Below, in pieces: positions 1 to 39,433 of a stretch of 39,433 nucleotides of DNA. Every line of letters starts with the position of its first letter. Position 1 is the stretch's first letter. Under the pieces are notes generated by a model. That model ran no database searches, had not been told where the DNA came from, and saw only the letters and a list, made by a program, of their open reading frames with translations. The stretch lies in NCBI GenBank assembly GCA_011389655.1, contig JAABTX010000021.1:1-39433 (forward strand), read 5' to 3'. The stretch is from Thioalkalivibrio sp. Its GTDB lineage: Bacteria; Pseudomonadota; Gammaproteobacteria; Ectothiorhodospirales; Ectothiorhodospiraceae. The translations under genes were made by a program, and so were the position numbers.

Positions 1-687
1 GGACTCCGGACTGTTCAGGTACTTGGGCTCCCCGGCCTCGATCAGCCGGCCGCCAAAGCCGATCACCCGCCCCCGGCGATCGCGGATGGGAAACACGATG
101 CGCGCACGAAAGCGGTCGCGGAGGCTGCCGTCGTCCCGGCGCGCCGCCAGCCCGGCTGCGAGCAGGGTCTCGGTGCCGAAGCGGTTGCCGAGCGCGCGTG
201 CCAGGGTGTCGGCCCCGGCCGGCGCCCAGCCGAGCGAGAAGTCCCGCGCGGTGCTGCCATCGATCCCGCGCGCCTTCAGGTAGTCGATCGCGGCCGGGGT
301 CTGCCTGAGCTGGTCGACATAGAAGCGGGACGCCGCCGCCAGTGCCTCCAGCAGCGGCGCCAGAGACTCGGTGTCCGGACCCGTGGCTTCCCGGGGAACC
401 TCCAGGCCTGCCCATTCGGCCAGCTGGTCGATGGCCTCCGGAAAACTAAGGTTCTCGTACTCCATCAGGAACGTTACGGCGGTTCCGTGGGCCCCGCAGC
501 CGAAGCAGTGATAGAACTGCTTCTGCGGCGAGACGTAGAAGGAGGGGGTCTTCTCTGCGTGAAACGGGCAGCAGGCCGAGAACTCGCTGCCCGACTTCTT
601 CAATGACACGTGGCGCTGGACCAGCTCCACGAGATCCGTGCGCTCGAGCAGGTCGTCAATGAAGGCCTGGGGGATGCGTCCTGCCAT
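1..687 (-). CDS. dnaG: DNA primase, N-terminal part (gene runs off the left edge)
   Basis: DnaG synthesises RNA primers at the replication fork and is recruited by DnaB helicase. The 229 visible residues begin MAGRIPQAFIDDLLER. They carry the CHC2 zinc ribbon (C40, H43, C61, C64 in CCPFH and HCFGCG) and then the start of the RNA polymerase core (FPIRDRRGRVIGFGGR). The remaining core, the Toprim centre and the helicase-binding domain lie outside. I chose the ATG at 687; a GTG directly before it is an alternative and neither has a strong ribosome site. It lies 58 bp downstream of the DamX-like gene on the same strand, not behind rpsU-yqeY as in most gammaproteobacteria. Confidence 0.96.
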   Translation of the reverse strand, partial: MAGRIPQAFIDDLLERTDLVELVQRHVSLKKSGSEFSACCPFHAEKTPSFYVSPQKQFYHCFGCGAHGTAVTFLMEYENLSFPEAIDQLAEWAGLEVPREATGPDTESLAPLLEALAAASRFYVDQLRQTPAAIDYLKARGIDGSTARDFSLGWAPAGADTLARALGNRFGTETLLAAGLAARRDDGSLRDRFRARIVFPIRDRRGRVIGFGGRLIEAGEPKYLNSPES

Positions 688-745
688 CACTTGCCAGGGT
701 TGGTGCGGTCGCCACCTGCGCCTTCGGTTGCTGTACGGGAGGCGT

Positions 746-2518
746 TCAGCGCTGGATGTCCTGGACGGATCCCAGGGAACGGATCCAGGGCTCGGTGGCG
801 CGTACCGCGGCGGGTAGATTCTCGAGGGCCTGTTCCGCGCCGGAGCGGGCGGCAAAACTGCCCGCCAGGGCCACGACGAAGTCACGTCCGTTGGAGCGGG
901 TGGGAACGTAGCGGATCCCCGTGAGCTGGTGCTGCTCGACAAACCGGCGCGCACCGTCGAGGTCCGGGGCGGCAATCAGCTGGATGGTCAAGTTGTCCGG
1001 GCTCTGGCGCGCAAGCCATTCACCGTCCTGGACAAGATCTGATGCCGTGGGCGCCGGCTCGGCCGCTGGGGTTGCGGGGCTCCCCGGTGCCTCGGAGGCG
1101 GTGGTCGCAGGCTCGGGGCGCGGCTCGGGTTCGGGCTCCGGCTCGGGTTCGGGCTCCGGCGCGGGTTCGGGCTCCGGCGCGGGTTCGGACTCCTCCGGGG
1201 ATGACGGGGCGGGCTCGGGGATCACCGGGGCATCCGGCGTTTCAGGGAGTGGCGGCTCGCGTGATTCCGGCTCGGCGGGCACCCAATCGTCGAAGGGCAC
1301 CTCCACCACGTCCTGGTCGTCAGGCCCGTCTGCATTGGAAGCGGGCCCGGGAGCCTCCTCGGGGGCGACCGGCAAAGGCAGCTGCACGGTGGTGCTCGGT
1401 GGCGCCTCCGGGCGCTCGAAGAGATGGCGTGCAAACGGCGCCAGTATCAGGAAGGCCACCACCCCTGCCACGACCGGTACGAACCAGCTTCGGCTCCAGA
1501 ACGGTACCCTGTCTTGATCCGAATCCGAGGACTGCTGTTGCCAGCGGCCCGTGTACGGATCCCAGTCGTCTTCCGATGCTGGTTCCTGTTCCCGCTGGTC
1601 GGCCGCCTGCAGCGAGTCGCGCCGCCCGATCGGCCTGAGATCCTCCGGCGGTTCATCCGGCGGGTCCCCGGTCACGCCCAGCGGGGGCATGCCGCGCGCG
1701 AAGGCCGCCATCCGGTCGTCACGTAAGGGTTCCGGCTCCGGTGGCACTTCTTCTTCCTCGCCCCGGCGTGCCCGGCACAGTCGTTCCAGCCAGGCGTTCG
1801 CCTGATCGTTCAGCGCACCCGGCAGCCCCTTGCTGGCCGCCTGCAGGTCGGCGATCGCCTCCTCGGTGAGGATTTCGCCCGGGTCGGCCATGCCGGCCGC
1901 ACGCAGGCGGTGGGTGAGATACGCGGCTGTCTGTTCCAGGCTGAAGGGGCGCAACGTGAACCGGGCGATCTGGTGGTCGTCCGACGGACGCAGTTGCAGG
2001 CGTCGGCGCAGCAGGACCTGGTCGCCGACCAGCACCAGGCGCGGGGCGCGGCCTTCCACGCCCAGGATCTCTCCGCGCATGCGCAGTAGGATGTTGATGA
2101 TGTCCATGCCCAGCAGGTGGGCATCGTCCACCGCGATCACCGGGTCGAAGCCCGCGCGGATGCGCTCGCTCATCAGGTCGCTCAGGGCTCGGTCGGGATC
2201 GTCGTGACCACTGGCCTGCAGGTGGCTGCGGATGGTGAAGTCGACAGCCTCGAAGCGGGTGTTCATGCGCGCCCGGAACGCGATCAGCTCGAAGTTCTCG
2301 GGCAGGGAACCGAGCAGCCGCATCAGTTGCATGCTGCGGCCCGAGCCGATCTCGCCCGTGATCAGCAGGATCGCTCCGGACATGTCGATCGCCTGGCTGG
2401 CGGCAGTCACCGTGTCCTCGATCAGGCTGTCGGTGTAGATGAAGTTCTCGCTCGGCAGCGCGTCGAACGGGGCTTGCTGCAGCCTCAGCTCGGCCAGACA
2501 GTCGGGTTGCAGGGACAT
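746..2518 (-). CDS. damX: DamX-like protein: AAA-type ATPase domain, membrane segment, Pro-Glu linker, SPOR domain
   Basis: 590 aa. Residues 1-250 form an ExeA/AAA-type ATPase domain with a Walker A-like loop GEIGSGRS (55-62) and Walker B VIAVDDAH (127-134). The invariant Walker A lysine is arginine here. A charged segment follows, then one membrane helix (about 345-363), then a long Pro/Glu-rich periplasmic linker with many PE repeats. A C-terminal SPOR domain (about 510-582) should bind denuded septal peptidoglycan. E. coli DamX lacks the long ATPase part; the ATPase-SPOR form is known in other gammaproteobacteria beside aroB. Likely role: cell division. It starts 10 bp after dgt, so aroB-dgt-damX look like one operon. 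The symbol reflects architecture and position. Confidence 0.85.
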   Translation of the reverse strand: MSLQPDCLAELRLQQAPFDALPSENFIYTDSLIEDTVTAASQAIDMSGAILLITGEIGSGRSMQLMRLLGSLPENFELIAFRARMNTRFEAVDFTIRSHLQASGHDDPDRALSDLMSERIRAGFDPVIAVDDAHLLGMDIINILLRMRGEILGVEGRAPRLVLVGDQVLLRRRLQLRPSDDHQIARFTLRPFSLEQTAAYLTHRLRAAGMADPGEILTEEAIADLQAASKGLPGALNDQANAWLERLCRARRGEEEEVPPEPEPLRDDRMAAFARGMPPLGVTGDPPDEPPEDLRPIGRRDSLQAADQREQEPASEDDWDPYTGRWQQQSSDSDQDRVPFWSRSWFVPVVAGVVAFLILAPFARHLFERPEAPPSTTVQLPLPVAPEEAPGPASNADGPDDQDVVEVPFDDWVPAEPESREPPLPETPDAPVIPEPAPSSPEESEPAPEPEPAPEPEPEPEPEPEPRPEPATTASEAPGSPATPAAEPAPTASDLVQDGEWLARQSPDNLTIQLIAAPDLDGARRFVEQHQLTGIRYVPTRSNGRDFVVALAGSFAARSGAEQALENLPAAVRATEPWIRSLGSVQDIQR

Positions 2519-2528
2519 GGCGGCGGAC

Positions 2529-3692
2529 TCAGATCAGTGTGCGCAGGTCGAAGACACGCTGGTGTTCGTGGATGGCGAAACGGTCGGTCATCCCGGCGAT
2601 GTAGTCGGCGACCCCCCGCGCGAGACCGTGTTCGTCGGCCTCGGCCAACCGCCGCACATGCACCTGGAAGTGTTCGGGCAGCAGCTTGGTGTCCTCCATG
2701 AAGGCGAAGAACAGGTCGTTCACGATGCGTTCCGCCTTGACCGTCATCCGGTATACCCGATGGTGATGGTACAGGTTCTGACGCAGGAAGCGCTTGAGTT
2801 CCCGATTCTGGCGTGCGGTCTCCGGGCTGAAGCGGATCAGCGGTTCGGGGAAGCTCCGCGCCGCCTCCAGGCTGTCGACGCCAGCGCCGCGCAGGGCCTC
2901 GCGGCTGGCCGTGATCAGGTCGGAGGCCAGGGTGTCGATCATGCGCCGCACGGTCTCGTGGCGCACGCGGCGGGCCTCGAGGCCCGGATAGCTTCGTTGC
3001 ACCTGTTCATGCCGGACCCGGAACAATTCGACTTCGCAGAACTGCTCCATCGTCAGCAGGCCCGCGCGCAGTCCATCGTCGATGTCGTGGTTGTTGTAGG
3101 CGATCTCGTCCGCCACGTTGGTCAGTTGGGCCTCGAGACTTGGCTGACGGCCTTTCAGGAACCGCTCGGCGACCGGCCCGAGGCGGCGCGCATTGTCCGG
3201 CGAGCAGTGCTTCAGGATGCCCTCGCGGGTCTCGAAGGTGAGGTTCAGGCCATCGAACTCGGCGTAGTGCTGCTCCAGCAGGTCGACAATGCGCAGGGAC
3301 TGCAGATTGTGCTCGAAGCCGCCGTGATCGCGCATGCAGTTGTTCAGTGCCCGCTGACCGGCGTGGCCGAAGGGCGTGTGCCCGAGGTCGTGCGCCAGCG
3401 CGATGGCCTCGGTGAGGTCTTCGTTCAGCCCGAGCGCGCGAGCGCTGGAACGCGCGATCTGGGCCACTTCCAGGGAGTGCGTGAGGCGATTCCGGAACAG
3501 GTCGCCCTCGTGGCTGACAAAGACCTGCGTCTTGTATTTGAGGCGCCGGAAGGCCGTGCTGTGCACGATGCGGTCACGGTCGCGCTGGAATTCGCTCCGG
3601 TGATTCGGGGGCGGCTCGAGATGGCGCCGTCCCGCCGAACACTCGGCAACCGCCGCGTACGGCGCGAGCCGCGGCGCGACGACGGGGCTCAT
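2529..3692 (-). CDS. dgt: dGTPase-like HD-domain deoxyguanosinetriphosphate triphosphohydrolase
   Basis: 387 aa. It belongs to the HD-domain dNTP triphosphohydrolases, which split dNTPs into nucleoside and triphosphate. Metal-binding residues are visible: H72 in [14 protein letters not shown]101-D102 in [15 protein letters not shown], and a later Asp in [14 protein letters not shown]. The [11 protein letters not shown] and [14 protein letters not shown] blocks are typical of the shorter proteobacterial Dgt-like type, so substrate preference may be broader than dGTP. The frame stays open to 3797 inside aroB. I chose the ATG at 3692, 13 bp after the aroB stop, because the family begins just before LAPYA. 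The extra Arg/Pro-rich residues upstream look like read-through of aroB sequence. Confidence 0.9.
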
Positions 3693-3705
3693 TCCCGCTG
3701 GCGAC

Positions 3706-4812
3706 TCAGCCGACACCGGTTGCCCGGCTGGAGGTGACGGGCAGAGTGGCCTCCAGCGCCTCCGGTGGAAAGTCGGCAGTGACCACCGCCGCGCCAATCG
3801 CCTGCAGCAGGACGAGACGCAGCCGACCGTTCACCACCTTCTTGTCGATGGCCATCAGCTCGCGGAAGCGTGCGGCGTCGATCTGCTCCGGTGGATGCAG
3901 TTGCAGACCGGCCCGGGCGATCAGCGACTCGGCGCGTTCCCTGTCTGCCGGGTCCAGCCAGCCCATCGCCTCGGACATCCTGGCGGCCATGGCCATGCCG
4001 GTGCCGACCGCCTCCCCATGCAGCCATTCGCCGTAGCCCATGCCCGTCTCGATCGCGTGCCCGAAGGTGTGGCCGAGGTTCAGCAGCGCGCGCCGTCCGG
4101 ACTCGCGTTCGTCGGCGGCAACCACCTCCGCCTTGCAGGCGCAGGAACGGTGGATGGCCTCGATAACGATCTCCGGTTCGAGCGCCAGCAGGCGTTCGAT
4201 GTTTACCTCCAGCCAGTCGAAGAAGCCGGCGTCCTGGATGAGCCCGTACTTGATCACCTCCGCCACCCCGGCGCGCAGTTCGCGGGCCGGGAGCGTCCGG
4301 AGGGTGTCGATGTCGATGATCACCGCGCGGGGCTGGTGGAAGGCGCCGATCATGTTCTTGCCGAGGGGATGATTGACCCCGGTCTTGCCGCCCACGGAGG
4401 AGTCCACTTGCGAGAGCAGGGTGGTGGGCACCTGGATGAAGTCGATGCCACGCTGGTAGATGGCCGCGGCGAACCCGGCGACGTCGCCCACCACGCCGCC
4501 TCCGAATGCGATCAGGGTGGTCCCGCGGTCGAGCCGCGCCTGCAGCATGCGTGTAAGGATCGACTCCACCGTGGCCAGGGTCTTGAAGCGTTCCCCGTCC
4601 GGGAGGTCGATCCAGGTGAAGTCCTGGCCGTCGAGCAGGGCCCTGAGACGGTCGCCGTGGAGCGGCGCCACCGTCTCGTTGCTGACCACGACCAGGCGCT
4701 GCCCGCGCAGGTGCGGCCGCAGCACCTGCGCCTCGCGCAGCAGTCCCTCACCCACATGAATCGGGTAGCTTCTGGAACCGAGCTCGACGTTCAGGGTCTT
4801 CATGGCAGGCAT
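3706..4812 (-). CDS. aroB: 3-dehydroquinate synthase
   Basis: 368 aa. AroB converts DAHP to 3-dehydroquinate, the second shikimate step, using NAD and a divalent metal. Visible motifs are DGERFKTL, the nucleotide-binding [32 protein letters not shown], and the metal-ligand regions [12 protein letters not shown] and [10 protein letters not shown]. Three in-frame starts exist: 4881, 4812 and 4803. The ATG at 4812 has GAGGG ten bases upstream and gives a normal family length; the one at 4803 (MKTLNVELG) is the alternative. It is the first gene of aroB-dgt-damX and divergent from rpsU. aroK, its usual partner, is over 10 kb away on the other strand. Confidence 0.95.
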
Positions 4813-4875
4813 GATAGCGTGACCCTCGCGGGCTGCGTAGGCGGTTTCGTGCTTTTTCTTGGAAAGGCTTTGATC

Positions 4876-4881
4876 TATCAT
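4876..4881 (+). promoter_or_regulatory. possible -10 box (TATCAT) for rpsU
   Basis: In the 146-bp divergent gap between aroB and rpsU a TATCAT box matches five of six consensus positions. The hexamer 17 bp upstream (TTTTTC) is a poor -35. It lies 77 bp before the rpsU start. Weak candidate only. Confidence 0.3.
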
Positions 4882-4958
4882 TGCGGGTTTCGTCTGCTGC
4901 CTGGCCGTTGCCGGCCCCGACCGGCGCGCACATTCAACAAAGTTACCATGGAGAATTT

Positions 4959-5174
4959 ATGCCCCACGTTCGAGTACGCGAAAACGAGCCCTTCGAAGTC
5001 GCGCTGAGGCGCTTCAAGCGCACCTGCGAAAAGGCCGGTGTGGTGTCCGAGGTCCGCCGCCGCGAGTTCTACGAAAAGCCCACCACCGAGCGCAAGCGCA
5101 AGGCGGCGGCGGCCGTGAAGCGTCAACTCAAGCGGAATTCCCGTGACATTACCCGCCGCGTGCGGATGTACTGA
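4959..5174 (+). CDS. rpsU: 30S ribosomal protein bS21
   Basis: 71 aa, the standard length for bS21, which sits near the anti-Shine-Dalgarno end of 16S rRNA and helps initiation. The protein starts [21 protein letters not shown] and ends in a highly basic tail. The start at 4959 has GGAG seven bases upstream. It is followed after 24 bp by yqeY, the usual order. The usual next genes, dnaG and rpoD, do not follow; hemE does. Confidence 0.98.
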
Positions 5175-5198
5175 CCCCCCTGCTGCCCGGGGCCCTCG

Positions 5199-5657
5199 AT
5201 GTCGCTGAAAGACCGGATCGGCGAGGAGGTGAAGGCCTCGATGCGTGCACGTGACCGGAATCGGCTCGGCGCGCTGCGACTGGTTCAGTCCGAAATCAAG
5301 CAATTCGAGGTCGACGAGCGCCGCGAGGTGGACGATGCCGCGGTGCTGGCGATCCTGAACCGGATGCTCAAGCAGCGCCGCGACTCGATCGAGCAGTACC
5401 GGCGGGGAGAGCGGGAAGACCTCGCGGCCCGCGAGGAGGCGGAGGTTGCGGTCATCCGGGAATTCCTCCCCGAACCGCTGGCACCCGAGGCCGTCACGGT
5501 TCTGATCGAGCAGGCCATCGCGGAGTCCGGCGCCACCGGCCCGAAGGACATGGGCCGGGTGATGGCCATCCTGAAGCCTGTCCTTCTGGGGCGCGCCGAC
5601 ATGGGCGAGGTGAGCCGCCAGCTGCGCGCGCGGCTGCACGGCCCGGCCGGGGGCTGA
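5199..5657 (+). CDS. yqeY: GatB/YqeY-domain protein
   Basis: 152 aa. It begins MSLKDRIGEEVKASMRARD and contains the family landmarks LGALRLVQSEIKQFEVD, REFLPEPL and GPKDMGRVM. The family resembles the tRNA-binding tail of GatB amidotransferase, but its own function is not established. It is a classic companion of rpsU and dnaG. Here it lies between rpsU and hemE, 57 bp ahead of hemE, and is probably cotranscribed with rpsU. Confidence 0.93.
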   Translation: MSLKDRIGEEVKASMRARDRNRLGALRLVQSEIKQFEVDERREVDDAAVLAILNRMLKQRRDSIEQYRRGEREDLAAREEAEVAVIREFLPEPLAPEAVTVLIEQAIAESGATGPKDMGRVMAILKPVLLGRADMGEVSRQLRARLHGPAGG

Positions 5658-5714
5658 GCCGGCCATCCTGGCGGTGGCCCGGCTGCGCCGGCCACAATCA
5701 AGCGGACGACAACG

Positions 5715-6770
5715 ATGACCGAGCTGGCCAACGACCGATTGCTGCGCGCGCTGATGCGCGAGCCCGTGGATCGCACCCCGATCTGGATCATGCGCCAGGC
5801 GGGCCGCTACCTTCCGGAATACCGCGCGACGCGTGCCCGCGCGGGCAGCTTCATGGATCTCTGCCAGAACCCGGAACTGGCCTGCGAGGTCACCATGCAG
5901 CCGCTGGCGCGCTTCCCGCTCGATGCGGCGATCCTGTTCTCTGACATCCTGACGGTTCCGGACGCAATGGGGCTCGGTCTCTATTTCGAGACGGGCGAGG
6001 GACCGCGCTTCCGTGACCCGGTGCGGTCGCTGGATGCCATCGAACGGCTGCCGGTTCCCGATCCGGAGCAGGAGCTGCGCTACGTGATGGACGCCGTGCG
6101 CCTGATCCGGCGCGAACTGAACGGCGCCGTACCGCTGATCGGCTTCGCGGGCAGCCCCTGGACGCTGGCCACCTACATGATCGAGGGGGCAACCTCGCGG
6201 GACTTCGCGGAGACCAAGCGTCTGCTCTATGGTGAACCGCAGGCAATGCACGCGCTGCTCCAGAAGGTGGCGGCGGCGGTGTCGGCCTACCTCCGGGCGC
6301 AGATCCTCTCGGGCGCGCAGGCGGTGATGATCTTCGACACCTGGGGTGGTTCGCTTACGCCGCGGCATTACCGTGAGTTCTCGCTGGCCTACATGCAGCG
6401 AATCATCAGCGAACTTCCCCGTGAACACGAGGGCCGGCGGGTCCCGGTGATCCTCTTCACCAAGGGTGGCGGTGCCTGGCTCGAGTGGCAGGCCGATGCC
6501 GGCGCGGATGCCCTGGGTCTCGACTGGACCATCGACATCGCGGAGGCGGCCCAACGGGTTGGCGATCGGGTGGCGCTCCAGGGCAATCTGGATCCGTCGG
6601 TGCTCTACGCCGGCGACGAGGTGGTCCGGGCCGAGGCGACGCGGGTACTGGATGGCTTTCCGCTGCCGACCGGCCACGTCTTCAACCTCGGCCACGGGAT
6701 CCATCCGGGCATCGATCCCGACCGGGTCGCGACCCTGGTCGAGACGGTGCACCGTTACCGCGGCGGCTGA
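5715..6770 (+). CDS. hemE: uroporphyrinogen decarboxylase
   Basis: 351 aa, full length. HemE removes the four acetate carboxyls of uroporphyrinogen III to give coproporphyrinogen III. The signature near the N-terminus is [17 protein letters not shown]. It is followed by [32 protein letters not shown], and [12 protein letters not shown] at the C-terminus. ATG start at 5715. In Pseudomonas and relatives hemE lies downstream of the aroB/damX region, so its position behind yqeY looks rearranged. A REP array begins within 10 bp of its stop. Confidence 0.97.
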
Positions 6771-6778
6771 ACAAGCCC

Positions 6779-7097
6779 CGTGGCAGCGGCTTCCAGCCGC
6801 GCTGCCGATGCCGGTGCCGATCGCGGCCAGAGGCCGCTCCCACGAAGCCCAGCCCCCGAGTCACTGGGTGTGGTGTGGGAGCGGCTTCCAGCCGCGATGC
6901 CGGTGCCGGTGCCGATCGCGGCCAGAGGCCGCTCCCACGAAGCCCAGCCCCCGAGTCACTGGGTGTGGTGTAGGAGCGGCTTCCAGCCGCGATGCCAAGG
7001 CCGGTGCCGATCGCGGCCTGAGGCCGCTCCCACGGGTTCTCCAGCCCCGGGTCACTGGGTGTGGTGTGGGAGCGGCTCCCGGCCGGATCGGGTCCAG
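6779..7097 (+). repeat. REP array A: three asymmetric REP pairs plus a partial fourth, 95-bp period
   Basis: This fills the gap between the convergent hemE and 7099-7719 genes. Each unit has a forward REP arm with loop TTCCA (GGAGCGGC-TTCCA-GCCGCGAT) and an inverted arm reading ATCGCGGC-CAGAG-GCCGCTCC. A GCC/GGT-rich spacer separates the arms, and a linker containing GAGTCACTGGGTGTGGTG joins units. The loop position recurs at 6791, 6886 and 6981 (95 bp), then 7077 in a degraded copy. No credible gene is inside. Confidence 0.9.
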
Positions 7098-7098
7098 G

Positions 7099-7719
7099 CT
7101 AGCTGGCGTCCGGCAGGTCGGCTTCGACTTCAGCGATGAGCTCCTGCACCGCCGCCAGTCCGAGCCGACGCATGGGGCGGCCGTCGATCGGTGATGGCGG
7201 CGCCTGGCGGATGCCGTCGGCCGGGAACACGGTGAGCTCGATGTCGAGCCCCTCGGGCCCGCGAAAGCTGAGGAAGGGCACCCGCATCCCGTGGCCACCC
7301 CGGTAGTGGCGCTCCCCGCTGCGGCACTGGATGCCCATGTCTCCGAGCCGGAAGATGACCTCTTCCACGGTCTCCGCGAAGCCGTGGAGATTGATCAACG
7401 GCTGCGGTTCCAGGATGCCGGTGACCAGCGGACCGACGAGGCGTGGCTCCAGCCCGGCCAGACGTTCCATCACCATCGCTGCCGCGCGCAGGCGATCCCG
7501 GTATTCGCGCCGGTTTGCGGCATCCGCAAACAGCCGGTTACGCTCCAGCACCGCAGCCTGCACCTCGGTATTGGCGGGCATTTCCCGCCGCCCGCTCATC
7601 CCGAGGTGAGCCGCGGCCTTGCGCTTGGCCAGGCCGTAGTCCCGCACGCCCTCCTCGAGAATGATGCGTGCGGCCTCCTCGGCGAGGCGCTGACGGGCCC
7701 TGGATTCCGGTATCGCCAT
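7099..7719 (-). CDS. conserved hypothetical protein downstream of PBP1a
   Basis: 206 aa. I do not recognise a characterised family. The N-terminus is a charged helical segment (ARIILEEGVRDYGLAKRKAAAHLG), followed by LPxN-like text (EMPANTEVQAAVLERN). The C-terminal half is mixed alpha/beta with FLSFRGPEGLDIELTVFPADG. Layout and N-terminus recall an uncharacterised proteobacterial family with a nucleotidyltransferase-like fold, but no catalytic GS...DxD motif is visible, so I assign no function. The start is 8 bp after the mrcA stop, so it is the second gene of that operon. Its TAG stop abuts REP array A. Confidence 0.75.
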   Translation of the reverse strand: MAIPESRARQRLAEEAARIILEEGVRDYGLAKRKAAAHLGMSGRREMPANTEVQAAVLERNRLFADAANRREYRDRLRAAAMVMERLAGLEPRLVGPLVTGILEPQPLINLHGFAETVEEVIFRLGDMGIQCRSGERHYRGGHGMRVPFLSFRGPEGLDIELTVFPADGIRQAPPSPIDGRPMRRLGLAAVQELIAEVEADLPDAS

Positions 7720-7727
7720 CGAAGCGC

Positions 7728-10139
7728 TCAGAAGATGAATTCAGGCTGTGATTCGATACCGCGCCTGCCGCCCTCGCGTGCATCCGGGTCATCGGCGGCG
7801 GACGGAATGCTCGCGCTGCGCTCCGGGATCTGTTCCGGGAGCAGCCATTCCCGGTAGCCACGGGGATCGTCGTCGGTGGTGCGTTGCCCGGTTTCCGGCA
7901 GCAGGGCCACTTCGACCAGGTCCTCGGGGCGCTCGATCGGAGCCTCCGGCGTACCCGCCAGCGACCGCTGCATGAATCCCATCCAGATCGGCAGTGCCGC
8001 ACGTCCGCCCGTCTCGCGGGAGCCCAGTTCGCGGTTATCGTCGAATCCGATCCAGGCGGTTGCCGCGAGCTCCGCGTTGAAGCCCACGAACCACGCGTCG
8101 CGGTAGGAGTTCGTGGTACCGGTCTTGCCGGCCAGGTCCTCACGCCCGAGCTCGAGCGCGCGGCGTCCGGTGCCGGAACGGATCACTCCGCCCAGCATCT
8201 GGCTCATCTGCCAGGCAACCCCGGGCTCCAGGGTCGGGACCGGATCGGCGAACTGCAACGGGCCCTGCGCAGTCACGAACTCGAGCTGCTGGCCCGCAGG
8301 ATCGTCGCACGGGGCCGGGCACGCACGCTCGGTCGGCGCCTGGTAGATCAGCGTGCCGTCCACTTCCTCGATGCGCGCGATCAGCCACGGCGTGGTCAGC
8401 TGCCCCCCGTTCGCAAACGGGATGTAGGCGTTGTTGATCTCCATCGGGGTGACGGTCCCGGTACCCAGGGCCATCGACAGGTTCCGCGGGTGCTGCGCGC
8501 GGCGCACCCCGAACTGGTCCAGCTCCTCGTGGGTCTTGTCCACGCCGAGGGTGTTCAGCAACCGAATCGAAGCGAGGTTGCGCGAGTTGGCCAGCGCCTC
8601 GCGCATGGTCGTCGCTCCGTGGAAGCTGCGCGAATAGTTCTCGGGACGCCACTCCGCACCCAGGGCGGGGTCACCGAGGACCAGCGGCGCATCCATCAGG
8701 GTGCTCGAAGGCATCATTCCGTCCTGCAGGGCCAGCGCGTAGAGCAGCGGCTTGAACGCGGAACCCGGCTGGCGTTCGGCCTGCAGCGCGTGGTTGAACC
8801 GCTGCGTGAAGAAGTCGAAGCCGCCCGCCAGCGCCAGGATCGCCCCATCGTCGGGTGCCTGCGCGACTACCGCGCCGGTGACCTCCGGGACCTGGCTGAG
8901 GCGCCACCCGCCCTCGGTGGTCGGCCGGATACGCACCACGTCTCCACGCTGGAGCCACTCGGAAACGGGCTCTTCCGCCGGTTTCGCCCAGGCGAGGTCC
9001 TCGCCCGCGAGTCGGTGCTCGCCCACGGTGGCCCCGTCCACCAGCACGCCCTCCCGGTCCGACTCGACCACCACTGCCGGAAACAGCAGGCCTCCGCTGG
9101 GGCCCATTTCCGCGAGGACCTGCCTGCGGGCTTCGGGATCATCGACGACGGAGGCATCCAGGCCCATTTCGGGTCCCCGGTACCCATGGCGCTGGTCGTA
9201 GTCGAGCAGGCCTTCGCGCAGGGCCGCGTTGGCCGCTTCCTGCGCATCGCCGTCGATGGTCGTGTAGATCCGCAGACCGCGAACGTAGGCATCCTCGCCC
9301 CAGAGGTTCACCGCGACCTGGCGTGCGGCCTCGGCGACCCAGGGGGCATCCACCTCGGCATTGGCCGCATGCCGCTGGCCCAGCACGGGGCGCGCGACGG
9401 CTTTTGCGTGTTCCTCGGGGGTGATCAGATCGAGTTGCAGCATCCGCCGCAGCACGTAGTCGCGGCGGTTCCGGGCCCGCTCGGGACTGGTGATCGGGTT
9501 GGTCGTGGAGGGCGCCTTGGGCAGTGCCGCGAGAATCGCCATCTGATCGAGCTCAAGTTCTTCGAGGTCGCGGCCGAAATAGACCTTGGCGGCTGCGGCG
9601 ACTCCGTACGCGCGCTGCCCGAGGAAGATCTTGTTCAGGTAGAGTTCGAGGATCTGGTCCTTGGTCAGCTCGCGTTCGATCTGCAGCGCGAGGAAGATCT
9701 CGCGGATCTTGCGCTCGTAGGTGCGATCGCGGGTCAGGAAGAAGTTCCTCGCAAGCTGCATGGTGATCGTGCTGCCGCCCTGCGTGCGCTCACCGGTGCT
9801 GAAGACGTGGATGCCGGCGCGCAGCAGGCCCAGCGGGTCCACCCCGCGATGCTGGTAGAAACGCTCGTCTTCGGCCGCGATGAAGGCCTGCAGGAGGCGT
9901 TCCGGCATCTCGGAAATGGCCAAGGGCTCGCGGCGCTGCTCGGCGAATTCGCCGAGCAGGTGACCGTCGGAGCTGTAGACCTGCATCGGGGTCTGCAGTC
10001 GAACCTCGCGCAGCGAGTCGACGGCGGGCAATCCCGGTGCATAGTAGAGATATAGACCTAGAAAGACGGCGATTGCGGCCATGCCGGCGCCCACGGCTAG
10101 AGACAGCAGGGCGAGAATTACACGGAGGAATAGTGGCAT
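7728..10139 (-). CDS. mrcA: penicillin-binding protein 1A (bifunctional glycosyltransferase/transpeptidase)
   Basis: 803 aa class A PBP that polymerises and cross-links peptidoglycan at the inner membrane. Residues about 5-32 are the membrane anchor. The GT51 domain carries E90 in AAEDERFYQHRGVD and GGSTITMQLARN (121-132). An OB-like insert separates it from the transpeptidase, which has SAFK with nucleophile S460 and K463, SRN at 519-521 and KTGT from 672. The C-terminal tail is acidic and Pro-rich. It is divergent from pilM, the same arrangement as ponA-pilM in Pseudomonas. No strong ribosome site is seen before the ATG at 10139, but the hydrophobic start fits the family. Confidence 0.96.
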   Translation of the reverse strand: MPLFLRVILALLSLAVGAGMAAIAVFLGLYLYYAPGLPAVDSLREVRLQTPMQVYSSDGHLLGEFAEQRREPLAISEMPERLLQAFIAAEDERFYQHRGVDPLGLLRAGIHVFSTGERTQGGSTITMQLARNFFLTRDRTYERKIREIFLALQIERELTKDQILELYLNKIFLGQRAYGVAAAAKVYFGRDLEELELDQMAILAALPKAPSTTNPITSPERARNRRDYVLRRMLQLDLITPEEHAKAVARPVLGQRHAANAEVDAPWVAEAARQVAVNLWGEDAYVRGLRIYTTIDGDAQEAANAALREGLLDYDQRHGYRGPEMGLDASVVDDPEARRQVLAEMGPSGGLLFPAVVVESDREGVLVDGATVGEHRLAGEDLAWAKPAEEPVSEWLQRGDVVRIRPTTEGGWRLSQVPEVTGAVVAQAPDDGAILALAGGFDFFTQRFNHALQAERQPGSAFKPLLYALALQDGMMPSSTLMDAPLVLGDPALGAEWRPENYSRSFHGATTMREALANSRNLASIRLLNTLGVDKTHEELDQFGVRRAQHPRNLSMALGTGTVTPMEINNAYIPFANGGQLTTPWLIARIEEVDGTLIYQAPTERACPAPCDDPAGQQLEFVTAQGPLQFADPVPTLEPGVAWQMSQMLGGVIRSGTGRRALELGREDLAGKTGTTNSYRDAWFVGFNAELAATAWIGFDDNRELGSRETGGRAALPIWMGFMQRSLAGTPEAPIERPEDLVEVALLPETGQRTTDDDPRGYREWLLPEQIPERSASIPSAADDPDAREGGRRGIESQPEFIF

Positions 10140-10189
10140 GGCATCAGTTTCGAGTCTGGACGGGGGAATTAAGGGGATGAGAGAGCCGC

Positions 10190-10219
10190 TTGCGATGACG
10201 TGTTAAAGCGGACTATCAT
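10190..10219 (+). promoter_or_regulatory. sigma70-type promoter for pilMNOPQ
   Basis: TTGCGA (10190-10195), 18-bp spacer, TATCAT (10214-10219), in the 157-bp gap between divergent mrcA and pilM. The boxes match consensus at four and five of six positions. A second AT-rich spot (TATTATAAG, 10257-10265) could hold another start but lacks a -35. Confidence 0.5.
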
Positions 10220-10296
10220 CGACGCGTAAATACGTGTAAACAGCGGGGCATCGATCTATTATAAGCCCTGCAGCACGCGAACATCAGGGGGGCAGT

Positions 10297-11364
10297 GTGC
10301 TAGGACTGGGGAAAAAGCGCCACGCTTTGCTCGGGGTCGATTTCAGCGCTGCCGCGATCAAGGTTCTAGAACTGAGTCGCAGCGGCAGCGGCTACAAAGT
10401 CGAGGCCTTCGCCGTGGAACCGCTTCCGGAAGGGGCGGTGGTGGACAAGGAATGCCGCGATGCCGGAGCGATTGGCGCGGCACTGGAACGCGCGGTGAAG
10501 CGGTCCGGGACTCGTCTGAGGCACTGCGCGATGGCGGTGCCGTCTTCCACGATCATCACTCGAACCCTCCGGCTCTCGAGCAGCCTGAGCCAGGCCGAGC
10601 TCGAGGGACAGGTGAGCGTCGAGGCCGATCAATACATTCCATACAACATCGAGGACGTCAGCATCGATTTCCAGGTGCTGGGCAAGAACGCCGCGAACCC
10701 GGAGTTGCTGGACGTCCTCGTGGTGGCATCACGCAAGGAACACGTCGAGTCGCGCGTCGCGATCGCGGAGGCCGCAAAGCTGACGGCGGACCTGGTCGAT
10801 GTCGAGGCCTACGCGGTGGAGCACGCGTCGTCGCTGCTGCTGGACCAGCTTCCGGACCGCGAACAGAAGCCGATCGTCGCGGTGGTGGATGTGGGCGCGC
10901 AGGTGACCAGCGTCTACGTGATGAGCCAGGAACAGGGGGTGATCTACACCCGCGAGCAGGACTTCGGCGGCCGCCTCCTGACGGAGGAGATCATGCGCCG
11001 CTACGACATGGACATGCAGCAGGCCGGCAACGCCAAGATTCACGGCGAACTGCCGCCCGACTATCCCGTGTCGGTGCTGGAGCCCTTCAAGCAGAGCATG
11101 ATGGACCAGGTGCAGCGGCTGCTGCAGTACTTCTACGTGACGCGGCCCCAGGACACCATCGACCAGATCTTTCTCGGCGGCGGTTGCGCCTCCATCCCGG
11201 GCATCGACGAACAGCTCGAGGAGGTCACCGGCACCCCGGTGGCGATCGCCGACCCGTTCCGGGGAATGCCCGTCGCACGCCGGGTGAACCGGCAACGCTT
11301 CCTCAATGACGCGCCGGCCACCCTGACGGCCTGCGGCCTGGCCATGCGGGGGTTCGTGGGATGA
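10297..11364 (+). CDS. pilM: type IV pilus assembly protein PilM
   Basis: 355 aa, actin-like cytoplasmic component of the type IV pilus alignment subcomplex. It binds the N-terminal tail of PilN. The fold is seen in LGVDFSAAAIKVLEL (phosphate-1 loop), IVAVVDVGAQVTSVYV (phosphate-2) and QIFLGGGCASIPGID (adenosine loop). The start is GTG at 10297 with AGGGGGG just upstream. It overlaps pilN by 4 bp (ATGA). Confidence 0.96.
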   Translation: MLGLGKKRHALLGVDFSAAAIKVLELSRSGSGYKVEAFAVEPLPEGAVVDKECRDAGAIGAALERAVKRSGTRLRHCAMAVPSSTIITRTLRLSSSLSQAELEGQVSVEADQYIPYNIEDVSIDFQVLGKNAANPELLDVLVVASRKEHVESRVAIAEAAKLTADLVDVEAYAVEHASSLLLDQLPDREQKPIVAVVDVGAQVTSVYVMSQEQGVIYTREQDFGGRLLTEEIMRRYDMDMQQAGNAKIHGELPPDYPVSVLEPFKQSMMDQVQRLLQYFYVTRPQDTIDQIFLGGGCASIPGIDEQLEEVTGTPVAIADPFRGMPVARRVNRQRFLNDAPATLTACGLAMRGFVG

Positions 11365-11948
11365 TCTACATCAACCTGTTGCCATGGCGGGAACAGCGCC
11401 GGGCCGAGCGTCGCAAGCAGTTCTTCGCGCTGGTCGGGATCGCGGCACTCGTCGGCGCCGGACTGGTCCTGGCCGCCCATGCCTACGTCAATCTTCTGAT
11501 CGATCATCAGGACACGCGTAACGAGATGCTGCAGACCGAGATCCGGGCGCTGGACCGCCAGATCGCCCGGATCCGCGAGCTGGATGAACAGCGGCAGGCG
11601 GTGATCGACCGCATCGAGGTGATCCAGACCCTGCAGGCGAGCCGGCCTGAGGCAGTACACCTATTCGACCAGATGGTGGTGACGCTGCCCGAGGGCACCT
11701 ATTTCCAGGAGTTGCGGCAGGAGGATGAACGCATCCAGCTCGTGGGCCGCGCGGAGTCCAACGCACGCATCTCGGCCCTGATGCGTCGTTTCGAGGATTC
11801 GTCCTGGTTGGAAGACCCGGCACTGCAGATCATCGAGACCCGCCAGGAGGGACCGCTGCAGGTGCGCGACTTCCGCCTCGAGGCCGAACAGACGCGCCCG
11901 ACAGCGCCGGAGACGGAGAACGGGGAAGCAGACGAGGGGGCCTCGTGA
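11361..11948 (+). CDS. pilN: type IV pilus assembly protein PilN
   Basis: 195 aa bitopic inner-membrane protein. It begins MIYINLLPWREQRR; the INLLPWR motif is the PilM-binding peptide. A membrane helix at about 22-44, a coiled coil (about 50-88) and a ferredoxin-like periplasmic domain follow, with an acidic tail. Translation is coupled to pilM and pilO by overlaps. Confidence 0.95.
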   Translation: MIYINLLPWREQRRAERRKQFFALVGIAALVGAGLVLAAHAYVNLLIDHQDTRNEMLQTEIRALDRQIARIRELDEQRQAVIDRIEVIQTLQASRPEAVHLFDQMVVTLPEGTYFQELRQEDERIQLVGRAESNARISALMRRFEDSSWLEDPALQIIETRQEGPLQVRDFRLEAEQTRPTAPETENGEADEGAS

Positions 11949-12529
11949 TGGACTGGAGAGCGATCAACGAAATCGACCTGCACAACATCGGTGAGGCGCC
12001 CGGGATCTTCAAGGGCTTCATCGTCGTGCTGATCATCGGGGCCCTGCTCGGGGCGGGCTACTGGTTCCTGATCAAGGATCAGTTGGAGGCGCTCGAGCGT
12101 GGCGAGCGGCAGGAGACCCAGCTGCGCGCCGAGTTCGAGGAAAAGCAGAGCCGGGCAGCCAACCTGCCGGCCTACGAGGCGCAGCTCGAAGAGATCGAGC
12201 GCATGTTCGCCTCACTGCTGCAGCTGCTGCCCAGCACCGCCGAGATTCCGAGCCTGCTGGTGGACATCTCCCAGACCGCGCTCACCGTCGGCCTCGAGAT
12301 CGAACTGTTCCAGCCGAGACCCGAGGTCAACCAGACGTTCTACGCCGACGTCCCGATTCAGCTGCGGTTGCGCGGTAACTACGAGGAGCTCGCGGAATTC
12401 GTCAGCGGTGTCTCTGCGATGCCCCGAATCGTGACGGTGCACGATGTCTTCATTCGCCCCGGCGAATCGGACAGCGAGCTGCTGATGGACGCGGTGGCCC
12501 GTACCTACCGCTATCTGGAGGAAGGTTGA
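11948..12529 (+). CDS. pilO: type IV pilus assembly protein PilO
   Basis: 193 aa inner-membrane partner of PilN. After a short cytoplasmic segment (MDWRAINEIDLHNIGEAPG) there is one membrane helix (about 20-42), a coiled coil, and a periplasmic domain with YADVPIQLRLRGNYEELAEFV, characteristic of PilO. The ATG at 11948 shares its A with the pilN TGA stop; a GTG at 11945 gives one more residue. Confidence 0.95.
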   Translation: MDWRAINEIDLHNIGEAPGIFKGFIVVLIIGALLGAGYWFLIKDQLEALERGERQETQLRAEFEEKQSRAANLPAYEAQLEEIERMFASLLQLLPSTAEIPSLLVDISQTALTVGLEIELFQPRPEVNQTFYADVPIQLRLRGNYEELAEFVSGVSAMPRIVTVHDVFIRPGESDSELLMDAVARTYRYLEEG

Positions 12530-13068
12530 TGGTCACCCATGGCATGCCCCTCCCCTGGTTCCTGGTACTGGCTGTCGCGGTGGTATTGGCCCTCTCCGGG
12601 TGCCAGCGGGACACCGCCGACCTGAGGCAGTATATCGAGGAGGTCAAGGAGCGGCCCGGGGGTGATATCGAGCCGATGCCGACGATCGAGCCCCACGAGC
12701 CCTATCTCTATCCCGGACACGACCGGTCCCCATTCGATTCCACCGTGATCGCGAGCCCGCTTCCGGACGAACCGGTTGGCATCCCCGGTGATGTGGATGT
12801 CGATTTCGACCGGCCGCGCGAGCCACTGGAGAGCTATCCGCTGGATTCGCTGCGCATGGTCGGTTCGCTGGAGCAGGAAGGTGTACGCTATGCTCTGGTA
12901 AGAACACCGGACCGCACGATACAGTCGGTGACCGCGGGCAACTACATGGGGCAGAATTTCGGAAGGATCACCGAGATCACCCCGCAGTCGATTCGCCTGG
13001 TCGAAGTGGTTCCGGATGCCTTCGGTGGGTACATGGAGCGCGAGAACTCCATCGCGTTGTCGGAATGA
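12529..13068 (+). CDS. pilP: type IV pilus assembly lipoprotein PilP
   Basis: 179 aa. A lipoprotein signal ends in LALSGC, with lipidated Cys at residue 25 from the ATG at 12529, which overlaps the pilO stop. A Pro-rich unstructured stretch follows, then the beta-sandwich domain (LDSLRMVGSLEQEG, VTAGNYMGQNFGRITEI). It links PilNO to the secretin PilQ. Alternative starts are a TTG at 12526 and an ATG at 12541 (MPLPWF). Confidence 0.95.
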   Translation: MVTHGMPLPWFLVLAVAVVLALSGCQRDTADLRQYIEEVKERPGGDIEPMPTIEPHEPYLYPGHDRSPFDSTVIASPLPDEPVGIPGDVDVDFDRPREPLESYPLDSLRMVGSLEQEGVRYALVRTPDRTIQSVTAGNYMGQNFGRITEITPQSIRLVEVVPDAFGGYMERENSIALSE

Positions 13069-13089
13069 CATCTCAGGGGGGATACAGCC

Positions 13090-15285
13090 ATGAACGTGGA
13101 ATGTGACAGCACCGCCGGCACGAGGCACCAGGGGGGCTCGCGGTGGCGCGGAACAGGAGCGGTGCTGCTCTGGCTGGCAAGCCTGGCCCTCTTCGCGGCC
13201 CCACCGTTGTCGGCCCAGGAACTCCAGGATGTCAGGGCCACGGGGCTCGGCTCGGGCCAGACACAGCTCGCGCTACAGTTCTCCGAACCACCGCCTGATC
13301 CCAGCATCTTCGCCATCGATTCACCACCACGCATCGCCCTCGATCTGCCCGGTGTCTCCAACCGGCTCGCGGCGCGTACCACCGAGCTGAACATCGGGCC
13401 GCTACAGTCCGTCACTGCCGTGGAGGCGGGCGAACGCACGCGGGTGGTCGTGAACCTGAACCAGAGCTCGGACTACCGCAGCCAGGTCGAAGGCAACAGC
13501 CTGGTCCTGACCATCGGACCCGGAGCGGCCCGGGCGGAACCGGTTGCGGCCACGCCCGAGCCGCAGGCCGCGGCCGGGGCCGAACCCGCGCCGGGGCGTG
13601 CGGGCGTTCGCAGTGCGCGGCCCCCCGAGATCATGGATGTCGATTTCCGCCGCGGGGAGGAAGGCCAGGGGCGCGTAATGATCGAGCTCTCTCGGCCGGG
13701 CGTCTCGGTGGAGGTGCAGGAACAGGCCGGGCGGGTGGAAGTCGTGTTCCCGCGCGTACTGTTGGACGAGGAACTGGTGCGGCGCATGAATGTGGTCGAC
13801 TTCGCCACGCCGGTCGTGAGCATTGATACCGCGCGGGAGGGGGACGATCGGGTTCGCATGGTGGTCAACACCACGGGGGAATATGACGTCCTTTCCTACC
13901 AGGCGGATCGCCAGTTCGTGATCGAGGTCGCGCCGCTGCCCGAGGAGGAGCGCGAGGCCCTTCGGGCCGAGCGGGAAGAGTACGTCGGCGAGCGCTTGTC
14001 GCTGAACTTCCAGGACATCGAGGTCCGGTCGGTGCTGCAGCTGCTGGCCGACTTCACGGACCTGAACATCGTCGTCAGCGACACGGTGACCGGCAACATC
14101 ACGCTGCGCCTGAACAATGTGCCGTGGGACCAGGCCCTGGACATCGTGCTGACGGTCCGCGATCTGGACAAGCGCATGAGTGGCAACGTGATCTACGTGG
14201 CACCGCGCGAGGAGATCGCCGAACGCGAGCGTCGTGAGCTCGAGGCCATGAAGGAGCAGGAGGACCTGGCACCGCTGCGCACCGAGTTCATCTCGGTGAA
14301 CTTCACCCAGGCGGAGTCCATCCGGCGCCTGATCTACGATCGTGAACGGAGCGGAGCAGGCGGAGGCGAAGGCGTGGACCGCCGCATGTCCTTCCTCTCC
14401 GACCGGGGCAGCGTCGCGGTCGACGCCCGGACCAACACCCTGATCATCCGCGATACCAAGGATCAGATCGATGCGATCCGGCGTCTGGTCCAGCGCCTGG
14501 ATGTGGCCACGCAGCAGGTGCTGATCGAGACCCGCGTGGTGATCGCGGACGACAACTTCCGCCGGGACCTGGGGGTGCGGTTCGGGGTCAGTGGGGGCAC
14601 CGAACGCGGAGACACCTTCGCAGGAACTGCCGGCAGATTAGAGGGATCCGACTCCATCGTGGGCAACATCCCTCCCGACCAAGCCGGCGCTGGTCTCAAC
14701 TTTCCCCCGGCACTCGACAACCGGCTGAACGTCGCATTGCCGGTCCCCGACGCACCCAGTGTGGCCTTCACCATTCTCCGGCCGGACCTCTTGCTGGATC
14801 TCGAGCTGAGTGCCCTGCAGGTCGAAGGCCGGGGTGAGATCATCTCCAGTCCCCGGGTGATCACCGCGAACGGAGAGACGGCCACCATCAAGCAGGGGCA
14901 GGAAATACCCTTCCTGTCGACGTCGCAGGACGGAACCAACGTGGAATTCCGTGACGCGGTCCTGCTCACCGAGGTGACACCGCAGATCACGCCGAATGGC
15001 AACGTGATCATGGCGATCAAGGTCACCAAGGACGAACCGGACTTCTCCCGTACGGTGGAAGGCAACCCGCTGATCAACAAGCGAGAGGTGGAGACCCAGG
15101 TCGTCGTTGCCAACGGGGAGACCGTTGTACTCGGTGGCGTGTACGAGATCACGAATCTCGATCGGCTCGAGTCGGTGCCCTTCTTCGGGGATCTGCCCAT
15201 TCTGGGCAACCTCTTCCGCAACCGCACAAACCAGTCCGACAAGGCTGAGCTGCTGGTCTTCGTCACACCAAGGATTCTCGACTGA
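13090..15285 (+). CDS. pilQ: type IV pilus secretin PilQ
   Basis: 731 aa outer-membrane secretin through which the pilus passes. It has a signal peptide with likely cleavage after LSA (42), two AMIN peptidoglycan-binding domains (about 45-130 and 175-280), a secretin/TonB short N-terminal domain (LSLNFQDIEVRSVLQLLADF, about 298-350) and an N1-type domain. The secretin core (about 540-730) contains VEGRGEIISSPRVITANGE and VPFFGDLPILGNLFRNR. The start has a strong AGGGGGGA site. It is the last gene of the operon and is followed by a terminator. Confidence 0.97.
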   Translation: MNVECDSTAGTRHQGGSRWRGTGAVLLWLASLALFAAPPLSAQELQDVRATGLGSGQTQLALQFSEPPPDPSIFAIDSPPRIALDLPGVSNRLAARTTELNIGPLQSVTAVEAGERTRVVVNLNQSSDYRSQVEGNSLVLTIGPGAARAEPVAATPEPQAAAGAEPAPGRAGVRSARPPEIMDVDFRRGEEGQGRVMIELSRPGVSVEVQEQAGRVEVVFPRVLLDEELVRRMNVVDFATPVVSIDTAREGDDRVRMVVNTTGEYDVLSYQADRQFVIEVAPLPEEEREALRAEREEYVGERLSLNFQDIEVRSVLQLLADFTDLNIVVSDTVTGNITLRLNNVPWDQALDIVLTVRDLDKRMSGNVIYVAPREEIAERERRELEAMKEQEDLAPLRTEFISVNFTQAESIRRLIYDRERSGAGGGEGVDRRMSFLSDRGSVAVDARTNTLIIRDTKDQIDAIRRLVQRLDVATQQVLIETRVVIADDNFRRDLGVRFGVSGGTERGDTFAGTAGRLEGSDSIVGNIPPDQAGAGLNFPPALDNRLNVALPVPDAPSVAFTILRPDLLLDLELSALQVEGRGEIISSPRVITANGETATIKQGQEIPFLSTSQDGTNVEFRDAVLLTEVTPQITPNGNVIMAIKVTKDEPDFSRTVEGNPLINKREVETQVVVANGETVVLGGVYEITNLDRLESVPFFGDLPILGNLFRNRTNQSDKAELLVFVTPRILD

Positions 15286-15294
15286 GATCCAACA

Positions 15295-15315
15295 GGGCGA
15301 GGCTCGGCCTCGCCC
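15295..15315 (+). repeat. perfect 9-bp stem hairpin after pilQ
   Basis: GGGCGAGGC and GCCTCGCCC flank a 3-base loop ten bases after the pilQ stop. It has no T tract and may stabilise the 3' end or precede the terminator below. Confidence 0.6.
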
Positions 15316-15328
15316 ATTGGCGTGCTGC

Positions 15329-15362
15329 AAGCCGGGGGGCATTCATACGTCCCCCGGCTTTT
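15329..15362 (+). terminator. Rho-independent terminator of pilMNOPQ
   Basis: A 10-bp perfect stem (AAGCCGGGGG with CCCCCGGCTT) encloses a 12-base loop and runs into TTTT. It lies 44 bp after pilQ and separates the pilus operon from aroK, which probably has its own promoter. A second poly-T run (eight T, 15413-15420) follows only a weak 4-bp stem. Confidence 0.85.
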
Positions 15363-15447
15363 GTTCGGTCCGGGCCAGCGCCTTCCGCGGTGTAAGCCTG
15401 TCGGTCCGCAGCTTTTTTTTGTGGCGGCGCCGGCGTAGGCTCGCCTC

Positions 15448-15993
15448 ATGCAGAACATCGTGTTGGTCGGGCCGATGGGGGCCGGGAAGAGTACGGTGGG
15501 GCGGGGGCTGGCGACGCTGCTGAAGCGGCATTTCGTCGATTCCGATCACGAGATCGAGAAGCGCACCGGGGTGGATATCCCGACCATCTTCGAGTTCGAG
15601 GGGGAGGAGGGCTTCCGCAGGCGCGAGACCGAGATGCTCCGCGAGCTGCTCGAGCGCGAGAACGTCGTGCTCGCCACCGGCGGTGGCATCGTGATGCGCC
15701 CGGAGAACCGCGAGCTGCTGAAGCAGCACTGCGTGCTGTATCTGCGCGTGCCCGTGGCCGAGCAGCACCGGCGCACGCGCAAGAGCCGGCGGCGTCCGCT
15801 GCTGAATGCATCGGAGGACCCGCGCAAGCGCCTCGAGGAACTCTTCTCGCTGCGCGATCCGCTCTACCGGGAGGTCGCGACGATCGTCTTGCAGGGCCGG
15901 AACCAGCGCGTCCGCGATGCGGTGCAGGCCGCGTGCGATGCGTTGCAGGCGCAGCGTCCGGACCTGTGTCCCCTGGCCCGTTCGAGATCGTAG
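15448..15993 (+). CDS. aroK: shikimate kinase
   Basis: 181 aa. AroK phosphorylates shikimate at the 3-hydroxyl with ATP. It has Walker A GPMGAGKS (8-15), the shikimate-binding DSDHEIE and RRRETEML, GGG in ATGGGIV, and lid residues RRRPLL. pilQ-aroK adjacency is conserved in gammaproteobacteria, but aroB does not follow. The last codons and the TAG stop lie at the edge of REP array B: the stop is the TAG of GTAGGAGCG. Confidence 0.95.
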   Translation: MQNIVLVGPMGAGKSTVGRGLATLLKRHFVDSDHEIEKRTGVDIPTIFEFEGEEGFRRRETEMLRELLERENVVLATGGGIVMRPENRELLKQHCVLYLRVPVAEQHRRTRKSRRRPLLNASEDPRKRLEELFSLRDPLYREVATIVLQGRNQRVRDAVQAACDALQAQRPDLCPLARSRS

Positions 15994-16420
15994 GAGCGAC
16001 CTCTGGTCGCGATGGGACGTGTGGGGAATCGCGGCTGGAAGCCGCTCCTACGGGGGCTTGGCCGGCCTTCGGGGTCGTGGGAGCGGCCTCTGGCCGCGAT
16101 GCCGTTGGTGCGTTGGGAATCGCGGCTGGAAGCCGCTCCTACCGGGGGCTTGGCTGGCCTTCGGGGTTTCGTGGGAGCGGCCTCTGGCCGCGATGCCGTT
16201 GGTGCGCTTGGCATCGCGGCTGGAAGCCGCTCCTACGGGGGGCTTGGCTGGCCTTCGGGGGCGTGGGAGCGGCCTCTGGCCGCGATGCCCTTGGTGCGCT
16301 TGGCATTGCGGCTGGAAGCCGCTCCTACGGGGGGCTTGGCCGGCCTTCGGGGGCGTGGGAGCGGCCTCTGGCCGCGATGCCCTTGGTGGGCTTGGCATTG
16401 CGGCTGGAAGCCGCTCCTGC
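15990..16420 (+). repeat. REP array B: five asymmetric REP pairs, about 92-bp period
   Basis: This covers nearly the whole gap between aroK and the convergent NTF2-like pair. Each unit is a forward arm with loop CTCTG (GGAGCGGC-CTCTG-GCCGCGAT) and an inverted arm ATCGCGGC-TGGAA-GCCGCTCC. Linkers contain GGCTTGGC and GGCCTTCGGGG. The TGGAA position recurs at about 16036, 16127, 16221, 16313 and 16405. The first unit has the GACCTCTGGTC variant. Frames through it encode only repeat text. Confidence 0.92.
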
Positions 16421-16442
16421 GACGGTTGCTGCTGGGTTGGGT

Positions 16443-16877
16443 TCAGTGGGTTGACTGGCCGCCGCCGTCGGCGACGAAGACGCCGGCCGGGTTCGGGGGG
16501 GCGCGGCGCCCGTGGGAGGCGTGGTGCTGCATCAGCCGCCAGCCCTGTTCCAGCTTCCGGTAGGTCTGGCTGACGAAGATGGAGCCGGTGGGCGTGAGGT
16601 CGCCCGGTCGGGTCACGAGTTCCTCGGTGAGCAGGCAGGCGATTTCCTCCGTCTCGGAGCCTGCGACCAGCCGGGGCTCGATCCGGATGTTCAGCTCGCG
16701 TGAGAAGACCAGCAGCCAGCTCTCCATCACCTCCGCGACACCGCGGTGCGCGCGCGGGCTGCCCGGGTGCAGGCAGACGATATCGGGGCGCTCCGCCCAC
16801 ACAAGCATCATCGCCTCGATGTCCGCGGCCTGGAAGGCCGCGTAATAGGCGGCACGCGCCTGTTCAGGGGTCTTCAT
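16443..16877 (-). CDS. NTF2/SnoaL-like protein (copy 1)
   Basis: 144 aa. This small cone-shaped fold of the nuclear transport factor 2/SnoaL superfamily often binds small ligands or acts as a hydratase or isomerase; no function can be read here. Key text is EQARAAYYAAFQAADIEAMM, WAERPDIVCLHPG and GSIFVSQTYRKLEQGWRLMQHHAS. The C-terminus adds a Gly/Pro-rich tail. The frame is open to 16985, but the ATG at 16877 matches the paralogue's start. It lies 7 bp after copy 2, so they form one operon. Confidence 0.82.
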   Translation of the reverse strand: MKTPEQARAAYYAAFQAADIEAMMLVWAERPDIVCLHPGSPRAHRGVAEVMESWLLVFSRELNIRIEPRLVAGSETEEIACLLTEELVTRPGDLTPTGSIFVSQTYRKLEQGWRLMQHHASHGRRAPPNPAGVFVADGGGQSTH

Positions 16878-16884
16878 GCCAGGA

Positions 16885-17295
16885 TCAGTGCAGGCCGGCC
16901 GATTCCAGCGCCGGCGGCGGCGACGGATCCGGCGCGCCGTGATGCAGTACCATCTGCCAGCCCTCGGTGGTGTGCCGGTAGGCATTGGTGGCGAGGACTA
17001 CACCGCGGCGCTGGCCGTCCACAAAGAGCTGTTCGCGCACGTGGTGCACGACCAGGTTGCCGTGCCCCAGGACCACCACGTCCGTTGCCCGGACCACCAC
17101 GTCCTGCATCGCCGCGAGGATCTCGCCCCAGCTCTCCAGCACGGCCTCGCGGCCCTGGAGCCGCTCTCCGCCCGGGTGCACGCAGACGATGTCCGGATCG
17201 TCGGCCCAGACCTCCGTCATCATCGCCAGGCTGCCGTGCTCGAAGGCCTCGTAAAAGGCCTGCTCTGCAGACTGCGCGGATTCGTATCCAGCCAT
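16885..17295 (-). CDS. NTF2/SnoaL-like protein (copy 2)
   Basis: 136 aa, clearly paralogous to its downstream neighbour. AEQAFYEAFEHGSLAMM, WADDPDIVCVHPGG, VLATNAYRHTTEGWQMVLHH and the HPGG turn align along the whole length. I chose ATG 17295 because GCGGGGG lies six bases before it; the in-frame ATG at 17301 would sit right against that site. It is divergent from the sugar kinase. Function unknown. Confidence 0.82.
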   Translation of the reverse strand: MAGYESAQSAEQAFYEAFEHGSLAMMTEVWADDPDIVCVHPGGERLQGREAVLESWGEILAAMQDVVVRATDVVVLGHGNLVVHHVREQLFVDGQRRGVVLATNAYRHTTEGWQMVLHHGAPDPSPPPALESAGLH

Positions 17296-17395
17296 CGCCA
17301 TCCCCCGCTTGGTTTGCCCGGCATTGTAAGGCGGGGCGCGGCAAATGCCGACCATCCCGGTAAACTGTCGGCTGGTTTTCCGGGAGGCCCGCTCC

Positions 17396-18268
17396 TTGGC
17401 GCGCATTCTTGTCATTGGCAACGCGACCATCGATCACATCGTGGATCTGGCCGCGTACCCCGAGGAGGACTCGGAGGGACGGGCGCTGGGCAGCACTATC
17501 CGTCCCGGCGGCAACGCCGCGAACACCGCCGCGATCCTGACGCAGGCGGGGCATCAGGTCGACCTGGCGACCGTCGTCGCGGAGGGCCGCGCCGGCGAGC
17601 GTCTGCTGGAACTGCTGGCGGCGCGCGGCATCGGCATCGAACGCTGCGTACGGCGGCCGGGGCGCACCCCGACCTCCTGGATTATGCGCTCGCGCGCGAC
17701 TGGAAGCCGGACGATCGTGCACGATCGTGAACTGCCGGAACTGGACGTGGATGCCCTGCGCAAGGAGGAGCTCGCCGGCTACGACTGGTTCCATTTCGAG
17801 GGCAGGAATCCGGGTCAGCTCCCGGCGCTGCTGCGCAGCGTCCGCCGGGTCGCGGTGGATCAGCCGCTGTCGCTGGAACTGGAGAAGCCGCGGGAGGGCA
17901 TTGAAGGCAACCTGCTGCGCCTGGCCGACGTGCTGATGTTCGCGAGCGGCTGGGCCCAGGCGCATGGGCTGTCGGAGCCGGAGGCCTTCATCACCGGCGC
18001 GGCGCGGGCGCGGCCGGCGGCCGTACAGACGCTGACCTGGGGAAATCGCGGTGCCTGGATCGCGCAGCATGGTCGGACAGCCCACTGCACGCCGGCGGCG
18101 GGGCTGCAGGTGCGCGACAGCCTTGGCGCCGGAGACACCTTCAATGCCGGCCTGATCCACGCGCTGATCTCGGGTGAACCGCCGGAGCAGGCGCTGGAAC
18201 AGGCCGTGCGCCTCGCGGAACGGAAGCTGCAGCGCCCGGGGCTCGATCGCCTGTTCGAGGCGCCCTGA
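17396..18268 (+). CDS. ketohexokinase-like PfkB-family sugar kinase
   Basis: 290 aa ribokinase/PfkB-family kinase. It has the N-terminal glycine motif PGGNAANTA (37-45) and the catalytic block DSLGAGDTFNAG, with GAGD at 244-247. Several segments resemble animal ketohexokinase more than bacterial ribokinases: YPEEDSE, RTIVHDRELPELD and FHFEGRNP. The likely reaction is ATP-dependent phosphorylation of fructose or another ketose at C1, which is inference. I chose the TTG at 17396, which has GGGAGG eight bases upstream; an ATG at 17345 adds 17 residues without family match. It is divergent from the NTF2-like genes. Confidence 0.82.
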   Translation: MARILVIGNATIDHIVDLAAYPEEDSEGRALGSTIRPGGNAANTAAILTQAGHQVDLATVVAEGRAGERLLELLAARGIGIERCVRRPGRTPTSWIMRSRATGSRTIVHDRELPELDVDALRKEELAGYDWFHFEGRNPGQLPALLRSVRRVAVDQPLSLELEKPREGIEGNLLRLADVLMFASGWAQAHGLSEPEAFITGAARARPAAVQTLTWGNRGAWIAQHGRTAHCTPAAGLQVRDSLGAGDTFNAGLIHALISGEPPEQALEQAVRLAERKLQRPGLDRLFEAP

Positions 18269-18292
18269 CCGGTGCACCCGCGCCGGCAGCGC

Positions 18293-18595
18293 TCAGGCGT
18301 GGCCGGCCGGGGTGTCCGTGGCGGAGTGGAAGTACTCGCTGTCGCGTCCCAGTTCGTCCACCAGTTCGCGCAGCACCGCGAGCCGGCTCTCCGGATCGCT
18401 GAACGGCGCGCAGGACTCGCAGAAGACGTCCCCGCAGGGCTGGCGGCTGTAGAGCCAGAAGTGAATCGCGCCCGCCAGCAGACCGTCGGCGACCTCGTGC
18501 ACGTCCGGGGAATGTCCGTCGGAGGAGAGCGTGTTGGCGAGGTCGATGAGTTTCTGCGCCGCGTTGTTGTAGGTTTCTTCGGTGATGTCGCTCAT
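18293..18595 (-). CDS. small conserved hypothetical protein with CxxxxCxxC
   Basis: 100 aa, not recognised. It is mostly helical (YNNAAQKLIDLANTLSS, VADGLLAGAIHFWLYSR) with a central cysteine cluster CGDVFCESC that could bind metal or form disulfides. An acidic helix (LAVLRELVDELGRDSEYFHSA) ends the fold. A GAGGT ribosome site lies before the ATG at 18595. It is convergent with the sugar kinase, with 24 bp between stops and no terminator seen. Confidence 0.72.
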   Translation of the reverse strand: MSDITEETYNNAAQKLIDLANTLSSDGHSPDVHEVADGLLAGAIHFWLYSRQPCGDVFCESCAPFSDPESRLAVLRELVDELGRDSEYFHSATDTPAGHA

Positions 18596-18928
18596 CGCGG
18601 ACCTCGCTCTCTATCAATTTCCGCTGCCATTTTACCCCGAGTGGGGCCTGGCTGCGCACTCCCGGTGAAGCTCGCGGCCGCAGGTGCCGCCCCCCGTATG
18701 GAGCGCGGCGGCTTGCCGCCGCTTTGCCCTGCAGGACGCTCGCCTCCTGCAGCGAAGGCAAGGTCGGGCCCTCGCCCGTGACCCTCACCCTCAGGCGCTA
18801 ACGGGACCGCGAAACGAGGAGCCATTTATAAATCTGTCCCCGTTTCGCTCCTGTCCCCGTTTCGCGGTTACTCCCTTTCCTGCCACCCATCTCCCGCAAG
18901 CGAGAGAGGGGAGGATACGGCGCCGCCT
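18596..18928. repeat. 333-bp gene-free gap with three repeat types
   Basis: From the left: a 47-bp dispersed element (18699-18745) with a second copy in opposite orientation at 34994-35040; a TCTGTCCCCGTTTCGC segment (about 18833-18865) repeated twice and mirrored imperfectly by CGCGAAACGAGGAG upstream; and a CTCCCGCAAGCGAGAG palindrome (about 18888-18913). No convincing coding frame or tRNA is seen. Confidence 0.75.
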
Positions 18929-20176
18929 TCAGGTTGACGGGCCCCCGTTCTGCCGCAGGGCGCGGAGGTCGCGTCGAAACAGCGGGATTTCACGTTCCTC
19001 GCGAGTCAGGCCGCCATGGGCCCCGCGGAAGTCGGGCCCCGTGTCGTCCCCCACAGGATCGACGAGGAAGCTGTCGCCATCCGGAAACAGAAGGTAGTCG
19101 CCCGCGCGGGCCTGCAGCTCCGGATGCGGCCGGCCGGACCCGAAGGCCCTGCCGCACAGCCACTCGTCCATCGGGACCACCTCGACACTCGCTCCGAAGG
19201 CCTCGATCATCGCGCGGCGGAAATCCCGGTGCCGGTCCGGCTTCACGTGCGCGATCGCGGCACGGGGCTCCCCGGTCAGCGGGTGGCGCAGGCAGTCGCT
19301 CACCGTCGGCATGTCGCGAATGTTCAGGCGCCGGGAGACCGCGCGCATCCCGTGATCGGTGCTGGTGAGGAAGAGCGCGCCCGTGCCCTGCAGTTGTTCG
19401 ATGATCGCTGCGTAGGCAGCGTCAATCTCGGCGAGATGGTTGCGGACCTGCGTGCTGTCCGGCCCGTGCTCGTGGCCGAGGTGGTCGAGGTGCGACCAGT
19501 ACAGATAGGTGTAGTGAGGGCCTTCGCCGCCAGTGCGCACATGCCGGCCCAGCAAGGCCGGTAGTTCTTCCAGATGCCGAAAGCCCAGGATCCTCGCCGA
19601 GGCGCTCATCAACCGGTTGTAGGAGGAATGGGCGATGGCGGCCGGCGAGATCACCGTGGTCGCGCGTGGCAGCCGGTCCAGCAGTAGCGGCGGCCGGATA
19701 CGCTGCTCGAGTTCCGTAGTGCTCAGGCCCGCGGAATTCCCGCTGCAGTCGGCCTCCCGCGCCGGCAGGACGGTGAGCGTGCTCCGCGGCCCTGGAAGAT
19801 AGGTGCGCCACCCGAGCAGGCCGTGCTGGGCCGGGCTGACGCCGGTGAAGACGCTGGTGATCGCGCTGGCCGTTGTGCTCGGAAACACGGCCTCGAGCTG
19901 CCGGAAGAGATCGCCACGCAGCACTGGTGTGTGGGAGAGGTAGTCGAGGGCGAAGCCGTCGATCAGCCAGAACAGCACGTGCTGGTGACCTGCGACCGCC
20001 TCCGGCGCGAGTGCCGGCAGCGGTGCCTCGGGATTCAGCGGGCCCTCGCAGCCGAGACCGCGTTCCAGGCTCGCAAGCAGGTTGATGAAGCCGTGGCCCG
20101 AGGCCGCGGCTTCATTCCAGTGGCGGGCCGATCCGGCGGTTGGTGCCCCGGCATCCGGTTTCGTTGCCGTCTTCAA
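18929..20176 (-). CDS. type I phosphodiesterase / alkaline phosphatase superfamily protein
   Basis: 415 aa. It carries the nucleotide pyrophosphatase/phosphodiesterase core: metal-binding D73 in FWLIDGFALDYL, the nucleophile threonine block FPSTTASAITSVFTG (T101 or T102), YWSHLDHLGHEHG, and STDHGM. It should hydrolyse a phosphodiester or phosphomonoester with two metal ions; the substrate cannot be read. No signal peptide is seen, so it is probably cytoplasmic. The frame extends into bolA. I prefer the TTG at 20176, just after the bolA stop; a GTG at 20197 overlapping bolA is the alternative. Confidence 0.82.
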   Translation of the reverse strand: MKTATKPDAGAPTAGSARHWNEAAASGHGFINLLASLERGLGCEGPLNPEAPLPALAPEAVAGHQHVLFWLIDGFALDYLSHTPVLRGDLFRQLEAVFPSTTASAITSVFTGVSPAQHGLLGWRTYLPGPRSTLTVLPAREADCSGNSAGLSTTELEQRIRPPLLLDRLPRATTVISPAAIAHSSYNRLMSASARILGFRHLEELPALLGRHVRTGGEGPHYTYLYWSHLDHLGHEHGPDSTQVRNHLAEIDAAYAAIIEQLQGTGALFLTSTDHGMRAVSRRLNIRDMPTVSDCLRHPLTGEPRAAIAHVKPDRHRDFRRAMIEAFGASVEVVPMDEWLCGRAFGSGRPHPELQARAGDYLLFPDGDSFLVDPVGDDTGPDFRGAHGGLTREEREIPLFRRDLRALRQNGGPST

Positions 20177-20180
20177 TGGT

Positions 20181-20495
20181 TCAGGATTTCTCCCCACCGT
20201 GACAGGGCGGTGAATCCGGGACCCTTCCGGCGCGTTCGAACCACTGCTCCGGATCCAGAGTGTGCAGGGCCAGCGCGTGAACGCCGCCCGCCAGCTCGTC
20301 CGCAAGGATGCGGTTGACCATCCGGTGTCTCGCCACGAGCTTCTGGCCTTCAAAGGCCTCGCTGACGAGCGTGACCTTGAAGTGCGACTCGGACCCCGGC
20401 GGGACGTTGTGCATGTGGCTCTCGTTCACCACCTCCAGGTGCACGGGCTGGAAGTGCTGCTCCAGTTTTTCCGTGATGCGTTCTTGCTGGGTCAT
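20181..20495 (-). CDS. bolA: BolA family protein
   Basis: 104 aa. It aligns along its length with E. coli BolA: LEVVNESHMHNVPPGSESHF, VSEAFEGQKLVARHRMV, VHALALHTLDPEQW and a final SPPCHGG. The conserved histidine in VHALALHT is the cluster ligand shared with monothiol glutaredoxins. BolA takes part in Fe-S handling and, in E. coli, in morphology and stress transcription. The ATG is at 20495; the frame runs further upstream only through repeat text. It overlaps or abuts the phosphodiesterase gene. Confidence 0.93.
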   Translation of the reverse strand: MTQQERITEKLEQHFQPVHLEVVNESHMHNVPPGSESHFKVTLVSEAFEGQKLVARHRMVNRILADELAGGVHALALHTLDPEQWFERAGRVPDSPPCHGGEKS

Positions 20496-20599
20496 GGCTG
20501 AGTGTGTCCGCGGTTTCCTTGTTGGCTTATGCCAGAAGGATCGGTTTCCTGTCGAATGAACGCACGCGGGGGCGGTACTTTTTTCGTTCCGGCCGGGGC

Positions 20600-20760
20600 G
20601 GTGGGCCCGCTGCGCTTGGCCCACCCTACCGTAGCGCCGGGTGGCCTGTCCGTCGTGGCGGTAGGGTGGGCAAAACGAAGTGTGCCCACCACGTGCCACA
20701 ACGCACGTGGGTGGCGTAGCCGCTCTGGCGGTAGGGTGGGCCAAGCGCAGCGGGCCCACC
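20600..20760. repeat. GGGTGGGCC-type repeat cluster with a perfect 32-bp inverted repeat
   Basis: Within the 335-bp gap upstream of bolA, positions 20600-20631 and 20729-20760 are exact reverse complements (GGTGGGCCCGCTGC...). Between them at about 20660-20692 is a diverged third copy (GGTAGGGTGGGCAAAACG...). The same element recurs at 28813-28895. No gene or tRNA is seen in the gap. Confidence 0.9.
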
Positions 20761-20830
20761 AAGGACCACGGCGCCAGGGGATGCCGGTGCCCTCTGCGGA
20801 CCGCGGTAACCCGGAATGACGGTTTGCGGG

Positions 20831-21622
20831 TCAGGCCAATCCGTAGAATGCGCGGGCGGTGTCGCTGGTCTGCCGCGCGAGTTCGTCCGCCGGCACGTCC
20901 CTGAGTCCCGCCACGTGCTCGCCGACGTGGGGCAGGAAGGCCGGTTCGTTGCGGCGGCCGTGGGGCAGGCCCTTCGGCAGGGTTCGGGGCAGCAGGTACG
21001 GGGCATCTGTCTCCAGCATCAGGAGTCCCTCGGGGATGCGCGGAATGAGCCGTTGCAGCTCCTTTCCGCGGCGCTCATCGCAGACCCAGCCCGTCACGCC
21101 GATATGGCAGTCCATCTCGAGGTAACGGTCCAGCGCTGCGCCGTCACTGGTGAAGCAGTGCACGACGGCCGCCGGCAGTCGGTCACGGTAGCGCTGCAGG
21201 ATGTCCGCGAAATCGCCGCTCGCCTCCCGCTCGTGCAGGAAGGCGGGCTTGCCGAGGTCCGCCGCCAGCTCCAGCTGGGCCTCGAAGGCGCAGCGCTGCG
21301 CAGTCGGTGTGGAGTGATTGCGGTAATAGTCGAGGCCCATCTCGCCCATCGCCACCACCAGCGGATGGCCGGCCTGCTCGGCAAAGAGGTAGGCCGTCTG
21401 GTCCCGCCATTGGCTGGCGTGATGCGGATGCAGGCCCAGCGTCGCGCGCAGGCACTGCGGGTGCTGTTCAGCGAGATCCACGCAGCGGCGGCTCTCGGTC
21501 TCGTCGGACCCGGTCACCAGCATCCAGCGCACGCCGGCCTCGGTAGCCCGTTCAATCACCGCATCGCGATCCTGCCGGAAGCTGTCGTGGGTAAGGTTCA
21601 CGCAGATGTCGATCCATTCCAT
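20831..21622 (-). CDS. tatD: TatD-type metal-dependent DNase
   Basis: 263 aa TIM-barrel hydrolase. It is TatD itself rather than YcfH or YjjV: the N-terminus is DICVNLTHDSF without the HxH motif, and TGWVCDERRG, LETDAPYLLPR and GRRNEPAFLPH match E. coli TatD. Other metal ligands are in GEMGLDYYRN and VHCFT. E. coli TatD is a 3'-5' exonuclease linked to DNA repair. The ATG at 21622 matches the family start; the open frame beyond it is REP text. Confidence 0.93.
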   Translation of the reverse strand: MEWIDICVNLTHDSFRQDRDAVIERATEAGVRWMLVTGSDETESRRCVDLAEQHPQCLRATLGLHPHHASQWRDQTAYLFAEQAGHPLVVAMGEMGLDYYRNHSTPTAQRCAFEAQLELAADLGKPAFLHEREASGDFADILQRYRDRLPAAVVHCFTSDGAALDRYLEMDCHIGVTGWVCDERRGKELQRLIPRIPEGLLMLETDAPYLLPRTLPKGLPHGRRNEPAFLPHVGEHVAGLRDVPADELARQTSDTARAFYGLA

Positions 21623-21666
21623 GGGCGCTATGCTAACGCGCGGGGAGAGGTGGGTGAATGCGGCGC

Positions 21667-21866
21667 ATCGCGGCTGGAAGCCGCTCCCACGGGGGCTCGT
21701 GGGTTGGTGGGAGCGACCTCTGGGCGCGATTGGGGTTTGGGCATCGCGGCTGGAAGCCGCTCCCACGGGGGCTCGTGGTTTTTTGGTGGGAGCGACCTCG
21801 GGTCGCGATTGGGGTTTGGCGGATCGCGGCTGGAAGCCGCTCCCACGGGCGACCTCTGGTCGCGAT
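21667..21866 (+). repeat. REP array C in the divergent tatD-pepN gap
   Basis: Three inverted arms (ATCGCGGC-TGGAA-GCCGCTCCCAC) alternate with forward arms of the GGAGCGACCTCTGG type. The period is about 85-90 bp, with near-identical linkers GGGGGCTCGTGG and TTGGGGTTTGG. A last forward arm (to 21866) lacks a partner. It occupies most of the 317-bp divergent gap; promoters for tatD and pepN must lie in or beside it. Confidence 0.9.
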
Positions 21867-21939
21867 CTTCGCGCGCCCTGGAACCCTGCGCGCGATTTCT
21901 TGCCCATGCGGTAGGCGAAGAACCGGAGGCGACGACACG

Positions 21940-24570
21940 ATGAAGGATGCAACCCCCAGCATGGTACTGCTGAGTGAATACCGGGCGCCGGACTGGGTCG
22001 TCGAAGATCTTGACCTTCGGTTCGACCTCGACCCTGCGTCGACCCGGGTCGAGTCCCTGATCCGCGTACGCCGGGCGGAAGGAGCGGAAGCGGGGGCCGC
22101 GCTGCGGCTCCACGGCCGCGATCTGGAGCTCCTGCGCCTCGAAGTCGACGGGAAGGCTCCGGAATCCGGTGCAGTCACCACCGATGCGGAGGGGCTGCTG
22201 CTCACGGGCCTGCCGGACAGCGCAGCGATCACGGTCGAGACATGCATCCGGCCCGAGGCAAACACCGCGCTCGAGGGCCTCTACGTCTCCGGCGGCACTC
22301 TGTGCACCCAGTGCGAGCCGGAAGGCTTCCGGCGCATCACCTACTTCCCGGACCGCCCGGACGTGCTGACCCGCTATCGCGTGCGGCTGGAGGCGGACGC
22401 GTCGCGCTACCCGGTGCTGCTGGCCAACGGCAACCGGGTCGAGGCCGGCGAGTTGCCGGCGGGTCGCCACTACGCGGTCTGGGAGGACCCGTTTCCGAAG
22501 CCGAGCTACCTGTTTGCGCTGGTCGCCGGCGATCTCAGCTGCGTGTCGGACCGCTTTACCACGCGCTCCGGGCGGGAGGTCGCGCTGGAGGTCTACGTCG
22601 AGCACCACAACCGCGATCGCTGCGCCCACGCGCTGGCCTCGCTGAAGCGCGCGATGCGCTACGACGAGGACGCCTTCGGCCGCGAGTACGACCTCGACGT
22701 GTACATGATCGTCGCGGTCGAAGACTTCAACATGGGCGCGATGGAAAACAAGGGCCTGAACCTTTTCAACGCCAAGTACGTCCTGGCGAGCCCGGAGACC
22801 GCCACCGACAACGACTACGTGCACATCGAGGGCGTGATCGCGCACGAGTACTTCCACAACTGGTCGGGCAACCGCGTGACCTGCCGCGACTGGTTCCAGC
22901 TGTCGCTGAAGGAGGGGCTCACGGTCTTCCGCGACCAGGAATTCACCACCGACTGCACGCTGTTCGGGGTGAAGCGCATCGACGATGCGCAGGGGCTGCG
23001 GGCCTTCCAGTTTCCCGAGGACGCCGGCCCGCTGGCGCACCCGGTGCGCCCGGACCGCTACGCGGAGATCAATAACTTCTATACGATGACCGTGTACGAA
23101 AAGGGTGCGGAACTGATCCGCATGCTGCGCACCCTGATCGGCCGCGAGGCCTTCCGGCGCGGGCTCGATCTCTACTTCGAGCGCTTCGACGGGCAGGCCG
23201 TGACCACCGAGGACTTCGTGGACGTGATGGCCGAGGCCTCCGGGCGGGACCTCGCCCGCTTCCGCAGGTGGTACACGCAGGCGGGCACACCGCGGGTCAC
23301 CGCGCGCACGCACTTTGATTCACGGGTCGGGGCGCTGCAGATCGACCTCGGGCAGGAGACGCCGCCGACACCGGGCCAGCAGGAGAAGCACCCGCTGCAT
23401 ATCCCGGTTCGCCTGTCGCTGCTCGGACGCGACGGGCGCGTGCTGCCGGCGCGGCTGGAGGGCGCCGCCGAGGCGACCGAATTCGTGGTGGAACTGACCG
23501 AGGAGGCGCAGTCGTTCCGTCTCTCGGGTCTTCGCGAGGCCCCGGCTGCAGTGTCCTGGTTGCGTGGTTTTTCCGCCCCGGTGCGGCTCGACGCAGGGCA
23601 GGATACCGCAGAGCTCGCGCACCTGGTGGTGCACGACGATGACGCCTTCGCCCGTTGGGACGCGCTGCAGGCGCTGCTGCGGCGGGCCGTGATCGCCCGT
23701 ATCGGGAGCGAGCCGGACCCGGTGCTCGAGGCGGCGCTCACCACCGCCATCGGGGCCCTGCTCGAGGACTCGGGCATCGAGCCGGTCGTGCTCGCCACGT
23801 TGCTCGACTTGCCGTCCCACCGGGAGCTGATGGAGTCCTTCGAACGGGCCGATCCGGTCGCGGTCGATGCGGCGAGGCACGCCGTCGAGCAGGCGGTCTT
23901 CCAACCCCTGGCCGAGCGCCTCGCGTCCGGCGCACCGGATCCGGGGCGCTGGGACGATGGCGCGTTCACCGCGGAGGCAATGGGCCAGCGGCGGCTGCTG
24001 AACCGCATCCTCGCGCTGCGGGTCGCAATCGGGGCGGCTGGTGCGGTGGAAGACGCTGTGCGCCAGTACCGCGAGGCCCGCAGCCAGACACTTGCCATGG
24101 GCGCGCTGGCCGCGGTCAACGACAGCGCAGACCCGGCGCGCGGGGAATTGCTTGCGGACTTCGAGCGCCGTCACCGCGCCGATCCCCTGGTGCTGGGCAA
24201 GTGGTTTGCGCTCGAATCCGGCAGCCAGGTCGGCGACGGACTCGCACGGCTGGAGCGCCTGCTGGACCATCCCGGCTTCCGCTGGTCCAACCCGAACCGG
24301 GTCCGCGCGGTGCTGGGGCCGTTCATGGCCCAGAACCATCGTCACTTTCACCGGGAGGACGGGGCGGGGTATCAGCGGCTCGCGGACTACCTGGAGCACC
24401 TCGATTCGCTGAACCCGCAGACGTCCGCCCGCCTCGCGCAACCGCTCACCCGCTGGCAGCGCCTCGATCCCGCCCGCTCGGCGCAGATGCGCCAGGTCCT
24501 CGAGCGACTCGCGGGCAAGGACCTCTCACCCGACCTCGCGGACGTGATCCAGCGCGCACTGGCGCGTTAG
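21940..24570 (+). CDS. pepN: aminopeptidase N (M1 family)
   Basis: 876 aa, close to the E. coli length. PepN is a cytoplasmic zinc aminopeptidase with broad specificity. Visible are the exopeptidase motif GAMEN (266-270), zinc motif HEYFH (302-306) with distal E325 in LKEGLTVFRDQEF, and C-terminal text QNHRHFHRED. The ATG at 21940 has GGAGG ten bases upstream. In-frame upstream codons are REP text and are excluded. Confidence 0.97.
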   Translation: MKDATPSMVLLSEYRAPDWVVEDLDLRFDLDPASTRVESLIRVRRAEGAEAGAALRLHGRDLELLRLEVDGKAPESGAVTTDAEGLLLTGLPDSAAITVETCIRPEANTALEGLYVSGGTLCTQCEPEGFRRITYFPDRPDVLTRYRVRLEADASRYPVLLANGNRVEAGELPAGRHYAVWEDPFPKPSYLFALVAGDLSCVSDRFTTRSGREVALEVYVEHHNRDRCAHALASLKRAMRYDEDAFGREYDLDVYMIVAVEDFNMGAMENKGLNLFNAKYVLASPETATDNDYVHIEGVIAHEYFHNWSGNRVTCRDWFQLSLKEGLTVFRDQEFTTDCTLFGVKRIDDAQGLRAFQFPEDAGPLAHPVRPDRYAEINNFYTMTVYEKGAELIRMLRTLIGREAFRRGLDLYFERFDGQAVTTEDFVDVMAEASGRDLARFRRWYTQAGTPRVTARTHFDSRVGALQIDLGQETPPTPGQQEKHPLHIPVRLSLLGRDGRVLPARLEGAAEATEFVVELTEEAQSFRLSGLREAPAAVSWLRGFSAPVRLDAGQDTAELAHLVVHDDDAFARWDALQALLRRAVIARIGSEPDPVLEAALTTAIGALLEDSGIEPVVLATLLDLPSHRELMESFERADPVAVDAARHAVEQAVFQPLAERLASGAPDPGRWDDGAFTAEAMGQRRLLNRILALRVAIGAAGAVEDAVRQYREARSQTLAMGALAAVNDSADPARGELLADFERRHRADPLVLGKWFALESGSQVGDGLARLERLLDHPGFRWSNPNRVRAVLGPFMAQNHRHFHREDGAGYQRLADYLEHLDSLNPQTSARLAQPLTRWQRLDPARSAQMRQVLERLAGKDLSPDLADVIQRALAR

Positions 24571-24590
24571 CGCGAAAGCCGCGCATTTCT

Positions 24591-24655
24591 CCCCTCTCCC
24601 GCTTGCGGGGCACGGTGGCCAGATTCCGGGGACAGAGTGGCAAATCTGTCCCCGG
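24591..24655. repeat. two palindromes between convergent pepN and the TSUP gene
   Basis: First, CCCCTCTCCCGCTTGCGGGG (24591-24610), of the CTCCCGC-GCGGGAG family. Second, an 11-bp perfect stem, CCGGGGACAGA (24626-24636) with TCTGTCCCCGG (24645-24655), around an 8-base loop. The second could terminate both converging transcripts, although no T tract follows. Confidence 0.7.
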
Positions 24656-24698
24656 GGGCGCCGGCAGCGGATGGGGGTGCCTGCTCGCGCCATGACCG

Positions 24699-25520
24699 TT
24701 AGCGCAGCAGCATGAACAGCCCCGCGATCATCAGCACCCCCGCAAACGCCCGGCGCAGGAGCAGCACCGGCAGGTGGTGCGTGAGCCATACCCCTGCGCG
24801 CACGCTGATCGCCGCGCCCAGCGCGATCCCGGCGATCGCGGGCAGATACAGGTGACCCACACTCCACTCCGGCGCGTCCAGCCGGGGCTCCAGCAGGGCA
24901 GGCAGTGCGTAGACGAGGCTGCCCGCGATCGCGATCGGGATACCCAGCGCGGCCGCCGAGCCGATCGCGCGGCGGATGTCGCGTCCCTGGCTCAGCAGGA
25001 ACGGCGTGGTCAGCGTGCCGCCGGCGATTCCGATCAGTGCCGAGACTCCGCCGATGCCGGCGCCGGCGAGAAACCAGATCGCCGGCCCCGCCTCCGGCCG
25101 CCTCGGTGGTCGGACGCTCAACAGCAGCCAGAGTGCGATCGCGATCTCGAACACGCCGAAGATGCGCGACAGCGCGCGTCCGTCCATCTGGATGGCGACC
25201 CAGGCCCCGAGCACCGCTCCGATCAGGATCGCCGGCAGGAGCCGGCGTACGGAGGGGCCGTGCACGCCGCCCTGCAGGTAGTGGCCGCGGGCCGAGAGCA
25301 TCGCGGTGGGGATGATCGCGCCCAGCGAGGTCCCAATGGCCGACTGAACCAGATACTGGCTGTCGAAGCCCATCAGGGCGAAGAGCCAGACCAGTACCGG
25401 AACGAGCACCAGCCCGCCGCCGATCCCGAACATCCCGGCGGGGATGCCGGTGACGAGCCCGAGCAGCAGGAACACGGCGAGCAGGCCGAGCGGACCGCTA
25501 TCGATCAGCAGGGTGTTCAA
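24699..25520 (-). CDS. TSUP (TauE/SafE) family permease
   Basis: 273 aa, about eight membrane helices in two related halves, each with a Gly-rich loop (GMFGIGGGLVLVPVL near 30 and GGVSALIGIAGGTLTTPFLL near 155). TSUP proteins move organosulfur anions, sulfite, sulfoacetate and similar ions across the inner membrane; this substrate is unknown. The start is TTG at 25520 (MNTLLIDSG), with no strong ribosome site; no better in-frame start precedes the first helix. It is downstream of hemL on the same strand, with palindromes between, so it is probably a separate unit. Confidence 0.85.
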   Translation of the reverse strand: MNTLLIDSGPLGLLAVFLLLGLVTGIPAGMFGIGGGLVLVPVLVWLFALMGFDSQYLVQSAIGTSLGAIIPTAMLSARGHYLQGGVHGPSVRRLLPAILIGAVLGAWVAIQMDGRALSRIFGVFEIAIALWLLLSVRPPRRPEAGPAIWFLAGAGIGGVSALIGIAGGTLTTPFLLSQGRDIRRAIGSAAALGIPIAIAGSLVYALPALLEPRLDAPEWSVGHLYLPAIAGIALGAAISVRAGVWLTHHLPVLLLRRAFAGVLMIAGLFMLLR

Positions 25521-25556
25521 TCGGGTTTACCGGGTTGAAGGCCCCCTCCCCACCCA

Positions 25557-25642
25557 TCCCCCGCGAGCGGGGGAGGGAGCGGGGGCGAGGGTCCGGGTTT
25601 CGCTGCCCCCTGCCCAACCGACTCCCCGGAGCGGGGGAGGGA
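25557..25642. repeat. pair of CCCCCGC-GCGGGGG palindromes
   Basis: TCCCCCGC-GA-GCGGGGGA (25557-25574) and a related CTCCCCGGAGCGGGGGAG (about 25622-25640) lie between the hemL stop and the TSUP start. They match the palindrome family at 24591, 28961 and 34853. Confidence 0.7.
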
Positions 25643-25657
25643 GTTGCCGATGGGGGT

Positions 25658-26941
25658 TCACCTCACGGATTTCTTCAGGACGTCGCGGGCGGCGGCCACG
25701 GTCTGGTCGATGTCGGCATCGCTGTGGGCGTTGGAGATGAAGCCGGCCTCGAAGGCACTGGGGGCAAGGTAGATCCCGGCGTCCAGCATCCCATGGAAGA
25801 AGCGCTTGAACGCGGCCAGGTCACAGCGGGTGGCCTGTGCGTAATCGGTCACCGGCTGGTCGGTGAAGAACAGGCCGAACATGCCGGGCACCTGGTTCGC
25901 GGTCATCGGGACGCCGGCCTCGCGGGCCGCATCGAGCACGCCGGCGACGAGGCGCTGCGTCTTCGCCTCCAGTGCCTCGTGGAATCCGGGGCGGCTCAGG
26001 ATCTCGAGCGTCCTCAGCCCGGCGGTCATCGCGATCGGGTTCCCGGACAGCGTTCCGGCCTGGTACACGGGCCCGACCGGGGCGAGCTGCTCCATGATCT
26101 CCCGTCGGCCGCCAAGGGCACCCACCGGCATGCCGCCGCCGATGATCTTGCCCAGCGTGGTGATGTCGGGTGCCACGCCGTACAAGGCCTGGGCGCAGCC
26201 CGGGGCGACGCGGAAGCCGGTCATCACCTCATCGAAGATCAACACCGTGCCGGACTGGTCGCAGGCCTCGCGCAGGGTCTCGAGGAAGCCGGGCTGCGGC
26301 GGGATGCAGTTCATGTTGCCGGCGATCGGTTCCACGATCACGCAGGCGGTCTCGGGCCCGTGTTCGGCGAACCAGGCGCGCACGCCCTCGATGTCGTTGT
26401 AGTCCAGCGTGCTGGTCAGTTCCGCCAGCGCGGCCGGTACGCCGGGGGAGCTGGGCTGCCCGAGCGTCAACGCCCCCGATCCCGCCTTCACCAGGAGCGC
26501 GTCGCCGTGGCCATGGTAGTTGCCCTCGAACTTCACGATGCGGTCGCGGCCGGTGTAGCCGCGCGCCAGGCGGATCGCACTCATCGTCGCCTCGGTCCCG
26601 GAACTGGTCATGCGCACCATGTCCATCGACGGCACCAGTTCGCAGACCTTTTCGGCCATCGCCACCTCGAGGCTGGTCGGACAGCCGAAGGAAAGGCCGC
26701 TGAGGCAGGCCTCCCGTACCGCCTCGATCACCTCGGGGTGGGCGTGGCCGGCCACCATCGGCCCCCAGGAGCCGATGTAGTCGATGTAGCGCTTGCCGTC
26801 GGCGTCGAACATGTACGCGCCCTCGGCGCGTTCCATGAACACGGGCGTGCCGCCAACGCCCTTGAAGGCACGAACCGGCGAGTTCACGCCACCGGGGATG
26901 CGGACCTGGGCGGCGGCGAAGAGGCGTTCGGATTCCTGCAT
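25658..26941 (-). CDS. hemL: glutamate-1-semialdehyde 2,1-aminomutase
   Basis: 427 aa. This PLP enzyme makes 5-aminolevulinate from glutamate-1-semialdehyde in the C5 heme route. It has [16 protein letters not shown] at the N-terminus, [25 protein letters not shown], and the PLP lysine K265 in [15 protein letters not shown]. The ATG at 26941 fits the family; the frame upstream is repeat text. It lies downstream of thiD-thiE but separated by REP array D, so cotranscription is doubtful. Confidence 0.97.
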
Positions 26942-27025
26942 GGCGTTTTCCTGTCTGGAAATGTGATGAGTGTCCGGCAAAGGCGGGAGTGTAGTCGGCC
27001 TGCGCGGTCGAAGCACCCGCGGCTC

Positions 27026-27311
27026 TGTAGGAGCGTGCCGGCGCCGCGTTCGCGAGCCGGCTCGCCCCCCACCGGGGGTCACCGTAGGAGCGGCTTCCAG
27101 CCGCGATACCGCGTTGCGTTGGCTACCCAGGGCCATCGCGGCCAGAGGCCGCTCCTACCTCCCGCAGAGAGCGGCGTTGCGTTGGCTACCCAGGGCCATC
27201 GCGGCCAGAGGCCGCTCCTACCAGGGATGGCCGTAGGAGCGGCTTCCAGCCGCGATGCGGCGTTGCGCTGGGTGCCCCCGCGCCATCGCGGCCAGAGGCC
27301 GCTCCTACCTC
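27026..27311 (+). repeat. REP array D between thiE and hemL
   Basis: Forward TTCCA arms start at about 27084 and 27233. Inverted CAGAG arms end near 27159, 27220 and 27309. A segment of about 68 bp (GCGTTGCGTTGGCTACCCAG and following) is directly duplicated, leaving one inverted arm without partner. A GTAGGAGCGTGCCGGC variant lies at 27026. This fills most of the 393-bp gap; no gene is seen. Confidence 0.88.
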
Positions 27312-27334
27312 CCGCAGAGAGGGCATCGGCAGGC

Positions 27335-27958
27335 CTAGCCGGTGGCGAACAGGGCCTGGAGCCTGCGCGCCGCGATCTCGGGATCGGCGGCCTCGCTGAT
27401 GCCCTGGATCACGGCAATCATGTTGGCTCCGGCGGCGACCACCGGGGCGGCATTCTCCGGGGTGATGCCGCCAATCGCGCAGATGGGGGCGTCGAGTTCC
27501 CGGTGGGCCCGGCGCAGCAGGTCGAGGTCCGCTCGACGGGCGCGGGGTTTGGTCGGCGAGGGATAGACCGAGCCGAAGGCGACGTAGTCGGCCCCGGCGG
27601 CGATCGCCGAGCGGGCACGTTCGAGGTCGTCGTAGCAGGAAGCGCCGATCACGCACTCGGGGCCGAGCACGGCCCGGGCCTTCCCGATTCCGGCATCGTC
27701 CTCGCCCAGGTGCACGCCGTCGGCGCCGATGGCCGCGGTGAGTTCGACGTCGTCGTTGACCAGGAACAGGGCTCCGGACTCCCGGCAATGCTCCGCGAGC
27801 CTGCGCGCCTCTGCCAGCCGCCGCCCGCCATCGCCGGACTTGTCCCGGTATTGCACGAGGCGGGCACCGCCGCGCAGGGCCGCGGCAACCAGCCCGGTCC
27901 GGCCGGCCACCGCCTCGGGAGTCACGAAATACAACCCCCGCAGCAGCCGGCGGATCAT
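27335..27958 (-). CDS. thiE: thiamine-phosphate synthase
   Basis: 207 aa TIM barrel that joins HMP pyrophosphate and thiazole phosphate to thiamine phosphate. Motifs are LVQYRDKSG, FLVNDDVELT, GVHLGEDD, DYVAFGSVYPSPTK and the phosphate loop AIGGITPENA. The ATG at 27958 overlaps the thiD stop by 4 bp, showing a thiD-thiE operon. Confidence 0.96.
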   Translation of the reverse strand: MIRRLLRGLYFVTPEAVAGRTGLVAAALRGGARLVQYRDKSGDGGRRLAEARRLAEHCRESGALFLVNDDVELTAAIGADGVHLGEDDAGIGKARAVLGPECVIGASCYDDLERARSAIAAGADYVAFGSVYPSPTKPRARRADLDLLRRAHRELDAPICAIGGITPENAAPVVAAGANMIAVIQGISEAADPEIAARRLQALFATG

Positions 27959-28761
27959 GTCTGCGGGCAGAGGCGGTTCGGCACGTGCTGCCCCTTTCCG
28001 GGGGCGTAACCGCTTGCGGTCGCATCGGTCATGAAGCCCTGGGCCTCGATCACCGCGGGTTCCAGGTCGCGTCCGCGCGCCAGGAAGGCGGCGATGGCCG
28101 CCGCGAGCGTGCAGCCCGAGCCGTGAAAGCTGAATGGCAGCCGCGGCAGCTCGAACCGGCGCGTATGTCCGTCCTCCCGGTGCAGCTCGTTGACGATCGG
28201 AGGCCGCGGATCGCGGCGCGCCTCGGTCTCGGTCAGCGCGTGTCCGCCGGTGATCAGCACATTGCGCGCTCCCATCTCGCGCAGGGTCTCGCCCCAGCGC
28301 GCAGGGTCCTCGTGCCGGCTCAGGTGCGCCGCCTCCGGCGTGTTCGGCGTGATCAGCATGGCCAGCGGCAGCAGCCGTTCGCGGGTCAGATCCACCACCG
28401 CCTGGGTCGCGAGCGCGCCGCCGCCGCCCGCGACCATCACCGGGTCCAGTACCGCCGGAATATGCGGGTGCTCCGCGAGGATGTCGGCCACCATCCGCAC
28501 GTTTTCCGCCGACCCCAGCATTCCGATCTTGATGGCCGATACCGTCAGATCCGCGAGGGTGACCTCGATCTGCTGCGCGACGCGCCGAGCGGGAAGCACA
28601 TCGAAGTCGATCACGTCGCGGGTGTCCTGCACGGTGATCGCGGTGACCGCGGTCGCACCGTGCACTCCCAGACGGGTGAAGGTGGTCAGGTCGGCCTGCA
28701 GGCCGGCCCCGCCACCCGGGTCCGATCCGGCAATGGTCAGGCAGGTGGGTGGGTGGTGCAT
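27955..28761 (-). CDS. thiD: hydroxymethylpyrimidine/phosphomethylpyrimidine kinase
   Basis: 268 aa ribokinase-fold enzyme that phosphorylates HMP and HMP-P for thiamine synthesis. It starts MHHPPTCLTIAGSDPGGGAG and has AIKIGMLGSAENV, VLDPVMVAGGG, LITPNTPEA and the anion-hole FHGSGCTLAAAIA. GGGAGG lies eight bases before the ATG at 28761. No TPP riboswitch was found upstream. Confidence 0.96.
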   Translation of the reverse strand: MHHPPTCLTIAGSDPGGGAGLQADLTTFTRLGVHGATAVTAITVQDTRDVIDFDVLPARRVAQQIEVTLADLTVSAIKIGMLGSAENVRMVADILAEHPHIPAVLDPVMVAGGGGALATQAVVDLTRERLLPLAMLITPNTPEAAHLSRHEDPARWGETLREMGARNVLITGGHALTETEARRDPRPPIVNELHREDGHTRRFELPRLPFSFHGSGCTLAAAIAAFLARGRDLEPAVIEAQGFMTDATASGYAPGKGQHVPNRLCPQT

Positions 28762-28812
28762 CGTGCGGGCCTCCCTTGACGTGAAAATCGCGCGGCTCTC
28801 CGGCTCCTGCAG

Positions 28813-28895
28813 CGTAGGGTGGGCCAAGCGCAGCGGGCCCACCACCGAGCGACACGGCCGGGATGGTGGGCCCGCTGCGCTTGGCCCACCCTACG
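28813..28895. repeat. perfect 32-bp inverted repeat with 19-base loop, upstream of thiD
   Basis: 28813-28844 and 28864-28895 are exact reverse complements (left arm CGTAGGGTGGGCCAAGCGCA...). It starts 52 bp before the thiD start. It is the same element as at 20600-20760 and could form a long hairpin or cruciform. Confidence 0.93.
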
Positions 28896-28934
28896 GCCTT
28901 CCTTGCTGGTCCGGAGGTGCCGCAGGGCCATCAC

Positions 28935-28989
28935 CGTTACCGTGAAGGTCACGCATTTCTGCCCTCCCTCGCAAGCGGGAGAGGGGGGC
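28935..28989. repeat. two-hairpin repeat: CGTGA-AGG-TCACG then CTCCCTCGCAAGCGGGAG
   Basis: A small palindrome (28941-28953), the word CATTTCT, then a second palindrome (about 28961-28989). The same order of parts occurs at 24569-24610, where GCGCG-AAAGC-CGCGC precedes CATTTCT. Confidence 0.65.
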
Positions 28990-29041
28990 CTCCATCTCTC
29001 GGGGCGGCGGGTATCGGCATGATCGTGCGGGGATGTGCTGT

Positions 29042-29746
29042 TCAGGGACTGCCGGCCGCCAGGCGGTCGCGATCGACTGCCGTGCCACGCAGCGAGATCC
29101 GGGGCCAGCCAAGGCGTTCCGCATGCGCCGCCAGCGCGGGATCCGCATCCACCGCCACCGGCCGGCGGACTGCCTCGAGCAGCGGGATGTCGTTGCGTGA
29201 ATCGCTGTAGAAGGTCGCCTCGACCATGGCGTCCTCGGGTTCGCCCCGCTCCCGGAGCCACTGCCGCAGCCGCTCGATCTTGCCCTCCTGGAAGCAGGGG
29301 GTCGCGGCGAGCTCGCCAGTGTACCGGCCGTCCCGGAACTCCGGTTCCGTGGCGAGCAGGTGTTCGATTCCCAGCATGTCCGCGATCGGGCGGGTGACGA
29401 AGCTGTTGGTCGCGGTGATGATCAGCAGCGTGTCACCGGCTTCGCGGTGCCGGGCCAGCAGATCCGAGGCGCCCGGCGCGATCATCGGGCGGATCCGGTC
29501 CTGGAGAAAGGTCTCCCGCCAGAGGTGCAGCTGGGGCAGGGGATGCTGTACCAGGGGCTGGAACACGAAGCGGCAGAACGCGTAGATGTCCAGCGTCCCG
29601 GCGACGTACTGCGCGTAGAAGTCGTCGTTGAGCCGGGTGTAGGTCGCCGCATCGACCGCACCGACCTCGGCGAGGAAGCGCCCCCAGGCATGGTCGCTGT
29701 CGCCCGCAAGCAGGGTGTTGTCGAGGTCGAAGATGGCCAGTGGCAT
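29042..29746 (-). CDS. HAD-superfamily (subfamily IB, SerB-like) phosphatase
   Basis: 234 aa. Motif I DLDNTLL (nucleophile Asp in FDLDNT), motif II IITATN, the lysine in FQEGKIERL and motif III YSDSRNDIPLL place it in HAD-IB with SerB-like phosphomonoesterases. The substrate is unknown. It is divergent from rppH-ptsP, as a similar gene is in Pseudomonas. The ATG at 29746 fits the fold; the frame upstream overlaps the rppH promoter. Confidence 0.88.
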   Translation of the reverse strand: MPLAIFDLDNTLLAGDSDHAWGRFLAEVGAVDAATYTRLNDDFYAQYVAGTLDIYAFCRFVFQPLVQHPLPQLHLWRETFLQDRIRPMIAPGASDLLARHREAGDTLLIITATNSFVTRPIADMLGIEHLLATEPEFRDGRYTGELAATPCFQEGKIERLRQWLRERGEPEDAMVEATFYSDSRNDIPLLEAVRRPVAVDADPALAAHAERLGWPRISLRGTAVDRDRLAAGSP

Positions 29747-29852
29747 GATCGTGGTCCGGTGTGCAGGCAGAACGGTCTGTGTGCCCGATTGTACGTAGCC
29801 GGATCCGGGGGTGCGAGTCGCGGCCGTGAGGCGGACCCGGGCTGTGGGTGCT

Positions 29853-29881
29853 TTGCCGTGTACCCGCCCGTGTGGAACAAT
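29853..29881 (+). promoter_or_regulatory. candidate sigma70 promoter for rppH-ptsP
   Basis: TTGCCG, 17-bp spacer, AACAAT, in the gap between the HAD gene and rppH. Each box matches four of six consensus positions. Plausible but unproven. Confidence 0.35.
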
Positions 29882-29913
29882 CATGTTAACGAATCATTAG
29901 CCGGTTGAACCAA

Positions 29914-30444
29914 GTGATTGATTGTGATGGCTATCGACCGAACGTAGGTATCATCGTCTGCAACGCGCAACAGCAGCTGTTCTGGGGCAAGCGCGTGGGG
30001 CAGGATGCGTGGCAGTTTCCCCAGGGTGGCATCCACCAGGACGAGTCGCCCGAGGACGCGCTGTTTCGCGAGTTGCGCGAGGAGACCGGCCTGCTGCCGG
30101 AGCACGTGCGCATACTGGGCGTAACGCGCAGCTGGCTGCGTTATCGCCTGCCTGCGCGCATGGTGCGGCGACGCAGCCAACCGGTCTGCGTGGGCCAGAA
30201 GCAGCGGTGGTTCCTGCTGGAAATGGTGGGATCCGACGAGGACTTCCGACTCGACGCGGTGCAGCCAGCGGAGTTCGACGACTGGCGCTGGATCGATTAC
30301 TGGAGGCCGGTGCATGAGGTCGTGCATTTCAAGCGCAGCGTGTACCGCCGGGCGCTCTGCGAGCTCGTGCCGCTGATGTTTCCCGAGCTGGCGGCCGGCC
30401 CTCTGCGCGGTCGCTGCGCCAGTTCGCGTTCGGCCGGTTCATGA
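29914..30444 (+). CDS. rppH: RNA 5'-pyrophosphohydrolase (Nudix)
   Basis: 176 aa. RppH removes pyrophosphate from the 5' end of mRNA and so triggers RNase E decay. The Nudix box runs from [16 protein letters not shown] into REETGLL; WQFPQGG precedes it. I chose the GTG at 29914, which gives the family start [12 protein letters not shown]; a TTG at 29905 adds three residues. Neither has a clear ribosome site. It overlaps ptsP by 4 bp (ATGA), a pairing conserved in gammaproteobacteria. Confidence 0.94.
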
Positions 30445-32732
30445 CGGCCTCGGCACCACCATCCTCGATGCTCGACCTGCTGCGCCGCGTGGTGCAGGAG
30501 GTCAACGGAGCGGCGGACTTCTACGAGGCGCTGAGCATCATCGTGACCCGGGTGAAGGGTGCGCTCGACATCGATGTCTGTTCGATCTACCTGAAATCGC
30601 CTCGCTCCGAGCGGCTGGTGCTGATGGCCTCCGAAGGATTGCGCCAGGAATCGGTGGGCCAGGTGGAGATGGAGGTCTCCGAGGGCCTCGTGGGGCTGGT
30701 GGCCTCGCGCGCCGAGCCGATCAACCTCGAGAACGCCTCCGAACACCCGCGCTTCCGCTACTTCCCGGAGACCGGCGAGGAGCGGTTCCTGTCCTTCCTG
30801 GGGGTTCCGATCATCCAGCAGCGCAAGCTGCTCGGTGTGCTGGTGGTGCAGCATCACAAGGCGCGACGCTTCGACAACGAGCACGTGTCCTTCCTCATCA
30901 CGCTGGCGGCGCAGCTGTCGGGGGCGATCACACACGCGGAATTCACCGACGAGATCGCGAGCGAGACCCCGATGGTCAGCCACGTGAATGTGGAGGCGAT
31001 CGGTGTCGCGGGTGCGCCCGGCGTGGCCATCGGGCGCGCGGTCGTCGCCTACCGGCTGGCCGACCTCGATTCGATCCCGGACCGCGAGGCGCCCGGCGTC
31101 GAAGAGGAACTGGCCCGTTTCGCGATGGCGGTGAATGCGACCCGCGAAGAGATCGAGGGTCTGAAGGCGCGGACGCAGGCCCTGCTGCCGGCCGAGGAGG
31201 GAGCGCTGTTCGATGCCTATCTGCTGCTGCTGGGGGATTCGCTGGTGCATCGCACCGAGACCCGGATCCGGACCGGGCAATGGGCCCCCGGGGCGCTCCG
31301 CGACACGGTGCGCGAGAGCGTTCGTGTCTTCGAGGACATGGAGGATGCCTACCTGCGGGAGCGCGGGGCCGACATCCGGGATCTCGGACGCCGGATCCTC
31401 TCTCATCTGCTGCCTGCCGAGAATGCCGAGGGTGACTTTCCCGAGGGCGGGATCCTGGTCGGCGAGGACCTGACCGCATCGCATCTCGCCGAGGTGCCGA
31501 TCGAGCGGCTGGGGGCGATCGTGTCGGCCCGCGGCTCGGGTTCCTCGCACATCGCGATCCTCGCGCGCGCCCTGAACGTGCCTGCGGTGATGGGGGTCTC
31601 CGATCTTCCGGTCAGCCGCCTGGAGGATCGCGAACTCCTGGTGGACGGCTATCGCGGAAGCTTGTACGTGAACCCGGGCCCCGAGCTGCGCGCCGAGTTC
31701 ATGCGTCTGGTTCGGGAAGAACGCGAGCTGGAGGAGGGCCTGCGCACGCTGGCGCTTCAGCCCGCCGCGACCCGGGACGGTCGTCCGGTGCCGGTGATGG
31801 CGAACAGCGGTCTGCTCGCAGACATCCGACCCTCGCTGCAGTCGGGCGCCGAAGGGGTCGGGCTGTACCGCACCGAGGTGCCATTCATCATCCGCGACCG
31901 CTTCCCGGGCGAGGAGGAACAGGTCGAGATCTACCGCCAGATTCTGGCGTCCTTCGATCCAATGCCGGTGACGCTGCGGACCCTGGATGTCGGCGGTGAC
32001 AAGGCGTTGCCGTACTTCCCGGTGCGGGAGGACAACCCGTTTCTCGGCTGGCGCGGCATACGCATCACGCTGGATCACCCGGAGATATTCCTGCCGCAGT
32101 TGCGGGCGATGCTGAAGGCGAGCGTCGAGCACCACAACCTGCAGATCCTGTTCCCGATGATCAGCACCCTCGAGGAACTGAAGGAGTCGCTGATCCTGCT
32201 CAACCGCGCCCGGGAGGAACTGCTGGACGAGGGACTGCCGGTCCCGATGCCGAAGGTCGGCGTGATGATCGAGGTTCCGGCAGCCGTCTACATCGTGGAG
32301 GCGCTGGCCCGGCGGGTCGATTTTCTGTCGATCGGGACCAATGATCTGGTGCAGTACCTGCTGGCGGTGGACCGCAACAACGCCCGTGTGGCGAACCTCT
32401 ACGACACACTGCATCCGTCGTCCATCCGTGCGCTGGAGCTGATTGCCGAAGGCGCGCGGCGGACCGGCAAGCCGGTCAGCGTCTGTGGCGAGATGGCCGC
32501 GGATCCGGCGGCGATCATCCTGCTGCTCGGCATGGCCATGGACAGCCTGAGTGTCAGTGTGTCCGCGATTCCGAGAGTCAAGTGGGTGATCCGCAGCTTC
32601 ACCACCGACCGGGCAGAGGCGCTGCTGGCCCAGTGCCGGCTGCTGGAGAATCCCGAGCAGATCCGCTCCCTGCTGAACAACGCGCTGGTCCAGGCCGGTC
32701 TTGGCGGGCTGGTGCGCGCCGGCAAGAACTGA
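30441..32732 (+). CDS. ptsP: phosphoenolpyruvate-protein phosphotransferase of the nitrogen PTS (EI-Ntr)
   Basis: 763 aa. An N-terminal GAF domain (about 10-170, able to bind glutamine in relatives) is fused to an Enzyme I core. The phosphorylated histidine is H370 in [15 protein letters not shown]. The PEP-binding C-terminal barrel has [34 protein letters not shown] and [10 protein letters not shown] with the active cysteine. It phosphorylates NPr and thence EIIA-Ntr, which regulate nitrogen, potassium and stress responses. No npr or ptsN gene is in the window. Confidence 0.96.
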
Positions 32733-32750
32733 CCTGGCTTGTCCAGTGGG

Positions 32751-33228
32751 GGTGTCTCTCGTTTGTGGGAGGCGAGCGCTCTCGGCGATCCGGCGCCCGT
32801 GAAGGCCGCCCAGGAGGCTGGCTTCGTGTAGGAGCCGCCTCCGGCCGCGATGGCCCTGGGCACTCGACACAACGCTGCATCGCGGCTGGAAGCCGCTCCC
32901 ACGAGCACCCCTGCAGGAGCGAGCCGGCTCGCCCAAGGCCGGGGCGCCAAACGGGCACCCATCGCGGATGTCTCTTGTTTGTGGGAGGCGAGCCCGCGCG
33001 GCGATCCGGCGCCCGTGAAGGCCGCCCAGGAGGCTGGCTTCGTGTAGGAGCCGCCTCCGGCCGCGATGGCCCTGGGCACTCGACACAACGCTGCATCGCG
33101 GCTCGAAGCCGCTCCCACGAGCACCCCTGCAGGAGCGAGCCGGCGCGCCCAAGGCCGGGGCGCCAAACGGGCACCCATCGCGGGTGTCTCTCGTTTGTGG
33201 GAGGCGAGCGCTCTCGGTGATCCGGCGC
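32751..33228 (+). repeat. 216-bp tandem duplication (about 2.2 copies) containing REP pairs
   Basis: The sequence beginning GTGTCTCTCGTTTGTGGGAG recurs at 216-bp spacing (TG at 32753, 32969 and 33185). The third copy is cut after about 45 bp. Copies differ by only a few bases. Each holds a forward GCCTCCGGC arm, an inverted TGGAA or TCGAA arm, and a GGAGCGAGCCGGCTCGCCC palindrome. It occupies most of the 568-bp ptsP-argC gap. Confidence 0.92.
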
Positions 33229-33300
33229 GTCGGACCGGATGTCCCGGCGGGCGCTTGCGGGTATCATCCGCAGGCCAGTGTCCAGAGCAACGGAAGGGTG

Positions 33301-34332
33301 ATGATTTCCATTGGTATCGTAGGCGCCACCGGGTACACCGGCGTCGAGTTGCTGCGGCTGCTCGCCGGGCACCCGCACGCCGAGATCGTGGCCGTTACGT
33401 CCCGTAGCGACGCCGGGACCCCCGTCGCAAGCATGTTTCCCAGCCTGCGCGGGCGCATCGACCTGAACTTCGTGGAACCGGATCCGGACCGGCTTGCGGA
33501 GTGCGATGTGGTGTTCTTCGCCACGCCCCACGGCGTGGCGCACGCGATGGCCGGACCGCTGCTCGAGCGCGATGTGCGCGTGATCGATCTCTCGGCGGAC
33601 TTCCGTCTCCGGGATGCGGAGCTCTGGGCCCGCTGGTACGGGCAGCCACACGGTGCCCCGCAGTGGCTTGAGCAGGCCGTCTACGGTCTGCCGGAACTGC
33701 ACCGGGACCGCATTCGCGAGACGCGTCTGCTCGCGGTGCCGGGCTGTTACCCCACCGCGGTCACTCTCGGCCTGCTGCCGCTGCTGCGGGCGCGGGCCGT
33801 TGATCCGTCGGACCTCATCGCCGACGCCAAGAGCGGCGTCAGCGGTGCGGGGCGCAAGGCGCAGATCGGCAGCCTGCACGCGGAGGTCGGGGAGAACTTC
33901 CGAGCCTATGCCAGTGGCGGGCACCGGCACCATCCTGAGATCCGCCAGACGCTCGAGGACGCGGCGGGCGGTCCCGTGGGTCTCGTGTTCCAGCCGCATC
34001 TGGTGCCAATGATCCGAGGCATCCACGCGACGCTCTACGCGCGGCCTCTGGACGGGCAGTTGGACTTCCAGCGCCTGTTCGAAGACTTCTACCGCAACGA
34101 GCCCTTCGTCGATCTGCTGCCGCCGGGCGGACACCCGCAGACATCCAGCGTTCGCGGCACGAACCTCTGCCGTATCGCGGTCTTCCGGCCCGTGGAATCG
34201 GGGCGGGTGGTGGTGCTTTCAGTGATCGACAACCTGGTCAAGGGGGCCTCGGGCCAGGCGGTGCAGGGCATGAACCTGATGTTCGGTCTTCCCGAGGACC
34301 TGGGGCTGAACCTCGTGCCCGTGTTCCCCTGA
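33301..34332 (+). CDS. argC: N-acetyl-gamma-glutamyl-phosphate reductase
   Basis: 343 aa. ArgC reduces N-acetylglutamyl phosphate with NADPH in arginine synthesis. It has the dinucleotide loop [17 protein letters not shown], catalytic C149 in [10 protein letters not shown], and the histidine region [12 protein letters not shown]. The start is ATG at 33301; the frame upstream is repeat text. GGAAGG lies close before the ATG. Confidence 0.96.
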
Positions 34333-34347
34333 ACGGGAAGGATCATC

Positions 34348-34365
34348 ACCCCCGCCGATCGGGGC
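34348..34365 (+). terminator. weak hairpin after argC
   Basis: CCCCG-CCGAT-CGGGG lies about 16 bp after the argC stop. Only CATTCTT follows, so terminator function is uncertain. Confidence 0.3.
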
Positions 34366-34369
34366 ATTC

Positions 34370-34398
34370 TTGACTCTTGCCGTGGGGCTTCATAGCGT
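34370..34398 (+). promoter_or_regulatory. candidate promoter for erpA
   Basis: TTGACT, 17-bp spacer, TAGCGT, ending 32 bp before the erpA ATG. The -35 is strong and the -10 poor. Confidence 0.4.
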
Positions 34399-34430
34399 AT
34401 GCCCTCGATGTACACCAGAGAGATTGGATC

Positions 34431-34805
34431 ATGGCCGAAACGATGACTGCAGCTTCCGATGCCGACATGGAGATGCCGAGCCCGCTGATCTTCACCGACG
34501 CGGCCGCGACCAAGGTGAAGAGCCTGATCGAAGAGGAGAACAATGACGACCTGAAGCTCCGGGTCTTCGTCAGCGGCGGCGGCTGCTCCGGGTTCCAGTA
34601 CGGATTCACCTTCGACGAGACCGTCGGAGAAGGGGATACCGTGGTCGAGAATGGCGGCGTGACGCTGCTGATCGACCCGATGAGTTTCCAGTACCTGGCC
34701 GGCGCCGAGATCGATTACAGCGAGGGCCTCGAGGGTGCCCAGTTCGTGATCCGCAATCCGAATGCGACCACGACCTGCGGCTGCGGGTCCAGCTTCTCGA
34801 CCTGA
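34431..34805 (+). CDS. erpA: A-type iron-sulfur cluster insertion protein ErpA
   Basis: 124 aa HesB/IscA/ErpA family carrier. The three conserved cysteines are C52 ([12 protein letters not shown]) and C116 and C118 ([10 protein letters not shown]). ErpA delivers clusters to isoprenoid and respiratory enzymes. The ATG at 34431 is preceded by a purine-rich AGAGAGA. The position after argC and before anmK is shared with Pseudomonas. Confidence 0.95.
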
Positions 34806-34829
34806 TCGCGGGCTCGCGCGGGCTCCAGA

Positions 34830-35040
34830 GGGGGGCTTTACCCCCACCTCAACCCTCCTCCGCGAGCGGGGGCGTAGGCTTTCATGGCAGGATCTGGCGC
34901 AGGACTGAGATCGTTGCCGTGAAAGCCCTCTCCACTCTCGGCGCGAGCCGCCCGGCGGGTCCCTTACTCACCTGAACTCGCTTGCGCCGCATTAGGCGAG
35001 CCTCATGCAGGGCAAGGCGGCGGCAAGCCGCCGCACTCCA
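34830..35040. repeat. 264-bp erpA-anmK gap: hairpins and dispersed repeats
   Basis: Contains GGGGG-CTTTA-CCCCC-type pairing near 34831-34845; a CTCCGCGAGCGGGGG palindrome (34858-34872); a 13-bp imperfect dyad with one mismatch (34877-34889 with 34915-34927); and the 47-bp dispersed element at 34994-35040 shared with 18699-18745. No gene is seen. The first hairpin may end erpA transcription. Confidence 0.7.
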
Positions 35041-35069
35041 CAGGCGGCGCCAACAGCCGGGCGCGAGGC

Positions 35070-36203
35070 TCAGCCTTTTGGCAGCGCCCCCGGAATCACG
35101 CACCCGAGGATGCGGGGGCCGGCCGCCCCGGTTACCTCCGCCATGTTCCCGGCGCGATTCGCGAGGGTCTGCCGGGCCAGCCAGGCGAAGGCGGCCGCCT
35201 CGACCTGCTCGGCCGGTAGCCCCAGCGTTCCCGTCTCTGCGACAGGCACGTCGCCCAGCCGTTCGCGCAGGCGGCGCATCAGCTCGAGGTTATGCACACC
35301 CCCCCCGCAGACCAGCACCTCGCAGGGTTCTCCGGCGGGCCGCCCGTGGAGCACGGCGTCGGCGATGATACTCGCGGTGAACTCGGTGAGCGTGGCCTGC
35401 ACATCGACATCCTGTCCGATGTCGCCGATCGTGGCGAGGCGGTCCTCGAGCCAACCGAGCGAGAAGTATTCAGGACCGGTGGTCTTCGGCGGTTCCAGGG
35501 CGAGGAACGGATCGGCGCGCAGGGTGTCCAGTAGCCCGTAACGCACCGTGCCCCGGGCCGCCCATTCTCCGTTGGCATCGAACGGCCGCCCCGTCAGTTC
35601 GCGGATCCACGCGTCCATCAATGTGTTCCCCGGCCCACAGTCGTATCCGGAAACCGGCTGACCGGGCCTGAGCCAGGTGATGTTGCTGATTCCGCCGATG
35701 TTGACCACGGCCCGGCTGACGTCCGGGTGGGCGAAGCACGCGGCGTGCAGTGCGCATGCCAGCGGGGCCCCCTCGCCCCCGGCCGCGATGTCGCGCTGGC
35801 GAAACAGGGCGACGGTGTCGATGCCGGTGCGCTCGGCGATGCGGAAGGGATCGCCGATCTGCCAGCTGAACGCGGGGAAGGCGACGGGGCCGTGATAGAG
35901 CGTCTGGCCATGGCTGCCGATGGCGCGCACGGCATCGGGCGCCAGCCCCGCCTGATCCAGCAGCCCGAGGGCTGCATCCGCGAAGACCTCGCCGACCGAT
36001 GCGTCCAGCTGTCCCAGGTCCTGAAGCCGGGCCTGCTCGGCCACGATGATCTCTGCCAGCCGTTCCGCAATGGCGGCGGGATAGGGGTGCCGGCGATGCG
36101 CGATGACCTCCCAGCCGAGCGGACCCCCCGGCCAGGCCAGCACCGCCTCGACGCCGTCCCTGCTGGTGCCGGAGATCAGCCCCAGGTAGATCTCCGCGGG
36201 CAC
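35070..36203 (-). CDS. anmK: anhydro-N-acetylmuramic acid kinase
   Basis: 377 aa. AnmK cleaves and phosphorylates 1,6-anhydroMurNAc from cell-wall turnover, giving MurNAc-6-phosphate. It has LGLISGTSRDGVEAVL, SHGQTLYHGP, VVNIGGISNITWL, YDCGPGNTLMDAW and LVCGGGVHNLELM. In the first motif most relatives have Asp where this has Glu (DGVE). The start is GTG at 36203, sharing one base with the TAG of the M23 gene, so the two are translationally coupled. Confidence 0.94.
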   Translation of the reverse strand: MPAEIYLGLISGTSRDGVEAVLAWPGGPLGWEVIAHRRHPYPAAIAERLAEIIVAEQARLQDLGQLDASVGEVFADAALGLLDQAGLAPDAVRAIGSHGQTLYHGPVAFPAFSWQIGDPFRIAERTGIDTVALFRQRDIAAGGEGAPLACALHAACFAHPDVSRAVVNIGGISNITWLRPGQPVSGYDCGPGNTLMDAWIRELTGRPFDANGEWAARGTVRYGLLDTLRADPFLALEPPKTTGPEYFSLGWLEDRLATIGDIGQDVDVQATLTEFTASIIADAVLHGRPAGEPCEVLVCGGGVHNLELMRRLRERLGDVPVAETGTLGLPAEQVEAAAFAWLARQTLANRAGNMAEVTGAAGPRILGCVIPGALPKG

Positions 36204-37750
36204 TAGCGGGGATCCGCGCCGGTGGCGCCCTCCGCCAGCTGGGTATCCCGTATGACCTCGATGGTCGCGAGCAGCGGCGCGGTCTCCCTGCGGAAGGCCT
36301 CCATCTGCGCGTCCGGCAGCGATTCCGCCCGAGGGATGTCGACCGTGATCGGATTCGCCGGCTTGCCGCGCACGTGGAATTCGTAGTGCAGATGGGGGCC
36401 AGTGGCCGTGCCCGTCATGCCGATGTGGCCGATGATCTCTCCCTGACTCACGCGCGAGCCCACGGACTGGCCTCGGCGGTAGCTGTTGAGGTGCGCGTAC
36501 AGGGTTCTGTAGTTGTTGCCGTGATCGATGATAACGGTCTTGCCGTAACCGCCACGGGTACCGCGATGGACGATCCGGCCGTTGCCGGCCGCCCGGATCG
36601 GTGTGCCGGTGGGAGCCGCGTAATCAACCCCCTGGTGCTGGCGCGTGTAGCCCAGGATCGGATGCTTGCGTGGACCGAAGTGCGAGCTGATCCGGCCCAC
36701 GTCCACGGGCGTCCGGAGGAAGGCCTGGCGCATGCTCTTCCCGTCCGGCGCGTAGTAATCGGCCTTTTCTCCTTCCGGCGCGAAGCGCAGTGCCTGGAGG
36801 ATGCGCCCGCGGTTGTGGAATTCGGCCGCGAGCACCGGCCCGTCGCGGAGGTGTTTGCCGTCCTTCAGGATGCGGTCGTAGATGACGATCATCCGGTCGC
36901 CGTCCCGGGTGTCCCAGGCGAAGTCGATGTCCCAGCCGAAGATCTCGGCGATCTGGATCAGCGTCGCGTCCGAGAGACCCGCGCGCGAGCCATCGATGAA
37001 CAGCGAGTGCTGGATCTCGGCGTGCACCACGCGGCGTTGTGTCTCCAGCTGGTGTTCCTGCCGCTCGGCAACGTACTCGCCCGTCGCCGGATCGCGCGTG
37101 ACCTTCAGATAGTGTTCGCCGCCCCGGGGTTCGTAGATCAACTCTTCCAGTTGCCCGTCGCGGGTGCCTGCATGCATGCGCTCGCCCGGATAGATCTGCT
37201 GCAGGTCCGGGGCCTGGTCCCCGAGCGCGAGGATCTCCTGCAGCTGGCCGGAGATCTCCAGCTGGCTGAAGATGCGCGACAGGCTATCGCCGGAGACCAC
37301 TTCGTGCTCTGCCCAGTCGAGACCTTCATCGCGCCCGCGGTCGTTCGAGCCGGTGAGCGGCAGCCCTTCCCCCGCCAGCGGGGAGTCTTCCCGCAGCATC
37401 GTCGCCGCCGTGTCCGACAGGCGATGCCCGTCCCCCTGCACGGCGGGGATATCCGCGGCCGCGACCTGCAGCAATGCCTCCGGTGGGCGATTGGCGGCCG
37501 TCAGCCCGTTCCCGAGGCCCCTGATCTCGATGCTGGTTCGCTCGCTGGCCGGGTGGGCGGTATCATCTGCCGGCGCCACCGAGGCGGCGGGGCCCGCGGA
37601 CTCCGGCTGCTCCATGTAGGCCGCGAACCCCAGACCTAGCGCGCTGAACAGGAGAATGGCGATCAGCAGCGGCCAGCGTCTGGGGCGCGGTTCCTTGAAG
37701 CTCAAGTGCGTGGCACTCGTTTCCAGGAAGATACGGCGTTCTCTTTGCAC
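36203..37750 (-). CDS. M23-family peptidoglycan endopeptidase (MepM-like)
   Basis: 515 aa. One N-terminal membrane helix (about 26-45), a low-complexity linker, an OapA/LysM-like domain (about 149-192, HEVVSGDSLSRIFSQL), a middle domain, then the LytM zinc peptidase with all ligands: H372 and D376 in HQGVDYAAPTG, and H454 and H456 in GPHLHYEFHV. It should cut peptide cross-links during wall growth. I chose the GTG at 37750 because GGGGGAGGA lies seven bases upstream; the frame runs to 37837. It is followed by anmK, pairing wall cleavage with recycling. Confidence 0.92.
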   Translation of the reverse strand: MQRERRIFLETSATHLSFKEPRPRRWPLLIAILLFSALGLGFAAYMEQPESAGPAASVAPADDTAHPASERTSIEIRGLGNGLTAANRPPEALLQVAAADIPAVQGDGHRLSDTAATMLREDSPLAGEGLPLTGSNDRGRDEGLDWAEHEVVSGDSLSRIFSQLEISGQLQEILALGDQAPDLQQIYPGERMHAGTRDGQLEELIYEPRGGEHYLKVTRDPATGEYVAERQEHQLETQRRVVHAEIQHSLFIDGSRAGLSDATLIQIAEIFGWDIDFAWDTRDGDRMIVIYDRILKDGKHLRDGPVLAAEFHNRGRILQALRFAPEGEKADYYAPDGKSMRQAFLRTPVDVGRISSHFGPRKHPILGYTRQHQGVDYAAPTGTPIRAAGNGRIVHRGTRGGYGKTVIIDHGNNYRTLYAHLNSYRRGQSVGSRVSQGEIIGHIGMTGTATGPHLHYEFHVRGKPANPITVDIPRAESLPDAQMEAFRRETAPLLATIEVIRDTQLAEGATGADPR

Positions 37751-37890
37751 GGCGGGTCCTCCCCCTCGGACACGGCCTGGGCGTTCAATACGTGGAAAGG
37801 CGCAGCGAAAGGCGCAGCCAACCCACATCGACAGCATGGTTTATGCGGCCGACATTTTCAATGATATCAGGTTTCTAACGGGATTATCGA

Positions 37891-39090
37891 ATGGAACTGG
37901 AAGAACAGCTGGCGATCCTTCGCCGTGGCGTCGACGAGATCCTGCTCGAGGATGAGCTGAGAGAGCGGCTGCGGGAGGGCCGCCCGATGCGGATCAAGGC
38001 GGGTTTCGACCCTACCGCGCCGGATCTGCATCTTGGTCACACGGTCCTCCTGAACAAGATGAGGCAGTTCCAGGACCTGGGGCACCACGTGATCTTCATC
38101 ATCGGGGACTTCACCGGACGCATCGGGGACCCGACTGGCAAGACCGTCACCCGTCCGCCGCTGACCGAGGAAGACATCCAGACCAACGCCGCGACCTACC
38201 GCGAACAGGTGTTCCGGATCCTGGATCCCAAGGCGACCGAGGTGGTGTTCAATTCCAGCTGGACCGACGAGCTCGGCGCGGCCGGGATGGTGCAGCTTGC
38301 CGCCCGGCACACGGTCGCGCGGATGCTGGAGCGCGAGGATTTCAGCAAGCGCTACAGCAGTCGTCAGCCGATCGCGATTCACGAGTTCCTCTACCCCCTG
38401 ATCCAGGGCCACGATTCGGTAGTGCTGAAGTCGGATGTCGAGTTGGGTGGAACCGACCAGAAGTTCAACCTGCTGGTGGGCCGGGAACTGCAGAAGCAGT
38501 ATGGGCAGCCTCCGCAGGTCATCCTGACGATGCCCATCCTGGAGGGTCTCGACGGGGTCCAGAAGATGAGCAAGTCGCTCGGCAACTACATCGGTGTGCA
38601 GGACGCGCCGGACGACATGTTCGGCAAGGTGATGTCTATCTCCGACGAACTGATGTGGCGTTACTACGAGCTGCTGAGCTGGCGCCCCCTGGCCGATATC
38701 GCGGGCCTGCGGGCGCTTGCGGAATCGGGGAAGCGCAATCCCCGCGACATCAAGTTCGAGCTTGCTGAGGAGCTCGTGTCCCGGTTCCATGGTGCCGGGG
38801 CCGGCGACCGGGCGCGGGAGAACTTCGTCGCGCGCTTTCAGCGCCATCAGCTTCCCGACGACCTTCCCGAGGTGACGGTGCGCGCCTCGGCGGACGGGTT
38901 GCCGCTGCCCAACCTGCTGAAAGAGGCCGGGCTGGTGGGCTCCACCAGCGAGGCCCGCAGCATGCTCCGCCAGGGGGCGGTCCGGCTCGACGGCGAGCGG
39001 GTGGAGGATGTCGAGCTGCGCATCGCGGCGGGGTCCCGGCACGTGGTCCAGGTCGGCAAGCGGCGGGTCGCGCGCGTCGTCGTGGCCTGA
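37891..39090 (+). CDS. tyrS: tyrosyl-tRNA synthetase
   Basis: 399 aa class I synthetase. It has HLGH (47-50, HIGH variant) and KMSKS (225-229), [11 protein letters not shown], and a C-terminal S4 RNA-binding domain ([20 protein letters not shown]). Length and KMSKS mark it as the TyrRS form common in Pseudomonas and relatives rather than the E. coli form with KFGKT. The ATG at 37891 has a modest GGGA site. It is divergent from the M23 gene and upstream of a putative rRNA promoter, as in Pseudomonas. Confidence 0.96.
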
Positions 39091-39166
39091 CCGGGTTGCA
39101 CGGGGCGGCCGGGGATCCGGTCGGCGCCGGATCGCCGAGACGGCATGCCTCCCTCGGTGGGATTTT

Positions 39167-39255
39167 GTGGGAGCGGCTTCGTGGGAGCGGCTTCCAGCCG
39201 CGATGCAGCGCTGCCCCGAGTGCCCCGGGCCATCGCGGCCAGAGGCCGCTCCCAC
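39167..39255 (+). repeat. REP pair E downstream of tyrS
   Basis: A forward TTCCA arm and inverted CAGAG arm, both full length. The outer 14 bases of the forward arm (GTGGGAGCGGCTTC) are directly duplicated at 39167-39180, suggesting slippage or a nested insertion. Confidence 0.9.
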
Positions 39256-39336
39256 CGGCGGCCGGCCCCCTGGGAAAGATTCCCCGGCGCCGGATCGCAG
39301 AAAGGGCTGGCCTGCCAGGGTGTTTCAGGTCTTCGT

Positions 39337-39393
39337 GAAAATATTTCCCGCGGGCCTATTGACCCGCCGGTGCGGCGCCCTATAATGCGCGCT
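39337..39393 (+). promoter_or_regulatory. strong rRNA-type promoter at the right edge
   Basis: TTGACC (39359-39364), 16-bp spacer, TATAAT (39381-39386), then a GCGC discriminator. An A/T run (GAAAATATTT, 39337-39346) falls where an UP element would. The short spacer, GC discriminator and UP element are the combination known from rrn P1 promoters under ppGpp control. Expected start is about 39393. The transcribed gene lies outside; tyrS followed by an rRNA operon is known in Pseudomonas. Confidence 0.75.
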
Positions 39394-39433
39394 CTCCGAA
39401 CGGGGTTGTTTCCCGGCTGTGACCTGAAGCGGC

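Follow-up and report, generated by a model that had tools for sequence, protein, structure and literature searches.

What would a kinase that phosphorylates ketoses at C1 do in a CO2-fixing cell, and for what reason would it be tied to a redox cofactor? The question is raised by a gene on contig JAABTX010000021.1 of Thioalkalivibrio sp., the analysed stretch of which, 39,433 nucleotides in all, is called the window below. It rests on an identity of at most 46% to human ketohexokinase (KHK), on the presence of the gene in 102 of 369 sampled genomes (94 with a RubisCO-family gene), and on its fusion to a Rieske domain at 17 of 98 loci. In animals, KHK catalyses the first step of fructose breakdown, and KHK-A is its low-affinity isoform of unclear role. 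Sequence comparison and structure modelling make it likely that the window gene encodes a bacterial member of the KHK family, an ATP-dependent kinase that in autotrophs would phosphorylate a ketose at its C1 hydroxyl.

The first-pass annotation had the gene begin with TTG behind a strong ribosome site, and we retain this start: the open reading frame runs from 17396 to 18268 on the forward strand, with GGGAGG 8 nt upstream. An alternative in-frame ATG at 17345 gives a 307-aa version of the kinase. In alignment A1 (18 rows: the window kinase and 17 bacterial relatives), the relatives match the TTG-encoded MARIL start, several of their rows having been trimmed by us to the MARIL-equivalent position. 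The features of the gene are listed below; residue counts refer to 96 bacterial rows, i.e., the window kinase and 95 others, with the cut-off copies L050 and L120 excluded and L034/L075 and L035/L085 being the same contigs counted twice.

17382..17387, forward strand: Shine-Dalgarno-like GGGAGG, 8 nt 5' of the TTG, read from the sequence
17396..18268, forward strand: ketohexokinase-type PfkB kinase, 290 aa, TTG start, in-frame stop; PF00294, 105 bits
17456..17485, forward strand: lid/clasp motif YPEEDSEGRA; D25 and R29 correspond to human D27 (87/96) and R31 (96/96)
17504..17530, forward strand: hinge motif PGGNAANTA; G39, N40 and N43 correspond to human G41 (96/96), N42 (96/96) and N45 (95/96)
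17702..17746, forward strand: lid segment GSRTIVHDRELPELD; equivalents of R108 and H113, both 96/96
17789..17809, forward strand: FHFEGRN; equivalents of human H137 (96/96), E139 (94/96) and R141 (96/96)
18110..18148, forward strand: VRDSLGAGDTFNA, anion hole and catalytic base D247 (human D258, 96/96)

The first-pass annotation also remarked on how few sugar genes lie nearby, which is right as far as we could see: the nearest genes encode two SnoaL-like proteins and a family-less 100-aa protein. No sugar-type gene was apparent among the neighbours recurring in at least three loci, as judged by eye with a few checked against Pfam. The 100-aa protein (18293-18595, reverse strand) carries a CESC motif, matches no Pfam family above cut-off, and adjoins the kinase in six compared loci. 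The window also contains tandem arrays at 6780-7085, 16028-16418 and 32753-33228, with periods of 95, 92 and 216 bp, respectively; the first two hold inverted-repeat units, e.g., GCGGCTTCCAGCCGC or variants.

The resemblance to animal KHK was originally drawn from short segments. YPEEDSE, RTIVHDRELPELD and FHFEGRNP are indeed present in the window kinase and align with human YPKEDSE, RTIVLHDTSLPD and IHIEGRN, all within one alignment spanning residues 3-285. A phmmer search of PDB sequences with the window kinase returned KHK as the best match (E ~5e-34, 121.5 bits), with ten distinct KHK sequences at 115.6-121.5 bits followed by ribokinase at 47.6 bits. With the A1 profile, KHK chains scored 291.8-302.9 bits and the next family, sulfofructose kinase, 99.7 bits. 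The relative L034, from a genome of another family, reached 252 bits against mouse KHK-A and 46% identity to human KHK, the highest bacterial figure given. None of the NCBIfam models reached its cut-off for the window kinase: ribokinase TIGR02152, the best-scoring, gave 58.8 bits against a cut-off of 299.65, 1-phosphofructokinase TIGR03828 gave 50.6 against 292, and fructokinase NF006957 gave 32 against 450.

We built a tree of 48 rows comprising 31 bacterial rows, human KHK, 12 PfkB proteins of E. coli, three own-genome paralogues and one Haloferax larsenii kinase whose annotation goes no further than carbohydrate kinase. Human KHK joined all 31 bacterial rows in a single clade with support of 100/99, outside which fell the 12 E. 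coli proteins (YihV among them), the three own-genome PfkB proteins and the Haloferax kinase. Topologies forcing human KHK together with YihV or with RbsK were rejected (p-AU 0.012 and 0.007, respectively). The proposed phylogenetic check thus came out on the side of KHK, and placement inside fructokinase or adenosine-kinase groups was not seen, these groups being sparsely represented by the own fructokinase-like L003, the own nucleoside-kinase-like L002 and E. coli gsk as the root.

The AlphaFold2 model of the window kinase (pLDDT 96) agreed with this placement. Foldseek ranks 1-21 were all human or mouse KHK (TM 0.82-0.91), with YihV next. As to the beta-clasp homodimer of KHK, the lid strands and the D27 equivalent are present in the kinase, which was modelled as a monomer. 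Profile scores, tree, fold and substrate-pocket residues therefore support kinship with KHK, and the window kinase is a true KHK relative, apart from ribokinase, fructokinase and KDG kinase. This part of the first-pass interpretation stands; its other part, that such an enzyme would be unusual in a bacterium, does not.

According to the accessible text of a structural study, fructose in human KHK is contacted directly by D15, G41, N42, N45 and D258 and through a water molecule by E139 (PMC2651755). The five direct contacts are kept in the bacterial rows (D15, G41, N42 and D258 in 96, N45 in 95 of 96), and the window kinase has all of them: D13, G39, N40 and N43, with the base D247 in GAGD. The glycines of GAGD are found in 84 and 96 of the 96 rows. 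Nearby, the window kinase has E135, R137 and K164, equivalent to E139 (94/96), R141 (96/96) and K174 (95/96), while R31, R108, H113, H137 and R141 (human numbering) are invariant in all 96 rows, window included. The available text of a mutational study describes the human KHK alanine mutants D15A, N42A and N45A as inactive and gives lysine as the ribokinase residue at position 42; R141E retains 12% of the activity, and K174A of human KHK-A is listed among the active variants (PMC11332825).

At the N42 position, E. coli RbsK and FruK have K, YihV P, YdjH D, the own L003 A and FrlD N. The arginine at R141 also occurs in YihV and L003 and the lysine at K174 in YdjH, so neither is exclusive to KHK; the complete KHK pocket set was absent from every other family in that residue comparison. 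On the adenine side, human C289 and E227 are replaced by L and N in the window kinase. Judged by its residues, this is a ketose C1-kinase pocket, with the identity of the acceptor (fructose) predicted at most. A lid arginine that is invariant in the 96 bacterial rows (T115 in human KHK-C) was considered as a sign of an anionic, phosphorylated substrate. Because the mouse KHK-A alignment also shows arginine there, it is no argument for such a substrate and was dropped as evidence.

We assessed the distribution of the gene in several samples. The own genome has one copy (search with the window protein), and 37 of 58 sampled relatives matched the window protein at 1e-10, one of these 37, G050, giving a weak match of 51 bits. 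In an evenly drawn class sample of 369 genomes, searched with the profile at a threshold of 1e-20, 108 matched: 102 at 223 bits or more and six at 101 bits or less. The 102 high-scoring genomes, hereafter carriers, come from 55 families; with the gene in 102 of 369 class genomes, a predicted C1 ketose kinase of this kind can hardly be called unusual in a bacterium. In a phylum sample, 2 of 299 genomes matched at 1e-20, the draw and the query (a single protein) differing from those of the class sample.

Named carriers among the best 80 of 258 matches belong to Thioalkalivibrio, Hydrogenovibrio, Thiomicrospira, Halothiobacillus, Thiothrix, Thiocapsa, Thiodiazotropha and Methylophaga; the same 80 include one Spirochaetaceae MAG and numerous gammaproteobacterial MAGs that carry no genus name. 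All of the named genera up to and including Thiodiazotropha are sulfur oxidisers, and the window's bacterium is probably one as well. On the Spirochaetaceae contig (L110, 5119-6138), the kinase groups with a Thiodiazotropha row (99/93), representing either a transfer or a binning error.

A RubisCO-family gene (1e-20, a count pooling RubisCO and RubisCO-like proteins) was present in 94 of 102 carriers versus 88 of 267 non-carriers, an odds ratio of 24 uncorrected for ancestry. After subtracting 13 genomes whose RubisCO match was weaker than 1e-100, the figures were 90 of 102 and 79 of 267, likewise uncorrected. Carriers with RubisCO span 50 families, and RubisCO is also present in the own genome. 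The link, which could stem from shared ancestry, has exceptions: no fewer than 30 genomes with RubisCO but no kinase belong to a carrier's family.

The kinase has a recurring partner. Of 98 kinase loci, 46 have a Rieske-type [2Fe-2S] protein, as a C-terminal fusion in 17 and as a same-strand downstream neighbour in 29 (the kinase-to-Rieske gap at L113 being 689 bp). The remaining 52, the window's genome included, have no Rieske neighbour; some of these contigs (L030, L083, L123 and L126 among others) end a few hundred bases after the kinase, so that absence of the Rieske gene is not established there. Pfam recognised both PfkB and Rieske domains in all three fused proteins tested (L053, L055 and L120, the last lacking part of the kinase). 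The cluster ligands C-x-H and C-x-x-H are kept in 17 of 17 fused Rieske domains, and two further cysteines are invariant, both in the 16 fusions that were aligned and in 13 stand-alone Rieske proteins. The AlphaFold2 model of the L053 fusion (pLDDT 91.7, pTM 0.73) has two confident domains joined by a weak linker.

The class sample gave a similar arrangement among the Rieske matches listed, the tally of which entered 141 of 142 genomes. Within these matches, the Rieske gene lies directly downstream in 38 of 102 carriers (fusions included), with -1 to 89 bp between it and the match to the kinase, and directly upstream in one; adjacency spans 25 families, and 20 of the 59 genomes with both genes have them apart. 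Co-occurrence exceeded expectation, with Rieske in 59 of 102 carriers versus 82 of 267 other genomes (p 2.5e-6, matches listed, ancestry uncorrected). On a quick tree of 97 rows, with loci at contig ends left unlabelled, the adjacent state required 13 changes and the fused state two.

The Rieske subfamily is not dedicated to the kinase, because 82 genomes among the matches listed have it without the kinase. RubisCO was tried as the reason for the Rieske link and rejected: it occurs in 32 of the 82 kinase-free Rieske genomes versus 137 of 287 others (p 0.17, matches listed). A relation to vertebrate RFESD was likewise rejected, none of the matches listed being so named and the best being b6f-type and dioxygenase ferredoxins. 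The own genome has no close Rieske homologue (best match weak, E 0.0012), which makes the partner dispensable.

Several gene arrangements around these loci were recorded. In the kinase-free genome L174 (898-4364), the Rieske gene (4026-4364, forward strand) is divergent from a RubisCO large-subunit gene (2352-3770, reverse strand), which is followed by what we take to be a small-subunit-like and then a CbbQ-like ORF. At L183 (4065-5961) and L179 (2376-4330), a kinase-free Rieske gene adjoins an ABC-transporter ATPase gene (Pfam-checked in L183 only) and a permease-like ORF. Eight loci, seven of them fused, have a Crp/Fnr-type regulator gene near the kinase on the opposite strand (Pfam-checked for the L052 gene only); in L052, L055, L057, L059, L080, L086 and L120, 400-906 bp separate it from the fused kinase-Rieske ORF, upstream of which it lies. 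Ten loci (L036, L069, L074, L078, L091, L102, L108, L112, L119 and L121) have large same-strand proteins of up to 1860 aa immediately 5' of the kinase, with varied mixes of cyclic-nucleotide-binding, rhodanese and C-terminal FGE-sulfatase (SUMF1-like) domains. An eleventh large upstream protein, in L122, has no Pfam match. In L175, a protein with cyclic-nucleotide-binding, rhodanese and FGE-sulfatase domains is found upstream of a kinase-free Rieske gene.

In the window itself, the kinase gene faces two SnoaL-like genes:

16443..16877, reverse strand: SnoaL_3 protein 2, in tandem with protein 1, start inferred; PF13474, 66 bits (tested as 16443-16874)
16885..17295, reverse strand: SnoaL_3 protein 1, divergent from the kinase, start inferred from relatives; PF13474, 71 bits (tested as 16885-17325)
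17296..17395, no strand: region of ~100 bp common to the divergent SnoaL-like and kinase genes, delimited by the two coding starts

The tandem SnoaL_3 pair also stands beside the kinase in G022, G453, G652 and G582. The window-type SnoaL is present in 74 class-sample genomes. At distances of up to 1200 bp, it neighbours the kinase in 11 genomes, divergently in all 11, and the Rieske gene in 23, divergently in 21, with SnoaL, kinase and Rieske all together in seven (the counts with Rieske being among the Rieske matches listed). These counts took in all 25 carriers that share a genome with this SnoaL type and 26 listed Rieske places, omitting those on other contigs or more than 5 kb away in G075, G365, G483 and G674. 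SnoaL, KHK and Rieske thus recur together as a neighbourhood, two members of which, SnoaL and KHK, are retained in the window.

Other sugar genes of the own genome bear on the origin and fate of the ketose. The PfkB protein L003 has fructokinase as its best PDB match and scores 76 bits with the NCBIfam fructokinase model, below cut-off; free fructose may thus already be handled. L001, a PfkB-type phosphofructokinase, clears the cut-off of the TIGR03168 hexose kinase model and stays under the cut-offs for 6- and 1-phosphofructokinase. A further protein, assigned by Pfam to the sucrose-synthase family at 57 bits, looks by eye like a sucrose-phosphate synthase with a phosphatase-like C-terminus. 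Taken with L003, this suggests that sucrose turnover may yield fructose, the phosphorylation of which need not be the task of the window kinase. Class I aldolase (PF00274) gave no match in the own genome and none in any control genome either, so this negative carries no weight.

In the catalytic cycle that we propose, ATP and the ketose would bind in the kinase cleft, D247 would take a proton from the C1 hydroxyl, and the ketose 1-phosphate would then leave. The acceptor would be a free ketose, either fructose or a related one such as ribulose or xylulose, supplied in autotrophic cells by sucrose turnover or by dephosphorylated sugar phosphates, and the 1-phosphate could re-enter metabolism via an aldolase or L001. 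In the relatives, the fused or adjacent Rieske domain would tie the kinase to the redox state of the cell, redox control being the simplest reading of the fusion, and the SnoaL-like proteins may work in the kinase's pathway.

The physiological acceptor of an enzyme with KHK fold and chemistry may be something other than free fructose. Candidates are a pentulose, a Calvin-cycle sugar phosphate (fructose 6-phosphate, sedoheptulose 7-phosphate or ribulose 5-phosphate) phosphorylated at C1, or another C6-modified ketose. The RubisCO-family gene in 94 of 102 carriers, the lack of fructose genes among the nearest neighbours and the presence of fructokinase-like L003 all agree with such an acceptor, as does the nearest other family, YihV, which uses a C6-sulfonated ketose and also has arginine at the R141 position. 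Against it, the five residues that touch fructose directly in human KHK are all retained, and the lid arginine (96/96), being shared with mouse KHK-A, makes no case for an anionic substrate. We regard a non-fructose acceptor as a serious possibility that falls somewhat short of probable. An ordinary fructose-6-kinase recycling sucrose-derived fructose would suit the sucrose-phosphate synthase-like gene, but the fructokinase score of 32 bits against a cut-off of 450, the placement with KHK by tree and fold, and L003 as the better fructokinase candidate make it very unlikely.

The Rieske partner invites the idea of a regulatory or sensor protein with a kinase fold, signalling through redox sensing by the Rieske domain, with catalysis secondary. 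The ligands kept in 17 of 17 fusions, the two additional cysteines that do not vary among 16 aligned fusions and 13 stand-alone proteins, and the opposite-strand Crp/Fnr-type gene near eight loci, seven fused (Pfam-checked in L052 only), fit this idea. It is nevertheless improbable given a catalytic base kept in 96 of 96 rows, GAGD glycines kept in 84 and 96, and 52 of 98 loci without a Rieske neighbour, although a few of these contigs end soon after the kinase. Chance resemblance in a generic PfkB kinase could be proposed, since GG and GAGD motifs are common to PfkB families, but the full-length alignment, the ~200-bit gap to the next family and the supported clade already refute it, leaving it a negligible probability. 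The preferred reading thus remains a KHK-family kinase acting on the C1 hydroxyl of a ketose. A bolder extension would make KHK a bacterial family of carbon-fixing cells, in which the Rieske domain switches, or depends on, Calvin-cycle-linked ketose C1 phosphorylation, and the animal enzyme a branch whose original substrate was not dietary fructose; we offer this as speculation and consider it rather doubtful.

KHK itself is well known, while the bacterial eukaryote-type branch with its Rieske link is apparently unreported: in literature judged mostly from titles and the openings of abstracts, we came across no description of a eukaryote-type KHK from bacteria or of any KHK-Rieske protein. A prokaryotic KHK has been described from haloarchaea (Haloferax, Haloarcula), where the enzyme makes fructose 1-phosphate; in the available text, these proteins are only distantly related to eukaryotic KHK, form a distinct cluster, measure ~40 kDa and lie in a fructose gene cluster, and theirs is reported as the first physiological function of a prokaryotic KHK (PMC11519228). 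They are likewise ketose kinases, as is predicted for the bacterial branch, and are set apart from it here by that published description only. YihV, the sulfofructose kinase of E. coli, is the nearest other family by profile and fold, a ketose kinase sharing R108 and R141; it differs in having P, T, V and I at KHK N42, N45, R31 and K174 and falls outside the KHK clade. The Rieske partner has the C-x-H and C-x-x-H ligands of known Rieske-type ferredoxins (PF00355: dioxygenase ferredoxins, b6f-type, NirD) and matches them in PDB profile searches, but is distinguished by extra invariant cysteines, GxCxxGPC in the aligned members, and by being fused to or beside a KHK-type kinase.

The closest known system is animal KHK (EC 2.7.1.3; human and mouse KHK-A and KHK-C). 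Descent of the animal enzyme from within bacteria by transfer was considered, and the two trees disagreed on it: in the 48-row tree, human KHK was nested in the bacterial rows and a bacteria-only clade was weakly rejected (p-AU 0.049), whereas in the 97-row quick tree rooted on YihV it fell outside all bacterial rows (SH-aLRT 92), each tree holding one animal row. The bacterial enzymes share with animal KHK the fold, a full-length alignment, the catalytic base, the fructose contacts, R141 and K174. They differ in a lid loop one residue shorter, in some adenine-pocket residues, in the possible C-terminal Rieske domain or neighbour gene, and in being mostly from RubisCO carriers. The Rieske link hints at a possibly redox-linked job for KHK-type enzymes. 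The lid motif of most bacterial rows, H-Y-R-D-L-P, resembles H-A-Y-R-N-L-P of mouse KHK-A, and the bacterial branch may therefore bear on the role of that isoform.
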